From Salinirubellus salinus (GTDB lineage: Archaea; Halobacteriota; Halobacteria; Halobacteriales; Haloarculaceae): DNA of 64,000 nucleotides. Positions 1 to 64,000 of the stretch are shown here, one piece after another. How positions within the stretch are numbered: position 1 is the stretch's first letter; each line of letters starts with the position of its first letter. The notes beneath the pieces were generated by a model that saw nothing but the letters and a program-made list of their open reading frames with translations, had not been told where the DNA came from and searched no databases. The stretch lies in NCBI RefSeq assembly GCF_025231485.1, contig NZ_CP104003.1, positions 1,922,001 to 1,986,000 on the forward strand, read 5' to 3'. Made by a program: the position numbers and the translations under genes.

Positions 1-324
1 GTCGCCGCCGCCGGCGTCGGGAAGTTCATCACGCTCAACGACGCTCGCGAACTCAAGGACGGGTTCCGCTACGTCGAGACGTACGACGGCATCCCGCGTG
101 CGCCGGTCATCGTCAGCCCCGAGCTGAGCGACGAGGAGAAGAGCGAGGTCACGCAGGCGTTCCTGGACGCCCCCGACTCGGTCTACTACGGCGAGGACGG
201 CGAGGAGGGCACCGACGACGACCTGTGGTTCAGCGACGTCCGCGAGGCGAGCGTCGAGGACTACCAGCCCGTCGTCGACGTGGCCACGGAACTCGGCATC
301 AGCGCGGAACTGCTGGACGGCTGA
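1..324 (+). CDS. phnD: Phosphonate-type ABC importer substrate-binding protein, C-terminal part (cut by window edge)
   Basis: Only the last 107 residues are in the window. They read in frame from base 1 to a TGA at 322-324 and look like the C-terminal lobe of an acidic, exported binding protein. The assignment to the PhnD family (phosphonate/phosphite/phosphate capture outside the cell) rests mainly on the two following genes, which encode the matching ATPase and permease. The signal peptide or lipobox lies outside the window. The next gene begins 54 bases downstream behind its own TATA-like box, so the binding protein and the transporter core may be transcribed at different levels, which is common when a binding protein is needed in excess. 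Confidence 0.7.
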   Translation, partial: VAAAGVGKFITLNDARELKDGFRYVETYDGIPRAPVIVSPELSDEEKSEVTQAFLDAPDSVYYGEDGEEGTDDDLWFSDVREASVEDYQPVVDVATELGISAELLDG

Positions 325-347
325 GACCCCACCCCCGGATAACCGGG

Positions 348-353
348 TTTTAA
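348..353 (+). promoter_or_regulatory. TATA-like box for phnC
   Basis: TTTTAA lies 26-31 bases before the phnC ATG (379), the spacing expected for a leaderless haloarchaeal transcript. It suggests that phnC-phnE can be transcribed apart from the upstream binding-protein gene. Confidence 0.45.
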
Positions 354-378
354 CACTCTTTCAGATTATCCATCAACA

Positions 379-1179
379 ATGCCAGCAGTATCGCTGCAGA
401 ACGTCACCAAGGTGTACGGTGAGGACACCGTCGCTCTGGAGGACGTCACCTTCGACATCGAGCAGGGGGAGTTCGTCGTCGTGCTCGGTCCGTCGGGCGC
501 CGGCAAGTCGACCCTCCTCCGCATCCTCAACGGCCTGACCAATCCGACCAGCGGGACGGTGGAGATAAACGACCGCCCGGTCGGGAACGCCGGCAGTGCG
601 GTGGGGATGGTGTTCCAGATGCACTACCTCATCGAGTCGATGTCCGCCTACCGCAACGCGCTGACCGGTGCGCTCGGGCGGACTGGCTCGCTCGCGAGTG
701 TCCTCACGCTCAACTCCAAGGGAGACAAGCGTGCCGCACTCGAGGCGCTCGACACCGTCGGCCTTCTCGAGGAGGCCGAACAGCGTGCCAGTTCGATGTC
801 CGGCGGCCAGAAACAGCGCGTCGGCATCGCCCGGGCACTGGTGCAGGACCCCGACCTCCTGCTGGCGGACGAACCCGTCTCCAGTCTCGACCCGAAGGCC
901 GCCCGTGACGTGATGGGCTACATGAAACGTGCCGCCGAGGACCGCAACCTCACCACACTCGCCAGCCTCCACCAGGTGAACATCGCCCGCGAGTTCGGCG
1001 ACCGGTTCATCGGCATCCGCGACGGCGAGGTGTTCTTCGACGGCGACCGCGACGACCTCTCGATGGAGATCGTCGACGACCTCTACTACGGCACCGACAC
1101 GGAGGGCGAACTCGCGTCGGACGCCGGCGAGGGGCAGCCGACCGCGACCGCCAGCACCGACGGCGGGGAGGAACGATGA
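379..1179 (+). CDS. phnC: Phosphonate ABC transporter ATP-binding protein PhnC
   Basis: A 266-residue ABC ATPase that would power phosphonate/phosphite import at the inner face of the membrane. The Walker A motif GPSGAGKS is at residues 37-44, followed by the Q-loop (GMVFQ), the signature SMSGGQKQR, Walker B LLLADEPVSSLD and the switch His in ASLHQ, so all nucleotide-binding elements are present. The 'YLIESMSAYRNAL' stretch after the Q-loop is typical of PhnC. The last 30 residues are a low-complexity acidic tail common in haloarchaea. Its stop overlaps the permease start by 4 bases (ATGA at 1176-1179), implying translational coupling. Confidence 0.9.
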   Translation: MPAVSLQNVTKVYGEDTVALEDVTFDIEQGEFVVVLGPSGAGKSTLLRILNGLTNPTSGTVEINDRPVGNAGSAVGMVFQMHYLIESMSAYRNALTGALGRTGSLASVLTLNSKGDKRAALEALDTVGLLEEAEQRASSMSGGQKQRVGIARALVQDPDLLLADEPVSSLDPKAARDVMGYMKRAAEDRNLTTLASLHQVNIAREFGDRFIGIRDGEVFFDGDRDDLSMEIVDDLYYGTDTEGELASDAGEGQPTATASTDGGEER

Positions 1180-2219
1180 CCGAGGACGACCCACGTACCG
1201 ACGGTGGAACGCAGACCGCGAACCGCGTCGACGAACTCCTCGCCCGCATCGAGCGCAAGCGACTGGTCAGGCTGCTGTTCTCGCTCGGTGCCCTCGTGCT
1301 GGCGGCGGCCGTCGCCTACTTCGGGACCGGCTTCCTCGGTGACCGGCCGGTACCCGACATCCTCCGGTTCGCGCAGTACGAGTTCTTCGTCACGGAGTTC
1401 CTCAGACTCCTCCGCCCGACGTTCGTCGACCTGACCTTCTACACCCGCGAGGCGGGCATCGGCGGGCTCCGGGCCATCTGGGTGACGCTGACCAACCCCG
1501 CGACGGTCGTCGAGACGGCGACCAGCCTCCGGTCGGACCTGCTGGTCTCCGGGGTCGTCATCACCCTCTCCATCGGCATCATCGGGACCATCATCGGGTT
1601 CCCGTTCGCGCTGTTCTTCGGCGTCCTCGGCTCGGAACGGGTCATCCCGTTCCCGTTCAACTTCGCGTTCCGCGGCGTGATGTCCACCATCCGAGCCATC
1701 CCGGCGCTCGTCTGGGTGTTCATCTTCGCGGCGCTGGTGCCGCTCTCGCCGCTGACGGCGATGCTCGCGGTGGCGACCGACACCATCGGCAACCTCGGCC
1801 GTCTGTTCACCGACGAGCTGGAGGAGATACAGGAGGGACCGATAGAGGCCATCAAGTCGACCGGGGCGGACCGCTCGCAGGTCATCTCGTTCGGGATGCT
1901 CTCGCAGGTCTCCACCTCGTTCATCGCGTGGACGCTCTACATCCTCGAGATCAACACGCGTATCGCCGTCTCGCTCGGTGTCGTCGGGGCCGGCGGCCTC
2001 GGCCAGTACATCCAGCAGAACCTCAACCTCTTCAACTCCTTCCGGGCGGGGGCGGGGCTGGTGACGCTCCTGTTCCTCGTGCTCTCCATCGAACTCATCT
2101 CATCGCGGACGCGGGCGTGGCTCCGTCCCTCGGAACACGAGAGCAAGGGGCTCGTCGACGCCATCCGCGACCTGGGCGACGGGAGCAAGTGGCTCGGCAC
2201 GAGTTCCGGCAAGGAGTGA
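1176..2219 (+). CDS. phnE: Phosphonate ABC transporter permease PhnE
   Basis: A 347-residue integral membrane protein forming the channel of the importer. A cytoplasmic N-terminus of about 25 residues is followed by a first hydrophobic segment (RLLFSLGALVLAAAVAYFG), a periplasmic loop, then a BPD-type permease domain with about five further membrane segments. The EAA loop that contacts the ATPase is visible (EAIKSTGADRSQVISFGML, about residues 228-246). The C-terminus is a soluble acidic tail. ATGA overlap with phnC places it in the same operon. No phosphonate-degrading genes (C-P lyase) follow, so the substrate could equally be phosphite or a simple phosphonate. Confidence 0.88.
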   Translation: MTEDDPRTDGGTQTANRVDELLARIERKRLVRLLFSLGALVLAAAVAYFGTGFLGDRPVPDILRFAQYEFFVTEFLRLLRPTFVDLTFYTREAGIGGLRAIWVTLTNPATVVETATSLRSDLLVSGVVITLSIGIIGTIIGFPFALFFGVLGSERVIPFPFNFAFRGVMSTIRAIPALVWVFIFAALVPLSPLTAMLAVATDTIGNLGRLFTDELEEIQEGPIEAIKSTGADRSQVISFGMLSQVSTSFIAWTLYILEINTRIAVSLGVVGAGGLGQYIQQNLNLFNSFRAGAGLVTLLFLVLSIELISSRTRAWLRPSEHESKGLVDAIRDLGDGSKWLGTSSGKE

Positions 2220-2329
2220 CCCGCGTCCCCGACGCTCGTCGGGTCGCCCGCTCTTGAATCCTGCCCCCGGCTCTCGGCGACCGGGGGCGGACCGTGCCCG
2301 ATAAGTTCCCGCCGTCCCAACGCTGCCCC

Positions 2330-3394
2330 ATGAACTTCCGAGAACTGGGCGAGTCGGGCGTCGAGGTGTCCGAAGTTGGCTTCGGTGCGTGGGTCGTCGG
2401 CACGGACTGGTGGGGCGACCGGACGGAGGAACAGGCCATCGAGATGCTGCACCACGCGTTCGACCGCGGTGTCACGTTCGTCGACACGGGCGACGTCTAC
2501 GGCCACGGCCGCTCGGAGGAACTCGTCGGGAAGGCCATCGACGGCCGCCGCGACGAGGTCACCCTCGGGACGAAGGTCGGCTACGACTTCTACAACAACC
2601 CGCAGGCCGGCCACGGCGAACTCCCGAAGGAGGCGAACGTCGAGTACCTCGACGAGGCGTTCGAGAGGTCGCTCGAGCGGCTCGACGTCGAGTCGGTCGA
2701 CCTCCTGCAGCTCCACAACTTCGACGCGAGCGAGGTCACCCCCGAGGTGCTGGAGTGGCTCGACACCCAGCGCGAGCAGGGCCGCGTCGAGGCGGTCGGT
2801 TGGGCGCTCGGTCCCTCCATCGGCTGGCTGGAGGAGGGGTTCTCCGGCATCCACGAGGAGTTCGACGCGGTCCAGACCGTGTTCAACATGTTCGAGCAGG
2901 TGCCCGGTCGCCACTTCGTCGAGGAGATCCGCGAGACCGGGTCCGACACCAGCCTGATGGCCCGCGTGCCCCACTCCTCGGGCCTGCTGAACGAGCAGGT
3001 CACGCCCGAGACGGAGCTCGGCAAGGGCGACCACCGCGGTCACCGGCCGCAGGCGTGGTTCGAGACCGGGTGGGAGAAACTCGAGAACGTGCGCTTCCTC
3101 GAGCGTGACGGCGAGCGGACGATGGCGCAGGCGTCCATCCAGTGGCTCCTCTCGCACCCCGAGGTGTCGACGGTGACGCCGACGTTCCGCACCACCGACG
3201 ACATCGACGCGTGGGCGAGCGCCCCCGACACGCCGCCGCTCTCCGATGAGGAGGTCGAGCGCGTCGAGGAGCTCTACCGGACCAACTTCGGTGTCGACCG
3301 GGACGACGGGATGAGCCCCGAGCAGTTCCGGACCAGCGTCGGCGGACGCGACCTGGAGGAGGCCGGCATCCTCCCGAAGTCCGCCGGCGACTGA
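2330..3394 (+). CDS. Aldo/keto reductase
   Basis: A 354-residue NADPH-dependent oxidoreductase of the AKR superfamily (TIM barrel, cytoplasmic). The expected catalytic tetrad can be read: Asp52 and Tyr57 (VDTGDVYGHGRSEE), Lys82 (GTKVGYDF) and His129 (DLLQLHNFD). The start chosen is ATG 2330 (MNFRELGESG), the usual beginning of this family; an in-frame GTG 12 codons upstream (2294) would add a proline-rich extension without family support. The physiological substrate cannot be read from sequence or context. It lies 110 bases after phnE and converges with the histidine kinase gene 13 bases downstream. Confidence 0.85.
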   Translation: MNFRELGESGVEVSEVGFGAWVVGTDWWGDRTEEQAIEMLHHAFDRGVTFVDTGDVYGHGRSEELVGKAIDGRRDEVTLGTKVGYDFYNNPQAGHGELPKEANVEYLDEAFERSLERLDVESVDLLQLHNFDASEVTPEVLEWLDTQREQGRVEAVGWALGPSIGWLEEGFSGIHEEFDAVQTVFNMFEQVPGRHFVEEIRETGSDTSLMARVPHSSGLLNEQVTPETELGKGDHRGHRPQAWFETGWEKLENVRFLERDGERTMAQASIQWLLSHPEVSTVTPTFRTTDDIDAWASAPDTPPLSDEEVERVEELYRTNFGVDRDDGMSPEQFRTSVGGRDLEEAGILPKSAGD

Positions 3395-3407
3395 CCGCGC
3401 GTCGACC

Positions 3408-4442
3408 TCAGTCGTCGCGCGCCGTCGCCGTCCGGAGTTCGAACCGGGCGCCCCCCTCGTCGCTCTCCTCGGCCTGCACGTCCCAGCCGTGGGCGTCGGC
3501 GATGCGCCGGACGATGTCGAGGCCGAACCCCGTCCCCGTCCCCGTCGTGTACCCGATGTCGAACACCTCGTCGCGGACCTCCGGGGCGATGCCCGGGCCG
3601 TCGTCGGCCACGTAGAATCCACTGCCATCCTCGAGGGGGCCGACGAGCACCGTCGGCTCCTCGCCGGCGTGGTCCAGCGCGTTCCGGAAGAGGTTCTCCA
3701 GCAGTTCGGTGAGGAGACCACGGTTGGCCTGGACGGTGAGGTCGTCCGTGACCGACAGCGAGGCGTCGTCGGGGGCCACACTTCCCCAGGCGCTCCAGGC
3801 GATGTCGTCGAGCGGGAGTTCGTCCGGGTCCTCGACGTCCCTGCCCCTGGCGATGAGGACCGCGTTCTCCGCGATGGTCGCGATACGGTTCAGAGCCGCC
3901 TGGACGTGTTCGAGGTACCCCGAGTCGACCTCGTCCTCGAGTAGCGTGATGTAGCCCGAGGCGACCGACAGCGGCGTCCGCAGGTCGTGTGAGAGGACCC
4001 GCGCGAGCGCCTCCAGTCGCTCCACCTCGGCGGTCGTCGCGAGTTCGGCCTGCGTCTGCGAGGTGCTGTCGAGGTGGAACACCAGCACGTGCGGGTCCCC
4101 GTCCAGTTCCAGCCGGTAGGCGAGCAGGTCGAACCACCGGGGCCCCTCGGGACCCGTGTGCGGGTACGTCGTCCGGTACTCCTCCATCTCGCCGGCCAGC
4201 AGTCGCTCCAGTGCCTCGACCACCTCCGTCGCGTACGGGTCGTCGGCCGCCCGGTGACACACCTCGAGGTAGTTCTCCCCCTCGCTCGCGGGGTGGGGAT
4301 TATCGTCGGTCTCGCCGAACGCCCGCCACGACTCGTTCGTCACCAGTACCTCTCCGTCCGGCCCGACGAGACAGGCGATGACCGGCAACGCCTGTACGAC
4401 CTCGGCGATGGAGTGGTCGAACGAGGAGGACGGAGGGTCCAC
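3408..4442 (-). CDS. Soluble PAS-type sensor histidine kinase (copy 1 of a tandem pair)
   Basis: A 344-residue cytoplasmic kinase without membrane segments. Residues 12-130 form a PAS sensor domain (VIACLVGPDGEVLVTNESW), residues 140-205 the HisKA dimerisation domain with phospho-acceptor His152 (LSHDLRTPLSV), and residues 240-340 a HATPase domain with N-box (ELLENLFRNALDHA), G1 box (DDGPGIAP) and G2 box (GTGTGFGL). It has the same length as the neighbouring gene at 4545-5579, and long stretches are almost identical in DNA. No response regulator is adjacent, as is usual for haloarchaeal orphan kinases. A TATA-like box lies 27-35 bases upstream. Confidence 0.88.
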   Translation of the reverse strand: MDPPSSSFDHSIAEVVQALPVIACLVGPDGEVLVTNESWRAFGETDDNPHPASEGENYLEVCHRAADDPYATEVVEALERLLAGEMEEYRTTYPHTGPEGPRWFDLLAYRLELDGDPHVLVFHLDSTSQTQAELATTAEVERLEALARVLSHDLRTPLSVASGYITLLEDEVDSGYLEHVQAALNRIATIAENAVLIARGRDVEDPDELPLDDIAWSAWGSVAPDDASLSVTDDLTVQANRGLLTELLENLFRNALDHAGEEPTVLVGPLEDGSGFYVADDGPGIAPEVRDEVFDIGYTTGTGTGFGLDIVRRIADAHGWDVQAEESDEGGARFELRTATARDD

Positions 4443-4468
4443 GTGTCAGTCAGATGACCCCAGCCATC

Positions 4469-4477
4469 ATAAATATT
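4469..4477 (-). promoter_or_regulatory. TATA-like box for histidine kinase copy 1
   Basis: Reads AATATTTAT on the minus strand, 27-35 bases before the start at 4442, in an otherwise GC-rich context. It lies in the 102-base gap between the two kinase genes, so copy 1 has its own promoter rather than depending on read-through from copy 2. Confidence 0.45.
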
Positions 4478-4544
4478 GGTCACGTCGGAGGAGTATCGAA
4501 CTACGGCCCGTTGAGGGCCACACGACCCGTGAGAGCAGGACCGT

Positions 4545-5579
4545 TCAGTCGTCGTCCGTCCGGAGTTCGAACCGGGCGCCCCCCTCGTCGCTCTCCTCGG
4601 CCTGCACGTCCCAGCAGTGAGCGTCGGCGATACGCCGGACGATGTCGAGGCCGAACCCCGTCCCCGTCCCCGTCGTGTACCCGATGTCGAACACGTTCTT
4701 CCGTACCTCGTCCGGGATGCCCTGGCCGTCGTCGGCCACGTAGAACCCCTCGCCGTCGTCGAGGGGGCCGACGAGCACCGTCGGCTCCTCGCCGGCGTGG
4801 TCCAGCACGTTCCGGAGGAGGTTCTCCAGCAGTTCGGAGACGAGCCCGGGGTCGCCCTCGACGACGACCCCGTCGACGTACAGCGACGCGTCGTCCGTGT
4901 CGAGGGTCGCCCAGACCCGTTCGGCGAGGGTACCGACGTCGATGCGTTCGGTGTCCTCGACCGACGTGCCCCGGGCGATGAGGACCGCGTTCTCCGCGAT
5001 GGTCCCGATGCGGCTCAGGGCCTCCTGCACCCGCTCTATGTGTTCCGAGTCCACCTCGTCTTCGAGCAGTTTGGTGTAGCCCGAGGCGACCGACAGCGGC
5101 GTCCGCAGGTCGTGTGAGAGGACCCGCGCGAGCGCCTCCAGTCGCTCCACCTCGGCGGTCGTCGCGAGTTCGGCCTGCGTCTGCGAGGTGCTGTCGAGGT
5201 GGAACACCAGCACGTACGGTCCGCCGTCCAGTTCCAGCCGGTAGGCGAGCAGGTCGAACCACCGGGGCCCCTCCGGTCCAGGACAGGGGTACGTCGTCCG
5301 ATACTCGTCCATCTCGCCGGCCAGCAGTCGCTCCAGTGCCTCGACCACCTCCGTCGCGTACGGGTCGTCGGCCGCCCGGCGACACACCTCGAGGTAGTTC
5401 TCCCCCTCGCTCGTCGGGTGTGGGTTGTCGTTGGCCTCCCCGAACGCCTGCCACGACTCGTTCGTCATCAGCACCTCTCCGTCCGGCCCGACGATGCAGG
5501 CGATGACCGGCAGTGCCTCCAGTGCTTCGGCGAACGACCGCTCGGCCGGCGAAGAGGGACCCTCCATCGTCTGGTGCAT
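4545..5579 (-). CDS. Soluble PAS-type sensor histidine kinase (copy 2 of a tandem pair)
   Basis: A 344-residue paralogue of the adjacent kinase with the same order of parts: PAS (residues 16-134), HisKA with phospho-acceptor His156 (LSHDLRTPLSV), HATPase with N-box, G1 (DDGQGIPDE) and G2 (GTGTGFGL). The start could be Met1 or Met5 (MEGPSSPAERS). Most of the PAS and HATPase sequence matches copy 1 nearly exactly, but the stretch after the HisKA helices (about residues 208-258) has diverged strongly. That pattern suggests duplication followed by patchy gene conversion. An AT-rich upstream region (5580-5645) probably holds its promoter. The ligand is unknown. Confidence 0.88.
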   Translation of the reverse strand: MHQTMEGPSSPAERSFAEALEALPVIACIVGPDGEVLMTNESWQAFGEANDNPHPTSEGENYLEVCRRAADDPYATEVVEALERLLAGEMDEYRTTYPCPGPEGPRWFDLLAYRLELDGGPYVLVFHLDSTSQTQAELATTAEVERLEALARVLSHDLRTPLSVASGYTKLLEDEVDSEHIERVQEALSRIGTIAENAVLIARGTSVEDTERIDVGTLAERVWATLDTDDASLYVDGVVVEGDPGLVSELLENLLRNVLDHAGEEPTVLVGPLDDGEGFYVADDGQGIPDEVRKNVFDIGYTTGTGTGFGLDIVRRIADAHCWDVQAEESDEGGARFELRTDDD

Positions 5580-5705
5580 ACGATACCAGACCCAGTTAGA
5601 TATCAGTTGCCCAATCGGTTAGACCAGTGAATCTTCGAAATAAAGACTCACAGTGCCGAGACAGTCATCTGAGCGGACAGGAAGCGGTGAGGCGTCGAGA
5701 CCGGC
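5580..5705. other. Intergenic AT-rich promoter region
   Basis: This 126-base gap between two minus-strand genes contains an AT-rich patch (GATATCTAAC on the minus strand near 5597-5606, about 18-27 bases before the kinase start) and a second one near 5630-5645. The first fits a TATA element for kinase copy 2. No coding potential or clear repeat was seen. Confidence 0.4.
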
Positions 5706-7742
5706 TCAGGCGAGGAAGACGTGGCGCGGCCGGTCGGCCAGCACCTCGCGACCCCACTGGACCGTGTCGCGGAACGCATCGGAGCGGAAGAAGCCCATCG
5801 CGTCCTCGCGCGAACGCCACTGGCTGGCGATGAACATGTCGTTCTCGTCGTCGCGGTTGACCATCAGGCGGGTGTCGTGGTGGCCGTCCATCTCCGCCAA
5901 CATCCCGCCGACGTCGCCGAACGTCTCGACGAACTCCTCGCGGTACTCCGGGACGACGGTGTAGAACATCCCCATCGTGCCGAAGCCGGACTCCTCGCCG
6001 GCCCGCGCGACCACGTCCGGCAACTCCGAGAGGAAGTCACCGGCCGTCTTGGCCGCCGACTGGGTCTCCCAGATGGAGACGACGGCGGTCCGACTCCCGT
6101 CCTGCGCCTCGTACACCGAGGTCCGGACGTGGGTGCCGTAGCGCTCGAACGCCTCGCGGAGTTCGTCCACCTCGTCGGCGAGTTCGTCGGGGGCGGCCTC
6201 CGAGTAGACCACCATCGAGTAGACGTCCTCGCCGTGGGGTTGCCCCCCGTAGATGTCGAGGTCCGCGAGTTCGCCGCGGATGTCGTCGTCCTCGTCAGTC
6301 CCGACCGGGCCGTCCGCGTCCTCGGCCCCGGCGTCGTGACCGTGTCCCCCGCTGTCAACCGCGTCGTCCGCTGTCTCCTCGGCCGGGTCGCCCAGCGACC
6401 CCCCGATGCCCGGCTGTGCGCCGGGGAGGTCACCGAGGAAGCCGCTGGCGACGTTCGCTGCCCGCTCGTTGGCCCACAGGCTCACCACGGCCGTCTGCCC
6501 GGCGTCGGCCCGCACCGCGGTCAGCACGTGCGTGTCGTAGTGGTCGAAGTTCCCGCGCAGGCCGTCCACGTCGTCCACGATGTCCTCGGCGTCCGCCTCG
6601 GAGTGGAACACGAGGCCGTAGCCCGCCCGCTCGCGCTCCTCGCGCGAGACGCCGAACCGGTGGAGTTCCTTCGCCAGTTCCTCCCGGTCGACCGTCTCGT
6701 GGGGCGGTTCGTCCGGACGCGAGGGACGGCCCCCGTCGTCGGTGTCGGGGTGGTCGCCGTCGGCGTCCGCACCGTCGCCGTGCGGTGAGTCACCCCCGCC
6801 ACCGTGGTGGTGGCCACCCTCGCCGTGCGGGTCGTCGCCACCCTCGCCGTGTCCGTGTCCGTGTTCGACGCCCGACCCACCGTTGGCGTGGGCGGCCGTC
6901 GCCTCGTGGGCCTGCGCGTGGTCATCCGCGGCCGCACCCTCGTCCGCGTCGGCCGGGACGGCCTCGCCCGCCAGCAACGCGGGGAGGTCCTCCGGCGCGA
7001 TGCGCCGGCCGAAGTAGAACGGGCCGAACTCGGCGTACTTCGAGGAGGAGGGGTCGAACCGCATCTGGTAGAGCAGTTTCTTGATCTGGGTGGCGTCGTC
7101 GGCGAACAGCGTGACGCCCCACTCGTAGTCGTCGAAGCCGAGGCTGCCGGTGATGATCTGGGTCACCTTGCCGGCGTACTCGCGGCCGATCTCGCCGTGC
7201 CCGGAGATGAGGTCACGCCGCTCGTCGAACGGCAGGTCGTACCAGTTGTACTCCGGGTCGCGGCGCTTGTCCATCGGGTAGAAACAGACGTGTTCGCTGT
7301 CCGGAACCGACGGGTAGAGCCGGGACTGCATGTAGTTGCGTCGGCCCGCGTCCTCGATGTTCTCGAGGCCGTCCGCGAGGTCCTCGGTCATGTAGCCCGA
7401 GATCTCGGTGACCGAGACGTAGGAGGTGACGCGCTCCGTGAACGCGGCGAGGGCCGTCTGCTCGAAGCGGCGCTCCGCGCGGTCGAGGTGGGCCGTCGTG
7501 GGACGCATGTGCATCACCATGAGGTCGGCCTTGTGCCCGACGACCGAGAACAGGGCCGACCCGCCGGCGTCGGCGTCGGTCAGGTCCTCGTGTGCCCGGA
7601 GGTGCTCGATGCCCTCGGCGAGCGCGCGCTCTCGCTCGTGGTCGGGGGCCTCGCGCCACGCGTCCCAGTCGACACGTCGCAGGTCGTGGAGCACGTACCA
7701 CCCCTCCTCGGTGGCGGGGGGGTCGCGTCGGATGTGGTCCAT
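5706..7742 (-). CDS. pitA: Chlorite-dismutase-like/coproheme decarboxylase fused to ABM-type domains through a His-rich linker (PitA-like)
   Basis: A 678-residue fusion. Residues 10-262 form a chlorite-dismutase-fold domain. If Tyr155 is set equal to Tyr145 of bacterial coproheme decarboxylases (HemQ/ChdC), the other known haem-site residues fall in register: Arg141, Lys159, Trp167 and His182. Residues 265-345 are a low-complexity linker with many His, Gly and Asp. Three related ferredoxin-like (antibiotic-monooxygenase/Dabb-type) units follow, at about 360-445, 500-580 and 585-678. The start at 7742 (MDHIRRDPPAT) is chosen because the 31 extra residues of the longer frame are non-family and Arg/Ser-rich. 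Haloarchaeal PitA proteins join a Cld-like and an ABM-like domain; a role in haem handling is inferred. Confidence 0.85.
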   Translation of the reverse strand: MDHIRRDPPATEEGWYVLHDLRRVDWDAWREAPDHERERALAEGIEHLRAHEDLTDADAGGSALFSVVGHKADLMVMHMRPTTAHLDRAERRFEQTALAAFTERVTSYVSVTEISGYMTEDLADGLENIEDAGRRNYMQSRLYPSVPDSEHVCFYPMDKRRDPEYNWYDLPFDERRDLISGHGEIGREYAGKVTQIITGSLGFDDYEWGVTLFADDATQIKKLLYQMRFDPSSSKYAEFGPFYFGRRIAPEDLPALLAGEAVPADADEGAAADDHAQAHEATAAHANGGSGVEHGHGHGEGGDDPHGEGGHHHGGGGDSPHGDGADADGDHPDTDDGGRPSRPDEPPHETVDREELAKELHRFGVSREERERAGYGLVFHSEADAEDIVDDVDGLRGNFDHYDTHVLTAVRADAGQTAVVSLWANERAANVASGFLGDLPGAQPGIGGSLGDPAEETADDAVDSGGHGHDAGAEDADGPVGTDEDDDIRGELADLDIYGGQPHGEDVYSMVVYSEAAPDELADEVDELREAFERYGTHVRTSVYEAQDGSRTAVVSIWETQSAAKTAGDFLSELPDVVARAGEESGFGTMGMFYTVVPEYREEFVETFGDVGGMLAEMDGHHDTRLMVNRDDENDMFIASQWRSREDAMGFFRSDAFRDTVQWGREVLADRPRHVFLA

Positions 7743-7902
7743 ACCGGAACGTGGTCTCCGGGCGACAAGGGCCTTTCCGATTCCCCGAGTCGAGGCCGAC
7801 CGCCCACCGCTGATGCACGGTGAGCGTGCCCTCACCCGGTTACATTCGTGTTACTGCGAGGCAAGGACAACCCATATGCCCGATGCCGGAGTACGCGGTG
7901 CC
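7743..7902. other. Divergent intergenic region
   Basis: A 160-base gap between the divergent PitA-like and acyltransferase genes. It contains a short, less GC-rich patch (7840-7880, including TTACATTCGTGTTACTG) that could carry the promoter of the acyltransferase. No repeat or RNA gene was recognised. Confidence 0.35.
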
Positions 7903-8826
7903 ATGACGAAGCGACACGTCCACCTGCCGGCCGAGGCCGAGGACGGCCTCCACGCCTTCCTGGAGGAGGTGGACTCGCGGCTCGCCAACGACGAGGAGAG
8001 CACCTGCGAGGTGGTCGAGGACGTCCTCGTCGACCTGCACGGCGACCGGGACGCCTACGAGCGCTGGCAGGCCGGCGAGGACGTCTCGCCCGCCGAGCGG
8101 GTCCGCCTGCAGGGGTACGACCCGTGTAACGCCACGCTGGAGTCCGAGTACTACGCCGAGAAGGACGAGGAGGCGTTCAAGACCTCCAAGCACCTCCAGT
8201 GGCTCTGGCGGCAGTTCGACGACACCCCGATGGCCGACAACGTCGAGTTCGCACTCCGCTTCCGGCAGATGCTCGCCGACCACCTGTTTGCCGAGTGTGG
8301 GGAGAACTGCCGCTTCTTCAAGGGCATCACGTTCACCTACGGCCACAACATCGAGGTCGGCGACAACGTCGTCGTCCACGACGACGTCCACCTCGACGAC
8401 CGCGGCAAGCTCACCATCGGCGACCGCGTCTCCCTCTCCGACGGCGTCCACGTCTACAGCCACGACCACGACATCGTCGACCAGACCGAGGTGACGAACT
8501 ACCACACCACCATCGAGGACGACGTCCGCCTGACGTTCGACGTGATGGTACAGGCCGGCGTGAACGTGGGCGAGAACAGCGTCGCCGGCGCGCGCAGCGT
8601 GGTCCAGTCCGACGTCCCCGCCCACCACGTCGTGGTCGGCCAGCCGGCCAAATCCGTCCGCGTCAAACCGGGCTGGGAGTCCGTCGCCGAGCCCCTCGAC
8701 ACCGACCCTCCGAACGAGCGCGACTCGCGGGTCCTCCCGTACGACCTCTCCGAGGACCTCGAGGTGTTCGACGAGTTCCAGCGCGACCTGCGCCCACCGG
8801 ACGCGGACGGCCGCGACGACGACTGA
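7903..8826 (+). CDS. Left-handed beta-helix (hexapeptide-repeat) acyltransferase
   Basis: A 307-residue protein. The N-terminal 140 residues are acidic and mostly helical (AEDGLHAFLEEVDSRLAND). The middle carries imperfect hexapeptide repeats (NIEVGDNVVVHDDVHLDD, LTIGDRVSLSDGVHV) ending in the usual GVNVGENSVAGARSVV turn, as in maltose/galactoside and sugar O-acetyltransferases. The catalytic His is probably one of those in YSHDHDIVD. ATG 7903 is preferred; ATG 7876 would add nine residues. The acceptor is unknown, with acetyl-CoA or another acyl-CoA as the likely donor. It converges with the DUF4097 lipoprotein gene, 18 bases away. Confidence 0.82.
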   Translation: MTKRHVHLPAEAEDGLHAFLEEVDSRLANDEESTCEVVEDVLVDLHGDRDAYERWQAGEDVSPAERVRLQGYDPCNATLESEYYAEKDEEAFKTSKHLQWLWRQFDDTPMADNVEFALRFRQMLADHLFAECGENCRFFKGITFTYGHNIEVGDNVVVHDDVHLDDRGKLTIGDRVSLSDGVHVYSHDHDIVDQTEVTNYHTTIEDDVRLTFDVMVQAGVNVGENSVAGARSVVQSDVPAHHVVVGQPAKSVRVKPGWESVAEPLDTDPPNERDSRVLPYDLSEDLEVFDEFQRDLRPPDADGRDDD

Positions 8827-8844
8827 CCGGGCGGCCCTGTCGGC

Positions 8845-9672
8845 TCACGCCTCCAGCGCGTAGAGTCGCACGTCGCCGTTGCCCGACGAACACCTGAGCG
8901 TCGGGCCGCCCTCGCCGAGCCGACCGGAGATAGACCGGCGGCTCGACTCGCTGTCGGCCAGTTCGACCTCGGCCTCCACGTCCCCGTTGCCCACGGAGAG
9001 TTCCACGTCGGCGTCGAGGGCCGGTCCGACGCCGGCCTCCACGTCCCCGTTACCGGACGAGAGGGTCACGTCGTCACGGATGTCGTACACCTCCACGTCC
9101 ACCTCGCCGTTGGCCGTCTGGGCGCCCGCGACACCCGTCGTCCCGCGAGCGACGGCGTCGCCGTTGGCCGACTCGACGGTGACGTAGCCGTCCACGTCGA
9201 CGGCCTCGGCGTCGCCGTTGCCGGAGGAGAGTCTCGCGTCGCCGACGACGCCCCTCGCGCTCACGTCACCGTTGACCGTCCGGGCCGACAGGAGCGAGAC
9301 GCCGTCGGGGAGGGTGACGACGAGACGGGCGCTCGCGTTCGCGAACCTGAAGTCGTCCTCGTAGACCGACTCGAGCGTGAGGAGGCCGTCTTCGACGGTG
9401 TCCTCGACGGTGACGGCGTCGATGGCCTCCTGCGAGCGACCGCGTTTGTGTATCTCGACCGTGACCTGGTCGAGGTCGGCGTCGCCCGCCTCGACGCGCA
9501 CGTCGCCGTTGCGGTTCTCGAGGCGGACGGCGTCGTAGCCGCTGACGCTGTACGTCTGGGTGTCGTCTTCGACCACGTCGGGACCGGTGAAACCGGCACA
9601 GCCGGCGAGCCCGACGGCACCGACGAGGCCACTCGCCGCGAGGAACCGGCGTCTGCTGGAGGACTGTCGCAT
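8845..9672 (-). CDS. DUF4097-type beta-helix lipoprotein (Tat-exported)
   Basis: A 275-residue exported protein. Residues 1-25 form a Tat-lipoprotein signal: twin-arginine SRRRFL at 6-11 and lipobox LAGC with Cys25 as the lipid anchor. The mature part is made of repeated short strands with the pattern 'NGDV.A' (VNGDVSAR, GNGDAEA, ANGDAVA, ANGEVDV, GNGDVEAG, GNGDVRL), the hallmark of DUF4097 putative-adhesin beta-helix proteins. No enzymatic residue set is evident. It faces the cell surface and may bind polymer or help anchor the envelope, but this is a guess. It is followed by an arylsulfotransferase-like gene read in the same direction. Confidence 0.85.
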   Translation of the reverse strand: MRQSSSRRRFLAASGLVGAVGLAGCAGFTGPDVVEDDTQTYSVSGYDAVRLENRNGDVRVEAGDADLDQVTVEIHKRGRSQEAIDAVTVEDTVEDGLLTLESVYEDDFRFANASARLVVTLPDGVSLLSARTVNGDVSARGVVGDARLSSGNGDAEAVDVDGYVTVESANGDAVARGTTGVAGAQTANGEVDVEVYDIRDDVTLSSGNGDVEAGVGPALDADVELSVGNGDVEAEVELADSESSRRSISGRLGEGGPTLRCSSGNGDVRLYALEA

Positions 9673-9720
9673 GGCGGCGTCCAGACGCGCCCCCGACTTA
9701 GGGGTTCCGTGGGCGCCCGC

Positions 9721-11040
9721 TCACTCGTGTCGGGTCGCCTCACGACGGCGCTGGACGGCGAGGAACCCGAGCGCACCGAGCCCGCTCAGCGCCGCCAGCA
9801 CCTCGACCGGCCCCATCCACGTCGGGAGGAACGGGACGAACCCGAGCCACGAGTCGGCCGTGGCGAGTGCCGACCCCAGCGGGCCGTCGGAGGTCCGGCT
9901 CTCGAACCCGTCGCCGGAGACCCGCGCCTGTTCCTCGGGGACGCCCATCCGGTCGGCCTCGTAGACGATGCCGCGCTCTGCCTTCATCTCGTAGCGCCAC
10001 ACCACCTCGCCGGTCCGGTCGATCTCCAGCAGCCGGAAGTTCCGCGAGTCGGTCACCAGGGTGTTCCCGTTGGGGAGTCGGTCGACGTCGCGGGGCCACT
10101 GGAGCAGCTCACCGGAGCCAGTGCCGTCGTACTCCCAGACCACCTCGTTCGTGTCGACGTCCACCTCGACCACGCGGTCGTTCTCGGAGTCGGCTATCAG
10201 CACGGTCCCGTTCAGTCGCATCGGGTTGTGCTGCTCGTTCATCACCGAGTGGGCCGTGGGTCGCCCGACGACGTCGACGATGTCGTTCGTCTCGGGGTCG
10301 ACCTCGAGGAGGACGTCGAAGTTCCGGATGGAGAGCTGGAAGTTGCCGTTCTCCAGCCGGTCGATATCGTTCATGTGCGTCCAGTCGGACTCCGGCCCGC
10401 CCTGTCGGAACTCCTCGGCGCTCCCCTCGGGCACGTACTCCTCGAAGAACGGCGTCCCCTCCGAGATGTGCTCGGTGGCGTTCCACTGCCACGTGATGTC
10501 CCCGGCCTCGTTCACGGTGAACGCGCGGTTGTTCCCCATGTCGATGATGGCCGTCTCGCCGTTCTCCAGTCGGTCGGCGTCGTGGACCTCGTGGTGGTTC
10601 GGGAAGACGTCGTACCAGTCGTACTCCCAGACGACGTTCTCGTTCGGGTAGTCGAGTTCGACGACGCGGTTGTGGACGCACGTGTCGCCGTACTGGGGTG
10701 GGCAGTCCTCGGGGACGATGGCGACGCTGGCGAGGACGTTGCCGTTGTCGAGCGCCTCCACGTCGAACACGCGGCCGTTCTCGGGGCGCCACTCCCAGAC
10801 CGTCTCGCCCTCGGGGTTCACCACGCGGGCGCTCCCGTTGTTGTTGCCGAACCAGCCCTCGGCCTGCAGGCCGAGGAGCGTGTTGCCGGGGTAGACCGTG
10901 GCGTTGGCGGGGTCCGTCTCGTTGGCGGGCGACTGCTGCTGTGCGGGGGCGGTGCCGCCGCCACCCGCAGCGGCCGCACCGATGACGGCCACCGACAGGA
11001 GGAGGACAGCGAGGGGGAGGGCGACCCGGCGCGATTCCAT
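9721..11040 (-). CDS. Arylsulfotransferase (ASST)-family beta-propeller membrane protein, paralogue 1
   Basis: A 439-residue protein with an N-terminal signal/anchor (residues 7-27), a large extracytoplasmic domain and a C-terminal membrane segment (about 405-428) followed by a basic tail. The body repeats the propeller-blade motif 'D(V/A)DRLxNGNT' four to five times and carries the conserved NEQHNP block seen in haloarchaeal arylsulfotransferase-like proteins. The conserved His there is a candidate for the sulfo-His intermediate, but this has not been shown for these proteins. ATG 11040 is used because it starts a proper signal sequence. A second family member lies at 34713-36146. Confidence 0.75.
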   Translation of the reverse strand: MESRRVALPLAVLLLSVAVIGAAAAGGGGTAPAQQQSPANETDPANATVYPGNTLLGLQAEGWFGNNNGSARVVNPEGETVWEWRPENGRVFDVEALDNGNVLASVAIVPEDCPPQYGDTCVHNRVVELDYPNENVVWEYDWYDVFPNHHEVHDADRLENGETAIIDMGNNRAFTVNEAGDITWQWNATEHISEGTPFFEEYVPEGSAEEFRQGGPESDWTHMNDIDRLENGNFQLSIRNFDVLLEVDPETNDIVDVVGRPTAHSVMNEQHNPMRLNGTVLIADSENDRVVEVDVDTNEVVWEYDGTGSGELLQWPRDVDRLPNGNTLVTDSRNFRLLEIDRTGEVVWRYEMKAERGIVYEADRMGVPEEQARVSGDGFESRTSDGPLGSALATADSWLGFVPFLPTWMGPVEVLAALSGLGALGFLAVQRRREATRHE

Positions 11041-11108
11041 ACCGTCAGGTGTGGGTATGTCAGTAAATCCCTGTTGGTCCGCACCGTCGTCGAACCGTCC
11101 GCAGCACC

Positions 11109-11942
11109 TCAGTCCTGCGGTGGTGCGGGGGGCATCGACCGCTTGTGTGCGCTCCCCTCGACCAGCGAGACCACGCGCTCGACGGCCGACTCGGGAACCC
11201 CGAGCGTCTCGCACGTCGCCGACAGCGAGAACGGCCCGTCGACGTGCAACATCAGGACGGCGTCGAGCGTGTCGTAGGTCAGGCCCATCTCCGTCTCGTC
11301 GGTCTGTCCCGACCACATCTCGGCGCTCGGGGGTTTCTCGACGAGGTCGTCGGGCACCCCCACGTGGGCCGCGAGCTGGCGCACCTGGTACTTGTAGAGG
11401 TTGCCGATGGGGTTGCAGTCGACGGCCTGGTCGCCGTACTTCGTGAAGTAGCCCGTCATCGCCTCCGAGCGGTTGCCCGTCCCGAGGACGACCCGCGACT
11501 CCGCGTTGGCGACGAAGTAGTTCAGGACCCCGCGCGTGCGGACGGCGACGTTCCCGAGCGCCATCCGGTCGCCGGCCACGTCGTCCGGCGCGGCCTCGAC
11601 GAACGTGTCCACGATGGGCTGTATCTCGACGATGTCGTACTGGATGTCGAGCAGTTCTGCGACCCGTTCGGCGTCGCTCATGTTCCCCTCCGTGTTGGCG
11701 TCGCTCGGGAGGACGAGGCCACGGACCGCGTCCGCGCCGAGCGCCTCCACGGCGAGGTGTGCAGTCAGCGTCGAGTCGATGCCCCCCGAGAGGCCGAGAA
11801 CCGCCCCCGCCGCGCCCGCGGCGTCCACGGTGTCGGCGATGAAATCGGTGATCCGCTCGCGGCGGGCGTCGAGTTCGGCCTCGGAGAGACCGAGTTCGAC
11901 GGGCAGGGCGTCGGCGTCGAGTTCGTAGACCTCCTGACTCAT
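11109..11942 (-). CDS. nadE: NAD+ synthetase, ammonia-dependent type
   Basis: A 277-residue cytoplasmic enzyme that amidates nicotinic acid adenine dinucleotide to NAD+ using ATP and ammonia. The N-type ATP-pyrophosphatase loop SGGIDST is at residues 52-58, followed by a conserved synthetase block (GTGNRSEAMTGYFTKYGD) and the PPSAEMWSGQTDE loop. No glutaminase domain is present, hence ammonia dependence. ATG 11942 gives the normal N-terminus; a longer frame would run into the tRNA. It lies just downstream of tRNA-Gly, on the other side of which is a second, glutamine-dependent NAD+ synthetase. Confidence 0.92.
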   Translation of the reverse strand: MSQEVYELDADALPVELGLSEAELDARRERITDFIADTVDAAGAAGAVLGLSGGIDSTLTAHLAVEALGADAVRGLVLPSDANTEGNMSDAERVAELLDIQYDIVEIQPIVDTFVEAAPDDVAGDRMALGNVAVRTRGVLNYFVANAESRVVLGTGNRSEAMTGYFTKYGDQAVDCNPIGNLYKYQVRQLAAHVGVPDDLVEKPPSAEMWSGQTDETEMGLTYDTLDAVLMLHVDGPFSLSATCETLGVPESAVERVVSLVEGSAHKRSMPPAPPQD

Positions 11943-12033
11943 GGCCGGGTGTGGGTGTCGGGTGGTGAAAAGTCCGTGGCCCGGGGGAGAGACGCTACGT
12001 TCAAGTGGGGCGACGGGATAGTATTGGTTGCCT

Positions 12034-12104
12034 GCGCCAGTGGTCCAGTGGTAGGACATTAGCTTCCCAAGCTAATAGCCCGGGTTCGACTCCCGGCTGG
12101 CGCA
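12034..12104 (+). tRNA. tRNA-Gly (anticodon CCC)
   Basis: A 71-base cloverleaf. The acceptor GCGCCAG (12034-12040) pairs with CTGGCGC (12097-12103) and is followed by discriminator A. The D-loop contains TGGTAGGAC, the anticodon stem TTAGC/GCTAA encloses TTCCCAA (anticodon CCC), and the T-arm is GGGTTCGACTCCC. No intron and no encoded CCA. Fragments resembling its 3' end recur downstream at 12211-12232 and 12284-12296. Confidence 0.95.
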
Positions 12105-12326
12105 TGTCTGTCTCGAACGCCAGTAAGAGACATCATCGCCGCGCGGGAGTCGAATCCTGCCAGTCGCAGCCCGGGAGCGCAGCGAAGCGAGCACCCCGGA
12201 CCCTGGCTCCGGTTCGACTCCCGGCTGCCGCACTCGCTTCGCTCGTGCGGCAGCCGACGTTCGTGAAGCCGACGGCCTCACTCACTCCCGGCTGGCTCGG
12301 GACGCTCGATCCGAGACGACCAGGCT
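12105..12326. other. Intergenic region with degenerate tRNA 3'-end copies and an inverted repeat
   Basis: This 222-base region follows tRNA-Gly. A 22-base segment at 12211-12232 matches the tRNA 3' end (12083-12104) with a single mismatch; a further 13-base match lies at 12284-12296; and a weaker one (AGTCGAATCCTGCCAGTC) lies near 12152-12170. A perfect 9-bp inverted repeat (CTGCCGCAC/GTGCGGCAG) with an 11-base loop spans about 12225-12253 and overlaps the first copy. These look like remnants of site-specific integration at the tRNA gene. No integrase gene remains. Confidence 0.6.
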
Positions 12327-14018
12327 CTACTCATTCACCGCGTCGTACCTCGCCGCCAGCGGGTAGCGCCACCCCATCCCGAACGCCTGCCGCGTCACGC
12401 GCAACAGCGGCACCTCCTGCCAGCGCTTGTACTCCGACCGATGGAGGAGCGTCAGCACCCGGTCGACGGCATCGGGGTCGTGACCCGCCTCGACCAGCGC
12501 CTCGCGGTCCATCCGCTCCTCGACGTAGTCGCGGGCGATGGGGTCGATGACGTCGTACGGTGGCAGGTCGTCCGCGTCGGTCTGGTCCTCGCGGAGTTCC
12601 GCGCTCGGGGGGCGTTCGACCACGCGGTCGGGGACCGGCGGGCCGTCGAAGGAGGGGTGGGGGGCCTCGTTCAGGCGGGCGGCGAGGTCGTAGACCAGTT
12701 CCTTCAGGCAGTCCCCGAGCGGGGCGAGTGCACCGACCATGTCGCCGTAGAGGGTGCAGTAGCCGACGGTGGACTCGGACTTGTTGTCCGGGGTGAGGAC
12801 GAGCGCGTCGAACTTGTTCGACAGGGCCATCAGCGTGGTCCCCCGGATGCGCGCCTGCACGTTCTCCTCGGTCTCGTCGCGCTCGTAGCCGTCGAAGACG
12901 GGGCCGAGCTGGTCCATGAACGCGCCGAACGTCCCCTCGACGGGGACGACCTCGAACCCGATGCCGAGCGTCTCGGCGGTCCGGCGGGCGTCCTCGGTGG
13001 AGGCGTCGGCGGTGTAGCGGGTGGGCATGGCGACGCCGAGGACGTGGTCGGGGCCGAGCGCCTCGGCGGCGAGGACGGTCGCGACGGTGGAGTCGACGCC
13101 GCCGGACATCCCGACGACGACGTCCTCGAACCCGGACTTGTGGACGTAGTCGCGGATGCCGACGCGGATGGCGCGGCGGGCCTCTTCGGCCCGTGACTCG
13201 GGCGGGGCGGCGAGCGGTCGGTCCGCAGGGTCTGGGGCAGCACCGTCGAGCGGGACGTCGACGACGAGGAGGTCCGCTGCCCAGTCGGTCGCGCGGGCCC
13301 ACGGGTCGCCGTCGGGGCCGAGGACGAACGAGCCGCCGTCGAACGTGAGTTCGTCGTTCGCACCGACCTGATTGACGAAGACGACCGGGCGGTCGTTCCG
13401 GGTCGCGTGCCCGGCGAACAGGGCCTCGCGCTCGGCACCCTTCCCGAGGTGGAACGGGGAGGCAGAGACGTTGACGAGGAGGTCCGCGCCGGCGTCGGCG
13501 AGGTCGGCAATCGGGTCGGCGTCGTAGCGGCGCGTGCCGTCGACGGCCGTCTCGTTCCACGCGTCCTCGCAGACCGAGAGCCCGACAGTGGCACCAGCCA
13601 CCTCGACGGTCGTCGGGGCGTCACCGGCCTCGAAGTAGCGCGACTCGTCGAACACGTCGTAGGTGGGGAGGAGTCGCTTGACAGCACTGGCGTGTACCTC
13701 GCCGTCGTAGACGAGGGCCGCGACGTTCCGGACGGCGCGGCCGGTACCGGGATTGCGGTCCGCGACGCCGACGACGGTGGGGAGCGGGACCGCGTCGGCC
13801 AGCGAGTCGAGCGCCGCGAGGCCGGCGTCGACCACGGCGTCCCGGCGGAGGAGGTCACGCGGCGGGTAGCCGAGTAGAGAGAGTTCGGGCGTCACGAGCA
13901 TGTCGGCGCCCGCCTCGGCCGCGCGTTCAGCGGCGTCGAGGATGCGCTCTCGGTTGCCGGTCACGTCCCCGACGGTCGGGTTCAGTTGCGCGCAGGCGAC
14001 GCGGAGCGAGGGCTGCAT
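12327..14018 (-). CDS. NAD+ synthetase, glutamine-dependent (nitrilase + synthetase domains)
   Basis: A 563-residue enzyme with two domains. Residues 1-265 are a nitrilase-type glutaminase with the catalytic triad Glu45 (TPELSLLGYP), Lys114 (AVKRLLPTYDVF) and Cys150 (LSVCEDAW). Residues 275-560 are the synthetase domain with ATP loop SGGVDST at 305-311 and the conserved NKSESTVGYCTLYGD block. Ammonia released in the first domain would be channelled to the second to make NAD+. It does the same job as the 277-residue enzyme across the tRNA gene, so the genome has both forms side by side. Confidence 0.92.
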   Translation of the reverse strand: MQPSLRVACAQLNPTVGDVTGNRERILDAAERAAEAGADMLVTPELSLLGYPPRDLLRRDAVVDAGLAALDSLADAVPLPTVVGVADRNPGTGRAVRNVAALVYDGEVHASAVKRLLPTYDVFDESRYFEAGDAPTTVEVAGATVGLSVCEDAWNETAVDGTRRYDADPIADLADAGADLLVNVSASPFHLGKGAEREALFAGHATRNDRPVVFVNQVGANDELTFDGGSFVLGPDGDPWARATDWAADLLVVDVPLDGAAPDPADRPLAAPPESRAEEARRAIRVGIRDYVHKSGFEDVVVGMSGGVDSTVATVLAAEALGPDHVLGVAMPTRYTADASTEDARRTAETLGIGFEVVPVEGTFGAFMDQLGPVFDGYERDETEENVQARIRGTTLMALSNKFDALVLTPDNKSESTVGYCTLYGDMVGALAPLGDCLKELVYDLAARLNEAPHPSFDGPPVPDRVVERPPSAELREDQTDADDLPPYDVIDPIARDYVEERMDREALVEAGHDPDAVDRVLTLLHRSEYKRWQEVPLLRVTRQAFGMGWRYPLAARYDAVNE

Positions 14019-14144
14019 CTGTCGGGCACTACTGTCGCGTCTCGAATATCGGTATCGGTACCGACAGGCAGGATGGTGGACGCCCGTCGAGTATTTCCGT
14101 CGAAAACATTCGAACTGTCGTTCCTTAGACTCGGCTGGGCGTGG

Positions 14145-15002
14145 TCAGCCCGCCCGTGCGAACTCCCGGCGCAGGGTCGTGTTCTCCGGGGTCACCCGCG
14201 CGTACTCGGCGACGACGACGAAGGCGACGGCCCACAGGATCGCCGCCACGCCCCACATCGCCCCCGTCGAACCGGATTGTAGGGGGAACGCGATGGACAT
14301 CGCGCCGTAGTAGGCCATCGGGAGCGCGGCGAGCCACGCGGCCAGTCGCCAACCGGCGAAGCCGAACGCTGCGAACGCGCCGTAGGCGATGGGCGCGACG
14401 GCCAGCCCCGCCATCATCACGTAGTGGCTGTCCACGGCGTGCGGGTCGGTGGCGCTCCCGCTGAGCGAGAACTGGTTCACCGCGAACGCGAGCAGGGGCA
14501 CGGCCGCGACGGCCACCAGCGCGAGCAACGCGGGGCTGTACGACTCGCCGCGGCGGAACAGTCCCCGGCCGGCGGGGTGGGTAAGCAGTGCGACCCCCGT
14601 CAGGACGAAGAACGGGACCACCTCCTCCGGGCGGCCGACGCCGAACCCGAGCGTGCCGGCCGTGACGACGAGGATGACGAGGAAGGAACCCCACATCGCC
14701 GCCACCCGCCGCTTCGGTCGGTACGCCTGCGCGAACAGGCCGAGGACGAACGTCAGGACGACCGCCGCGATCCCCATCACGTGCAGGCGATGGATGCCGA
14801 GTTCCGCACCGGCCCCAGCCGTCCAGCCGAGCGCGAGCAACAGGAACAGTTCGCCGAGGAACAGTACGGTCATCGCGGCGGCCGCGACGAGTGCGAGGTA
14901 GAACACGGCCAGTCGAACCATCTGGAGATTCGACCGGCGCTCGGTACCGCGTTCCGGAGCCGTGGACTCCGGCGAGGGAGTCGACGTGGTCGGTGATGAC
15001 AT
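14145..15002 (-). CDS. Polytopic membrane protein of unknown function
   Basis: A 285-residue integral membrane protein with about seven or eight hydrophobic segments (for example AVFYLALVAAAAMTVLFLGE, AAVVLTFVLGLFAQAY and GSFLVILVVTAGTLGFGVG). The N-terminal 30 residues are Ser/Thr/Pro-rich and soluble. ATG 15002 is used; a GTG three codons upstream is an alternative. No catalytic or transport motif is recognisable. His residues occur near the membrane edges (IHRLHVMG, DPHAVDSHY), which could matter for metal or haem, but this is speculative. The two genes that follow on the same strand are also uncharacterised. Confidence 0.65.
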   Translation of the reverse strand: MSSPTTSTPSPESTAPERGTERRSNLQMVRLAVFYLALVAAAAMTVLFLGELFLLLALGWTAGAGAELGIHRLHVMGIAAVVLTFVLGLFAQAYRPKRRVAAMWGSFLVILVVTAGTLGFGVGRPEEVVPFFVLTGVALLTHPAGRGLFRRGESYSPALLALVAVAAVPLLAFAVNQFSLSGSATDPHAVDSHYVMMAGLAVAPIAYGAFAAFGFAGWRLAAWLAALPMAYYGAMSIAFPLQSGSTGAMWGVAAILWAVAFVVVAEYARVTPENTTLRREFARAG

Positions 15003-15134
15003 CGAGGACACCAGGAGGCGGGACGCTGGAACCGGTGATAACCCTGTATTCGGCGGGAATCCCGGGGAACGGACGTTCGGTTCCGGGGACGTGAACGACC
15101 GTTCAGCAGGAGCGCAGCGGCGTCGGGCGCCCGT

Positions 15135-15884
15135 TCACGGCTCGCCGCCAGCCTGTACCGCCGCGACGGCGTCGAGCAGTTCGGCGGTAGCGTCGGCGTC
15201 GTAGCGGAGCGGGCGTCGCCACCACGGTCCCTTCCCCGAGTCCGCCGAGAGGTCGGTGACGAGGTGGTTCGCGTCCGTCCCGCCCGAGGGCGCCGAGAGC
15301 GGCACGGCCCGGTCGAGCAGGCGCGACTCGTCGGGGTCGCCGTAGAGGAGGACCCGGGCGTCGAACGTCTCGCGTTTGACGTGGGCGTTGTCGGCGAAAC
15401 AGGCACGGGTGCTGGCGTCGGCCGTCCGGTAGTCCTCGCCGGAGAGCGGGTCGCGGGCGAGTCGGAACGCACCGACGAGGAAGGCGCCCCAGCGTGGCGG
15501 GTGCGACGCCGGTGGCTCCTCGCTCGTGTCGAGCGTCGCGTAGAAGAACGCCCAGTCGCCGGCCGCGAGGTCGAGCAGGGGCCGGGCCTTCACCCCGAAG
15601 GGGTCGCCGTAGGTGTAGGACTCGCAGTGCGGGTACTCGGCGAACGCGGGGTCGAGGTGGACCGGCGTGTCCCGGACCGACTCGGGGACGTCGAGCGAGA
15701 GGCCGAGGTCGCCGTAGGTCGGGACGGGTTCGCTCGTCGGTTCGCGCTCGGGGATGGGGACGAACTCGAAGCGCCCCTCGCGGTCGACGGGGGCGCGGAA
15801 GCCGGGGTCGTTCGTGTTCGCGCCGACGTTGACCGCGACAGCGCGGTGTCCCGACGCCGCGTCGCGCGGCCGGTCGTCGCTCAT
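15135..15884 (-). CDS. Nmad3-like (nucleotide modification associated domain 3) family protein
   Basis: A 249-residue soluble protein. The opening pattern 'VNVGANTNDPGFRAPVD' followed by 'GRFEFVPIPE' and later 'YGDPFGVKARPLLDLAAGDWAFFYATLD' resembles the family called Nucleotide modification associated domain 3, often seen near DNA or nucleotide modification systems. No modification enzyme is adjacent here, and the function of the family is not established. The gene ends and starts close to its neighbours: 4 bases separate it from the stop of the zinc-finger membrane protein gene upstream, so the two are probably one operon. Confidence 0.55.
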   Translation of the reverse strand: MSDDRPRDAASGHRAVAVNVGANTNDPGFRAPVDREGRFEFVPIPEREPTSEPVPTYGDLGLSLDVPESVRDTPVHLDPAFAEYPHCESYTYGDPFGVKARPLLDLAAGDWAFFYATLDTSEEPPASHPPRWGAFLVGAFRLARDPLSGEDYRTADASTRACFADNAHVKRETFDARVLLYGDPDESRLLDRAVPLSAPSGGTDANHLVTDLSADSGKGPWWRRPLRYDADATAELLDAVAAVQAGGEP

Positions 15885-15888
15885 CGGT

Positions 15889-16461
15889 TCACGCCCGTTC
15901 GACGGTTATCACGATGCTGTCACCGTCCTGTAGGGTGTAGCCGGGGCCGACCGCGTTCCCGTTCACCGTGACGGAGACGTCGTACTCGCTCCCGTCCTCG
16001 TAAGTGGTCCCCTCGTAGGTGAACGAGTTCCGGGTCACGTCGAACCCGAGGGCCTCCATCCCGAAGCCGAGGGTGACGTCGCTGGCGTGGGCGTGCCACT
16101 GCTCGCCGCTCCCACCCTCGAAGTGGAACCGACGGTCCTGCAACTGGTACTGTTGCTGGGAGAAGTCGACCGTGTCACCGAGGACCGTCACCTCGATGTC
16201 GCCGTGGTAGTGGTCGCTGTTGACGGGACCGACGCCGGCCGCGGAGGAGCCAGTGAAGAAGACGACGTAGGCGACGAGCGCCGCCGCCAGGCCGATAACC
16301 ACGACGAGGGCGATGGGACCGGTGGGGAGGCCACCGTCGTCCTCGGCGTCGCCGATCCGCCGCCGGTCGATGGGACCGAGTTCCTCGAGGTGCTCGGAGC
16401 GCAGATGCGAGTCGGGGACCTCGCCGTCGAACGACGCCCCACAGTAGTCACAGTCGGCCAT
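15889..16461 (-). CDS. Zinc-finger membrane protein with His-rich extracytoplasmic domain
   Basis: A 190-residue single-pass membrane protein. Residues 4-25 form a C2H2-like finger (CDYC ... HLRSEH). A Pro/acidic linker leads to one membrane segment (about 50-72, ALVVVIGLAAALVAYVVFF). The remaining 115 residues are outside and contain several His (DHYHGDI, RRFHFEGG, QWHAHASDV), as in small bacterial lipoproteins that share a 'DFSQ..Y.......HAH..VTLG' pattern and may bind metal. Function unknown. ATG 16461 begins the finger directly; a GTG five codons upstream is possible. A TATA-like box is 28-34 bases upstream. Confidence 0.65.
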   Translation of the reverse strand: MADCDYCGASFDGEVPDSHLRSEHLEELGPIDRRRIGDAEDDGGLPTGPIALVVVIGLAAALVAYVVFFTGSSAAGVGPVNSDHYHGDIEVTVLGDTVDFSQQQYQLQDRRFHFEGGSGEQWHAHASDVTLGFGMEALGFDVTRNSFTYEGTTYEDGSEYDVSVTVNGNAVGPGYTLQDGDSIVITVERA

Positions 16462-16488
16462 GCGTGTTCGACCCACCGTTGCCCACGG

Positions 16489-16495
16489 ATTTATT
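16489..16495 (-). promoter_or_regulatory. TATA-like box for the zinc-finger membrane protein
   Basis: AATAAAT on the minus strand, centred about 31 bases before ATG 16461, in a GC-rich background. It probably drives the two-gene unit 16461-15135. Confidence 0.4.
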
Positions 16496-16547
16496 CAAGC
16501 GTTGCGACTGGTACAGCCGGGGATTTAGATGGCGGCGGGGACCCCAC

Positions 16548-17237
16548 CTAGTCCAGTCGCTCGGCGTACGCGGCCAGCAACTCGGCGAACGCCTCGCGCT
16601 CGCCCCGTTCCTGCTCCTCGATCCGTTCGTGCGCCCGGAGTCGACGTTTGAGCACGCGGAGGGCGGCGTCGTCGTTCCCGGCGAGCTCCTCGCTCACTGC
16701 GAAGGGGGCCTCGACGACCCGCTGGACGAGGCCGATGCGGTGGGCCGACTCGGCGTCGAGCGTGCGCCCGGAGAGTGAGAGGTCTATCGCGTCGCCGAGC
16801 CCGACCACCGCCGGGAGCCGGTGGGTACCACCCCACGCGCCGAACAGGCCGAGTTTCACGCCCGTCTCGGCGAACGTCGCGTCGGGCGTCGCCACCCGCA
16901 GGTCACACGCCAGCGCGAGTTCCACCCCGCCACCGCGGGCCGGGCCGTCGACACCCGCGACGACGACGCTGTCGGCCGCCTCGATGGCACGCATCGTCTC
17001 CTGTCCCCGGCGGATGAACGCCTCGGCGTCGTCGCGCTCGGCGGCCGCGGCCACGCTGTCGAAGTCGGCGCCCGCCGAGAACGCGTCCCCAGCACCGGTG
17101 ACGTGGACGACGGGCGCCGCCGCCTCGGCGACGGCCGCCCGCAGTTCGACCAGCCCCTCGGGCGTCAGCGCGTTGCGCTTCTCGGGTCGGTCGAGGGTCA
17201 CCACCCGGACATCGCCCCGGCGTTCGACCTGTATCAT
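16548..17237 (-). CDS. Enoyl-CoA hydratase/isomerase family protein
   Basis: A 229-residue crotonase-fold enzyme. Family features are RPEKRNALTPEGL near the N-terminus, the first oxyanion-hole loop GDAFSAGADFDSV (about 51-63) and the second oxyanion loop GPARGGGVELALACD (about 92-106). The Glu usually found in the second loop of hydratases is partly preserved (GVEL), and the downstream catalytic position is in AHRIGLVQRVVE. It may hydrate enoyl-CoA or act as an isomerase or hydrolase on acyl-CoA. The start ATG 17237 (MIQVERRGD) fits the family. It is divergent from the gene at 17361. Confidence 0.85.
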   Translation of the reverse strand: MIQVERRGDVRVVTLDRPEKRNALTPEGLVELRAAVAEAAAPVVHVTGAGDAFSAGADFDSVAAAAERDDAEAFIRRGQETMRAIEAADSVVVAGVDGPARGGGVELALACDLRVATPDATFAETGVKLGLFGAWGGTHRLPAVVGLGDAIDLSLSGRTLDAESAHRIGLVQRVVEAPFAVSEELAGNDDAALRVLKRRLRAHERIEEQERGEREAFAELLAAYAERLD

Positions 17238-17360
17238 GCCCGACCCACCGAGCGCGAGGTGTTGAACCTGTCTCTCCCGCGGGTCGCGCCGGGTGGTCGA
17301 CCGGCGGCGGGTGGCCCCCTTTCCAAAGGTCTTTGACGCTACTCGGCCTACTTCGGAGTG

Positions 17361-18008
17361 ATGGAGGAAGCCGCCGCGGTCCGTCGGGCCGTCGCCGAGA
17401 CCGTCCGCGACGTGGTCCCCGAACCCCTCCAGGACCGCATCGTCGGGTTCGTCGACGACGGCTCGATGGTGCCGGGGACGGTGACGGTACTCGCCGCCGA
17501 GTCGTTCGGCGGCGAGGAGGTGGCCGTCGACCCCCTGCTCGAGCGTGCCGTCGGCGTCCAGCTCATCTACGACGGGCTGCGTCTGACCCGCGACCTCGTC
17601 CACGACGAGCCGTGGGACCGGGGAGAGAAACCCGACGCCGACATGGGCATCCTCGCCGCGGACGTGATGGTCGCCCGTGGATTCTACCTGCTCGCCCGCT
17701 CGGAGGCCGCCGAGTGTGCCGTCGAGGTGGTCCGAGCGTTCGGCCGGGACCAGACGGCGTTCCGCGCGGGCGGCGACACCTCGCTCGACTCGCGACTGGA
17801 GTCGGACGTCCTCGAGCTGGCCGTCCTCGCGGGTGCGACGGCCGTCGGCGTGACCGTCTCCGACGCCGACCTCGCAGGGTTCGCCAACGGGCAGGTCGAC
17901 GGTGTCGGCTACCCGCCCGTCGACGGGACCGTGGCCGGGGGGCTCCGGGCGGACCTCCGGGCGCTGGCGGACGGGCACGTCGGCGAGCGGGCGGCCCGGA
18001 GTGACTGA
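17361..18008 (+). CDS. Haloarchaeal protein of unknown function, distantly polyprenyl-synthase-like
   Basis: A 215-residue soluble, largely helical protein. The stretch GVQLIYDGLRLTRDLVHD and the regular all-helical layout recall isoprenyl-diphosphate synthases, but the two Asp-rich metal motifs of active enzymes are absent, so catalysis is doubtful. ATG 17361 is preceded by an overlapping GTG (17358). The last codons lie inside the first copy of a 37-bp tandem repeat that runs on for three copies past the stop, which may have changed the natural C-terminus (HVGERAARSD). Confidence 0.6.
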   Translation: MEEAAAVRRAVAETVRDVVPEPLQDRIVGFVDDGSMVPGTVTVLAAESFGGEEVAVDPLLERAVGVQLIYDGLRLTRDLVHDEPWDRGEKPDADMGILAADVMVARGFYLLARSEAAECAVEVVRAFGRDQTAFRAGGDTSLDSRLESDVLELAVLAGATAVGVTVSDADLAGFANGQVDGVGYPPVDGTVAGGLRADLRALADGHVGERAARSD

Positions 18009-18106
18009 ACCTCGGTCCGGCGAGCGGGCGGCCCGGAGTGACTGAACCTCGGTCCGGCGAGCGGGCGGCCCGGAGTGACTGAACCTCGGTCCGGCGAGCG
18101 GGCGGC
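17982..18106. repeat. 37-bp tandem repeat, 3.4 copies, spanning a stop codon
   Basis: The unit begins GGCGAGCGGGCGGCCCGGAG and continues TGACTGAACCTCGGTCC. Copies occupy 17982-18018, 18019-18055 and 18056-18092 with no differences seen, plus a partial copy 18093-18106. The first copy holds the last codons and stop of the upstream gene. Perfect identity suggests recent slippage or unequal recombination. Copies are contiguous without spacers, so this is not CRISPR. Confidence 0.95.
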
Positions 18107-18253
18107 GAGCCACCACTCGCCGTTCTGCTACTCCGCGCTCGCGTTGCTGGCGCTGGCGGCGTCCGCACTCGTCCGAGTACCGTGACACTCCGGGACAGCG
18201 CCGTCCCCGTATCGAAACGACTAAAGACGAATCCCGGCTACCAAGGAATGCCT
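18107..18253. other. Intergenic region between minisatellite and tRNA-Thr
   Basis: This 147-base region has no recognisable gene. It includes GC-rich dyads, and the stretch AACGACTAAAGACG (18218-18231) lies just upstream of tRNA-Thr, a plausible tRNA promoter location. Confidence 0.35.
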
Positions 18254-18325
18254 GCCTGGGTAGCTTAGCGGTAAAGCGCGTCCTTGGTAAGGACGAGAGC
18301 CCGGGTTCAAATCCCGGCCTAGGCT
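18254..18325 (+). tRNA. tRNA-Thr (anticodon GGT)
   Basis: A 72-base cloverleaf. The acceptor GCCTGGG (18254-18260) pairs with CCTAGGC (18318-18324, one G-U pair), with discriminator U. The D-arm contains TTAGCGGTAAAGC, the anticodon stem CGTCC/GGACG encloses TTGGTAA (anticodon GGT), and the T-arm is GGGTTCAAATCCC. No intron, no encoded CCA. Confidence 0.95.
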
Positions 18326-18355
18326 TCTCCGATTCTCGTACCGACGAGCGACGAC

Positions 18356-19003
18356 TCAGTCCACGAGCGCGCTCAGCACGCGCCCCTCCACCTTCCGCAG
18401 GTGTTCGCCGACCGTCCCGGCCGAGAGGCCAACCGCCTCGGCGATGATCTCGTGGGTCGTCTGTCGTGGCACCTCGTAGTAGCCGAGTTCGACAGCGGCC
18501 TCGAGGATCTCCTGCTGGCGGGCGGTGAGCGCGGAGAACAGTTCGCCGGTGTCGGGGTGGTAGTCACCCATCCGGTCGAGCGTCAGCGTGATGTCCGAGG
18601 GGATGTCGGCGACCGCCCGCTGGATGGCGCCGCCGTCGCCGAGGACGGTGAAGCGGATGCCACCGCCGGCGGTGCACTCGACGGGTGTCTCGAGGATGAT
18701 CTCGTTCTGCTGGACGACGTCCAGGAGCGCACGGGTCCGGTCGTTCGGGTGGAAGTGGACGTACGCCAGCCCCTCACCCTCGCCCGAGACCTCGAAGTCG
18801 ATGATGTCCTCGTGAGCCGCGATGAGTTCGGCCGCCCGTGCCATGTCCCCCCGCAGGGCGTACAGCATGACCCCGGTCCCGTCGTCGAGCAGGTTGATCT
18901 GCTGGATCGACTCGCGGGTGACCGCCGGGTCGGTCGCGAGCGACCGATCGACCGGGTGGAACCCCCCGTCGTCGGGCGTGAGCGACACCGTCGCGTAGCG
19001 CAT
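18356..19003 (-). CDS. Bat-type (bacterio-opsin activator-like) HTH regulator
   Basis: A 215-residue regulator of the large haloarchaeal HTH_10 family. Residues 1-150 form the alpha/beta sensor part typical of Bat-like proteins. The C-terminal 55 residues carry the characteristic helix-turn-helix beginning LTARQQEILEAAVELGYYEV and continuing PRQTTHEIIAEAVGLSAGT. The target is unknown. It is divergently arranged with the R2lox-like gene 122 bases away, which makes that gene an obvious candidate target. Confidence 0.88.
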   Translation of the reverse strand: MRYATVSLTPDDGGFHPVDRSLATDPAVTRESIQQINLLDDGTGVMLYALRGDMARAAELIAAHEDIIDFEVSGEGEGLAYVHFHPNDRTRALLDVVQQNEIILETPVECTAGGGIRFTVLGDGGAIQRAVADIPSDITLTLDRMGDYHPDTGELFSALTARQQEILEAAVELGYYEVPRQTTHEIIAEAVGLSAGTVGEHLRKVEGRVLSALVD

Positions 19004-19125
19004 ACTCCCGATTGCGTGTCACCCCCCTTGGCCCTTCCCCACCGGGCCGACGTCGACCCCCTGTTAAACTACCCTCGGGTGTGAGGCGATAGTCGGAGGG
19101 ATAGAGAGTCCCACCCACGGTTCGT

Positions 19126-20094
19126 ATGACGCGCTACGCAGATCAGGGCCGTTCGCTCCGACTCGACCCGGAGAGCCAGTCGGGCGGGTACTTCCGGCAC
19201 GCGGTGTACAACCACTGGGACCCCTACGAGGACGTCCCGGAGTCGCTCCTCGAGCAGGACCGCCAGCGGCTGATGGCCACCGACCGGGACGCCGTCAGCG
19301 AGACGGCCTTCGACGACCTGCGCCAGTCGCTCGCGCTGTTCGGCGCCGGCGAGGAGGCCGTCACGGAGGACCTCGCCCCGCTGATGCTGGCGCTCGACGA
19401 CATCGACGACCAGATGTTCGTCTCCTCGCAGATCTACGAGGAGGCCAAGCACACCCAGTTCTTCGACCGCTACTGGCGTGACGTGATCGACCCCGTCGCC
19501 GGGCACCACGGCTTCGAGGTCACGAACCCCACCGACGAACGCTACTTCATGCCTGCCTACGAGGCGCTGTTCGACGGCACCGAGGCGGCGATGCACCGAC
19601 TCCTCGAACCCGGCGAGGACACCCCCGAGAACCGGGTCCGGGCGTACTGTCACTACCACCTCACCGTCGAGAGCGTGCTCGCCCAGACGGGCTACTACGG
19701 GCTGACGAACTCGCTCTCGGACTCGAACGTCGACATCACCCAGCCCGAGGCCCCCGACCTCGAACTCGACGGGCTCGTGGAGGGGATCAGTTACATCCGC
19801 TCGGACGAGGGCCGCCACGTCGGCTTCGGGATGCACAAGGTCCAGCAGCACCTCGCCGAGGACGGCGTCGACGAGCAGGTCGTCCGCTCGACGCTCCAGG
19901 AGCTGATGCCCCACGTCGCCGGCATCGTCTCGTACTCCGACGAACTGGTCGACCCGGTCCCGCTCGTCGAGTACGCCCGCGACAAGCTCACCCGCCGCAT
20001 CGAGATCATCACGAACGCGGACGCCGAGATCCCGGACGTGGAGGAGCTGGTGCGTCTGGACGACGGGAACGGGGCGACCCCCGCCGACGACTAG
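19126..20094 (+). CDS. R2-like ligand-binding oxidase (R2lox) / ribonucleotide-reductase small-subunit superfamily
   Basis: A 322-residue di-metal protein. The six metal ligands of the family can be read: Glu76 (GEEAVTEDL), Glu106 and His109 (EEAKH), Glu182 (YHLTVESVLAQTGY), Glu228 and His231 (SDEGRH). Val79 and Tyr177 stand at the positions that form the unusual Val-Tyr ether cross-link in R2lox (E+3 and E-5 relative to the ligands). That, together with the 'LAQTGYYGL' and 'EGISYIRSDEGRH' blocks, favours R2lox over a true ribonucleotide reductase subunit. R2lox proteins hold a Mn/Fe site and a long-chain ligand; their physiological reaction is unknown. No large ribonucleotide reductase subunit is adjacent. 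Confidence 0.82.
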   Translation: MTRYADQGRSLRLDPESQSGGYFRHAVYNHWDPYEDVPESLLEQDRQRLMATDRDAVSETAFDDLRQSLALFGAGEEAVTEDLAPLMLALDDIDDQMFVSSQIYEEAKHTQFFDRYWRDVIDPVAGHHGFEVTNPTDERYFMPAYEALFDGTEAAMHRLLEPGEDTPENRVRAYCHYHLTVESVLAQTGYYGLTNSLSDSNVDITQPEAPDLELDGLVEGISYIRSDEGRHVGFGMHKVQQHLAEDGVDEQVVRSTLQELMPHVAGIVSYSDELVDPVPLVEYARDKLTRRIEIITNADAEIPDVEELVRLDDGNGATPADD

Positions 20095-20097
20095 GGA

Positions 20098-20215
20098 CCA
20101 CTGTTTCCGCCTCGGGTGCGAGCTCCGCGCGCACCGCTCGTCGCAAAACCGTGGGGAGAAAGTGCGCTCCTCGCTTCGCTCGGAGCGGGTGGGTGCACTG
20201 GCCCGCGCCGCCTCA
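20098..20215 (+). repeat. Dispersed structured element, copy 1
   Basis: Begins about 4 bases after the R2lox stop. First hairpin: GGTGCG/CGCACC near 20115-20135. Second hairpin: GCTCC-TC-GC-TTC-GC-TC-GGAGC at 20166-20186, with the symmetrical TC/TC internal loop found in all five copies. The GTGGGTGCACT tail matches the other copies. The outer stem is the weakest of the five. See the other copies at 25030, 26063, 31198 and 42248. Confidence 0.75.
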
Positions 20216-20264
20216 GCACCACACCGCCTCCGCACAGCCTCCGCTCGTTTCCTGCTCGTCCCCG

Positions 20265-21803
20265 CTACCCCACCGTCAGCGGCCACGCCAGGGCAAGCAG
20301 CCCGAGCAGGACGCTCGCGACGAGCAACCCGAGGAGCACGTCGAGGACGCTACCCGCACGGAGCATCTGCTCGCGGGTCACCTCGCCCGTGCCGAAGACG
20401 ATGGCGTTCGGCGGCGTGGCGACGGGGAGGGCGAAGCCGAAACTGGAGGCGACGGCGGCGACGACGGCGAGGAACACGCCCGCGGTCCCGGCGTCGGTGC
20501 CGAGCGTCGCGGCGTAGGCCGGCCCGAGGGTGACGAGGACGGGTGCGAGGATGGCCGTCATCGCCGTGTTCGACGCGAGTTCACCCAGCCCGATGGTGAC
20601 GAGGACGACGGCCACGACGAGGACGACGGCCGGCACCCCGCCGAGCGACCCGACGGTCACGTCGGCGAGCCACGTCGTCGCGTCGGTGGCGACCAGCGCG
20701 TCCGCGAGCGAGAGCCCGCCACCGAGCAGGAGGAGCGTCCCCCAGTCCACGTCGACGAGCGTCTCCCACTCGGCCGCCCCGCTCACGACGAGCGCCGGGA
20801 TGGCGAGCAGCCCGACGAGGACGTAGAACAGGAGTCCCTGATGGCCCGTGGTACCGAGGAGGTTCGCCGCGTCGCCGCCGAACAGGGTGACGAACGCCCG
20901 CTCCGGGAGGTAGGGCTCGAACAGGAACCCCAGCCCGCCGAGGACCCAGAGCAGCGCCGTCGTGGCCGTGACCGCGAGGGTCCGCCGCGCGGCCGTGGAG
21001 AGTGACCCGGCCGCGGCGAGTCGGCGGCGGGCGACCGCACGGGCGGGACTGGCGTCGTCGGTCGCTGGCGGGTAGAGCCGGACGAGCAGCGCCCACGCCA
21101 CCGGCAGGGTCACGGCGACGACGGGCAGGCCGACGAGCGACCACTGGAGGAAGCCGATGCGGTAGTCGAGCGCCCGTTCGACCTGCGCGACGACGATGGC
21201 GTTGGGCGGTGTCCCGACGATGGTGCCGACGCCGCCGATGCTGGCGGCGTAGGCGACGCCGAGCAACATCGCCACCTCGACGTTGGCGAGGCCGTCACCG
21301 TCCCCGTCGCTCCGGCCGCCGTCGGTCGCGCCGGGGACGAGTTGCCCCCCGATGCCGAGCGCGATGGGCGCCATCATCGCCGCCGTCGCGGAGTTCGATA
21401 CGAGCATCGACAGGCCGGCCGTCGTGACCATCACGACGAAGACGAGGCCGCGGGGCGACCCGCCGACGCGCGCGACGAGCGTGAACGCGGCCCGGCGGTC
21501 CAGGCCGTGTGACTGGAGCGCCGCGGCGAGGGCGAAGCCCGCGAACAGCAGGAAGACGACGGGGTCGGCGAACGACGCCAGCGCCGGGACGAGGCTCGGG
21601 TAGACGCCGAAGCCGGCGAGGAGGGCGGGGACACAGAGGGCCGTGACCGGGAGCGGGAGCGCCCCGGTCACCCAGCAGACGGCGGCGAACGTGCCGGTGG
21701 CGACGGCGTACTGGCCCGCCGTCGAGAGCCCGTCGATGGGGGCGAGAGTGACGGCGGCCGTGGCGAGAGCGGCGAGGGCGAGGAAGGCCGGACGCCGGCT
21801 CAT
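20265..21803 (-). CDS. DASS/SLC13-family anion (dicarboxylate or sulfate) permease
   Basis: A 512-residue polytopic membrane protein with about 11-12 hydrophobic segments. The two Ser-Asn-Thr type substrate/sodium motifs of the divalent-anion:sodium symporter family are visible: [12 protein letters not shown] in the N-terminal half and [12 protein letters not shown] in the C-terminal half, each followed by a 'TPPNAIV' motif ([20 protein letters not shown]). It probably imports dicarboxylates, sulfate or phosphate with sodium, fitting a high-salt cell. Its start overlaps the stop of the VIT-family gene by 4 bases, so they are co-transcribed. Confidence 0.88.
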
Positions 21804-22336
21804 GCCGCCCCGGCGAGCAGTTCACCGACGACGAACGCGACGGCGGCGGCCACCATCCCGACCACGAGCACCTCCGTCCCCGCGAGGTACCAGCGTCGCG
21901 GGATGACGAGGCTCCGCGCCGCCCCGACGAGGAAGAACGCGACGCCCGTGGCGACGATGGAGGAGAGGAACAGCGGCCGGATCTCGAGGACGTAGGGCAC
22001 CAGCGGGAGCGCCCCCGCGACGACGAACGCGAGGAACGTCGCCAGCGCGGTCTGTCCCGGTCGCTTGCCGCCGTCGTCCGGCGTCTCGCCGGCCCCGCGC
22101 GCGTACTCCAGTTCCGAGCGCCGCGAGAGGAAGTTCGACATCCCCATCGAGAAGCCGTCGGCGAACAGGTTCGCAGCGCCGAGGATGAGGACGATACTGG
22201 GTTCGAGCGCCGCCCCCGCGACCCCGGCGACGACGGCGAACGTCGTCACGATGCCGTCGTTGGCCCCGTAGACCAGTTCCGCGATGTAGGCTCCGGCCGT
22301 CTCGTCCACCTCGTCGCCGAACAACGCACCGAGCAT
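21800..22336 (-). CDS. VIT1/CCC1-family iron/manganese transporter
   Basis: A 178-residue membrane protein of the vacuolar-iron-transporter type. It shows the family pattern: first segment with '[19 protein letters not shown]', second with '[21 protein letters not shown]' and the RRSELEYAR loop, then three more membrane segments. It lacks the long cytoplasmic metal-binding helical insert of plant VITs, as in short prokaryotic members. It probably exports ferrous iron or manganese. ATG 22336 starts the family sequence directly; a longer frame upstream is spurious because it runs antisense through the divergent gene. Confidence 0.85.
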
Positions 22337-22418
22337 GATGGGTGGGCGACGGGACGACCCAAGAGCGTTCCCCCGCCCCACCGACACCTTTCTGCCCGGG
22401 CGGGTCGAGACTGGAGCA

Positions 22419-23792
22419 GTGACCGAGCGAAACGTCGCGCTGGTCTGTCTGGAGGCGGTCCGGGCCGACGCGTTCGCGGTCCACGCCGAGCGACTGGCCG
22501 CGCTCGCGGACGTGACCTTCGCCGAGTGTCGCGCCGCGAGTTCGTGGGCCGTCCCCAGCCACGCCTCGATGTTCACCGGTCGCCTCCCGCACGAACACGG
22601 CGTCCACGCGTTCGCCCCCGACTTCTCGGCGGTCGACCGCTCTGCGACGTTCCTCGCCGGACTCGACCACCGCGCGGTCGGCGTCAGCGCGAACCGCGAC
22701 GTCGGGTCGTCCAGCGGCCTCGACACGTGGTTCGACACGTTCGTCGACGTGGACCCGACGCAACGGTACCCGTGGGGACTCGACGCCGAGTCGTTCCGCC
22801 TCGACTACGACGGGGCGCTCCCCCGGCCGGTCGGCGCGCTCGCGGCCGCACTCGGCCACGAGCACCCGGTCGCCTCGCTCGCCAACCTCGGCGCGCTCGG
22901 CCTGCGTGACCGTGCCGAGCGGAGCGACCGACCCGTCCCCGCCGACGACGGGATGCGCGTGATAGAGCGTGCGGTGGACCGGGAACTCGTGGACGGAGAC
23001 GACGGGACCGAGCCGTGGTTCCTGTTCGTCGACGCGATGGACGCCCACGCCCCACACCGGCGCCTCGGCCTGCCGGAGTTCACAGACCTCGCGGTCCCGG
23101 ACGGCTGGTCGTACACGGAGTCCGACGCACCCGCGTACCTCCAGCACCCCGACCAGTACGCCGCGGACGTGGACCACCTCCGGGCCTGCTACGACGCCTC
23201 GGTCCGCTACCTCGACCGTCGGGTCGCGGCGCTGGCCGAGCGGCTCGTCACCGCGAGCGACCGCCCCACCACCGTCGTCGTCACGGCCGCCCACGGCGAA
23301 CACCTCCTGTATCCGGGCGACGAGGGGCGACTCGGCCACGTCGGCAGCCTCGGCGAGGGACTCCTCCGGGTCCCGCTCCTCGTCGTGAACCCACCGGCGG
23401 GCTACCCCGACCGCGTCGCGGCACCCGTCTCACACCTCGCGCTCCCCGACCTGCTCGTCGGCCTCGCCGGGAGCGAGACGCCGGACGTGACCGCCGACCG
23501 CACGGTCGCGGAGGTGGTCGGTCCCGCCCCCGGCAGTGAGGGCCTCGACGGGGTCCCACCGGGCGAGTGGGACCGGGCCATCCGGTGTGCCGTCGACGGC
23601 ACCGCGAAGTTCTGCTGGGACTCGCTGGGCAATCGCCGGCGCTACGAGGTGACCGGCCCGAACGACCAGTCCGACCCCGAGGTGGCCCCACCGCCGGACT
23701 GGGGACGCGACCGGTTCCGCGAGGACGAGGAGTCGGTCGCCGCGTTCCGCGAGCGGGTCGAGTCCGGGGCAGGTCCCGAGCCGCCGTGCTAG
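22419..23792 (+). CDS. Sulfatase-superfamily protein with degenerate active site
   Basis: A 457-residue soluble protein with the sulfatase/alkaline-phosphatase fold: opening [16 protein letters not shown], the nucleophile loop [22 protein letters not shown] and the later TAAHGEH. In the usual haloarchaeal form the loop reads S-W-T-x-P-S-H and the others VDxxRAD and SDHGE. Here the nucleophile position is Ala44, the first metal Asp is Glu12, and the second metal Asp before HGE is Ala291. Three active-site positions are thus changed although the fold is intact and the gene is undamaged. It may bind rather than cleave a sulfate or phosphate ester. GTG 22419 is the start; the VIT gene diverges 82 bases upstream. 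Confidence 0.75.
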
Positions 23793-23956
23793 AGACGCCC
23801 ACCCATTTTAATTCCACTAGGATGGGGGATGCCTGAAGATACGCTAATGGATATTAACATTATAATTCATAAGGGTTTTGTACTGGCTCCCGAGACGTGG
23901 AGACGCACACAGGAGCGGGTCGCCAGCACGGCGCGCCGCTCAGGACTACCACAACA
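23793..23956 (+). promoter_or_regulatory. AT-rich regulatory region upstream of isocitrate lyase
   Basis: This 164-base gap contains the AT-richest stretch in the vicinity (23832-23882, with ATTAACATTATAATTCATAA) and another A/T patch (CATTTTAATTCC near 23812). Either can supply a TATA element. With the ATG at 23957, the transcript would carry a leader of 50 bases or more, unlike most genes here. This suggests regulated expression, as expected for an acetate-induced gene. A short open frame starting at 23829 overlaps this region but has no coding character. Confidence 0.5.
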
Positions 23957-25027
23957 ATGGGACACGACAACGACGGCGTGGACAAGGTCGCGAGCCGAGT
24001 CCACAACACGGACCCGATGATTCGAGACGTCGACAACCAGGCGGCCCGCGAGTTCCGCCAGAAACTGGACGAGCAGGACTTCGTCTTCGCTCCCGGTATC
24101 TACCACGCGCTCGACGCCCGGCTGGCCGAGATGGCCGGCCTGGACGCCGCGTACATGTCGGGCTACTCGACGGTGCTGGGCCAGTTCGGCTTCCCGGACC
24201 TCGAGATGGTCACGATGACCGAGATGGTCGAGAACGCGAAGCGCATCGTCGAGGCGACGAACCTGCCGGTCGTCGCCGACTGTGACACCGGCTACGGTGG
24301 CATCCACAACGTCCGCCGCGCCGTGCGCGAGTACGAGAAGGCCGGCGTCGCCGCCGTCCACATCGAGGACCAGACGACCCCGAAGCGCTGTGGCCACATC
24401 GCGGGCAAGCAGATTGTCTCGCGTGAAGACGCGAAGGCCCGCTTCAGCGCGGCCGTCGACGCCAAGCAGGACGAGGACACCTTCATCATCGCCCGCACCG
24501 ACGCCTACGGCTCGGCCAACGGCGACTGGGAGGAGCACCTCGAGCGCGGCCGCATCTACGCCGACGCCGGCGTCGACATGGTCTGGCCCGAGATGCCCGA
24601 CCCGTCCCGTCAGGACGCGGTCAACTACGCGGAGACCATCCACGAGACCCACCCGGACCTGAAGCTGGCGTTCAACTACTCCAGTTCGTTCGCGTGGAGC
24701 CAGGAGGACGACCCGCTCACGTTCCAGGAGCTCGGCGACCTCGGCTACGAGTACATCTTCATCACGCTGTTCGCGCTCCACTCGGGCGCGCACTCGGTCT
24801 ACGAGGACTTCAAGAAGCTCGCCGAGGGCGACGAGGAAGGCCAGTTCGACCTCGAGCAGCGCTACCTCGGCCACGAGACCGAGAGCCACCACGAGCTCTC
24901 GTTCGTCTCGCGGTTCCAGGACATCGAGGCGCAGTTCGACCCCGCCGCCAAGGAGCGGATGGAGAAGTCCGCTGGCTTCTCCGAGGACGAGTCGGACCCG
25001 ATCTCGAGCCAGAACGACGACGACTAA
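23957..25027 (+). CDS. aceA: Isocitrate lyase
   Basis: A 356-residue TIM-barrel lyase that would split isocitrate to succinate and glyoxylate during growth on acetate or fatty acids. The signature around the catalytic Cys is [15 protein letters not shown], the haloarchaeal form of the KKCGH motif, and [14 protein letters not shown] matches the metal/substrate loop. ATG 23957 (MGHDNDGVD) is chosen over an ATG 20 codons upstream because the upstream residues are non-family. A 2-methylisocitrate lyase role cannot be excluded by reading alone, but the KRCGH form and length fit isocitrate lyase. No malate synthase is adjacent. A structured repeat element follows the stop after 3 bases. Confidence 0.88.
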
Positions 25028-25029
25028 TC

Positions 25030-25165
25030 ACGAAAGTTTTGCTGTCGGGTTCGCACCTGCGGCGCGAACCACTCCAGCGGAACTTTCGATTCAAAAGGCG
25101 CCGCTCGGGCCTCCGGCCCTCGCGGCGGGTGGGTGCGCTCGACCGCACCGCGACCGCCCCGCACG
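25030..25165 (+). repeat. Dispersed structured element, copy 2
   Basis: Outer stem CGAAAGTTTTGCTG (25031-25044) pairs with CAGCGGAACTTTCG (25075-25088), with two G-U pairs. It encloses hairpin GGTTCGC/GCGAACC (25048-25070). After the spacer ATTCAAAAGG comes a second hairpin CGCCGC-TC-GGGCC-TCC-GGCCC-TC-GCGGCG (25099-25127). The tail GGGTGGGTGCGCTCGACCGC follows. It begins 3 bases after the isocitrate lyase stop, in the sense orientation. Confidence 0.9.
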
Positions 25166-25266
25166 GCCTCGACCGTGTGACATTCTTTCACGGACACGGC
25201 CCGCGAGCGGCGCTCTTTCGTGTGAATCGTCGATAGCGTTATACGAATCCACGGCACAGTCCGACT

Positions 25267-26058
25267 GTGTCTAGTACGAACGCTCCCATCCACGTCCTCT
25301 ACGTGGACGACGACCCTGCACTCGTCGACCTCGTCGGCGAGTACCTGGAGCGTGAGGTAGAGCGCCTCGAGGTCGACACCGCCACCGACGTCGACGAGGC
25401 GCTCGAGCGGTTCCACGACCCGGACGAGCAGATCGACTGCATAGTCTCGGACCACGAGATGTCCGGGATGGACGGACTCGCCTTCCTCCGTGCGGTCCGC
25501 GAGACGGACCCACACCTCCCCTTCCTCATCTACACCGGTCGCGGCTCCGAGGAGGTGGCCCAGGAGGCCATCTCGCAGGGCGTGACCGACTACATGCAGA
25601 AGGCCCGCGGGATGGCCCAGTACGCCGTCCTCGCCAACCGCATCGTCCAGGCCGTCGAAAAGTACCGCGCCGAACGCGACACCCGACGGCGGCTCCTCGC
25701 GCTCGAGACGGCGTGGCAGGGCATCTGTATCGTCGACCGAGGCGGCGAGGTGGAGTACGCCAACAGCGCCTTCCTCGACCTCTACGGCTACCGCGAGGAC
25801 CAGTTGCTCGGGCGCCCGTGGGAGGAACTCTACCCGGCCGCTGAGGCCGAACGCCTCCGCGAGGAGGTGCTCCCGCGCCTGCAGGACACCGGCGGGTGGG
25901 CCGGCGAGAGCGTCGGCCTCCACGAGACCGGCGAGACGTTCCCCCAGACGATGTCGGTCGCCGAACTTCCGGACGGCGGGTTCGTCGCCGCGGCAGACCA
26001 CCTCGACCGTACCCGCGAGGACGGGCGGGCGACGCTGGGGGAAGAGGCCGAGGACTGA
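25267..26058 (+). CDS. Response regulator receiver-PAS protein
   Basis: A 263-residue cytoplasmic protein. Residues 8-125 are a receiver domain: acidic pocket VDDDP, phospho-acceptor Asp in IVSDHEMSGMDG, conserved Thr in IYTGRG and Lys in YMQKARG. Residues 145-250 are a PAS domain (LETAWQGICIVDRGGEVEYA, GYREDQLLGRPWEELYP). No output domain such as a kinase or DNA-binding helix follows, so it may act by protein contacts or be a stand-alone relay. GTG 25267 is the start. Structured repeat elements lie on both sides of the gene. Confidence 0.87.
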   Translation: MSSTNAPIHVLYVDDDPALVDLVGEYLEREVERLEVDTATDVDEALERFHDPDEQIDCIVSDHEMSGMDGLAFLRAVRETDPHLPFLIYTGRGSEEVAQEAISQGVTDYMQKARGMAQYAVLANRIVQAVEKYRAERDTRRRLLALETAWQGICIVDRGGEVEYANSAFLDLYGYREDQLLGRPWEELYPAAEAERLREEVLPRLQDTGGWAGESVGLHETGETFPQTMSVAELPDGGFVAAADHLDRTREDGRATLGEEAED

Positions 26059-26062
26059 CGCC

Positions 26063-26175
26063 GCCAAAGTTTTTCGCACGGGTTCACGCCTGTGGCGCGA
26101 ACCGCTCGCGAAGAACTCTGGATTCAAAAGCGCGCCTCGCTGCGCTCGGCGCGGGGGGGCGAGCTATTTTCCCGC
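26063..26175 (+). repeat. Dispersed structured element, copy 3
   Basis: Outer stem CCAAAGTTTTTCGC (26064-26077) with GCGAAGAACTCTGG (26108-26121), one mismatch and one G-U pair. Inner hairpin GGTTC-A-CGCC-TGT-GGCG-C-GAACC (26081-26103). Spacer GATTCAAAAG. Second hairpin CGCGCC-TC-GC-TGC-GC-TC-GGCGCG (26131-26153), keeping the TC/TC loop. It starts 5 bases after the response regulator stop. The tail is more diverged than in the other copies. Confidence 0.88.
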
Positions 26176-26304
26176 ACAGCCCCGCCAGCCGCAGTTCTCT
26201 CGTGGCTGTCTCAGGTACCAGTAGTGGCTCGGCGCTCGGCGTGCGGCCGACCGCAGAGGCCGTGCGAGACGGCCACACGCCGCGGAACGAACGACCCACA
26301 AGGG

Positions 26305-26310
26305 TTTAAT
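26305..26310 (+). promoter_or_regulatory. TATA-like box for the TRAM-domain gene
   Basis: TTTAAT lies 23-28 bases before ATG 26333, fitting a leaderless transcript. Confidence 0.5.
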
Positions 26311-26332
26311 CGGTCGCCTCGAACCTTGCCGT

Positions 26333-26851
26333 ATGCCCGACTGTCCACTCGCGGACCAGTGCCCCAGTTTCTCGGAGCGGATCGAGGGGATGGGGTGCAT
26401 GCACTACGGCGACCGGGGGGGCGCCGAGTGGTGCCAGCACTACAATCAGCCGATCCGGGACCTGAAGCAGCAGCCAGTGACCCCCGGTGAGGAGGTCGTC
26501 GTCGAGGTGACCGACATCCACGAGAGCGGCGCTGGCGTCGGCCGAACCGAGGACGGGTTCATCGTGATGGTCGACGGCCTGCTGCCGGAGGCCCGCGCGA
26601 AGGTCCGCATCACCCGCGTCCACTCGAACCACGCGACCGGCGAGGAGGTCGAGCGCCTCCCGCTCGACCCCGAGGAGGACGAAGAGGGCGTCGAGCCGGT
26701 CGAGCCGGACGACGAGGCGGAGAGCGACGACGACGCGGCCGAGGCGGACGCGGACGGCGAGACGGACGAAGACGAGGAGGAGGAGCGCCAGCGACCACGA
26801 CACTCGCGGCGCGAGCGACTGGGCAGTCGCGACAACTTCTGGGGCAACTGA
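26333..26851 (+). CDS. TRAM-domain RNA-binding protein with N-terminal Cys cluster
   Basis: A 172-residue protein. Residues 1-45 contain a Cys/His cluster (Cys4, Cys10, Cys22, His24, then WCQHY) that could bind zinc or an iron-sulfur centre. Residues 50-105 are a TRAM domain (EEVVVEVTDIHESGAGVGR, FIVMVDGLLPEARAKVRI), a small beta-barrel that binds RNA and in archaea can act as an RNA chaperone. The last 60 residues are a very acidic low-complexity tail ending in a basic patch (RRERLGSRDNFWGN). Confidence 0.88.
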   Translation: MPDCPLADQCPSFSERIEGMGCMHYGDRGGAEWCQHYNQPIRDLKQQPVTPGEEVVVEVTDIHESGAGVGRTEDGFIVMVDGLLPEARAKVRITRVHSNHATGEEVERLPLDPEEDEEGVEPVEPDDEAESDDDAAEADADGETDEDEEEERQRPRHSRRERLGSRDNFWGN

Positions 26852-26934
26852 GCCGCTCGGCGGGGCGGTGGGTTTTTCGCTTCGAGTTCCGAACGAGTAG
26901 GTGTGAGCGGAAGCCCCACCACGGGTGAGTCGCC

Positions 26935-27414
26935 GTGAGCGAGCGACTGGACCCGGACCCGTTGCTCGACCGCATCGGCTTCGACCCGGAGACGAGCGTG
27001 CTCACCCGGCGGCAGGCGGAGGTGCTGGCGCTGCGTGAACAGGGCCACGCACAGGCCCAGATAGCCGACCGGCTCGGCACCTCGCGGGCGAACATCTCCT
27101 CCATCGAGGCCAGCGCGCGCGAGAACGTCCGGAAGGCGCGCGAGACCGTGGCGTTCGCCGAGGCGCTCCGGGCACCCGTCCGCCTCGCCGTCGAACGCGG
27201 GACCGACCTCTACGACGTCCCCCGGATGGTGTACGAGGCCTGCGACGACGCCGGCGTGAAGGTCAACCGCACCGCGCCCGAGCTGATGAAACTGGTGAGC
27301 GACGAGGCGGGCGACGCCGTCCAGGGGCGGAAGGTCCAGCGCTCCATTACCGTCGGGGTCACGAGCGAGGGGCACGTCCAGGTCCGGCCGACCGGCGGCC
27401 GACTGGACCAGTAG
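26935..27414 (+). CDS. Tfx-family DNA-binding transcriptional regulator
   Basis: A 159-residue protein of the archaeal Tfx family. Residues 22-70 form the DNA-binding helix-turn-helix (LTRRQAEVLALREQGHAQAQ, IADRLGTSRANISSIEASAR). The C-terminal half contains the conserved family segment (VPRMVYEACDDAGVKVNRTA, PELMKLVSDEAG). The founding member regulates the formylmethanofuran dehydrogenase operon in a methanogen; the target in haloarchaea is not known. GTG 26935 is the start, 83 bases after the TRAM gene. Confidence 0.85.
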   Translation: MSERLDPDPLLDRIGFDPETSVLTRRQAEVLALREQGHAQAQIADRLGTSRANISSIEASARENVRKARETVAFAEALRAPVRLAVERGTDLYDVPRMVYEACDDAGVKVNRTAPELMKLVSDEAGDAVQGRKVQRSITVGVTSEGHVQVRPTGGRLDQ

Positions 27415-27458
27415 CCACGGGGACGAGGGCTTTTGACGCACGCCCGAGAGTCGTCGGT

Positions 27459-28250
27459 ATGGACCTCGGACTCGACGGCGACGCGGCACTGGTGACGGCG
27501 GGTAGCTCCGGCCTCGGCCTCGCCTCGGCCGAAGCATTCGCGACGGCGGGCGCGGACGTGGCCGTCTGCGGACGGACCCCCGAGCACCTCGAGTCGGCCC
27601 GCGAGTCGCTTGAGTCGCTCGGCGACGGCGACGTGCTCGCGGTGGAGGCGGACATCACCGACCGCGAGCAGGTGGAGGCGTTCGTCGACGAGACGGTCGA
27701 CGCGTTCGACGGCCTCGACCACGTGGTGACGAGTGCCGGCGGCCCCCGCTCCGGGCCGTTCCTCGACATGGACGACGAGGACTTCTACCACGCCTACGAC
27801 CTGCTGGTGATGAGCGTGGTCTGGACGACGCGGGCGGCCCACCCCCACCTCGCGGCGGGCGACGACGCGGGGAGCGTCGTGAACATCACCTCGCGCTCGG
27901 TGCAGGAGGTCATCGACGGCCTCGTGCTCTCGAACTCCGTGCGGCGGGCGGTGATCGGCCTGATGAAGACGCAGGCCGACGAGTTCGCTCCGGACGTGCG
28001 GGTGAACGCCGTCCTGCCGGGCGCCCACGAGACCTCGCGCATCACGGACCTCGTCGAGCAGAGCGTCGAGCGCGGCGAGTTCGAGGACTACGAGGCCGGC
28101 ATGGACGCGTGGTCGCAGGGCATCCCGCTGGAGCGGGTGGGCGACCCCTCGGAACTCGGCGAGACGGTCGCGTGGCTCTGTTCGGACGCCGCGAGTTACG
28201 TCACCGGCACCGCCATCCCCGTCGACGGCGGGTCGATGCGCTCGGTCTGA
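27459..28250 (+). CDS. Short-chain dehydrogenase/reductase
   Basis: A 263-residue NAD(P)-dependent oxidoreductase with a Rossmann fold. The dinucleotide-binding glycine motif is present (AGSSGLGLASAEAF). The usual catalytic Ser is in NITSRSVQE, but the Tyr-x-x-x-Lys pair of classical members is not evident: the expected place reads SNSVRRAVIGLMKTQ, so Tyr appears replaced. The C-terminus carries the normal 'DAASYVTGTAIPVDGG' motif. Family members with this change (the Ser form seen in 3-oxoacyl reductase-like proteins) may have altered chemistry. It is followed after 2 bases by a LysE-type exporter gene, so the two are one operon. Confidence 0.82.
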   Translation: MDLGLDGDAALVTAGSSGLGLASAEAFATAGADVAVCGRTPEHLESARESLESLGDGDVLAVEADITDREQVEAFVDETVDAFDGLDHVVTSAGGPRSGPFLDMDDEDFYHAYDLLVMSVVWTTRAAHPHLAAGDDAGSVVNITSRSVQEVIDGLVLSNSVRRAVIGLMKTQADEFAPDVRVNAVLPGAHETSRITDLVEQSVERGEFEDYEAGMDAWSQGIPLERVGDPSELGETVAWLCSDAASYVTGTAIPVDGGSMRSV

Positions 28251-28252
28251 AC

Positions 28253-28894
28253 GTGGCGCTCCCCGACCCGACGACGCTCGTGGCGTTCGTCCCGGCCGCC
28301 GTCGCGTTGATACTGGCGCCCGGACCGGACACGGTCTACGTCCTCGGGCGTGGTATGCGCGACGGGACGCGGCCGGGCGTAGCGGGCGCGGCGGGCGTCG
28401 CCACGGGCGTCCTCGTCCACGCCACCGCGGCCGCGCTCGGACTGGCGGCGCTGTTCCGTGCGGTGCCTGCCGCCTACACCGCCGTCCGCGTCGCCGGCGG
28501 CGTCTACCTCCTGTTCCTCGCGGTCCGGACGCTACGCTCGGGCGAGGCGTTCACCGTCTCCGCCGGCGACGAGTCGCCCGCACGCGGCCCGGCGCGGAGC
28601 TACGCAGGCGGCCTGCTGGTGAACGTGCTGAACCCGAAGGTGGCGCTGTTCTTCCTCGCGTTCCTCCCCCAGTTCCTCGGACCGGACGCGGGGGTGGTCG
28701 AACCCCTCGGTCTCGGGGCCGTGTACGCACTCCTGACGGTGGGCTACCTCGGTGGGGTGGCGTGGTTCGCCGAGTCGGTCGGTGCCGGCCTCGGGGCGCG
28801 CCCACGGGTCGGCCGAGCGCTCCACCTGCTGACGGCGGCCGTCCTCGGCGCGTTCGGGGGGTGGGCGCTCGTGGACGCTCACTCGCGGCCGTAG
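28253..28894 (+). CDS. LysE/RhtB-family amino-acid exporter
   Basis: A 213-residue membrane protein with about six hydrophobic segments. The first segment carries the family motif 'ILAPGPDTVYVLGRGMRDG' and the fourth 'NVLNPKVALFFLAFLPQF', both diagnostic for LysE/RhtB exporters of amino acids or related metabolites. GTG 28253 gives the normal N-terminus and lies 2 bases after the SDR stop. The exported substrate cannot be told. Confidence 0.85.
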   Translation: MALPDPTTLVAFVPAAVALILAPGPDTVYVLGRGMRDGTRPGVAGAAGVATGVLVHATAAALGLAALFRAVPAAYTAVRVAGGVYLLFLAVRTLRSGEAFTVSAGDESPARGPARSYAGGLLVNVLNPKVALFFLAFLPQFLGPDAGVVEPLGLGAVYALLTVGYLGGVAWFAESVGAGLGARPRVGRALHLLTAAVLGAFGGWALVDAHSRP

Positions 28895-28907
28895 CCGGCG
28901 ACGGAGG

Positions 28908-29909
28908 CTACTCCTCACCGTAGACGGCGTCCCACACCTCGCGGACCCGCTGGCTCTCGGCTTTCGGCACCACGAGCACCCGGCCCTCGTAGGCCGCGAC
29001 GACGAGGTCCGAGACGCCGACGGCGGCGACGTGACTCCCCTCGTCCGTCGCGAGGACACACCCCTCGGCGTCGACGGGGAGGGCGTTCCCGTCGACGACG
29101 GTGCCCGACTCGTCGGCGTCGAGGACGCGGGCGAGCGCGTCCCACGTCCCGAGGTCGTCCCACGCGGACGAGACGGCGACGAGGTAGACGTCCTCGGCGT
29201 CCTCCATCACGCCGTAGTCGACGCTGACGGCCTCGCAGGCGGCGAACGGCTCGGGGTCGCCGGCGTCGAGGGCATCGACGAGTGGTTCGAGGGGCGTCCC
29301 CTCGCAGGCCCGGAGGAGGGCCGCGGGCGTCCACGCGAAGATGCCGGCGTTCCACCGGTAGCCCGCCTCGCGGTAGCGAGCGGCCGTCTCGGCGTCCGGT
29401 TTCTCGACGAACGCCTCGACGCGGTTGACCCCCTCGCCCCTCGCCTCGCCCGGCTTCAGGTAGCCGTAGCCGGTGGCCGGACGGGTGGGCTCGACGCCCA
29501 TCGTGACGAGGCCGCCGGTCTCGCGGGCCGTCGCCGCGGCCCGCTCGGCCGCCGTGGCGAACGCCGCGTCGTCGCCGACGTGGTGGTCGCTCGGGAGACA
29601 GACGAGCGTCTCCGCCCGGCCGCGGAGGCGGTGGGCGGCGTAGACCAGCGCCGGCCCGGTGTCCTTCGGTTCGGGCTCGACGAACACCTCGGCGTCGACG
29701 AGGCCGCGCACCCGGTCGGCGTACGCCGGTCGAGTGAGGACCACCACCTCGTCGGCGAAGCGCTCGGCGCGGGCGACGGTCCGTTCGAGGAGGGAACGTT
29801 CGCCACCGACGGCGCGGAACTGCTTGGGCGTCTCGGGGCTGCTGGCGGGGTAGAGTCGCGTCCCCCGTCCGCCCGCGAGGACCACGGCGACGGTGTCAGG
29901 GTTCGACAT
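28908..29909 (-). CDS. manC: Mannose-1-phosphate guanylyltransferase
   Basis: A 333-residue nucleotidyltransferase that would form GDP-mannose from mannose-1-phosphate and GTP for glycosylation or surface sugars. The pyrophosphorylase signature is at the N-terminus (VVLAGGRGTRLYPASSPETP, then KQF), followed by the metal/sugar blocks PSDHHVGDD and 'FVEKPDAETAARYREAGYRW' with 'NAGIFAW'. Length matches single-domain bacterial and archaeal GMPs; the extra isomerase domain of bifunctional ManC proteins is absent. It converges with the LysE gene. Confidence 0.85.
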   Translation of the reverse strand: MSNPDTVAVVLAGGRGTRLYPASSPETPKQFRAVGGERSLLERTVARAERFADEVVVLTRPAYADRVRGLVDAEVFVEPEPKDTGPALVYAAHRLRGRAETLVCLPSDHHVGDDAAFATAAERAAATARETGGLVTMGVEPTRPATGYGYLKPGEARGEGVNRVEAFVEKPDAETAARYREAGYRWNAGIFAWTPAALLRACEGTPLEPLVDALDAGDPEPFAACEAVSVDYGVMEDAEDVYLVAVSSAWDDLGTWDALARVLDADESGTVVDGNALPVDAEGCVLATDEGSHVAAVGVSDLVVAAYEGRVLVVPKAESQRVREVWDAVYGEE

Positions 29910-29974
29910 GCCCGAGCGTCGGCGGGCGAGTACAAGAGCGTGGGTGCCGGCCGACCGCCGGTACGCCAGACGGA

Positions 29975-29980
29975 TTTAAA
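29975..29980 (+). promoter_or_regulatory. TATA-like box for the NRDE/TANGO2 gene
   Basis: TTTAAA, 29-34 bases before the GTG start at 30009, consistent with a leaderless or near-leaderless transcript. Confidence 0.5.
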
Positions 29981-30008
29981 CCTCGGGGTGGCGTAACCAT
30001 CGGTAACC

Positions 30009-30758
30009 GTGTGTACGCTCATCCTCGCGTGGCAGGCCTTCGAGGACACCCCGGTCGCCGTGGCGGCGAACCGCGACGAGGCCGACGGCCGGCCGGCCGA
30101 GCCGCCGCAGGTCTGGGAGTCGAACCCGGGGGCCCGGTTCGTCGCCCCACGCGACGCGGAGGCCGGCGGGACCTGGATCGGGTACAACGAGCGCGGCCTG
30201 TTCGTCGGCATCACCAACCGGTGGCAGAACGTCGACGACCTCGCCAGCGAGCGCTCGCGTGGCCTGCTGGTCCGCGACGCCCTCGAACGCGAGAGCGCGA
30301 GCGAGGCGCGCCGGCACGTCGAGACCGAACTCGACGCCCGCGAGTACCAGCCGTTCCACCTCGTCCTCGCCGACGCCGAGGCGGCGTACTTCCTCGAGTG
30401 GAACGGAGAGGTTCGCGTCCGTGCGTTCGACCCCGGTGTCCACGTCGTCGTCAACGTCGGCGCCGACGGCGAGTACTTCGTCCCCGACCGACGGCCCGAG
30501 GTGGGCGAACGACAGGCTCGCGACACCGACCGCGTCATCGAGGCCATCGAGCCACGTGACGGGGAGACGGCCGCCGAGTGGACCGAGCGCGCCCGCGCCA
30601 TCCTCGGCGACCACGAGTACGGCCGGTGCATCCACGGCGACGGGTTCGGGACGAAGTCGAGCACCGTGCTCCGGGTCGGCCCGAGCGGTGGCGCCGTGGC
30701 GCACGCCGAGGGGAAACCCTGCGAGACCCCGTTCGAGCGCATCGAGACACCGTTCTGA
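30009..30758 (+). CDS. NRDE/TANGO2-family protein
   Basis: A 249-residue protein beginning MCTLILAWQ and containing the family motif NRDE (AVAANRDEADGR, residues 18-30). Processed members place the N-terminal Cys2 as a possible Ntn-hydrolase-like nucleophile, which is conserved here. The remaining blocks (WIGYNERGLFVGITNRW, HGDGFGTKSSTVL) also fit. Eukaryotic TANGO2 has been linked to haem and lipid handling; the archaeal role is not established. GTG is the start because the Cys must follow the first residue. Confidence 0.85.
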   Translation: MCTLILAWQAFEDTPVAVAANRDEADGRPAEPPQVWESNPGARFVAPRDAEAGGTWIGYNERGLFVGITNRWQNVDDLASERSRGLLVRDALERESASEARRHVETELDAREYQPFHLVLADAEAAYFLEWNGEVRVRAFDPGVHVVVNVGADGEYFVPDRRPEVGERQARDTDRVIEAIEPRDGETAAEWTERARAILGDHEYGRCIHGDGFGTKSSTVLRVGPSGGAVAHAEGKPCETPFERIETPF

Positions 30759-30808
30759 CGATAGCGGGACGGGGACGCGAGGACGGGCGACACCAGCGGA
30801 GGGGGAGA

Positions 30809-30814
30809 TTTAAA
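30809..30814 (+). promoter_or_regulatory. TATA-like box for the small HTH regulator
   Basis: TTTAAA, 25-30 bases before ATG 30839, which supports that start over longer readings of the frame. Confidence 0.55.
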
Positions 30815-30838
30815 CGGGTCGCTCTCCCAGTACGGGTG

Positions 30839-31195
30839 ATGAGCGCCGTCGAGGAAGCCGAACTCTCGGAGGTCGAGTTACGGGGACTCGAACTCGTACA
30901 GGACAGCGGGGGGATCCACCAGAGCGACTTCTGGAAGCAGCTGGAGGTGGACTCCCGCAAGGGGAGCCGCATCCTCGAGTCGCTCGAGGAGCACGGCCTG
31001 ATCGCCCGCGAGGAGGTCGTCTACGAGGGACACAACACCTACTACATCGAGCCGGTGTACGACCCGCGCGACCTCGATTTCGGGCTGCTGATGGCCGGCG
31101 ACATGCTCAGCCCGTTCATCGGCGACGACGAGGTCGACGCGAACTCGGACCGGTTCTCGCGGTGGATCATGAACCTGGCGTACGAGGACCGGTAA
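30839..31195 (+). CDS. Small winged-HTH transcriptional regulator
   Basis: A 118-residue protein. Residues 10-65 form a winged helix-turn-helix similar to MarR/Lrp-type archaeal regulators (ELRGLELVQDSGGIHQSDFW, RILESLEEHGLIAREEVVYE). The C-terminal half contains a short loop (YYIEPVYDPRDLDFGLLMAG) and an acidic end. No ligand domain is recognisable. It is a stand-alone gene with its own TATA box and is followed after 3 bases by structured element copy 4. Confidence 0.75.
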   Translation: MSAVEEAELSEVELRGLELVQDSGGIHQSDFWKQLEVDSRKGSRILESLEEHGLIAREEVVYEGHNTYYIEPVYDPRDLDFGLLMAGDMLSPFIGDDEVDANSDRFSRWIMNLAYEDR

Positions 31196-31197
31196 CA

Positions 31198-31316
31198 ACG
31201 AAACTTTTCCGCCCGGGTGCGCCGAAGGCGCACCGCTCGCGCAAAACTTTCGATTCAAAAGGCGCCGCTCGCTTCGCTCGCGGCGGTGAGCGCATTGGCG
31301 GCACCGCACCGCGCTA
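31198..31316 (+). repeat. Dispersed structured element, copy 4
   Basis: Outer stem CGAAACTTTTCCGC (31199-31212) with GCGCAAAACTTTCG (31239-31252), with two C-C mismatches. Inner hairpin GGTGCGCC-GAA-GGCGCACC (31216-31234). Spacer ATTCAAAAG. Second hairpin CGCCGC-TC-GC-TTC-GC-TC-GCGGCG (31263-31285). The tail GCACCGCACCGCG follows. It starts 3 bases after a stop codon and ends close to a low-GC gene read from the other strand. Confidence 0.9.
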
Positions 31317-31351
31317 ATCGGTAAGCCGAGGCGATGCCAACGGAAAACTGC

Positions 31352-31903
31352 TCAGAACGGGAGTTTTGAACGTACTTGGGAGAGGGCCGAGCGTGTTCGA
31401 TGGAGACCGAGCATCAGGACGCGTGGGAGGGTCATTGCAAGTAGTAGGAGCCAGAATCCACCCCAGACGTACTGGAGGGGGAGCGAGACGGGGAGGAACG
31501 TATCTAGCAAGCCGAGGCCGAGCGACAAACCGCCTCCAAGTACGGCGACCACTGCTGCTCGGAGGTTCCACATCGAAGTGCGGTAGTGGAGTTGAGAGTA
31601 AATTTTGCTTTCCCTCTCTTTATAAATTGGAGCAACTGAAATCATTCGGGCGGGTTCATACACGACCGCGGAGAACCCGAGTGCAAGGAGAAGAAGCGCT
31701 GCACCCAGTAGTGTATAGATGTTGGTCAGTAGCTGGGAGGCAACAGCCTGGCTCTCACCCTGCAGTAGGAATCCTACGGCGGAGATATACAACCCAGTAA
31801 TGACCACTGTGAATCGGAGGAGTCGGAGGCCGTCATCGGCCAACCAGTGGAAGCTCTCCCGTACTCGCTCAACGTTCTCGTCCGACAGATCATCTTTCAC
31901 CAT
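31352..31903 (-). CDS. Low-GC membrane protein of unknown function
   Basis: A 183-residue protein with a soluble N-terminus (VKDDLSDENVERVRESFHWL) and four hydrophobic segments in two pairs (about residues 29-48, 62-82, 118-138 and 145-165), separated by a cytoplasmic loop rich in charged and aromatic residues (YKERESKIYSQLHYR). Codons with A or T in the third position (ATA, TTG, AGA) are far more common than in all neighbouring genes, and the gene sits alone in a low-GC patch of about 650 bases. Both features suggest recent acquisition, perhaps from a provirus or plasmid. No family was recognised. Confidence 0.7.
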   Translation of the reverse strand: MVKDDLSDENVERVRESFHWLADDGLRLLRFTVVITGLYISAVGFLLQGESQAVASQLLTNIYTLLGAALLLLALGFSAVVYEPARMISVAPIYKERESKIYSQLHYRTSMWNLRAAVVAVLGGGLSLGLGLLDTFLPVSLPLQYVWGGFWLLLLAMTLPRVLMLGLHRTRSALSQVRSKLPF

Positions 31904-31921
31904 AGGAGATAATCACCTGTG

Positions 31922-31930
31922 CATACATAT
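31922..31930 (-). promoter_or_regulatory. TATA-like box for the low-GC membrane gene
   Basis: Reads ATATGTATG on the minus strand, 19-27 bases upstream of ATG 31903. Weak but well placed. Confidence 0.35.
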
Positions 31931-32077
31931 CAATCCGGGGGCACAGGGGTTCGCTCTGTGCGAGACCACCCGCTATTTAATTCACTGGAGGAGCAAAGCA
32001 AGTCGGGCGAGAGAGTCTAGCGCAAGAACGGCGTATCTCGAAGGCGTTATGCACCCGGAACACCAACGTCCCGGGGA

Positions 32078-33445
32078 ATGAGCAGTCCCGAGGTTGCCGT
32101 CGTCGAGTTCCTGTTGACGGCGGAGTTCTACACCGAGCACACGCAGTTGGACGAGCGTGACCTGCCACCACAGTACCGGCGCGTCTTCTGGAACGACGGC
32201 GAGGTCGAGCGCCCACTGACGACGACGGGCAACACCGCCGCGGCCGCCACCGGCGTCGACCGGCCGTGGGACGCCGTCTCCGGTCTGATGTTCACCGACC
32301 GGGACGACTTCTCCGGCTCGCTCTCGCTCACCGACCGCGACATGGCCGCCGAGTGGTACCTCCAGCGCGTCGAGGCCGAGGACGTGGCCGCGAACCCCAC
32401 GCTCGCGTACGCCATCGGCGAACAGGTCGACGTGGACTACGAACGCGCCCGCGAGTCCAACCGCCCCATCCACGCCGACCGGGTCTGGATCGACGGCCTG
32501 CTGGACGAGATGTTCGACGAGGACGACGAGGAGATGCTCGACCTCGTCGACGTGAAAGCGCCCGAGGAGGTCGAGATAACGCTCGACGACCTCGTGCTCA
32601 CCCGCGACCAGGAGGCGGAGATCGAGAAGGTCATGAAGGCCATCGAGCACCGCGACTACCTCGCCTCCATCGGCCTGCGCGAGATCGGCAAGCTCCTGTT
32701 CGTCGGCCCGCCGGGCACCGGGAAGACCTCGGTGGCACGGGCGCTCGCCCGACAGCTCGAACTCCCGTTCGTCGAGGTCAAACTCTCGATGATCACCTCG
32801 CAGTACCTCGGCGAGACGGCCAAGAACGTCGACAAGACGTTCGAGGTCGCCAAGCGACTCTCGCCGTGCATCCTCTTCATGGACGAGTTCGACTTCGTCG
32901 CCAAGACCCGCTCGTCGGACGAACACGCCGCCATCAAGCGCGCCGTGAACACCCTCCTGAAGAGCATCGATGAGGTCTCGCTCATCCAGGACGACGTGCT
33001 CCTCATCGGCGCGACGAACCACCCCGACCAGCTCGACGCCGCGGCGTGGCGCCGGTTCGACGAGATCGTCAACTTCCCCAAGCCCGACCGGAACATGCGC
33101 TCGGACATCCTGCGTATCGTCACCCGGCGGATGGACATCGACGGCTTCGAGCCGGACGAGCTCGCGGACCTGACCGAGGGCCTGACCGGGTCCGACCTCC
33201 GACTCGTCCTCCGCGAGGCCGTCCTCGACGCGCTGACCGAGGAACGGACCACGCTCACGCAGGACGACCTCCGCGCCGCCGTCGAGGGGTTCGAGGAGCG
33301 TGACAACCTCAAGAACATGGACGACTTCGACAACTGGACCGGCAGCACGTCGGGGTCGGACTCCGAGACCGACGCCAGCGAGAACGGCCACGCGGACCAC
33401 GACCACGCGGACCACGACCACGACCACGCCGAACACACGCACTGA
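32078..33445 (+). CDS. AAA+ ATPase with N-terminal acidic domain and His/Asp-rich C-terminal tail
   Basis: A 455-residue ATPase. Residues 1-165 are an acidic domain without a recognised fold. The single AAA module (about 168-425) has Walker A GPPGTGKT at 210-217, Walker B ILFMDEFD at 266-273, sensor-1 'LIGATNHPDQLD', an Arg-finger region (AAWRRFDE) and sensor-2 'GLTGSDLRLVLREA', resembling the FtsH/CDC48 branch but without a protease or second ring. The last 20 or so residues (ENGHADHDHADHDHDHAEHT) look like a metal-binding tail. Its stop shares one base with the start of the next gene, so both are translated together. Likely a remodelling ATPase; the substrate is unknown. Confidence 0.82.
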   Translation: MSSPEVAVVEFLLTAEFYTEHTQLDERDLPPQYRRVFWNDGEVERPLTTTGNTAAAATGVDRPWDAVSGLMFTDRDDFSGSLSLTDRDMAAEWYLQRVEAEDVAANPTLAYAIGEQVDVDYERARESNRPIHADRVWIDGLLDEMFDEDDEEMLDLVDVKAPEEVEITLDDLVLTRDQEAEIEKVMKAIEHRDYLASIGLREIGKLLFVGPPGTGKTSVARALARQLELPFVEVKLSMITSQYLGETAKNVDKTFEVAKRLSPCILFMDEFDFVAKTRSSDEHAAIKRAVNTLLKSIDEVSLIQDDVLLIGATNHPDQLDAAAWRRFDEIVNFPKPDRNMRSDILRIVTRRMDIDGFEPDELADLTEGLTGSDLRLVLREAVLDALTEERTTLTQDDLRAAVEGFEERDNLKNMDDFDNWTGSTSGSDSETDASENGHADHDHADHDHDHAEHTH

Positions 33446-34269
33446 TGGAGGTCACGCTGCTCGGCACCGGCGACACGACCGGCACCCCCACGCCGGGGTG
33501 TGGCTGCGAGACCTGTGTCGAGGCACGCGACCGCGGCGTCGAACGAACCCGCTTCTCCGTCCACGTCCACAACGAGCGGACCGACCGTTCGCTGCTCGTC
33601 GACGCCAGCCCCGACTTCCGCTACCAGTTCCTCCACCACGAGACCCCGCTCCCGAGCGAGATCCTGGTCACGCACATCCACTTCGACCACCTCGACGGGC
33701 TGGGCAACGCCTACCGACTCCTCTCGGACGCGCCGGTCCACGCTGCGGACGAGACGGACCCGAAGACCGGCGAGTCCGTCCACGAGACCATCGACCGGAA
33801 GTACGACTACCTCGACGCCGTCGACCCGACCCCGCAGACCCCGTTCGAGTCGTTCCGCGCCTGCGGGTTCGACGTGACGCTCGTTCCCGTCGACCACCCG
33901 CCGCTCGTCTGTTACGGTGCGCTCGTCGAGGACCCGGAGACGGGTGCGAGCCTCGCGCTCTCCGGTGACACGAGTTTCGGCATCCCAGCGCGGTCGAAGG
34001 CGGTCCTCGCGGGGGCCGACCTCCTGCTGGCCGACGGCATCGTCCCGGCGCACCTCTCCGAGTACCACCCGCTCGGTGGCCGCCACGAGGACAGCGAGGG
34101 GACACCTCGGACGTTCGGCACCAAACACATGACGGTGGAGGGTGCCCGGTCGCTGGCCGCGGAGCTCGACGTCGGGGAGTACCGCATCGTCCACCTGTCG
34201 CACTTCATCCCCGAGGACGAGGCGTTCGAGGACGACATGGCCGTCGACGGCGAGCGGTACGTGCTGTAG
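33445..34269 (+). CDS. PhnP-like metallo-beta-lactamase-fold phosphodiesterase
   Basis: A 274-residue metallo-hydrolase. The first metal motif is HIHFDH (His77, His79, Asp81, His82), later ligands lie in PVDHPP, SGDTSF and VHLSHF. The N-terminal Cys-rich loop GCGCETCVEA resembles the structural zinc site of PhnP, which hydrolyses cyclic phosphate esters in phosphonate breakdown, and of the related PQQ-biosynthesis-type proteins. TGATG overlap couples it to the AAA+ ATPase. No C-P lyase genes are nearby, so a phosphonate role is not implied. Confidence 0.85.
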   Translation: MEVTLLGTGDTTGTPTPGCGCETCVEARDRGVERTRFSVHVHNERTDRSLLVDASPDFRYQFLHHETPLPSEILVTHIHFDHLDGLGNAYRLLSDAPVHAADETDPKTGESVHETIDRKYDYLDAVDPTPQTPFESFRACGFDVTLVPVDHPPLVCYGALVEDPETGASLALSGDTSFGIPARSKAVLAGADLLLADGIVPAHLSEYHPLGGRHEDSEGTPRTFGTKHMTVEGARSLAAELDVGEYRIVHLSHFIPEDEAFEDDMAVDGERYVL

Positions 34270-34712
34270 GGCCGCGACTGAATCGTCGGCTACGGCCGCG
34301 AGCACTCACCACCCGATTCGTCCCGCGAGCACACGCACTAGCGCGGTACAGAGTGGACAGCGACCGCCCCGAAGTAGCGCCGGTCAGTCCTGTCGGGCTG
34401 ACACGGCGGCTGCCCTGCCCTCCCCCGCGTTCGGGCACACGCGCCCGTGGCGCGTGGCCCTCACCGGCCGAGTGGTTCGCTCGGTGGAGCGAGAGGTGTG
34501 GCCTCGCGGCCGTCTCGTCGGCCGCGAACGGGGGAGGACTGGGGCGCCATGCCGCGCCGACAGGCGCGGCTGGCCTGCCTGCGGTGGCGGTCCACGCTGT
34601 ACCGTGACTCGCGCACCTGCTCGCCACCACTACCCTCGGACCGAGACTCGCGCACCTGCTCGCTACCAGTAGACACGGGACCGTTCGAAGAATCGAGACC
34701 GAACACCGCTTC
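34270..34712. other. 443-base intergenic region with hairpins, direct repeats and a shared element
   Basis: No gene was recognised between two convergent genes. It holds (i) an element at 34340-34428 that is similar, in the opposite orientation, to 62892-62972; (ii) an 8-bp hairpin GTCAGTCC/GGGCTGAC at 34383-34402; (iii) a 24-base direct repeat starting GACTCGCGCACCTGCTCGC at 34606-34629 and 34645-34668; (iv) several GC-rich dyads near 34440-34560. Open frames here are short, Arg/Ser-rich and have no start signal. It could be a decayed mobile element or a non-coding RNA locus. Confidence 0.5.
34606..34668. repeat. 24-base direct repeat pair
   Basis: GACTCGCGCACCTGCTCGC followed by C/T-ACCA occurs at 34606-34629 and again at 34645-34668 with one difference, a period of 39 bases. 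Only two copies are present. Confidence 0.85.
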
Positions 34713-36146
34713 CTACTCCTCGCGACGGACGTACCTGACCGAGCCCACCGCCACCAGCACCACCAGCGCGCCGAGGACCGAGACGATGCCGAAGCCAGCC
34801 CCGTCACCGCTGGAGCCACCGGGCGTCTGTCGGTCGGTTCCGTCCGGGGCTGTCCCGTTGCCGTCGTGTTCGACGAACTCGCCGGAGAACAGGTCCGAGC
34901 CGAGGAGCCCCTTCTTCGGGGCGAAGTCGGCCATCGCCTGCCCGCAAGCCTCGACCTCCGAGCGGGAGAACTGCGCCGAGTTCGTCAGCGAGATGCTCCG
35001 GTCGGTCCCCATGTCGGCGCTGGTCGGGCCCTTGGCCGTGTCGTCGTCACCCAGTGCGTACCGCTCGGCGTCGTACGGTTGCCACGGTGTGTAGACCTCC
35101 CAGACGACGCGACCGTCGGGGGTCACCTCCATCGTCCGGTGGCCCTTGCGGTCGACGACGAGCGTGTTGCCGTTGGGGAGGCGGTCGGCGTCACGCGGTT
35201 CGTCGAGGCCACCGCCGACGAGTTCCCACGTCCGCTCCCACTCGCCCTCGCCGGTCCGCTGCCACTCGACGACCCGGTCGTTCAGCGAGTCCGCGACGAG
35301 GATGGTGGGTGTCCCGTCCTCGCTCTCGAGGTACTGCGGGTTGTGCTGCTCGTTCATGAACCGGTAGTCGTCGTCCTCACCGAGTTTCATCGTGACCTCC
35401 TTGGTCTCCCGGTCGACGACGATGACCTGGTCGAAGTTCCGGACCGAGGCCATGTACTTGCCGGGGCCGATCTTGTCCACGTCGTTGACGTGCGTCCAGT
35501 CGTTGCGGTAGTCACCGCCACCGGACTCCGGGAAGAGGTCCGGGTGGTCGGAGAAGTTCCACTGCCACGTCACCCGCTCCTGCGTGCGGTTGTAGATGAG
35601 GAGGCGGTGGTGGAGGTCACCCTTGTCCGCGATGAGCAGTTCGTCGCCGTTGATGAGGTCCACGTCGTGCGCGTCGGTGACGTTCTGCGGGTGGAAGCCC
35701 GGCGCGTCGCCGTTGTCCCCGTCGAAGCGCTTCACCCACTCGTTCTCGTTCGCCCGCGGGTCCATCTCCTGGACGACGGTGATGCCCGGTTCCGTCGAGG
35801 TCATCAGGAGGTTGCCGTTGGCCATCGGGTCCACGTCGTAGGCCCACCAGCGCCCGCGGGCGGAGCCGTTCCACGCGTACTCGAACTCGCCGTTCGGACC
35901 GAACGACATCAGCATCGCGGGCCGTTTCTGGAACGAGTCGCCGTCGAACTTGATACCCTGCATCGTCACGAGCGTCGACCCGTTCGGGGTGCGCTCCATC
36001 GTACCGACACAGGGGTTCGGGCCGTCTGCCTGCGCGCTCGCCGTGCCGACGCCCGCGCCACCGAGGAACGCCAGCGCCGCCGTCGCGGAGACGAGCAGGC
36101 AGCCACAGAGCAGTAGCGTACCGACCCGGGGGGCCTGCTTTCGCAT
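34713..36146 (-). CDS. Arylsulfotransferase (ASST)-family beta-propeller membrane protein, paralogue 2
   Basis: A 477-residue exported protein: N-terminal signal/anchor (residues 9-30), a propeller with repeated 'D(V/A)Dx(I/L)xxGxx(L/M)' blades (DRLPNGNTLVVDRKGHRTME, INGDELLIADKGDLHH) and the conserved FMNEQHNPQ block, then a C-terminal membrane segment (about 448-468) and basic end. It has the same architecture as the protein at 9721-11040. ATG 36146 starts the signal; an in-frame ATG 9 codons upstream is an alternative. The enzymatic activity is inferred from the family name only. Confidence 0.75.
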   Translation of the reverse strand: MRKQAPRVGTLLLCGCLLVSATAALAFLGGAGVGTASAQADGPNPCVGTMERTPNGSTLVTMQGIKFDGDSFQKRPAMLMSFGPNGEFEYAWNGSARGRWWAYDVDPMANGNLLMTSTEPGITVVQEMDPRANENEWVKRFDGDNGDAPGFHPQNVTDAHDVDLINGDELLIADKGDLHHRLLIYNRTQERVTWQWNFSDHPDLFPESGGGDYRNDWTHVNDVDKIGPGKYMASVRNFDQVIVVDRETKEVTMKLGEDDDYRFMNEQHNPQYLESEDGTPTILVADSLNDRVVEWQRTGEGEWERTWELVGGGLDEPRDADRLPNGNTLVVDRKGHRTMEVTPDGRVVWEVYTPWQPYDAERYALGDDDTAKGPTSADMGTDRSISLTNSAQFSRSEVEACGQAMADFAPKKGLLGSDLFSGEFVEHDGNGTAPDGTDRQTPGGSSGDGAGFGIVSVLGALVVLVAVGSVRYVRREE

Positions 36147-36213
36147 ACCACGAGCCACCTGCCCGCGAGGCATCAGTCTTCCCTCTCACTGTCGTGATGG
36201 TCGGCCGACCCCG

Positions 36214-37191
36214 TCACCGGAAGCGGTCCAGCCCCGACTGCTTGCGCACCCGGCCGGCCGGGTCCGCCACCCACGGTGAGTGGGTGTCCCTCGCGCCCGA
36301 GACGTCCACCTCGGGCGGGTCGCTCGGGTCGTAGCCGCCGCAATCCGGCCCACACTCCACCTCGGGGTGGACGAGTCCGCCCTTCCACGCACAGCCGGGG
36401 AGCGGCCCCCGGTCCGAGTGCTCGACCACCTCGCACCTCGCGCAGGCCGGGAACGACTCGGCCGCGACGCGCCACCCCTTCCCATAGGCCCGTTCGGCGA
36501 GTCGCACCCGCTGGCGGTGTTTCGCGTCGGCTCCGACGGTCCGTATCTCGGTCCGTCCGGGCCGTTCCTCCAGCACCTCCACACCCGGCCCATCGGTGTC
36601 CAGCGGCGTCGCCTCCCGGACCGTCTCGCGCGCGCCCGTCGCCGGGTCGAAACGCCAGACCCCCACCGCCGCGGGGATGCGGTTGAGGTGCGCGCCGGTG
36701 ACGTGCGAGGCCGTCGCCAGCCACACCTCGTCGAACAGCGCGAGCGAGACGTCACGCCGGAGTTGCAGTTCGAGGTCACCCGGCCGCCCGAGGTCCGGCT
36801 TGTTCTCCACGCCGACGACGCGGTCGAACCAGTCCGGGTAGCGGGCGGTCTGGCGGACGTAGAGCCGTCCGTTCCGGCGCTCGGTCTCGAAGAATCCCGC
36901 CTCGACGGCCGCCTCGACCGCCCCCTTCGCCCACCCCGCGCTCCGGTCGGGGAACGCGTCGCGGTAGTATCGGGCCGACCCCACGCCCACGTCGGCCTCG
37001 ATGGCCGCCGGGGGGATGGCGTCGGCCGTGATGGCGGTCCGCTCGTCGAACCCGGGGCCGGGCGAGACGAGCGCCACGTCGATCACCCGCTTGCCGTGGA
37101 CGCTCGCACCCAGCTGGCGCGCCACCAGCCGCTCCGGGTGGACCGCCTCCAGTGCCGCGCAGAACGACAGTTCGAACGCGAACTCGCGCAC
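36214..37191 (-). CDS. DUF5787-like haloarchaeal protein
   Basis: A 325-residue soluble protein. The N-terminus (VREFAFELSFCAALEAVHPE, then RLVARQLGASVHG) and 'DVALVSPGPGFDERTAIT' match a haloarchaeal family known as DUF5787. A nuclease-like flavour is suggested by VGVENKPDL and the conserved acidic/Lys pattern, which recalls restriction-endonuclease-fold proteins, but this is weak. The C-terminal part carries a Cys cluster (CARCEVVEHSDRGPLPGC, ECGPDCGGYDP) that probably binds zinc. GTG 37191 is the first start that gives only family sequence; frames running further upstream read antisense through the exchanger gene. Confidence 0.65.
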   Translation of the reverse strand: MREFAFELSFCAALEAVHPERLVARQLGASVHGKRVIDVALVSPGPGFDERTAITADAIPPAAIEADVGVGSARYYRDAFPDRSAGWAKGAVEAAVEAGFFETERRNGRLYVRQTARYPDWFDRVVGVENKPDLGRPGDLELQLRRDVSLALFDEVWLATASHVTGAHLNRIPAAVGVWRFDPATGARETVREATPLDTDGPGVEVLEERPGRTEIRTVGADAKHRQRVRLAERAYGKGWRVAAESFPACARCEVVEHSDRGPLPGCAWKGGLVHPEVECGPDCGGYDPSDPPEVDVSGARDTHSPWVADPAGRVRKQSGLDRFR

Positions 37192-37287
37192 ACAGGCCGT
37201 CCGGGTCGGGTGGGCAAAAACGTCGCGCTCGGTCGGGTCGGCGGGCGCGTCGGGGGTTTTTGCCGCCGCCGGTCGGACCACTGACCG

Positions 37288-38265
37288 ATGAGCCTCCCCG
37301 TCCAGTCGGCGGTCCTCGTCCTGAGCGTGGTCGGCCTCGGTCTGGGCGCCCGTGCACTCGTCGACAGCGTGGTGCGTCTCGCGCGCCGGGTGGGCCTCTC
37401 GGAACTCACCATCGGCCTGACCGTGGTCGCGGTCGGCACCTCGACGCCGGAACTGGTGGTCACGCTCGACGCGGCGTTCGGTGGGGCCGGCGGTATCGCC
37501 GTCGGCAACGTCGTCGGCTCGAACATCTACAACCTCGCGTTCGTCCTCGGGGTGGTCTCGCTGGTCCGGGTCGTCCCCGTCGACCGGTCGTTGCTCCACC
37601 GGGACGGGGTGCTCCTACTCGCCAGCACGCTGGTGGGTGCCGTCGTCCTCCTCGACCTGACTGTCTCACGGGTCGAGGGGGCGCTCCTCGTCGCGCTGTT
37701 CGTCGCCTACACGGCCTTCCTGCTCTGGGACTCACGGCGCGGGGGGGCCGCGAGCGACGGCGGCAAGACGGCCGAGGACCCGCTGGTGACGGACCTCACC
37801 GAGCGGGTCACGTTCCGCGGCCGCGACGCAGCCCTGCTCGCCGGCGGCCTCGCGGTCGTCCTCGTGAGCGGCCACTTCATGGTCGAGTCGGCGTCGGCCA
37901 TCGCCCGCATCGCCGGCCTCTCCGAGGCGCTCGTCGGGGGGACCATCGTCGCTGCCGGCACGTCCACGCCGGAGCTCGCCGTCTCGCTCGTGGCGGTCCG
38001 ACGCGGGAGTCTCGGTGTCTCCGTCGGCAACGTCGTCGGCTCGAACGTGTTCAACTTCCTCGCGGTGCTCGGACTGGGGGCGCTCGTCCGGCCGCTGACC
38101 ACCGGGCCGGGCACCCTCGAGAACGTGGCGTGGCTCGTCGGTGTCGTCGGCGTAACCGTCGTCGCGCTCTGGTCCGGCCGGAAGCTCTCGCGGGCGGAAG
38201 GTGGCCTGTTCGCCGCGAGCGAGGTGGCCCGTTGGGCGCTGGGACTGCTCGGACTCGTTGGCTGA
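37288..38265 (+). CDS. CaCA-family calcium/sodium exchanger
   Basis: A 325-residue membrane protein with two inverted halves. Each half bears the alpha-repeat of cation/calcium antiporters: 'GLTVVAVGTSTPELVVTLDA' with 'GNVVGSNIYNLAFVLG' in the first, 'GTIVAAGTSTPELAVSLVAV' with 'GNVVGSNVFNFLAVLG' in the second. About ten membrane segments. It probably exports calcium in exchange for sodium. It is divergent from the DUF5787 gene. Confidence 0.9.
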   Translation: MSLPVQSAVLVLSVVGLGLGARALVDSVVRLARRVGLSELTIGLTVVAVGTSTPELVVTLDAAFGGAGGIAVGNVVGSNIYNLAFVLGVVSLVRVVPVDRSLLHRDGVLLLASTLVGAVVLLDLTVSRVEGALLVALFVAYTAFLLWDSRRGGAASDGGKTAEDPLVTDLTERVTFRGRDAALLAGGLAVVLVSGHFMVESASAIARIAGLSEALVGGTIVAAGTSTPELAVSLVAVRRGSLGVSVGNVVGSNVFNFLAVLGLGALVRPLTTGPGTLENVAWLVGVVGVTVVALWSGRKLSRAEGGLFAASEVARWALGLLGLVG

Positions 38266-38279
38266 CCGGACTCGACCAG

Positions 38280-39128
38280 CTACCGGTCGGCGCCCGGCTT
38301 GGGGCGCCAGTGCACGGCCGTCTGTGGGTGCAGCGGGTTCGGCCCGAGCGTGTCGTACACCACCCGCTCTACCGCGAGGCGGGCGTCCCCGCGCAGGGCC
38401 GCGAGCGCGGTGTCGTCGTACCCCCGTACTCGAGCGTAGTGCCGGCGCAACAGCCCGAGGGTCGTCTCCGGGTGTGCGTCGACCTGTTCGAGGTGGACGC
38501 CGCCGACCACCCGGCCCCCGGCCGCGCGCTCGGCCAACCGCTCGACCACGCCCGCGGTGTCGTCGAGCGTCGTCAGCACGCCGCGGGTGAACACGAGCAC
38601 GTCGCCCGGAACCTCGTCCACGAGGCCCCACGACCCGGCGAGGTCGAACCGCTCGACCGATATCCGGTCGTGGTCGGCGTGGAGTTCGCGGGCGAGTTCG
38701 ACGCCCGACTGGCTCCGTTCGGCGCCCACGACGCTCGCGTCGGGGAACGCCGTGGCGAGCGGCGCGAGCGTGGCCCCCCAGCCACAGCCGAGGTCGAGGA
38801 CGGTGTCGGGGGTGGGCACGCCACGGACGGCCGTCTGCACCTCGAACCGCTCCAGTTCGAGCAGTTCGGCGGGCGAGACGAGGTGGAGCGACTCGCGTAT
38901 CGAGACGGGACCGGGGTCGTCGCGTCCGGCAGCGGACACCCGCCGTGCGAGCGCCTCGGGCGTGAGCCCCTCGTCGCGATAGGCCGACAGGAAGTGCCCG
39001 TAGATCCCGTCATAGCGGTCGGCCGTGGTGTAGGCAACCGGGTCGTCCGGCGGGTCACCGTGCGGGTCGAGCAGGTACCGTGCCCACCCCGAGTGTTGCG
39101 GGAGCGCGTCGAGCGCGAGCGGCCTCAT
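38280..39128 (-). CDS. Class I SAM-dependent methyltransferase
   Basis: A 282-residue protein. The SAM-binding motif I is VLDLGCGWGATLAPLA (about residues 114-129), followed by motif II 'VVGAERSQSG'. About 110 residues precede the Rossmann domain (ALPQHSGWARYLLDPHG and so on), larger than usual, and may recognise the substrate. The substrate is unknown. It converges with the CaCA exchanger gene, separated by 14 bases. Confidence 0.8.
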   Translation of the reverse strand: MRPLALDALPQHSGWARYLLDPHGDPPDDPVAYTTADRYDGIYGHFLSAYRDEGLTPEALARRVSAAGRDDPGPVSIRESLHLVSPAELLELERFEVQTAVRGVPTPDTVLDLGCGWGATLAPLATAFPDASVVGAERSQSGVELARELHADHDRISVERFDLAGSWGLVDEVPGDVLVFTRGVLTTLDDTAGVVERLAERAAGGRVVGGVHLEQVDAHPETTLGLLRRHYARVRGYDDTALAALRGDARLAVERVVYDTLGPNPLHPQTAVHWRPKPGADR

Positions 39129-39252
39129 CGCCCACCCCCGGCGTCGTCGCTGGTCGGCGGTCGGTGCGTCGCCGTGGACAGTTGCATCGCTACCACGGGG
39201 TGAGAACGCGCACTCGCCCCGGCGAACGCTGGCAGGAAGAAACTACCGGCTG
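39129..39252. other. Intergenic region
   Basis: This 124-base gap upstream of the methyltransferase gene and downstream of the dephospho-CoA kinase gene shows no open frame or repeat that I can support. GC-rich throughout. Confidence 0.4.
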
Positions 39253-39831
39253 TCAGTCGAGGCCGAGGGACTCGCGCATCCGCGCCGGGTCGCCGTCCAT
39301 CCGTTCCAGCAGGTCGAGGGCGCCCTCGCGTACCTCGGGCGTGACGGTCGCGAGGACCATCCCCTCGTCCGGCTGGCCGTAGACGAGGCTCGCCCCGTCG
39401 GGCGCGGCGACCAGCACCGGGAGGGCGGCGAGGTCCTCCTCGCCCTCGACGACGAGGACGGTCGTCTCGCCGTCGGCCGCGCGGTCGATGGCCGCCCGGA
39501 GTTCGGTCAACAGGTCGGCGGACAGGGTCGCCTGCGGGTTCGCCACCTCGACACGGTGGTCGAACCCCTCGATGGCGTCCCAGACCGCCTCCGCCACGGC
39601 TTCGCGTTTGGTCTTCCCGTCGACGAGCGCCACGTCGGGCCGGCGGTCCGCCTCGAGGAGGTGGTAGGTGACGACGTCGCCGACGGCGACGATGGGGTCG
39701 CCCGCCTCGGCGATGAGGTCGGCGGCGTCCGTGTAGATGGCCCCCATCGGGTCCTTCAGCTCCCCGCGCATCTCGTGCGGCAGGCTGAGGACCACGTCGG
39801 CCACGCTATCGGAGCCGTCCGCGTCGCCCAT
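39253..39831 (-). CDS. GTP-dependent dephospho-CoA kinase (DUF359 family)
   Basis: A 192-residue enzyme of the archaeal DUF359 family, shown in other archaea to phosphorylate dephospho-CoA with GTP, the last step of coenzyme A synthesis. Recognisable blocks are LSLPHEMRGELKDPMGAIYT, VGDVVTYHLLEADRRPDVAL, DGKTKR and later TVLVVEGEEDLAALPVLVAA. It is the last gene of the aIF2-gamma operon, and its ATG directly follows the TAG of spt4 without a spacer. Confidence 0.88.
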   Translation of the reverse strand: MGDADGSDSVADVVLSLPHEMRGELKDPMGAIYTDAADLIAEAGDPIVAVGDVVTYHLLEADRRPDVALVDGKTKREAVAEAVWDAIEGFDHRVEVANPQATLSADLLTELRAAIDRAADGETTVLVVEGEEDLAALPVLVAAPDGASLVYGQPDEGMVLATVTPEVREGALDLLERMDGDPARMRESLGLD

Positions 39832-40029
39832 CTACCGGACCTTCAGCGCGTACTTGCCCGGTTCGGTCACGCCCATCTCACTGGCGATCTCGCTCGACTC
39901 GGGGTGGGCGATGACGACGTAGCCAGCCCAGTCCTCGGTGAGCGAGTTCGACCCGCAGACGGGACACTGTCCCCCCTCGTCGACGTCGAGGACACGGTGG
40001 CACTCGCGACAGACCAGTCGTTGCGCCAT
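39832..40029 (-). CDS. spt4: Transcription elongation factor Spt4 (RpoE2)
   Basis: A 65-residue zinc protein that pairs with Spt5 to clamp RNA polymerase during elongation. Four Cys form the zinc site: Cys7, Cys10, Cys22 and Cys25 (LVCREC, QCPVCG). The rest (EDWAGYVVIAHPESSEIASE) is the conserved Spt5-binding surface. ATG immediately follows the TAG of rpoE1. Confidence 0.93.
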   Translation of the reverse strand: MAQRLVCRECHRVLDVDEGGQCPVCGSNSLTEDWAGYVVIAHPESSEIASEMGVTEPGKYALKVR

Positions 40030-40599
40030 CTAGTCCCCCGTCTGCGCCTCGCGGCGCCGTCGGTCGGCTTCGAGCCACTCGTCCTTGCCGAGGCCGGGCT
40101 GTTTCGCCGTCAGACCGATCTTCGAGTCCCGCGGGTTGCGCTCGTCGATGGACTTCGTGACGATGCGCGTGCGGACGGCGTCGCCCACCCCGAGGACGCG
40201 GTTGGAGTCACGAGAGGCCAGTTGCTGGTTCTCGTCGTCGAACGCGAGGTACTCGTTGGAGATCTGTGAGACGTGCAGCAGTCCGTCGACGGGACCGATG
40301 CCGACGAAGGCGCCGAAGTTGACGACCTCGACGACCTCGCCGTCGACGACCTCCTGCATCTCGGGGTCGAACGTGATGGCGTCGAAGTCCGCCTCGTAGT
40401 AGACGCCGGGACGGTTCGGGAGGACGGCACCCGTGCCGATGTCCCGCACCTCGACGACGCTGACGACGGAGCCGACCTCCTCGTCCATCCGCCCCTCGAG
40501 TTTGTCCTGCAGCAGTCGTTTCACCAGGTCCGGCGTGACGTCCGCGAGGAACTCGGGTGGGACCTCGACGGTGTCACGGAGTCGTACGCGTTTGTACAT
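40030..40599 (-). CDS. rpoE1: DNA-directed RNA polymerase subunit E' (Rpo7/RpoE1)
   Basis: A 189-residue subunit forming the polymerase stalk together with Rpo4. The N-terminal half is the truncated RNP-like domain (MYKRVRLRDTVEVPPEFLAD), and the second half is an S1 RNA-binding domain (GEVVEVVNFGAFVGIGPVDG, LLHVSQIS). The last 30 residues are the haloarchaeal acidic/basic tail. It starts 3 bases after the PIN gene stop. Confidence 0.93.
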   Translation of the reverse strand: MYKRVRLRDTVEVPPEFLADVTPDLVKRLLQDKLEGRMDEEVGSVVSVVEVRDIGTGAVLPNRPGVYYEADFDAITFDPEMQEVVDGEVVEVVNFGAFVGIGPVDGLLHVSQISNEYLAFDDENQQLASRDSNRVLGVGDAVRTRIVTKSIDERNPRDSKIGLTAKQPGLGKDEWLEADRRRREAQTGD

Positions 40600-40602
40600 G
40601 TG

Positions 40603-40980
40603 CTATGGTTCGTTGCGTTCGAGTTTGTTGTGCCCCCGTAAACCGATTACGGGAACCCCCGCCTCGAACAGGCGGTCTCTGAGCGGTCTGTCGTTCGTCA
40701 CCACCGTCGCCTCCAGCTCGCGGGCCACCTCCAGCACCGCGTCGTCGGCGTAGGGCGCGTCGTGCTCGACCGGCGTCGCGCGCTCGGCGAGGTCCGCCCC
40801 CACGCTGGCGGCGGTGGCCTCCGTCCCGGCACCCGACGAGAGCTTCGCCAGCTCGTCGAGGACCGCCTCGGGCACGAACAGCTCGTACCCCGGCGGCAGG
40901 ATGCGGTCGAGTTCGTCGAACAGTCGCACGTCCAGTTCGACCGGCATCATCAGCGCGTTCGTGTCGAGCACGACGTTCAT
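40603..40980 (-). CDS. PIN-domain ribonuclease, Fcf1/Utp24-like
   Basis: A 125-residue single PIN domain. Acidic residues of the metal site are visible: Asp6 (VVLDTNALMMP), Glu (VLDELAKL), Asp (APYADDAVLEVA) and Asp (VVTNDRPLRDRL). This gene is regularly found between aIF2-gamma and rpoE1 in archaea and is often annotated as an rRNA-processing PIN protein; a role in pre-rRNA cleavage is plausible but unproven. ATG directly abuts the TAG of aIF2-gamma. Confidence 0.85.
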   Translation of the reverse strand: MNVVLDTNALMMPVELDVRLFDELDRILPPGYELFVPEAVLDELAKLSSGAGTEATAASVGADLAERATPVEHDAPYADDAVLEVARELEATVVTNDRPLRDRLFEAGVPVIGLRGHNKLERNEP

Positions 40981-42201
40981 CTACTCCAGCGTCCCGACGC
41001 CGATGAGCCGCCAGCGCGAGCCGACCCGTCGGTTGATGGCGATCTTGGCGCCGGGGTCGGCACAGACGGGGCGCTTGAGCCGCACCTCACACTCCCCGGT
41101 CCGGGCCGACGTGACCGCCCCGACCGTCGTCGCCGTGCCGACGGTCATCATCAGCGGTTCGCCCGTCGAGATCTCCTCGATCTCGGCCTCTTCGTCGCCG
41201 ACGACGCGGTCCAGCAGGTCCACGGTCATCGTGAACGAGTCGTGGACCTCGGGGAGCGACCCCGGCGGGCCCGCGACCTGCCCGGCCAACGCGTCACCCT
41301 TCGTCATCGAGGGGTCGAGTCCGGTCCCGACACCCACGAGGCCACCGGGGGTGACCTCGTCGGCCATCTGGCCGCCGGCCTGCAGCGAGCGGACCGTCGT
41401 CGTGACGGGGACGTACTCGTCGCCGTCGGGCTGTGCGCCGGGACGGATCTCGATATCGTCGCCGACGGTGAGTTTCCCACGGGTGAGGGACCCGCCGATG
41501 ACCCCACCGGAGAGGTTCTCGAACGTCGTGCCGGGGCGGTTGATGTCGAACGAGCGGGCGACCTGCATCCGCGCGTCGGCGTCCGGGTCGCGCTCGGGCG
41601 TGGGGATGGTCTCCTCGATAGCGTCGATGAGCAGGTCGATGTTCACGCCCTGCTGGGCCGAGATGGGGACGATGGGCGCGCCCTCGGCGACGGTGCCCTC
41701 GACGAACTCCTCGATCTCGGCCTTGTTCCGCTTCGCCTCCTCGGCGTCGGCCACGAGGTCGATCTTGTTCTGCGCGATGACGATGTTCTCCAGCCCCATG
41801 ATGTCCAGCGCCATCAGGTGCTCCTGGGTCTGGGCCTGGGGGACGGGTTCGTTCGCCCCGATGACCAGCACGGCACCGTCCATCAGCGAGGCGCCCGACA
41901 GCATCGTCGCCATCAGCGTCTCGTGGCCGGGCGCGTCGACGAACGAGACCGTCCGGAGGATCTCGGTCTCCTCGCCGTCGACCTCCTCCTCGACGGTGTA
42001 GCACTCCGGCGGGTCGACCCCCGGAACGCGGCGGAACGTGGCGTCGGCGTAGCCGAGGCGGATGGAGATGCCGCGTTTCATCTCCTCGGAGTGCTGGTCG
42101 GTCCACTGACCGCTGAGGGCCTGGACCAGTGTGGTCTTCCCGTGGTCCACGTGGCCGACCAGTCCGATGTTCACCTCCGGTTGTCGGTGTGTCTGCGACA
42201 T
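40981..42201 (-). CDS. eif2g: Translation initiation factor aIF2 subunit gamma
   Basis: A 406-residue GTPase that carries initiator Met-tRNA to the small ribosomal subunit. G1 motif GHVDHGKT at 16-23, switch/G3 DAPGHE, G4 NKID and G5 'SAQQGVN' are present, followed by two beta-barrel domains ([19 protein letters not shown], ending [17 protein letters not shown]). The zinc Cys knuckle seen in many archaeal orthologues is not obvious: only one Cys lies in the usual region (PECYTVEEE). ATG 42201 is supported by a TATA-like box 32-38 bases upstream. First gene of the operon. Confidence 0.93.
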
Positions 42202-42232
42202 CAGTAATGTAGTGGCTATCGACGCCTGCGAA

Positions 42233-42239
42233 GTATAAG
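42233..42239 (-). promoter_or_regulatory. TATA-like box for the aIF2-gamma operon
   Basis: CTTATAC on the minus strand, 32-38 bases before ATG 42201. It lies immediately next to structured element copy 5. Confidence 0.5.
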
Positions 42240-42247
42240 GGTACCGA

Positions 42248-42386
42248 ACCATGTTTTTCCGCTCGGGTGCGCCTGCGGCGCACCACTCCCGCAAAAACAT
42301 GGGTCAAAAAGGCGCCACTCGGCGGCAAGCCGCCTCGTGGCGGGTGGGTTACGGGACCGCACCGCATCGCGACCGCGGCTCGACCC
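42248..42386 (+). repeat. Dispersed structured element, copy 5
   Basis: Outer stem CCATGTTTTT (42249-42258) with AAAAACATGG (42293-42302), a perfect 10 bp whose sequence differs from the other copies. Inner hairpin GGTGCGCC-TGC-GGCGCACC (42266-42284). Spacer GTCAAAAAG. Second hairpin CGCCAC-TC-GGCGGC-AA-GCCGCC-TC-GTGGCG (42313-42342). The tail has GGGACCGCACCGC. Unlike copies 1-4 it is not after a stop codon but between the divergent aIF2-gamma and ArsR-like genes. Confidence 0.9.
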
Positions 42387-42465
42387 GCACCTCGGGTCGG
42401 TCTCGCCGACGCACTTCACTTCGTTTCAGCGAAGCCTTTAGCCACTCGCGGCCCAGTGGCCGTTC

Positions 42466-43416
42466 ATGAGCGACGCACGCGACGCCCGCGACCCCTCCAC
42501 GGCGGGCGACGACGACGAACTGCTCGCCTGCGAGGAGTGCATCTCCCCGGCCGAGGCGTTCGCGGTCGTCGGCAACGAGACGCGCCTCCGTATCCTCGAG
42601 GCGCTCTGGGAGGTCGAGCGGCCCGTCTCCTTCTCGGACCTCCGGCGCGAGGTCGGGATGCGTGACTCCGCGCAGTTCAACTACCACCTCTCGAAGTTGA
42701 CCGGCCAGTTCGTCCGGAAGGTCGAGGACGAGCACGGCGAGAGCGCTGGCTACGACTTCCGACAGGCCGGCCGTGCGGTCATCCGCTCGGTGCTCGCCGG
42801 CACCCTCAACCAGGACCCGCGACTCGACCCGTTCGAGGTCGAGGGCGAGTGTGTCGAGTGCGACGGCCCCCTGCAGGCCGAGTACCGCGACGAACACCTC
42901 CTCGTCCGGTGTGCGGAGTGCCAGCGGCCCCACGGTGCCTACGAGTTCCCGCCCGGAGGCCTCGAGGACCGGACCCGCGAGGAGATACTCGACGCGTTCA
43001 ACCAGCGCGCGCGTCACCTCGCCTGTCTCTCGAAGGACGGCGTCTGCCCGGAGTGTAACGGCCGGATGGTCACGACCGTCGAGCGCGCCGACGGCGAGGA
43101 GCGGATGGGGCTGGACGTGAAGGTGGACTACGAGTGCCAGCGCTGTCACCTCCACACCGCCTCCTCTGTGGGGCTCGCGCTGCTCGACGACGCCGAGGTG
43201 GTCTCGTTCTACCGCGACCACGGCGTCGACCTGAACGAGGTGCCGTACTGGACGCTGGAGTGGTGCGTGACCGACCGCCACACGACCGTCGAGAGCGAGG
43301 AGCCGTGGCGGCTCCGCGTCGAGGTGAGCCTCGACGGCGAGACGCTCGTCGCCCGCCTCGACGGCGACCTCGCCGTGGTCGACACGGAGCGACGGGCCCG
43401 CGAGGTCGAAGCGTGA
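42466..43416 (+). CDS. ArsR-type winged-HTH regulator with zinc-ribbon C-terminal domain
   Basis: A 316-residue regulator. Residues 28-100 are an ArsR-like winged helix (AFAVVGNETRLRILEALWEV, DSAQFNYHLSKLTGQFV). Residues 115-235 contain two to three Cys pairs (GECVECDG, VRCAECQ, GVCPECNG, YECQRC) that are likely zinc ribbons, in a haloarchaeal domain often joined to such HTH domains. The C-terminal 70 residues are beta-rich. Its stop overlaps by 4 bases with a small membrane-protein gene, suggesting a regulator-membrane partner unit. Confidence 0.82.
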   Translation: MSDARDARDPSTAGDDDELLACEECISPAEAFAVVGNETRLRILEALWEVERPVSFSDLRREVGMRDSAQFNYHLSKLTGQFVRKVEDEHGESAGYDFRQAGRAVIRSVLAGTLNQDPRLDPFEVEGECVECDGPLQAEYRDEHLLVRCAECQRPHGAYEFPPGGLEDRTREEILDAFNQRARHLACLSKDGVCPECNGRMVTTVERADGEERMGLDVKVDYECQRCHLHTASSVGLALLDDAEVVSFYRDHGVDLNEVPYWTLEWCVTDRHTTVESEEPWRLRVEVSLDGETLVARLDGDLAVVDTERRAREVEA

Positions 43417-43736
43417 GTCCGGCGTCGACCCTCCGCTCGGTCGGGGCACGAGTGGCCGCCGCGACCCGGCAGCGCCTCGCCACACTCGGGACCTACCGGA
43501 CGGACCTCAGACGGCGGAGCCGGCGGCTGGCGACGGACGCGCTGGTCGCGCTCGCGATGCTGGCTGTCCTCGCCGTGGTGGTCGCCGCCGCGGGCTACGC
43601 CGTCGTATTCGCAGTGAACGCCGGCGGCACCCCCGGCGTCGTCCTCGGGTGGACGGCGGCGTTCGCGTTCGCCGTCTCGCTCCCCGTCGTGGCCATGAAA
43701 CTCTCCAGCGCCCTCTATGCTCGGCTCGGCGTCTGA
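43413..43736 (+). CDS. Small membrane protein, two transmembrane segments
   Basis: A 107-residue protein starting at GTG 43413, overlapping the regulator stop (GTGA). The first 48 residues are basic and soluble (RQRLATLGTYRTDLRRRSRR), then two hydrophobic segments at about 49-73 and 78-98 (ALAMLAVLAVVVAAAGYAVV, LGWTAAFAFAVSLPVVAM). No family recognised. The overlap is the main reason to accept it as real. Confidence 0.6.
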   Translation: MSPASTLRSVGARVAAATRQRLATLGTYRTDLRRRSRRLATDALVALAMLAVLAVVVAAAGYAVVFAVNAGGTPGVVLGWTAAFAFAVSLPVVAMKLSSALYARLGV

Positions 43737-43806
43737 GACGCGTACTGGTACCGGGACGACCCGGAGCCGCCCCCTACATAAACCACGTGCGTATCGCTGG
43801 CACGAT

Positions 43807-43813
43807 ACTTATC
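43807..43813 (+). promoter_or_regulatory. TATA-like box for the cytochrome P450 gene
   Basis: ACTTATC, 25-31 bases upstream of ATG 43838, supporting that start over longer readings. Confidence 0.45.
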
Positions 43814-43837
43814 CGCACGGAAGGCTACGGTCGGGCC

Positions 43838-45265
43838 ATGAGTTCCGACACCGGGGAGTACGCCGACCGGACACTGGAGGCGGTGGCCGAGGCGGGGTCG
43901 TCACCGACCGAGGACGTCGACGTCTCGGCGCTTCCCCTGCCACCGTACCCGCCGAACCTCGGGTCCCCGAAGCTCCACGTCCTCCGGCAGATGCGCGACC
44001 CGAGGCGGTTCATGTTCGAGTCGATGGCCACCCGCGACGTCGTCCGGACCCACTTCGTCGGGATGGGCGACATCTACAACCTCGCACACCCCGAACACTC
44101 CAAGCGCATCCTGCTGACCGAGCGCGACCGGTTCAGCAAGACCGACGACTTCTCCATCGCGTTCGGCGAGGGGCTCCTCACGGTCGAGGGAGAGGAGTGG
44201 CGTCAGCAACGCGACGTCCTCCAGCCGCTGTTCGTCCGGGAGTCGGTCCGCGGATACGGCGACGGGATGGTCGAGCAGATCCGGCGCCGGTCGGACCGGT
44301 GGGCCGACGGCCAGCGCATCGACCTGCAGCGCGAGATGACCCACATGACCCTCGACGTGCTGTTCGCCACCGTGCTCGGGCGCGAACTCGAACTCGACGG
44401 CGACGAGGCCATCCGCGAGGCGTCCGAGCGCCTCCACGACTGGTTCCTCCCCACGTCGTGGTTCCTGCCGAACTGGGTGCCGACGCCCGCCCGACGACGG
44501 TTCACGGAGGCGAAGCGGACACTCGAACGCGAGGCGACCCGACTGCTGGAGGAGAAGACGGCCGAGGGCGCACCCACCGACCCGAGCGAGGCGACGGACC
44601 TGCTCTCGCTGCTCGTCGGGCTGCGACAGGCCGGCGTCACCGACTCGGGGATGCTCACCGACGAGCGCCTGCGCGACCAGATGGTGACGATGATATTCGC
44701 GGGCCACGACACCACGACGACCACGCTCTCGTTCGCGTTCTACCTGCTCGCACACCACCCGGAGGTCCGCGAGCGGTTCCACGCGGAGGTCGACACGCTC
44801 GACGGTCCGCCGACGATGGCCGACGTGGACGACCTTGAGGTGACCGAGCGCGTCGTCACCGAGACGCTACGGCTGTTCCCGCCGGTCCACACCCTCCCAC
44901 GACTGGCCGACGAGGACGTGGCCTTCGACGGCTACCGGGTGCCCGCCGGGGGGCGCATCTCCATCCCCATCTTCCGCATCCAGCGCGACCCGCGGTTCTT
45001 CGAGGCCCCCGACGAGTTCAGACCCGAGCGGTGGACCCCCGAGTTCAGGCAGTCGCTACACAACTTCGCGTACGCCCCGTTCGGTGGCGGCCCGCGCATC
45101 TGTATCGGGCGCGAGTTCGCCCTGCTGGAGGCGAAACTCGCGCTCGCGACGGTCGGCCGGCAGTACGAACTCTACCACCTCGGCGACGACGACGACGAGC
45201 CGACGAGTTTCGAGATGACCACCCGGATGCGAGCGGGTGAGCAGTTCCTCGTCACCGAACGCTGA
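43838..45265 (+). CDS. Cytochrome P450
   Basis: A 475-residue soluble haem monooxygenase. The I-helix motif is AGHDTTTTT, the K-helix motif ETLR (ExxR), the PERF-like region FRPERWTP and the haem ligand loop FGGGPRICIG with Cys422. All core P450 motifs are intact. The overall sequence resembles the CYP102/CYP4-like class that hydroxylates fatty acids or isoprenoids. No ferredoxin or reductase gene is adjacent, so the electron donor must be encoded elsewhere. The substrate is unknown. Confidence 0.92.
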   Translation: MSSDTGEYADRTLEAVAEAGSSPTEDVDVSALPLPPYPPNLGSPKLHVLRQMRDPRRFMFESMATRDVVRTHFVGMGDIYNLAHPEHSKRILLTERDRFSKTDDFSIAFGEGLLTVEGEEWRQQRDVLQPLFVRESVRGYGDGMVEQIRRRSDRWADGQRIDLQREMTHMTLDVLFATVLGRELELDGDEAIREASERLHDWFLPTSWFLPNWVPTPARRRFTEAKRTLEREATRLLEEKTAEGAPTDPSEATDLLSLLVGLRQAGVTDSGMLTDERLRDQMVTMIFAGHDTTTTTLSFAFYLLAHHPEVRERFHAEVDTLDGPPTMADVDDLEVTERVVTETLRLFPPVHTLPRLADEDVAFDGYRVPAGGRISIPIFRIQRDPRFFEAPDEFRPERWTPEFRQSLHNFAYAPFGGGPRICIGREFALLEAKLALATVGRQYELYHLGDDDDEPTSFEMTTRMRAGEQFLVTER

Positions 45266-45316
45266 GGGTTCACACGCCGGCGATAGCCTCTTCTCACCAC
45301 CCGCCGAGCGCCCGAC

Positions 45317-46399
45317 GTGGACCACCCGGAACTCGTCGAGACCCTCGACGCCGAACTCGGCGTGCACGTCACCGGCCTCGAGCTGCTCGCCGACGGCCTG
45401 AACCGGGTCGTCGCCGTCACCACGGCGGAGAGCGGCGACCCCTCGGCCTACGTCCTCCGGCGACCGACGGCCCTGCGCGAGAGCGAGGTGTTCGTCGACC
45501 TGCGGACGGAGTACGCGGTCCTCGAGCGACTCACCGAGACCCCGGTCCCCGCGCCAGCGCCGGTGCTGTACCACGGCGACGCGTCGCTCCTCGGCCGGCC
45601 GTTCGCCGTGGTCGAGCACCTGCCGGGCCGGCCGTTCCCGTGGGGGGCCGACCTGCCGGAGCGGTACCGGACCCCGGCCACCCGTGACCGTGTCGCCACG
45701 CTCGTCGTCGAGACGCTCGCCGAGGTCCACGCCGTCGACACCGCTCCGTTCGCGACCGTCTGCGAGCGGGTCACTACGCAGGAGCAGATCGAGCGGACCG
45801 CCACCCGCGTCGACGCGGTGACCGACGCGACGGGCCACCGACTCGCGGGACTTCGCCGGGTGGCCGACCGACTCCGCGAGCGCGTGCCGGCCACCGCGGC
45901 GACGGAGAAGGCGCTCGTCCACGGTGACTTCCGGCCGGGCAACCTCCTGTTCGACGGCGACCCCCTCGCCGTGACGGGGGTCCTCGACTGGGAGACGGCG
46001 ATGCTCGGTGACCCGCTGACGGAGCTGGGGTACCTCCTGCTCGACTGGCGGGGCGGGACCGAGTCGTGGCCGGCCCCGTCGGCCGTCGACGCCCCCGCCG
46101 ACGCCGCGGGGATGGACCGGGTCCACGAACTCCACCGCGAGGGGCTGAGCCCGTTCACGCACCGGCCGGGGAGCCCCGCTGCCGACGAACTGGTCGCGCG
46201 CTACGAGGCACGCTCGAGTCGGTCGTTCACCGACGGTCCGTTCTACCGGGCGCTCGCGGCGTTCGGGCTGGCGACGGTCTGGGCCGACATCCACCGACAC
46301 GCGGTGGCGACGGGGGCAGCCGACCCCGTCGACGCGCTCCCGGTCGTCGAGTACACGGCGCTCGTCGCCGAACACATCCTCGAGGCGGCAGCGGAGTAG
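45317..46399 (+). CDS. Aminoglycoside-phosphotransferase (APH)-family kinase
   Basis: A 360-residue protein kinase-like small-molecule kinase, close to the ACAD10/11-associated group. Catalytic loop VHGDFRPGNLLFDGD and the metal-binding 'VLDWETAMLGDPL' are intact. GTG 45317 gives the expected N-terminus (VDHPELVETLDAEL). Members of this branch act on 4-hydroxy acyl-CoA or other small hydroxy compounds rather than antibiotics. Downstream is a HAD-type dehalogenase gene. Confidence 0.83.
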   Translation: MDHPELVETLDAELGVHVTGLELLADGLNRVVAVTTAESGDPSAYVLRRPTALRESEVFVDLRTEYAVLERLTETPVPAPAPVLYHGDASLLGRPFAVVEHLPGRPFPWGADLPERYRTPATRDRVATLVVETLAEVHAVDTAPFATVCERVTTQEQIERTATRVDAVTDATGHRLAGLRRVADRLRERVPATAATEKALVHGDFRPGNLLFDGDPLAVTGVLDWETAMLGDPLTELGYLLLDWRGGTESWPAPSAVDAPADAAGMDRVHELHREGLSPFTHRPGSPAADELVARYEARSSRSFTDGPFYRALAAFGLATVWADIHRHAVATGAADPVDALPVVEYTALVAEHILEAAAE

Positions 46400-46464
46400 T
46401 AGTGGGTCGCGGGCGGCGTGCGCACACGGCGCACACCTTTGACCCCCGGTGCTCTACTACGGCC

Positions 46465-47148
46465 ATGTCGTTCGACCCGGACCGCGTGGAGACGGTCACC
46501 TTCGACTCGTACAGTACCATCGTGGACGTGGCGTCGGCGGTGGAGGCGCTGGAGGGCCGCGTCGAGGACCCCGAGCGAGCGGCCGACCACTGGCGCGCCC
46601 ACTCGCTGCTGTACACGATGGTCGCCAACGAGATCGACGAGTACGAGCCGTTCTACGAGATGAACCGGCACGCCGCGACGAACGCGCTCGCGCTGTTCGG
46701 CGACGGCGAGGTTGACGAGGCGACCCGCGACGAGGTGACGAGCGTCTACCACGACCTGCACGTGTTCGAGGACGTCCGGTCGGGGATGGACCGACTCGCC
46801 GACGAGTACGACCTCTACGTCGTCTCGAACGGGAACCCGGAGATGCTGGCGACGATGGTCGAGCAGGCCGACATCGGCGACCTGCTGGTCGACACCGTGA
46901 GCGCCGACGAGGTGGAGACGTTCAAGCCCCACCCCGAGATCTACCGGCACGCGGCGGGCCGGACGGGGACCCCCATCGAGAAGCTAGCCCACGTCTCGGC
47001 GGGGTGGTTCGACGTCCACGGCTCGAAACACGCCGGGATGCAGGCGGTGTGGGTGAACCGGGACGGCGGGCCGTTCGTCACCTACGGGCCGCGACCGGAC
47101 CTCGAGGTCGAGTCGTTCCACGAGTTGGCCGACGAACTGGGCGTGTAG
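46465..47148 (+). CDS. HAD-superfamily hydrolase, haloacid dehalogenase type II-like
   Basis: A 227-residue hydrolase. Nucleophile Asp14 lies in TFDSYSTIVD, the DSYST form characteristic of L-2-haloacid dehalogenases. Motif II Ser is in VVSNGNPE, motif III Lys in VETFKPHPEIY, and the final motif 'VSAGWFDVHGSKHAGMQAVW' is complete. It could be a dehalogenase or a related HAD phosphatase. ATG 46465 is used. Confidence 0.85.
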   Translation: MSFDPDRVETVTFDSYSTIVDVASAVEALEGRVEDPERAADHWRAHSLLYTMVANEIDEYEPFYEMNRHAATNALALFGDGEVDEATRDEVTSVYHDLHVFEDVRSGMDRLADEYDLYVVSNGNPEMLATMVEQADIGDLLVDTVSADEVETFKPHPEIYRHAAGRTGTPIEKLAHVSAGWFDVHGSKHAGMQAVWVNRDGGPFVTYGPRPDLEVESFHELADELGV

Positions 47149-47207
47149 CGGCGGCACCACTGCGTGTGGAGACGAACGGCGTACGCGGGCTGAAAGACTC
47201 CGATATC

Positions 47208-47213
47208 CTTTTA
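47208..47213 (+). promoter_or_regulatory. TATA-like box for rps24e-rps27ae-kae1
   Basis: CTTTTA, 34-39 bases before ATG 47247, in an otherwise GC-rich gap. Confidence 0.4.
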
Positions 47214-47246
47214 CGGCTCTCCGGGCCATCTACGTACCAACGAACC

Positions 47247-47567
47247 ATGGAAATCGACATCATCTCCGAGCAGGAGAACCCGATGTTGCACCGTCGGGAC
47301 GTCCGTTTCGAGGTCGTCCACGAGGACGCCACGCCCTCGCGACTGTCCGTGCGTGACTCGCTCGCCGCGAAACTGAACAAGGACGCCGCCGAGGTCGTCG
47401 TCCACGCCGTCGACACCAAGTACGGGATGCGCAAGTCCATCGGCTACGCGAAGGTGTACGACACGCCGGACGCCGCCCGCGACGTCGAGCAGGCCTACAT
47501 GCTCGAGCGCAACAAGATCGGCGTCGACGAGGAGGCCGAGGCCGAGGCCGAGGCGGAGGAGGCCTGA
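47247..47567 (+). CDS. rps24e: Small ribosomal subunit protein S24e
   Basis: A 106-residue ribosomal protein. It starts [20 protein letters not shown] and contains the conserved [20 protein letters not shown] and [10 protein letters not shown] blocks. The C-terminus is an acidic repeat ([12 protein letters not shown]) typical of haloarchaea. The stop is 1 base from the start of rps27ae. Confidence 0.93.
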
Positions 47568-47568
47568 G

Positions 47569-47703
47569 ATGGGCCGTCACGAGTACTACAACGACGACGG
47601 CACCACGGACAAGCAGATGTGCCCCCGCTGCGGGGACACGTTCCTCGGTGACCACAGCGACCGCCTCCACTGCGGGCGCTGCTCGTACACCGAGTGGAAG
47701 TAG
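47569..47703 (+). CDS. rps27ae: Small ribosomal subunit protein S27ae (zinc ribbon)
   Basis: A 44-residue ribosomal protein. Zinc ligands Cys18, Cys21, Cys35 and Cys38 (MCPRCGD, HCGRCSY) are all present. It begins one base after the rps24e TGA and is followed after 4 bases by the Kae1-Bud32 gene. This order (S24e, S27ae, Kae1) is a well-known archaeal cluster. Confidence 0.95.
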
Positions 47704-47707
47704 ATAG

Positions 47708-49297
47708 GTGACCCGCGTCCTCGGCATCGAGGGCACCGCCTGGGCGGCCAGCGCGGCGCTGTTCGATTCGGGGGACGACCGCTGTTTCATCGAGAGCGAC
47801 CCCTACCAGCCCGAGAGCGGCGGCATCCACCCGCGCGAGGCCGCCGAGCACATGCGCGGTGCCATCCCGCGCGTCGTCGAGACGGCCCTCGAACACGCCC
47901 GCGAGACCCACGAGGGCGACGGCGGCGTCGACGCCGTCGCGTTCTCCAGGGGACCCGGTCTCGGCCCCTGCCTCCGCATCGTCGGGACCGCTGCTCGTGC
48001 GCTCGCCCAGCGACTCGACGTGCCCCTCGTGGGCGTGAACCACATGGTCGCACACCTCGAGATCGGCCGACACCGCTCGGGGTTCGAGGACCCCATCTGC
48101 CTGAACGCGAGCGGTGCGAACGCCCACGTCCTCGCCTACCGCAACGGTCGCTACCGGGTGGTCGGCGAGACGATGGACACGGGCGTCGGCAACGCCATCG
48201 ACAAGTTCACCCGCCACCTCGACTGGACCCACCCCGGCGGCCCGAAGGTCGAACAGGCCGCGAAGGACGGCGAGTACGTCGACCTGCCGTACGTCGTGAA
48301 GGGGATGGACTTCTCGTTCTCGGGTATCATGAGCGCCGCGAAGCAGGCGGTGGACGACGGCGTCCCCGTCGAGGACGTCTGTTTCTCCCTGCAGGAGAAT
48401 ATCTTCGGGATGCTGACCGAGGTGGCCGAACGGGCGCTCTCGCTGACCGGGAGCGAGGAACTCGTCCTCGGCGGTGGCGTAGGACAGAACGGCCGCCTGC
48501 GCGAGATGCTCGGGGCGATGTGCGAGGCGCGTGGAGCCGAGTTCTACGCGCCCGAGCCACGCTTCCTCCGGGACAACGCCGGGATGATCGCCGTGCTCGG
48601 CGCGACGATGTACGAGGCCGGCGACACCGTCGCGGTCGAGGACTCGCGGGTGTTGCCGGACTTCCGGCCGGACAAGGTGGCGGTGTCGTGGCGGGCCGCG
48701 AACCCACCGGCGCGTCGGGTCGACGCCACCGAGGTGCGCGGCGCCGAGGCGCTCGTCGACATCGGCCCAGAGCGGGTGACCAAGCGCCGGCGGCCCAAGT
48801 CCTACCGCCACCCGGCGCTGGACGAGCGACTGCGAGCCGAGCGGACCCGTTCGGAGGCGCGGCTCACGAGCGACGCCCGGCGGCAGGGCGTGCCCACCCC
48901 CGTCGTCTTCGACGTGGACGACGTCGAGGCCACACTGACGTTCGAGACGGTGGGCGAGCGTGACCTGCGCGAGCGACTGGACGAGCGTGGCGTCCGCGAC
49001 GTTGGTCGGCACCTCGCGGCGCTCCACAGGGCCAGTCTGGTCCACGGCGACCCGACGCCGCGGAACGTCCGGGTGGACGGTGGCCGGACCCACCTCGTCG
49101 ACTTCGGCCTCGGCTACTACTCCGAGGACGTGGAGGACCACGCGATGGACCTGCACGTGTTCGAGCAGTCGCTGGCCGGTACCGCGGACGACGCCGACGC
49201 GCTGCGGGCGGCGTTCGAGGATGCCTACCGGGAGCGGGGCGACGAGGCAGTCGTCGCGCAGTTGCGCGAGGTGGAGGGGCGGGGACGGTACCAGTAG
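47708..49297 (+). CDS. Kae1-Bud32 fusion, tRNA threonylcarbamoyladenosine synthesis
   Basis: A 529-residue two-domain protein of the KEOPS complex that makes t6A at position 37 of ANN-decoding tRNAs. Residues 1-325 are the Kae1 ATPase: metal-binding His112 and His116 (NHMVAHLEI), CLNASGANAHVL, LVLGGGVGQNGRL and the DNAGMIAVLG block. Residues 335-529 are the Bud32 kinase/ATPase: KRRRPKSYRHPALDERLRAE, catalytic loop LVHGDPTPRNVRV and DFGLGYYS. The fusion is common in haloarchaea and methanogens. GTG 47708 is used. Confidence 0.93.
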   Translation: MTRVLGIEGTAWAASAALFDSGDDRCFIESDPYQPESGGIHPREAAEHMRGAIPRVVETALEHARETHEGDGGVDAVAFSRGPGLGPCLRIVGTAARALAQRLDVPLVGVNHMVAHLEIGRHRSGFEDPICLNASGANAHVLAYRNGRYRVVGETMDTGVGNAIDKFTRHLDWTHPGGPKVEQAAKDGEYVDLPYVVKGMDFSFSGIMSAAKQAVDDGVPVEDVCFSLQENIFGMLTEVAERALSLTGSEELVLGGGVGQNGRLREMLGAMCEARGAEFYAPEPRFLRDNAGMIAVLGATMYEAGDTVAVEDSRVLPDFRPDKVAVSWRAANPPARRVDATEVRGAEALVDIGPERVTKRRRPKSYRHPALDERLRAERTRSEARLTSDARRQGVPTPVVFDVDDVEATLTFETVGERDLRERLDERGVRDVGRHLAALHRASLVHGDPTPRNVRVDGGRTHLVDFGLGYYSEDVEDHAMDLHVFEQSLAGTADDADALRAAFEDAYRERGDEAVVAQLREVEGRGRYQ

Positions 49298-49387
49298 TCA
49301 CGGCTCGCGTCTCGGAACGACCGCATAGGCTATGTTCTCGAGACGATGAGTGTCTCCTAGAGACTCCACTGGGGGGTGGACGACACC

Positions 49388-50257
49388 ATGCTCGACAGGA
49401 CCGACGGCGGCACTCGAGGCGACTCCTCAGTCGTCGGCTCGCTGCTCCTCGTAGCCGTCGTGGCCGTCTCGGCGACCGTGGTCGGGAGCGTCGGCGTGGC
49501 GAACGTGTTCGAACCGGAGCCGCCGGTCACCGCGTTCGAGGCCGACTTCGAGGGTGAGTCGGTGCGGCTGACGTACGTCGGGGCCGAGACGGTCGACGGA
49601 GACGAGTTGCGACTCGAGGACCGGTCGGGCGAGGCGTTCTCGAAACAGTGGGCCGGGAACGTCTCGCCCGGCGAGAGCCTCGTGTTGGACGACGACTGGG
49701 ACGGCGAACCGGTGCGAGTCGTCTGGACCGGCGAGAGCAGCCGTCAGTCGGCGACACTGTCCGAGTTCGCACCGCCGACGTCCACGGAGACGGGTACTGG
49801 AACGTCGACGCCGGCGGCCACATCGACACCGACCGCGACTCCCACGCCAACACCGACACCAACGCCGACAGCGACACCGACCGCGACTCCCACCCCAACA
49901 CCGACACCAACACCGACGCCAACGCCCACACCGGCACCATCACCGACCATCGATTCGGTCACGGTGACCGACAAGCGTCTCGAATCCCGCGGCAGCTGGA
50001 CCGAAGAGGTGTTCGACGTCGAGACGACGTTGAGCGGTGTCGACGACGACCACTGGCTGGTGTACGTCCTGCGAGATTCACAAGGTAACATCGTCACGTA
50101 CAGTTTCGACACGTCGGTCGCCAGCGGCGAGTCGAGGACGACACTCCTGGTCAGGGGATGGGGACGACAGCCCCGGTACCGACTCGACGTGTACCTCTAC
50201 GACAGCGCAACGGGACGTTTCGACGACATCGAATCGAAGACCGTCTATCCGCCGTAG
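49388..50257 (+). CDS. Pilin-like membrane protein with Thr-Pro repeat spacer
   Basis: A 289-residue protein. The N-terminus (DSSVVGSLLLVAVVAVSATV) resembles the class III signal and hydrophobic helix of haloarchaeal type IV pilins. Residues 35-125 are a beta-rich domain (EPPVTAFEADFEGESVRLTY). Residues about 137-185 are a Thr/Pro low-complexity stalk, likely a glycosylated spacer. The C-terminal 100 residues are another beta-rich module. ATG 49388 is chosen; GTG 49376 would add four residues. Possibly a surface adhesin; the function is unknown. Confidence 0.7.
   Translation: MLDRTDGGTRGDSSVVGSLLLVAVVAVSATVVGSVGVANVFEPEPPVTAFEADFEGESVRLTYVGAETVDGDELRLEDRSGEAFSKQWAGNVSPGESLVLDDDWDGEPVRVVWTGESSRQSATLSEFAPPTSTETGTGTSTPAATSTPTATPTPTPTPTPTATPTATPTPTPTPTPTPTPTPAPSPTIDSVTVTDKRLESRGSWTEEVFDVETTLSGVDDDHWLVYVLRDSQGNIVTYSFDTSVASGESRTTLLVRGWGRQPRYRLDVYLYDSATGRFDDIESKTVYPP
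49824..49939. repeat. Low-complexity ACACCGACN repeat with 48-bp duplication
   Basis: Encodes alternating Thr and Pro. A block of about 40 bases beginning CGACACCGACCGCGACTCCC at 49824 recurs at 49872 with one difference, a 48-bp period, suggesting slippage expansion in frame. Confidence 0.9.
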
Positions 50258-50302
50258 GCCAGCTCGCACCCACAGCCCGATTCCGAACCCACCAGTAAAC
50301 CC

Positions 50303-50308
50303 TTATCC
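50303..50308 (+). promoter_or_regulatory. TATA-like box for the DUF5808 gene
   Basis: TTATCC, 22-27 bases before ATG 50330. Confidence 0.4.
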
Positions 50309-50329
50309 TGCGCTGTCGTACGCCGGGCC

Positions 50330-50599
50330 ATGGCAGACAAACCTCAGTCCGGAGAACTGTTCGGCATCCCGTACAACTTCGAGCGGCCGTCGCTGGGTCG
50401 GATGTTCTCCTCCTACTGGCAGCCCGGCGAGGGGATGCTGGTCGAGAAGCCGTTCGGCATCGGCTACACGCTGAACCTCGCCAACTGGCGCTCGTGGGTC
50501 GTCCTCCTCGTCGCCGGTGGGCTGATCTACCAGGAGACCCAGTCCGCGAAGGCCGCCGAGGGGGCCGAGGACGAACCGGTCGAAGTGCTCGTCGACTGA
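50330..50599 (+). CDS. DUF5808-type small membrane protein
   Basis: An 89-residue protein of a haloarchaeal family (DUF5808). The conserved sequence GIPYNFERPSLGRMFSSYWQ, then PGEGMLVEKPFGIGYTLNLA, precedes one membrane segment (about 53-68, SWVVLLVAGGLIYQE) and an acidic tail. The function of the family is unknown. Confidence 0.8.
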   Translation: MADKPQSGELFGIPYNFERPSLGRMFSSYWQPGEGMLVEKPFGIGYTLNLANWRSWVVLLVAGGLIYQETQSAKAAEGAEDEPVEVLVD

Positions 50600-50644
50600 G
50601 CGGCAAACGCAGTCGTCTTACTCCCCCCGCTCGCACCGCCAGTC

Positions 50645-51298
50645 GTGACGCTCCGCTACGTGACGACCAACGAGGGCAAGGTCCGCGAGGCACGCGAGTA
50701 CCTCGACAGCGTCGAACCGCTGGACTACGACTACACCGAGGTGCAGGCCGACACGCTCGAACCCATCGCGGCCCACGGGGCGCGAGAGGCGTTCCGGGCC
50801 GCTGGCGAGGAACCAGTCATCGTCGACGACGCCGGCCTGTTCGTCGAGGGACTCGGCGGCTTCCCCGGCCCCTACTCGGCGTACGTCGAGGACACCCTCG
50901 GCGTGGAGACGGTCGGGCGAGTCGCTCGAGCGGAACTCGGCGAGACACCGCGGGCGGCCTTCCGGTGTGTCGTCGCCTACTGTGACGGCGAAGGGTTCGC
51001 CGCCACGCCCGAACCCGTCGACCTCGGGGACCGCCGGGGCGCCGACCTCTCGGCCGAGGACCGGGGGAGTGCAGCCACCGACGACACCGTCGCGGAGGGG
51101 TCGCTCCCGGTCAAACTGTTCACCGGGAGTGTGCCGGGGCGTATCGTCGAACCCCGTGGCGACGGTGGGTTCGGCTACGACCCCATCTTCGAACACGACG
51201 GGCAGACGCTCGCGGAGATGCGCACCGAGGAGAAGAACGCCATCTCCCACCGGGGGCGGGCGCTGGCGAAGTTCGCGGAGTGGTACGCCGAGCGCTAG
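50645..51298 (+). CDS. XTP/dITP diphosphatase (RdgB/HAM1 family)
   Basis: A 217-residue house-cleaning enzyme that would hydrolyse inosine and xanthosine triphosphates to monophosphates. Conserved blocks are VTTNEGKVREAREYL, VDDAGLFVEGLGGFPGPYSA, the late GGFGYDPIF and 'NAISHRGRALAKF'. GTG 50645 is the start. It often follows kae1 in haloarchaea. About 30 residues around 120-150 (LSAEDRGSAATDDTVAEGSL) form an acidic insertion compared with the shortest family members. Confidence 0.9.
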   Translation: MTLRYVTTNEGKVREAREYLDSVEPLDYDYTEVQADTLEPIAAHGAREAFRAAGEEPVIVDDAGLFVEGLGGFPGPYSAYVEDTLGVETVGRVARAELGETPRAAFRCVVAYCDGEGFAATPEPVDLGDRRGADLSAEDRGSAATDDTVAEGSLPVKLFTGSVPGRIVEPRGDGGFGYDPIFEHDGQTLAEMRTEEKNAISHRGRALAKFAEWYAER

Positions 51299-51372
51299 GG
51301 AGGCGAGTGCTCCCGACACCGCCACCTGTCTGACCGACACCACCACGACCCTCGGGGTCCGACGGGGGACCG

Positions 51373-51876
51373 ATGCAGGTCCGCCCCGCAAACCCCGAGG
51401 ACACCGAGTCGATGATGCACCTCCACGTCGCCTCAATCCACGCGTTCGGTCCCGAGACGTACACCGACGAGCAGGTCGAGGCGTGGGCCACGCTCCCGGA
51501 CGGCGCGCCGGGCTACCCCATCGGCGAACCGGGGGAGTACTACGTCGTGGCCGAGCGGGACGACGGACTCGCCGGCTTCGGCCACCTCACCGACGACGGC
51601 GAGGGGTACGGCACGGACGCGGCCGTCGAGGCCGTCTACGTCGGTCCGGACCACGCCGGTCGTGGGGTCGGGAGCGCCATCCTCGCGCACCTCGAGGGCT
51701 ACGCGCGGGCGTCGGGCCACGAGTCCCTCGGACTGTGGGCGTCGCTGAACGCCGTCCCGTTCTACGAGGCCAGCGGGTGGGAGCGGGTCGCTGAGCGTGA
51801 CCACGAGACGAGCGGCGCCGTCCTGACGGTGGTCGAGATGCGCAGAGACCTCGGAGGGGCGCGGACAGAGCTATGA
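51373..51876 (+). CDS. GNAT-family N-acetyltransferase
   Basis: A 167-residue acetyltransferase. The acetyl-CoA pyrophosphate-binding motif A is VYVGPDHAGRGVGSAILAHL, the 'R/Q-x-x-G-x-G/A' signature reading HAGRGVGS. The N-terminal part (VRPANPEDTESMMHLHVASI) and the C-terminal NAVPFYEASGWE strand-helix are typical. The acceptor amine is unknown. Confidence 0.87.
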   Translation: MQVRPANPEDTESMMHLHVASIHAFGPETYTDEQVEAWATLPDGAPGYPIGEPGEYYVVAERDDGLAGFGHLTDDGEGYGTDAAVEAVYVGPDHAGRGVGSAILAHLEGYARASGHESLGLWASLNAVPFYEASGWERVAERDHETSGAVLTVVEMRRDLGGARTEL

Positions 51877-51899
51877 CCGGCCGCGTCGCCTAGGCCGAC

Positions 51900-52691
51900 A
51901 TGAGCCACGGAACGGTACTCGTCACGGGCGCCTCGGCCGGCATCGGCCGCGCGCTCACCGACCAGTTCGCCGCGAACGGGTGGGACCCCGTCCTCGTCGC
52001 CCGGCGCGAGGAGCGACTCGCCTCGGCCTGCGAGGAACTCGAGGCTGCGTTCGGCGTCGACGCCGACTACGTCGTGCAGGACCTCGCCGTCGACGGAGCC
52101 TGTGACGCGCTCTACGGGACGGTCACCGAGGAACTGGGCCGCGAGGTGGACATCCTCGTCAACAACGTCGGCGTCGGGACGCAGGGCGAGTACGTCGACG
52201 TCGAGGCCGAGCGTGACCTCCAGCAGTTGCAGTTGAACGTCGTGGTCCCGAGCCACCTCGCCAAACTGTTCGGCCGCGACATGAAGCAGCGAGGCGACGG
52301 CTACGTGTTGAACGTGGCCTCGTCGGCCGCGTTCCAGCCCGGCCCGTACATGGCCGTCTACTACGCCTCGAAGGCGTACCTGCTCTCGTTCTCCGAGGCA
52401 CTGCACGAGGAACTGAAGCCACACGGCGTCACCGTCACGGCGCTCTGTCCCGGCCCCGTCGAGACGGAGTTCCAGGAGCGCGCGGAGAACACCGACACAC
52501 CCATCGGCGGGGGTCGGGGTGGGTTCGTCTCGTTCCAGCAGGCCGACGAGGTGGCCGAGGCCGGCTACGACGGGCTGATGGACGGGAAGGCGGTCGTGAT
52601 CCCGGGGCTGGACTACAAACTGCTGGCGAAACTGACGGGGGTCCTCCCACGGTCGGTGACCCGGAGACTCGCGGCGCAGTTGAACCACTGA
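51900..52691 (+). CDS. Short-chain dehydrogenase/reductase
   Basis: A 263-residue SDR with cofactor motif TGASAGIGRAL at 10-20, NNVG at about 86-89, catalytic Ser in NVASSAAFQPGP and the Tyr-x-x-x-Lys pair in YYASKAYLLSFSEAL. All catalytic residues are present, unlike the SDR at 27459-28250. It resembles the DltE/YqjQ-type SDRs. The substrate is unknown. It converges with the PIN-like gene 7 bases away. Confidence 0.87.
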   Translation: MSHGTVLVTGASAGIGRALTDQFAANGWDPVLVARREERLASACEELEAAFGVDADYVVQDLAVDGACDALYGTVTEELGREVDILVNNVGVGTQGEYVDVEAERDLQQLQLNVVVPSHLAKLFGRDMKQRGDGYVLNVASSAAFQPGPYMAVYYASKAYLLSFSEALHEELKPHGVTVTALCPGPVETEFQERAENTDTPIGGGRGGFVSFQQADEVAEAGYDGLMDGKAVVIPGLDYKLLAKLTGVLPRSVTRRLAAQLNH

Positions 52692-52698
52692 GCGGGAG

Positions 52699-53187
52699 TC
52701 AGCCCCGCGGGTCGCGGTCCGGCCCCGGATACGTACCCTCGCCGACCTCCGGCCAGAGCCGCTCCGGTCGGAACACCGCGGCGAACGCCCGGGGCGTGCG
52801 GACGCTCACGTCCACGTGTCCCTTCAGGTTGGCCCCACCCGCCGCGCTCGTCAGTCGCTCGTCGAACGAGAGCAGGTGGGCGGCGCCGCCGGCGTGTGCC
52901 GAGGCGAGGCCGGGATGGTCGCCCGGCGTCTGCTCGACCGGTTCACGCCACGCCTCGACCCGTTCGCGCCAGTCTGCGGCGAGCGAGTCGTCGGCCAGTT
53001 CGCTCACGACCGCCTCGGCGTCGTCGAGCAACGGGTCACTCGCCACGAGCGTCAGCCAGGAGTGCTCGCGCAGGGCGTCGAGCGCCCGCCGGGCGTCGCC
53101 ACCGACCAGCAGGTCCGCGGCGAGGACGTCCGCGTCGGCGACCACGCGGGTGGGGTCCGGCCCGTCCGCGTGCTCGTGTTCACTCAT
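52699..53187 (-). CDS. PIN-like domain protein (haloarchaeal)
   Basis: A 162-residue protein. The pattern VVADADVLAADLLVGG at the N-terminus, then DDAEAVVSELADD, DHPGLASAHAGGAAHLLSFD and TPRAFAAVF, resembles a degenerate PIN fold (Asp residues for metal at 18, 20 and about 107-125). Whether it is an active nuclease cannot be told. Its ATG overlaps the end of a 31-residue reading frame by 8 bases, an arrangement like toxin-antitoxin pairs. Confidence 0.6.
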   Translation of the reverse strand: MSEHEHADGPDPTRVVADADVLAADLLVGGDARRALDALREHSWLTLVASDPLLDDAEAVVSELADDSLAADWRERVEAWREPVEQTPGDHPGLASAHAGGAAHLLSFDERLTSAAGGANLKGHVDVSVRTPRAFAAVFRPERLWPEVGEGTYPGPDRDPRG

Positions 53188-53275
53188 CGGCGTCCCGTCG
53201 TTCCCGCAGTGTCTCGCGCACGTCCGCGACGGTCACGCCTCCGGGTGCCCGGTCGAACAGCGTCGCCCAGTCCAT
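53180..53275 (-). CDS. 31-residue small protein overlapping the PIN-like gene
   Basis: ATG 53275 to TGA 53180-53182: a 31-residue frame reading MDWATLFDRAPGGVTVADVR and then ETLRERRDADE. It overlaps the PIN-like start by 8 bases. The amphipathic helix near the end and the fixed overlap suggest a genuine small partner, possibly an antitoxin-like peptide or a translational-coupling leader. Too short for ordinary gene calling; composition and codon use match haloarchaeal genes. Confidence 0.5.
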   Translation of the reverse strand: MDWATLFDRAPGGVTVADVRETLRERRDADE

Positions 53276-53305
53276 GTGGCGAGGAGTCGGGCCGGGGCCA
53301 AAGCC

Positions 53306-54391
53306 TCACCGGCGCGAGAGCACCGCCCACCCGAGGGCGCCGGCGACGAACGCCACCCCCACGTTCGTGAGGACGGCGAGGACGCCGACACCGACCGCGA
53401 GCAGTCGGCCCGCCCCCTCCGTCTCGGTGAGCGCGGTGCGGGCGAGGCTGGCGGCGACGACGAACAGGAGCGCACCGAGCAGTGCCATCGGGAACCCGAC
53501 CCAGAGACCAGCGACGAGCGCGGCCCCGAGGTAGCCCACGGCGAGGACGAGGTTCGCCGCGCCGGTCCGGGCACCGAAGGCGTGTTTCCCGGCGAGCCCG
53601 CCGCTCCCGTGACACATCGGTACCGCACCGAACGGGACGGCGAGGAGGTTCATCGTCCCCATCGAACGCGAGAGCCGGTCGGGCGACACGTCGCGGTCGA
53701 ACAGGTCCGAACAGAGCAGCGAGGTGGCGACGGCTGCGTTGCCGACCGTCATCGCCAACTGCGCGGCGAGACCGGAGCCGGCGGCGACGGTGAGGTCGGG
53801 ACCACCGGTCGGGAAGAGGGCGAGGTCGGGGACCGAGACGCTCGGAAGGCCGCCGGTCAGTGCCACGGCCGTACCGACGAGGAGGACGGCCAGCGCGCCC
53901 GCCCGGCGGTCGAGGAGCGTCGCCACGCCCGCCACCGCGAGACCGGCGACGGCGACCAGCGGTGCCTCGACGCTCAGGCCGAGGCCGGCCTCGACGAGGA
54001 GGAGCGCCACCGCGAACTGGACCCCCCGGACGACGGGTCGCCCGACGACGCTCGCCACCCGACCGACCAGGCCGAGGTGGCCGGCGGCCAGCAGGACAGC
54101 GCCGGCCAGCAGGCCAGCACCCAGGAGTTCGCCGTAGGAGAGCGCCCCGGCGATGGCGAGGCCGGCGAGTGCCTTCATCGGCTCGACGGAGAGCGGCAGG
54201 CCGTAGACCAGCCCCCAGACGGCCTGGAAGACGGCGAACCCGACGAGGACGTGCGCGAGCGAGGCGTCCGTCAGCGCGCCGAGGGCGACGACGATGGGCA
54301 GGACCGTCACCGAGTCACCGACCGCACCGGTCACCTCGCCGACCGAGAAGTCGAGGCGGCGCTCGCGTGCGGTACCGGTCCCGAGGCTCAC
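53306..54391 (-). CDS. MOT1/SulP-like molybdate or sulfate permease
   Basis: A 361-residue membrane protein with about 9-10 hydrophobic segments. Family motifs are 'GEVTGAVGDSVTVLPIVVAL' near the N-terminus, 'LPLSVEPMKALAGLAIAG' and 'VPMCHGSGGLAGKHAFGART', the forms typical of MOT1-type molybdate transporters related to SulP. GTG 54391 is the most likely start (no ATG nearby). It lies 91 bases after the tupC stop in the same direction, so it belongs to the tungstate/molybdate uptake locus and offers a second, ATP-independent route. Confidence 0.8.
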   Translation of the reverse strand: MSLGTGTARERRLDFSVGEVTGAVGDSVTVLPIVVALGALTDASLAHVLVGFAVFQAVWGLVYGLPLSVEPMKALAGLAIAGALSYGELLGAGLLAGAVLLAAGHLGLVGRVASVVGRPVVRGVQFAVALLLVEAGLGLSVEAPLVAVAGLAVAGVATLLDRRAGALAVLLVGTAVALTGGLPSVSVPDLALFPTGGPDLTVAAGSGLAAQLAMTVGNAAVATSLLCSDLFDRDVSPDRLSRSMGTMNLLAVPFGAVPMCHGSGGLAGKHAFGARTGAANLVLAVGYLGAALVAGLWVGFPMALLGALLFVVAASLARTALTETEGAGRLLAVGVGVLAVLTNVGVAFVAGALGWAVLSRR

Positions 54392-54482
54392 ACCCGTTCT
54401 GAGGCCCGACCGACCTTCAGTATTGTCAGAAACCGTACTTGTTTGCCGTTCGAGCGGCGGGAAACCGCCCACGGTTACCCGG

Positions 54483-55337
54483 TCAGTAGACGAGTTCTCC
54501 CTCGACGAACTGGCGCGCCCGGTCGTCGCCGGGAGCCTCGAACACCCGGTCGGTGGCGCCCTGCTCGATGACGGTACCGTCGAGGAACACGGCCACGCGG
54601 TCGGCGACCCGGCGGGCCTGGTCCATGTCGTGCGTGGCGAGGACGACGGCGATGTCCCGGTCACGGGCGTCCCCGACGGCGTCCTCGATGAGGGCCGTGT
54701 TGCGCGGGTCGAGGTTCGACGTGGGTTCGTCGAGCAGGAGGGCGTCCGGGTCGGGCGCGAGCGCTCGCGCGAACGCGACACGCTGTGCCTCGCCCGCCGA
54801 GAGTTCGCTCGCACGCTGGTCGACCCGTTCCGCCATCCCGACGGTCGCCAGCGCCTCGCGGGCCGCGTCGGGGACCGTCTGCTCGACGGTCAGCCTGGAG
54901 AGCCACGGCGGTACCCGCTCGGCCATCCCGAGGGTAGCGAACAGCTCGCGGAGCCGCGTCTCGTCGAGCCCGAGGCGGACTCGGAGCCACGAACTCATCC
55001 GGTCGCGCCACGGTCGGCGCACGGTCAGTCCGTAAGCCGCGTTGGCGCCGACCGTGGTCGAGAACAGCGAACGGTCCTGGAACACCATCCCCAGCCGTTT
55101 GCGGCGGGCGAGTCGCTCCTCGGCCGGGAGCGCCCAGACGTCCTCGCCGTCGAGCGCGACGGTACCGGCGTCGGGCCGCTCGAACAGCGAGAGTAGCCTG
55201 AGGAGGGTGGTCTTGCCCGTCCCGGAGGGACCGATGATGGCCAGCACCTCGCCCCGGTCGGCAGAGAGGGTCACGTCCGAGAGGATGTGAGCGTCCTCGT
55301 AGCCGAAGGTGAGGTCGCTCGCGGCGAGCATCGCCAT
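54483..55337 (-). CDS. tupC: Tungstate/molybdate ABC transporter ATP-binding protein
   Basis: A 284-residue ABC ATPase. Walker A GPSGTGKT at 36-43, Q-loop MVFQD, signature 'LSAGEAQR', Walker [14 protein letters not shown] and switch His in LATHDMDQ. Between the Q-loop and signature there is an inserted stretch in which 'ATLGMAERV' and 'ATVGMAERV' occur exactly 30 residues apart, a partial tandem duplication also visible in the DNA. ATG 55337 overlaps the permease stop by one base; ATG 55331 is an equally possible start. Confidence 0.88.
54832..54961. repeat. 90-bp period internal duplication in tupC
   Basis: The DNA GCCATCCCGA-N-GGT-N-GC-N-A and following CTCGCGG-N-GCCGCGTC occur at 54832-54870 and again at 54922-54961, exactly 90 bases apart. 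The two copies have diverged but remain clearly alignable, so the duplication is old and in frame. Confidence 0.8.
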
Positions 55338-56101
55338 CAGCGCTCGCCTCGTTGCTTGACGTAGCCACCCAGCGCGTTGACGCCGAGCGCCAGTGCGAGG
55401 AGGATGACACCGAGCGCGATGCCGGTCTCGTACTGCCCCTTGCGCGCCTCGATGGTGATGGCCGTGGTCAGGGTGCGGGTGAGCGACTCGCGCTGGCCGG
55501 CCTCGTTGATGATTGCGATGTTGCCGCCGACGATGAGGACTGACCCCACCTCGCTCACGGCGCGCCCGAACCCCGCGAGGACCGCGGTGATGACCCCGTA
55601 GCGCGCCTCACGGACGACGGTCAACTGGACGTCGCGTCGGGTGCCGCCGGCGGCGAACGCGGCGTCGCGGAGCGACTGGTCGACCCCCTCGATGGCCGAG
55701 AGTGAGACGCTCGTGATGACGGGGAACGCGAGGACGATCTGCGAGACGATCATCGCCCGCCGGGTGAACAGCAGTTCGAACGTCCCGAGCGGCCCCGAGT
55801 TCGACAACAGGAGCAACACCGCGAGTCCCACGACGACGCTCGGGAACCCCATCCCCGTGTTGACCACCGTCTCGACGACGCCCTTGCCCGGGAACTCGGT
55901 GAATCCGAGTGCGAGCGCCGTCAGCACGCCGAGGACGGTGGCGATGGCGACCGCGGTGAGACTCACCTCCAGGGTGACTCTCGCCACGCTGAACAGGTAC
56001 GGCAGGCTGAACTCCGAGAGGAGTCCCTGCAGGGGGACCGGGAGCGGGACGAGCGTGGGGCCGAGCGGGAGGGCCGGAAGCGACACGACTGCCGTGTCCA
56101 T
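55337..56101 (-). CDS. tupB: Tungstate/molybdate ABC transporter permease
   Basis: A 254-residue membrane protein with five or six hydrophobic segments. The EAA loop contacting the ATPase reads '[20 protein letters not shown]' (about residues 150-169). '[19 protein letters not shown]' and '[20 protein letters not shown]' (roughly) are typical TupB/WtpB blocks. ATG 56101 is used; a GTG two codons upstream (56107) is possible. It follows tupA by 7 bases. Confidence 0.88.
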
Positions 56102-56108
56102 CGCCACC

Positions 56109-57164
56109 TCAGTAGTCGTTGGGGACGATAGTGTCGACCCAGTGACGGTACTGGGCGCGGCGCATCGACTCGGCCGAGCCGTCGAAGTCCTGGGGGACGT
56201 ACTGGCCGAACTGCGGACCGTCGGCCAGCGCGTTCGGGAAGAACAGCTGCTGGCCGTTGGCGGTGTACTCCTCGATTGCCGTCTGGCCGCCGGGTGAGGT
56301 GAGGAACCCGACGTAGGCCATCGCCGCCTGGTAGTTCACGTTGTCGTGGACCGCCGGGTTCACCGGGATGACCCCGTAGGGGTTCATCAGTATCTCCGGG
56401 CCGTCTTTGAGCGGTCCCTGGACGTGGATGACGAGGTCGATCTCGTCCTGCTGGGAGAGGTAGGTCCCGCGGTCGGCGAGCGTGTAGCCGGGCGACTGGT
56501 TGGCCTGGTTCAGCGTCGCCCCCATCCCCTGACCGGTCTCCTGGTACCACGAGCCGCTGGGCTCGGTGCCGGCGGCCTCCCAGATGTTGAGTTCCTTCTT
56601 GTTCGTCCCGGAGTCGTCGCCGCGGGAGAGGAACGTGGCCTGCTCGCTGGCGATAGTGTCGAACGCCTCCGTCGCGCTGCCCATCCCGTCGATGCCGGCC
56701 GGGTCGTCCTCCGGACCGACGACGACGAAGTCGTTGAACATCACGTCGCGACGGTTCAGCCCCACACCGTCGCTGATGAACTCGTCCTCCGCGCCGCGGG
56801 CGTGGACGAGGATGACGTCGGCGTCACCGTCCCGTGCAGTCTGGATGGCCGCCCCGGTCCCTTGCGAGATGGTCTCGACCTGGATGCCGAACGACTCCTG
56901 GAACGTCGGGTTCAGGGCGTCGAGCAGGCCAGTGTCGTACGTGCTGGTGGTCGTGGCGAGGACGAGCGACCCGTCGCCCACGTCGCTACTGCCGCCGTCG
57001 CTCCCGTCGCCGTCGCCGTTCCCGTCGTCGCCGCTCTGGTTCGCGCCGAGGCTCTCGGTACACCCCGAGAGGCCGAGGGCACTCGCGGCGCTCGCCGCCG
57101 CGATGAACGCTCGGCGGCCCGTGCTCGGACCAGCTCCGTCGCTGTCGTGTCGGTCGTCGGACAT
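56109..57164 (-). CDS. tupA: Tungstate/molybdate-binding lipoprotein
   Basis: A 351-residue exported binding protein. Tat-lipoprotein signal: twin-arginine GRRAFIA near residues 16-22 and lipobox LSGC at 33-36, followed by a Gly/Asp-rich spacer. The mature domain begins [16 protein letters not shown], whose TTTS motif is the oxyanion site of TupA proteins, and continues with [29 protein letters not shown] and the [13 protein letters not shown] block. These features favour tungstate (TupA) over classic ModA. ATG 57164 gives a complete signal peptide. Confidence 0.9.
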
Positions 57165-57302
57165 CGGTGTCCCGCCGTTGTGCCGGCCACGACATAACGT
57201 TTTGCACCACGTCCTCGCCGCCGCTGGCCGTCGTCCCGGATCGCGGGGACGGGAACCGGGGAACGGGGGAACGGTTTTGTCCGCGAGCGACGGACCCGCG
57301 GT
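57165..57302. promoter_or_regulatory. Divergent promoter region between tupA and the ModE-like gene
   Basis: A 138-base region. On the minus strand it carries AAAACGTTATGTC (57190-57202), a possible half-site of the CGTTATAT-type sequence that bacterial ModE recognises, about 26-38 bases before tupA. On the plus strand GGTTTTGTCC lies near 57273. A clear full palindrome was not found, so the operator assignment is tentative. Confidence 0.35.
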
Positions 57303-57983
57303 ATGGACGCCGGTTTCGAGGCCCGACTCCACGCCGACGGAGTGACGTTCGAGGCGCGGGACGCGGACCTCTTGCGTGCCGTCGACAGCGAGGGGTCGCT
57401 CAACGCGGCCGCGGCCGCGCTCGAGCGGTCGTACTCCCGGTCACACGAGCGGCTCGGTGACCTCGAAGGGGCGTTCGGCCCGCTCGTCGAGCGGACCCGG
57501 GGGGGGAGCGGTGGCGGCGGCAGTCGGCTCACGGACCGAGCGCGCGCGCTGTTGGCCCGGTTCGACCGCCTGCGCGCGGAGTACTCCGGTGTCGCCGCCG
57601 GCGCCGAGACGGTGCTCGAGGGGGAGGTCCTGGGCCGAACCGGCGAACTCGCCACCGTCCGGACGGGCGTCGGCGAGCTGCGGGCGCTCGCACCAGACGG
57701 TGCCGAGGCGGTGCAGGTGACCCTCCGGGCCGACGCCGTGACGCTCCACGACCCGGACGAGGCCCCACCGGCGGGTGGGACGAGCGCACGCAACCGACTC
57801 GCCGGGACCGTCGACGGTGTCGACGCCGGCGAGGCCGTCGCACGCGTCGCCGTCGACGTGGGGGCGACCGACCCGCTCGTCGCGCTCGTCACGGTCGAGA
57901 GCCTCGAACGCCTCGACCTCCGACCCGGCAGGCCCGTGGTGGCGACGTTCAAGGCCACCGCCACGCGGGCCGTGGAGCGCTGA
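57303..57983 (+). CDS. ModE-like regulator: LysR-type wHTH plus TOBE (Mop) domain
   Basis: A 226-residue regulator. Residues 16-80 form the ModE/LysR winged helix ([40 protein letters not shown]). Residues 105-220 hold TOBE/Mop-type oxyanion-binding repeats ([20 protein letters not shown], then [20 protein letters not shown]). It should sense molybdate or tungstate and control the divergent tup operon. The HTH region contains a Gly/Ser stretch (RGGSGGGGS) at the wing. Confidence 0.87.
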
Positions 57984-58266
57984 ACCGCCGCGTGGTCGAC
58001 CGGCCCTGACCGCGGTGAGTCTCTCGCCGACGTGCTCGCCGAGTGCCACCGCCGACGCCGGGCAGAGATGTACCAGTCAACTGACTTGTACTGGCCACGA
58101 GCGCGTCGCGTCCGCCGCCCGTCGTGCGTCTGTCCGACGCGAGAAACCTGTCGCGCGGGCGTCTGACGCGGATTTATTGTAGGCCCTGTCGTGGCGTCTG
58201 CTGGGCGCGCACCTACGGCCTCAACTTCCCCATCCTCCCCACTGCGCGCCCGAAACTTTCCCGAGG
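57984..58266. other. 283-base intergenic region
   Basis: Between the ModE-like gene and the convergent TrkA gene. It contains a less GC-rich patch (GCGGATTTATTGTAGGCCC, 58168-58186) that looks like a promoter on the plus strand, followed by about 75 bases with no acceptable open frame. A small untranslated RNA is possible but unsupported. Nothing else was recognised. Confidence 0.35.
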
Positions 58267-58935
58267 TTACGCCGTCGCCTCCTCGCCGCCGAGCATCGCT
58301 CTCACCGCTTCGAGCGACTCGCGTTCGGCGATGACCGCTACCCGGTCGCCCGCCTGCAACACCGTCCTGGGCATCGGGATGGTCAGCGGCTCGTTCGCCG
58401 AGCCGTGGGCGTAGAGTCGCGCGTCGTCCGGGAGTTCCAGTTCGACGACCCGCCGACCGACGTGCGGGGAGTCCTCGGGGACCGTCACCGTCGCTGCCGT
58501 GAGGTGCTCGGTCAGGTCCGCGAGCACGTTCAGGTCGCCGCCCAGCAGCGCCGTCTTCGCCCCCGCCGCGCCCATCCGTTCGGGGTAGACGATCTCGTCC
58601 ACGTCGGCGGCGTACTTCTCGTATATCTCCTGGCGGTAGTCCTCGTCGATGCGGAGGACCGTCCGACAGCCGTATCCCTTGCCGATCATGCAGACCGCGA
58701 AGTTGGCGTTCAGGTCGCCCGTGAGCGCCGCCAGCGCGTCGGCCTCGGCGATACCCGCCTCCTCGAGCACCCGCTCGTCCTCGCCGTCACCGACGACCAC
58801 GTCGAAGCCCGCCTCGGCGGCGGCGGCCGCCTTGTCCTCGTCTCGCTCCACGACGACGAGGTCGTGCCCCTCCGAGCGGAGGATGTCCGCGGTCCGCTTC
58901 CCGACGCGGCCGTAGCCGACGATGACGAACGTCAT
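58267..58935 (-). CDS. TrkA-type potassium-channel/uptake regulatory protein
   Basis: A 222-residue cytoplasmic protein with an RCK/TrkA-N Rossmann domain (dinucleotide motif GYGRVG at 7-12, 'VVERDEDKAAAAAEAGFDVV', 'GDGEDERVLEEAGIAEADAL') and a C-terminal TrkA-C domain (about 140-220). It gates a K+ channel or Trk transporter in response to NAD(H)/ATP. Potassium control is central in salt-in haloarchaea. The membrane partner is not adjacent. ATG 58935 is chosen by the family start (MTFVIVGYG). Confidence 0.88.
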   Translation of the reverse strand: MTFVIVGYGRVGKRTADILRSEGHDLVVVERDEDKAAAAAEAGFDVVVGDGEDERVLEEAGIAEADALAALTGDLNANFAVCMIGKGYGCRTVLRIDEDYRQEIYEKYAADVDEIVYPERMGAAGAKTALLGGDLNVLADLTEHLTAATVTVPEDSPHVGRRVVELELPDDARLYAHGSANEPLTIPMPRTVLQAGDRVAVIAERESLEAVRAMLGGEEATA

Positions 58936-58986
58936 GCGGCACGGTAACACACGGTAGGACAAAACGTTACCGCCGTCCGGACCCCG

Positions 58987-59616
58987 CTACCCGCGGCGAC
59001 CGACCACGCGCGACTGCTCGTGGGCCGGGAACACCTCGCCCACCGCCTCGTCGCCCGTCCGGTCGCGCAGGGCCGCCCGGAGCGCCGTCTCGTAGTCCCC
59101 CTTCGCCAGCGTCTCGGAGGGACCGGTCTCCACCTCGAGGCGGGCGTCGACGAGGGCGTCGACCGCCCCGCGGCCGAACCCCGCCAGCGGTGCGACGTGC
59201 GCGACGCCGAAACGGTCCTCGACGGACTGGGCGAAGGGTCGGGCGACGGTCGGGGTCCGGTCGTCCCGTCGGGTCCCGTCGGCGACCACGTCCCACCCGG
59301 CCGCGGCCGCGTCGCCGGCGAGTCGCTCGACGGCCGCCTCGTGGACCGACTGGACCGCCGCGTTCGGGTAGCCGTCGGCGCACAGCCGGTCGACCGCCGA
59401 CTCGAGGACGGCCGACTCGAGCCGTCGGGTCTCGTGGGGGAGCGAGAGGGCGGCGGCGCTCGCGGCGGCGTTCTCGGTCAGGTCGGTCAGTCCGAACCCG
59501 CAGGTGACGAGCGTCACATCGTAGTGCGGTTCGAGCAGGAGCGCGGCGAGCGCGGAGTCCTTGCCGCCGCTGAACAGGACGGCCGCCCGGCCGGCGGGGG
59601 CGGCCCGGTCGGTCAC
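58987..59616 (-). CDS. ATP-pyrophosphatase (diphthine-ammonia-ligase/asparagine-synthase-like)
   Basis: A 209-residue N-type ATP pyrophosphatase with P-loop SGGKDS at residues 16-21, then VVADGTRRDDRTPTVARPFA. Such enzymes adenylate a carbonyl or RNA base before amidation or thiolation. The exact substrate is unclear. GTG 59616 directly precedes a family-like N-terminus. It lies downstream of the PDCD5 gene with a 1-base gap. Confidence 0.72.
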   Translation of the reverse strand: MTDRAAPAGRAAVLFSGGKDSALAALLLEPHYDVTLVTCGFGLTDLTENAAASAAALSLPHETRRLESAVLESAVDRLCADGYPNAAVQSVHEAAVERLAGDAAAAGWDVVADGTRRDDRTPTVARPFAQSVEDRFGVAHVAPLAGFGRGAVDALVDARLEVETGPSETLAKGDYETALRAALRDRTGDEAVGEVFPAHEQSRVVGRRG

Positions 59617-59617
59617 G

Positions 59618-59980
59618 CTACCGGCGCTCGATGTTGAACGACTTCCGGTCGGGCTTGAGTTCCTGGAGGAGCGACTTCATCTGCTCCTCGTCGACCTGCC
59701 CGTTGAGCCGGCCGGACTGGGCCAGCGCGATGACCTGCTGTTCGACCTGCTCGCCGAACTCCGGCTTGGACATCTTCACCGTGTTGAGACGCTTGCGCGC
59801 GCCGTCGGTGAGCGCCTGCCGGAGGACGGCCTGTTTCTGCGCCTCGGCCTGCTGGCGCTGGGCTTCGGCGGCCTCACCCTGCGCACCCTGGCCCTGCCCT
59901 TGCTGTTGTTCGGCCTGTTCCTGGAGCTGCTCCATCTTCTTGCGGCGCAGTTCCTCGATGTCTTCCTCTCGGCCACTCAT
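59618..59980 (-). CDS. PDCD5-family DNA-binding protein
   Basis: A 120-residue archaeal PDCD5/TFAR19 homologue. Helical N-terminus ([20 protein letters not shown]) is extended by a Gln/Gly/Ala-rich stretch ([20 protein letters not shown]), followed by the conserved core [20 protein letters not shown] and [23 protein letters not shown] 59980 is used. In archaea it is usually encoded beside rps19e, as here, suggesting a ribosome or nucleic-acid related role. Confidence 0.9.
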
Positions 59981-60136
59981 GGGAGTCGATTGTGTCGCCG
60001 GGTCGAAAACGGTTACGGGTGGGGAGGAACCGAACGGCACGCGAGCGGCGTGGACCCGACTGATAGGGAGCCGTCCACGGACACCGACGACAGCAGCCGC
60101 TCACCACCTGCGAGAACGCGGAGTCAGAGGGCCGAT

Positions 60137-60589
60137 TCAGGCGTAGCGCTCGAGGTCCGGCCGGTCCAGGTACTCGAGGACCTCGCTGGCCACCTCGTCG
60201 AGCATCGCACGGCCGTCGCCGCTCACGATGCGGCCATCGGGGTTCTGCTCGACGTAGCCGGCCTCCTCGAGGTCCTGCAGCGCGGTGCGGATGACCTTCC
60301 CGGACGAGCGGGCCTTCTGGTCCGACCGGACGCGGTAGCGGGTCGAACCCTGCTTGGAGTCGCCGTAGGCGACGCGCAGGCGCTCGACGCCGACGGGGCC
60401 GTCGACGGCCACCTTCCGGAGCAGGCTGGCACAGCGGACGTACCAGAAGTCCTCCTGTTCGGGCGGCAGCTCTCGGGAGACGCCGGTCTTGGTGATTCCG
60501 ACCCACTCGGGCTCGTCCAGTTCACCTTCGAGTCGCTCCGCGACAGCCTCGATGAGGGCCTCGGCGGGAACGTCGTAGAGTGTCGTCAT
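60137..60589 (-). CDS. rps19e: Small ribosomal subunit protein S19e
   Basis: A 150-residue ribosomal protein. Diagnostic blocks are LYDVPAEALIEAVAERLEG, the central 'DFWYVRCASLLRKVAVDGPV' and 'RVAYGDSKQGSTRYRVRSDQ', and the C-terminal winged helix (RTALQDLEEAGYVEQNPDGR). A TATA-like box 25-31 bases upstream supports ATG 60589. Confidence 0.95.
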   Translation of the reverse strand: MTTLYDVPAEALIEAVAERLEGELDEPEWVGITKTGVSRELPPEQEDFWYVRCASLLRKVAVDGPVGVERLRVAYGDSKQGSTRYRVRSDQKARSSGKVIRTALQDLEEAGYVEQNPDGRIVSGDGRAMLDEVASEVLEYLDRPDLERYA

Positions 60590-60613
60590 TACCTGTGGTA
60601 TCCTCGGGATTGC

Positions 60614-60620
60614 GTTTAAG
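60614..60620 (-). promoter_or_regulatory. TATA-like box for rps19e
   Basis: CTTAAAC on the minus strand, 25-31 bases before ATG 60589, expected spacing for a leaderless ribosomal-protein mRNA. Confidence 0.55.
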
Positions 60621-60656
60621 ACTGTTGTTACGCGACGCGGCGGGCGGGTCGTGCGC

Positions 60657-61532
60657 TCACCTGCCGTGGGTCCAGCCCTCGTCCGCTAGCGCCGCGCCGT
60701 CCATCTCGACGCCGCTGTCGGTCACCACCCCGACACGGGTCAGCCCGCAGTCGACGGCCTCTCGCGTGGCCTCGAGCGCCTCCTCGGGGAGCGTCACCAC
60801 CAGTTCGTAGTCCTCGCCGAACGTCGTCGCCAGCGCACGCTCGTCGACGGCGTCGCGGGCGACCGCCCGCACGCCATCGTCGACCGGGAGCGCGTCGTAC
60901 TCGACGGCGAACCCCACGTCGGAGGCCTCGGCGAGCTGGTGGAGCGACCGTGCCAGCCCGTCCGAGGAGTCCATCATCGCCGTCGCGTGTGGTGCGAGCG
61001 ACCGACCCGCGTCCACGCGCGGGACGAACCGATAGAGGTCGTTGGCCCGCGCCGTCTCGCCGGCCTCGAACAGGCGGAACGCGGCGGCCGACCGGCCGAG
61101 CGTGCCGGTCACGCAGACGGCGTCGCCCACGCGGGCCCCCGCGCGCCGGACCGGGTCGTCGGTCCGGCCGACGGCCGTGCTGGCGACCGTGAACTCGTCG
61201 TGTTCGTCGAGGTCACCGCCGACGTACTCGCAGTCGACGGCCTCGCAGACGCCGGTGGCGCCGTCGAGGAACGCCCCGATCTCGGCGGGGTCGAACCCGG
61301 GGGCGGCGTAGGCCGCGACGGCACAGACCGGGTCGGCACCCATCGCCGCCACGTCCGAGAGTGAGGCGCCGAGCGCCCGCCACCCGGCCGTCTCGCGGGT
61401 CGTCCCCTCGGGGAAGTCCGTGGCCTCGTGGAGCATGTCCGTCGTGACGACGAGACCGTCGACGACGGCCGCGTCGTCGCCCACCGCCGGGAGACGGTCG
61501 GCGAGCAGTGCGAGGGCGGCCCGCTCGTCCAT
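60657..61532 (-). CDS. thiL: Thiamine-monophosphate kinase
   Basis: A 291-residue ATP-dependent kinase forming thiamine diphosphate. The PurM-like fold is recognised by VGDDAAVVDGLVVTTDMLHE, the metal-binding 'SLSDVAAMGADPVCAV', 'YVGGDLDEHDEFTVASTAVG' and the C-terminal 'MMDSSDGLARSLHQLAEAS' and FGEDYELVVTLPE. All acidic metal ligands are intact. ATG 61532 is used. Read in the same direction as rps19e, 67 bases upstream. Confidence 0.92.
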   Translation of the reverse strand: MDERAALALLADRLPAVGDDAAVVDGLVVTTDMLHEATDFPEGTTRETAGWRALGASLSDVAAMGADPVCAVAAYAAPGFDPAEIGAFLDGATGVCEAVDCEYVGGDLDEHDEFTVASTAVGRTDDPVRRAGARVGDAVCVTGTLGRSAAAFRLFEAGETARANDLYRFVPRVDAGRSLAPHATAMMDSSDGLARSLHQLAEASDVGFAVEYDALPVDDGVRAVARDAVDERALATTFGEDYELVVTLPEEALEATREAVDCGLTRVGVVTDSGVEMDGAALADEGWTHGR

Positions 61533-61658
61533 ACCGCCGGGAGGCGAGCGGACCACTTGAATCCCGGTCAGTCGACGCCGTGGTCTCCGCGGTCCGCGCA
61601 GTCACCGCTCCGGTACAGTGTCGGAGGGTTGAAACGCTCTGGCCGAGTTCTGGGCCCC
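61533..61658. other. Divergent intergenic region
   Basis: This 126-base gap lies between thiL and the flippase-like gene. A mildly AT-richer stretch (GAGGGTTGAAACGC, 61624-61637) about 22-35 bases before ATG 61659 could act as its TATA region. Nothing else was seen. Confidence 0.35.
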
Positions 61659-62723
61659 ATGGACGTGGACCTGCGGACCACGCTGGTCGGGTTCGCCGGC
61701 GCCCTCCTGGTCCTCGGTGGCCTGGTGACGGTCGTCGGCGTCGGCCGGGTGGTGGACGCCCTCCAGCGGGCCGACACCACGGTGTTGCTCGGCGTCCTCA
61801 CCGTCGCCACCGTCTGGCTCACCTCGTGGGGGCTCTCGCTCAGGACCGTCCTCGGAGTCCTCGGGTCGTCGGTGTCGGCCCGCCTCGCCGTACTCGTGTT
61901 CGCCGCAGCCACGTTCGCCAACAACGTCACCCCGTTCGGACAGGCCGGTGGCGAGCCGGTGACCGCGCTGTTCATCTCCCGGACCGCGGACACGGAGTAC
62001 GAGACGGGGCTGGCGGCCATCGCCAGCGTCGACTCGCTCAACTTCGTCCCCTCAATCGTCCTCGCGCTGGTCGGCATCGGCTACTTCTCGGTGACAGTGG
62101 CGTTCGGCCGTCGCCTGATGCTCGCCACCGTCGCCGTCGGCGCACTCGCGCTCGTCATCCCCGTGGCCGGCTACCTCGTCTGGCGCAACCGCTACGCCGT
62201 CGAACGCCGCGTCGTGAGTCTCCTCACCCCGCTCATCCGGGGCGTCGGCCGACTCCTCCCGCGGCGCAAGCCGCCGGACCCGGCGGTCATCGAGCGGCGA
62301 ATCGAGGGGTTCTTCCACGCCATCGAGCGCGTGACCGGCGACCGGCGGGGGCTGGCACTGGCGCTCGGGTTCTCCACGCTCGGGTGGCTGTCGCTCGCTA
62401 CCTCGCTCTGGCTCTCGCTCTACGCGCTCGAGTACCAGGTCCCGTTCGCGGCCGTCCTCGTCGTCGTGCCCGTCGCCGCCATCGCGGGCATCACCCCGCT
62501 TCCGGGCGGCCTCGGCGGCGTGGAGGCGGTGCTCGTCGCGCTCCTCGTCCCCACGACGGGCGTCAGCGTCGCGGGGGCCACCGCCGCCGTCGTCATCCAC
62601 CGGACCGCCACCTACTGGCTCCCGACGCTCGTCGGGGGCGGCGCGGCGGCGGCGCTCGGGGCGGGCGGGGTGGTCCAGAGTCTGAGCGGGGGGCCGCCGG
62701 AGCGGGAACGTGGTGACGACTGA
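61659..62723 (+). CDS. UPF0104/LPG-synthase-TM-family membrane protein
   Basis: A 354-residue membrane protein with 8 or so hydrophobic segments. It matches the transmembrane flippase domain of lysylphosphatidylglycerol synthase (UPF0104): 'NNVTPFGQAGGEPVTALFIS' (the conserved 'P.GqaGGep' motif), 'SVDSLNFVPSIVLALVGIGY' and 'ITPLPGGLGGVEAVLVALLV'. No aminoacyl-transferase domain is attached. It may move lipids or lipid-linked sugars across the membrane. ATG 61659 begins the family sequence. Confidence 0.85.
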   Translation: MDVDLRTTLVGFAGALLVLGGLVTVVGVGRVVDALQRADTTVLLGVLTVATVWLTSWGLSLRTVLGVLGSSVSARLAVLVFAAATFANNVTPFGQAGGEPVTALFISRTADTEYETGLAAIASVDSLNFVPSIVLALVGIGYFSVTVAFGRRLMLATVAVGALALVIPVAGYLVWRNRYAVERRVVSLLTPLIRGVGRLLPRRKPPDPAVIERRIEGFFHAIERVTGDRRGLALALGFSTLGWLSLATSLWLSLYALEYQVPFAAVLVVVPVAAIAGITPLPGGLGGVEAVLVALLVPTTGVSVAGATAAVVIHRTATYWLPTLVGGGAAAALGAGGVVQSLSGGPPERERGDD

Positions 62724-63024
62724 CCACCACTTTTTGCACTTCGCTCCCGTTGGTCGCTCGTCGCGCGCTGGCTTCGCTACGCTCAGCCAGTGGACCTCGC
62801 TCGCTGCGCTCGCTCGGATGCTGGGCACACCACAGCTGGCCGAGCCACACGGCCAGCGCAATCCGCTCGCCACAGCGAGCGTGCGAGTGTACGGGAGAGG
62901 GCAGGGACGCCGTGTCGCTCCGCAGGAGCGACCGGTGATACTGCGGGACGGGGCTGTTCAGATGGACCGTGCTTTGCACTCTCGCTCGATCGAGAGAGCG
63001 TCCAGGATACCCGGGTTTCTCGGA
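62724..63024. other. 301-base intergenic region with hairpins and a shared element
   Basis: Lies between convergent genes. An element at 62892-62972 is similar to the reverse complement of 34340-34428. Within it is a perfect 8-bp hairpin GTCGCTCC-GCA-GGAGCGAC (62914-62932). Upstream are GC-rich dyads (CTGGCTTCGCTACGCTCAGCCAG at 62768-62790; CTCGCTCGCTGCGCTCGCTCG near 62796-62816). A CTCTCGCTCGATCGAGAGAG palindrome is at 62979-62998. Short open frames here lack gene-like composition. Confidence 0.5.
62979..62998. repeat. Near-perfect 20-base palindrome
   Basis: CTCTCGCTCGATCGAGAGAG, self-complementary apart from the fifth and sixth base from each end, lies 27 bases from the stop of the site-2 protease gene (read from the other strand). 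It could form a hairpin in RNA on either strand and act in termination of the convergent genes. Confidence 0.6.
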
Positions 63025-64000
63025 CTACGCGCCCAGCAGCTGGAACGGGACCGGGGTGAAACAGAGCGCCCCGAGGACGAACGTCAGGACGCCGACGGCC
63101 ACCCGCTTCCGGTCGAGCGCGTCGTCGTACACCGGCGTCGCGGGGCCAGCGTAGGCGAGCCCCATCGAGACGAGACCCCAGAACCCCCAGATGAGCACCG
63201 AGTCCCGCAGACCGAGGCCCTCGACGAAGAACAGGTAGCCCGAGAGGGCGAACAGCCCGAACGGGACGAGCGCGGCCACCGTCTCCTGTCGCTCGCCGAG
63301 CATCGCACGGACGAGGTGCCCACCGTCGAGCTGGCCCACCGGGATGAGGTTCAGGAACGTGACGAACATCCCGATCCAACCGCCGAAGACGACCGGGTTC
63401 ACTGCGAGTTCGGGGTCCGCGTAGCTGAGTGGCTGGCCCGTCAGCTCCGAGAGGAGCAACAGGAGCGGCGGGAAGCCGAACTCGATGTTGATGGCGTTCG
63501 GGTCGTTCAGCACGCTGTCGGGGACCGGCACCGGCGGGAGGTAGAGCCCGACGACGGTGACGGCGACGGTGGCGACCAGCCCGGCGAGCGGCCCGGCTAC
63601 GCCGATGTCGAACAGGGCCTCGCGGTCGGGGATGCGCCCCTTCATCCGGATGACGGCCCCGAGCGTCCCGATGAAGGTGGGTACAGGGATGAAGTACGGC
63701 AGCGTGGCCTCGACGTCGTGGTAGCGCGAGAGCACGTAGTGCCCGAGTTCGTGGACCCCCAGCACGGTCATGACCGCGAGCGCGAACGGCCACCCGGCCA
63801 GCAGGTCGGCCGGCGAGTTCACCGGCTCGTAGTACCACATCGTCCCCGCGAACAGCGTCGTGAGGACCGTGAGGAGGAACATGACGACGTTCGTCCACGG
63901 GACGCCGTCGAGACCCGTCGAGCGGGGTTCGGCCACCAGCGCGTGTCGCGAGTTCTCGATCCGGAGCCCCGTGATCGGGTCCTGCGTGGACTCCGTGACC
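63025..64000 (-). CDS. Site-2 protease (M50-like), truncated at the window end
   Basis: An intramembrane metalloprotease. Zinc motif HELGH (LGVHELGHYVLSRYHD) lies in one of the first segments and the distal Asp motif is in 'NLIPVGQLDGGHLVRAMLG'. About eight membrane segments are visible. The frame stays open to the last base of the window (upstream residues read VTESTQDPITGLRIENSRHA), so the true start lies outside; the GTG at 63936 is internal. It would cleave a membrane-anchored regulator or signal. Confidence 0.88.
   Translation of the reverse strand, partial: VTESTQDPITGLRIENSRHALVAEPRSTGLDGVPWTNVVMFLLTVLTTLFAGTMWYYEPVNSPADLLAGWPFALAVMTVLGVHELGHYVLSRYHDVEATLPYFIPVPTFIGTLGAVIRMKGRIPDREALFDIGVAGPLAGLVATVAVTVVGLYLPPVPVPDSVLNDPNAINIEFGFPPLLLLLSELTGQPLSYADPELAVNPVVFGGWIGMFVTFLNLIPVGQLDGGHLVRAMLGERQETVAALVPFGLFALSGYLFFVEGLGLRDSVLIWGFWGLVSMGLAYAGPATPVYDDALDRKRVAVGVLTFVLGALCFTPVPFQLLGA

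Follow-up and report, generated by a model that had tools for sequence, protein, structure and literature searches.

Introduction

The closest described relative of the ATPase treated here is Cdc48d of Haloferax (HVO_1907), which the literature, cited throughout from the passages that concern the protein, describes as having a histidine-rich C-terminus and as a contaminant of nickel columns (PMC6985049, PMC11241148); PitA and Cdc48d are named together as native proteins with histidine runs that elute from nickel sepharose (PMC11241148). Cdc48d has been called essential, and strains carrying a C-terminally truncated form are viable (PMC6985049, PMC11353702); such strains, with the Cdc48d-Ct allele, are listed in PMC6741144 and PMC11353702 and are in routine use. 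According to one account both genes underwent orthologous replacement (PMC11169840), which is at odds with the account of truncation. HVO_1907 is also identified as Cdc48d among the targets of the cell-division regulator CdrS, beside the proteasome genes panA and psmB (PMC8406309), while the cdc48d of Halobacterium located on pNRC200 (PMC1971269) appears to be a different gene of the same name.

Laboratory practice has already made the ATPase and its nickel-binding tail familiar. The passages on Cdc48d in PMC6985049, PMC8406309 and PMC11241148 are silent on a neighboring hydrolase, on how widely the tail occurs and on where it came from. Within the open-licence literature we found no paper on HVO_1905, HVO_1906 or HVO_1908, nothing relevant on a metallo-beta-lactamase beside an AAA ATPase in archaea, and neither the pairing nor the history of the tail in print.

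The Locus and Its Two Genes

The window, meaning the whole stretch of 64,000 nucleotides that was analyzed (Salinirubellus salinus, contig NZ_CP104003.1, positions 1,922,001 to 1,986,000), carries the following features, numbered from its first letter.

32078-33445, plus strand: AAA+ ATPase of 455 aa with an ATG start (ORF; Pfam AAA 1e-39 and AAA_lid_3)
32078-32461, plus strand: N-terminal domain of the ATPase, about residues 1-128, possibly winged-helix-like, without a Pfam match
32693-33274, plus strand: AAA module and lid of the ATPase, residues 206-399 (Pfam ranges)
33386-33442, plus strand: His/Asp-rich tail GHADHDHADHDHDHAEHTH, residues 437-455, disordered (sequence, pLDDT, conservation)
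33443-33447, plus strand: TGATG, in which the stop of the ATPase and the start of the hydrolase share one base (sequence)
33445-34269, plus strand: PhnP-type MBL-fold metallo-hydrolase of 274 aa (ORF; Pfam Lactamase_B_2 7.6e-16)
33499-33516, plus strand: C19-x-C21-x2-C24 of the hydrolase, to be taken with H228 at 34126-34128
33673-33690, plus strand: HIHFDH of the hydrolase, residues 77-82, predicted core of its two-metal site
34042-34125, plus strand: hydrolase loop specific to Halobacteria, about residues 200-227 (H208/G211/G212)

An AAA+ ATPase with a His/Asp-rich tail, overlapping by one base the gene of an MBL-fold enzyme, was what the initial annotation had described, and the open reading frames, the Pfam matches and the TGATG at 33443-33447 bear it out. 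The ATPase frame ends in ...ENGHADHDHADHDHDHAEHTH*. By eye, no Shine-Dalgarno-like sequence is evident just upstream of the hydrolase start, from which we reasonably infer re-initiation at the TGATG. Upstream of the pair lies a gene for a TANGO2-family protein (30009-30758, plus strand; Pfam PF05742, 1e-24), and next to the pair, at 34713-36173 on the minus strand, one for an arylsulfotransferase-like protein (Pfam PF14269, 4e-8) with what looks by eye like a C-terminal membrane anchor.

Pfam finds a single AAA module in the ATPase. Residues 210-217 (Walker A), Y243-L244-G245, D269-E270, N314 and R325-R326 are invariant in 35 aligned orthologues, and we take the last four to be, in order, the aromatic pore loop, Walker B, the sensor and the Arg finger; with this set the protein is, as far as its residues predict, an AAA+ threading remodeller. 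The N-terminal domain is modelled with a pLDDT mostly of 89-98 (residues 1-130). Foldseek gave no match to it at E <= 0.001, and the structure comparison returned many winged-helix matches of weak to middling quality (best Z 6.1 over 72 residues, none with Z >= 8), which may reflect just a common arrangement. A search with this domain alone found it in 226 of the 294 genomes of the phylum. In some orthologues, such as L205, a long Gly/Ser/Asp-rich insert interrupts the domain after about residue 43.

In the hydrolase we take C19, C21 and C24 with H228 to be the likely structural zinc set of PhnP, and HIHFDH presumably forms the core of the two-metal site, with H151, D175 and H253 as further ligands. 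Without exception, 113/113 haloarchaeal hydrolases (those readable in the fetched loci) and 34/34 hydrolases of the outgroup have the seven predicted metal ligands and the C19/C21/C24/H228 set, so that a hydrolase beside an ATPase without a tail seems no less competent than the haloarchaeal one. With its two-metal ligands, C-x-C-x2-C motif and His, the protein is predicted to belong to the broad PhnP-type MBL class. The loop marked by H208/G211/G212 is present in 112 of the 113 haloarchaeal enzymes and is a gap in all 34 from the outgroup; we rejected it as a partner of the tail, since one genome (G021) has the tail without the loop.

Identity of the ATPase

Judged from its tail, its neighborhood and the position of one lysine, the ATPase is almost certainly the orthologue of Haloferax Cdc48d. 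Like Cdc48d, it is a haloarchaeal AAA ATPase whose C-terminus is rich in histidine; no other HDHDH match in its own genome is an AAA protein, and a tailed ATPase occurs in every Halobacteria genome examined. An aIF2-gamma-like gene (named by eye) lies downstream in 53 genomes, and HVO_1901 (aIF2-gamma) is near HVO_1907 by number. Finally, NFPKPD has its Lys at position 350 in four genomes, which matches K350 of Cdc48d, the residue to which SAMP1 is attached (PMC5587910). The metal-binding capacity that had been thought probable for the tail is in keeping with the published behavior of Cdc48d as a histidine-rich contaminant of nickel columns (PMC6985049, PMC11241148).

For the hydrolase we considered HVO_2763, the NZ protein of Haloferax and a characterized MBL-fold metal-dependent hydrolase (PMC3296008), and rejected it on account of its different gene neighborhood: in the passages of that paper on its locus it is flanked by genes for an isopentenyl phosphate kinase and an ABC permease, and it appears to be monocistronic. 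On the second contig of the S. salinus genome, two AAA matches of identical score (C2:24023-24799 and C2:217115-217891) lie 193 kb apart, through either duplication or assembly redundancy.

Linkage and Age of the Gene Pair

An orthologue of the ATPase is present in 145/145 Halobacteria genomes from 59 genera (the S. salinus genome and 144 others searched, at 60-82% identity) and the hydrolase in 144/145. Coordinates place both genes on the same strand within 5 kb of each other in 112 of the 145, with gaps of 120 nt or less in 53, 121-700 nt in 24 and 701-5000 nt in 35. That the two genes might often be found apart had been named as an outcome that would speak against the idea; they are apart, on opposite strands or on different contigs in a minority, 32 of the 144 Halobacteria with both, some of which may be contig breaks, and this weakens the case for obligate co-expression. 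The one genome without the hydrolase (G002) is a single contig rated 99% complete and the sole genome of its genus in the set, a single instance of loss; even a loose search brought up no more than a stretch of an 835-aa frame, at E = 0.001.

The pairing is not peculiar to Halobacteria. Of the 173 genomes outside Halobacteria that have the ATPase, we sampled the loci of 40, from 11 families, as an outgroup, and in all 40 the ATPase is tail-less and 406-439 aa long. In 34 of these loci the hydrolase directly follows the ATPase, on the same strand and always within 150 nt; the gap is 20 nt or less in 31 of the 34, and 12 of the 34 pairs overlap by 1 or 4 nt, an overlap also seen in 12 of 66 named haloarchaeal pairs. 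In the remaining six loci the hydrolase is elsewhere (three) or absent (three). Beyond clade-specific neighbors, the 40 outgroup loci contain no third conserved member of the operon. The gene after the hydrolase is MfnF-like in 12 of them (e.g., L292 and L281; TIGR03123, 342 bits vs. a cut-off of 244 in the one member scanned) and an MfnE-like kinase is near the pair in six, a hint of a C1-cofactor context.

Across the phylum, the hydrolase is found at E <= 1e-15 in 215 of 294 genomes. Both genes are present in 213, the ATPase only in 13 (G002, seven genomes of family f11, four of f17, and G161), the hydrolase only in two (both of family f16) and neither in 66; these counts combine two tables by eye, treat related genomes as if independent and recognize the hydrolase by similarity rather than proven orthology. 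Taken together, the coupling of ATPase and hydrolase is well supported and the pairing arose before the tail did, while the 13 genomes with the ATPase only, vs. two with the hydrolase only, suggest that the ATPase also works without the hydrolase.

The Histidine-Rich Tail

We scored a tail as present where the last 60 residues of the ATPase hold at least three His plus an HxH. By this rule it is found in 145/145 Halobacteria genomes; among the loci examined by name (80 in total, one left out because a contig end cuts its C-terminus), 79/79 have it, vs. 0/40 in the outgroup. The absence of the tail from most orthologues, the second outcome that had been held to count against the idea, thus did not occur within Halobacteria and is the rule outside them: the tail is specific to Halobacteria within the phylum. 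We built a maximum-likelihood tree from 63 ATPases, namely the 40 outgroup sequences and a selection of 23 from the 145 Halobacteria with their tails cut off (midpoint root for drawing only); in it the tail-bearing rows form a single branch with support of 100/99. The simplest reading is that the tail was gained once, in the ancestor of Halobacteria, when the pair already existed.

AlphaFold2 gives a pLDDT below 50 to residues 417-455. The 145 haloarchaeal tails hold 3-12 His (median 6) and no Cys, and 132 of them contain an H-x-H-x-H run or longer; with the linker their length varies freely from 23 to 77 residues. Such variation, together with the predominance of CAC among the His codons (881 CAC, 32 CAT), might be taken as the mark of a GC-rich hexanucleotide repeat, (CACGAC)n, drifting neutrally. 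This origin is most improbable and we rejected it: the tail is retained in all 145 genomes and 59 genera, CAT codons occur in 23 of the 145, and in our control for turnover, a MoaB-like protein of the same genome that is His-rich at both ends, the His-rich C-tail is kept in just 1 of 30 orthologues (the best of the matches from 39 genomes). The tail is, then, a later addition kept by selection. The same MoaB-like protein (L325, C1:748101-748694) has a His-rich N-terminal extension that is kept in 24 of the 30, another haloarchaeal HDH-rich appendage.

Asp is the commonest residue of linker and tail (22%), which invites the idea of a halophilic solubility extension, acidic as haloarchaeal proteins are, with His carried along. 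Acidity alone needs no His, however, and every tail has at least three with an HxH, while Glu makes up merely 5.5%; we consider this explanation distinctly unlikely.

In the S. salinus genome CAYGANCAYGANCAY occurs 11 times, vs. five for the reversed control, and the HDH-rich proteins (named by eye) include a CobW-like GTPase, a ZnuA-like metal-binding protein, the MoaB-like protein and one with a zinc-finger-like start. The CobW-, ZnuA- and MoaB-like company fits a metal-related use of HDH runs and is no proof of such a use in the ATPase. Two further HDHDH proteins (L245 at C1:3210532 and L246 at C1:3326755) are uncharacterized; in one the run is C-terminal, and one has a zinc-finger-like N-terminus.

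Metal binding need not be the purpose of the tail. Related ring ATPases dock to the proteasome through their C-terminus, the very position of the tail. The tail could be a tag for docking or regulation, recognized by the proteasome or by some other protein, and bind metal incidentally. A common regulator, CdrS, for cdc48d, panA and psmB (PMC8406309) and the attachment of SAMP1 to K350 (PMC5587910) point the same way, but the free variation in length and repeat number (23-77 residues with the linker, 3-12 His) is unlike a docking motif and no HbYX-like end was seen by eye in the tails inspected, so that this proposal seems to us rather doubtful.

The initial annotation had cast the ATPase as a metallochaperone or remodeller for the hydrolase. 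In its stronger form the tail would pick up metal and pass it, by way of the ATPase, into the neighboring two-metal enzyme; the adjacent genes with overlapping ends, the full conservation of the hydrolase ligands and the binding of the tail to nickel columns (PMC6985049, PMC11241148) all agree with it. That the two proteins belong together has held up well (34/40 outgroup loci adjacent, 213/294 genomes with both). That the tail serves the hydrolase has not: 34 intact hydrolases with the same ligands adjoin tail-less ATPases, 32 unlinked genomes retain the tail (minimum 4 His, vs. 3 in the 112 linked), as does G002, where the ATPase still ends in GEHDHDHDH without any hydrolase, and tail-less strains are viable (PMC6985049, PMC11353702). 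Tail and hydrolase are separable, and since the pairing predates the tail, metal delivery cannot be the basis of the pairing. We regard a dedicated delivery arm as unlikely; delivery may still occur on the side when metal is scarce, and the basic function does not need it.

Proposed Role and Significance

Our preferred reading, to which we give a probability of roughly one half, is that of an ancient ATPase-hydrolase module to which Halobacteria later added a tail that buffers or senses metal rather than delivering it. In this module of the phylum, one gene would encode an AAA+ remodeller that works as a single ring and has an aromatic pore loop and an N-domain of its own, and the other a PhnP-type two-metal hydrolase; the two would usually be co-expressed and most likely act on a common substrate or complex, the ATPase threading or remodelling a protein or complex that is also a target of the hydrolase. 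The ancestor of Halobacteria would have gained the disordered His/Asp tail once, and all descendants examined retain it. If the ATPase forms a hexamer, about 18-72 histidines would be brought together at one face of the ring, which favors a tail that buffers or senses cellular Zn, Ni or Cu and so may tune the ATPase; the viability of tail-less cells in laboratory medium shows that it is not needed there. A bolder extension, which we hold to be improbable, makes the hexameric His/Asp crown a metal hub that captures or senses transition metals and couples metal status, through ATP-driven threading, to the loading or quality control of metalloenzymes, with the hydrolase as one client; if true, it would define a new class of metal-responsive AAA+ remodeller, in a cytoplasm of multimolar salt.

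An ATPase that is reported to be essential and occurs in all 145 Halobacteria genomes, and for which we found no job in the literature, is here given a conserved partner enzyme across the phylum. Its nickel-binding tail, the trait for which it is best known, is an addition of Halobacteria, universally kept despite survival without it in the laboratory. Tail-less strains already serve as hosts for protein production, so the role of the tail is directly testable, and any effect would concern all who use them.

Comparison With Known Systems

The name Cdc48d is ill-suited to the architecture of the ATPase. Its AAA module is 29-34% identical to those of Cdc48/p97 and PAN and has the same nucleotide-binding fold, but Cdc48 has two AAA modules, whereas this protein has one plus an N-terminal domain of its own. 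Membership of CDC48 was rejected (146.5 bits vs. a cut-off of 802.65, and a single AAA stretch), as was that of PAN (158.5 bits vs. 500; Pan1 and Pan2 models 131 and 132 vs. 750 and 700) and of FtsH, with a score far under the cut-off. The best NCBIfam score, 196.1 bits over residues 149-402, is to the anti-phage ATPase IteA (NF042959), itself rejected against a cut-off of 510; unlike IteA, the ATPase here has an MBL hydrolase as its partner and lies in the core genomes of a whole class.

The hydrolase (PDB relatives 6b9v and 3g1p) has the fold family, the three-Cys motif and the two-metal ligands in common with E. coli PhnP and PhnP-like MBL hydrolases, while its 53.9 bits against the PhnP equivalog (TIGR03307; curated cut-off 272.25) led us to reject it as PhnP proper. 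The genes that accompany PhnP in E. coli are those of C-P lyase, whereas the hydrolase described here is accompanied by an AAA ATPase and carries a loop specific to the haloarchaea.
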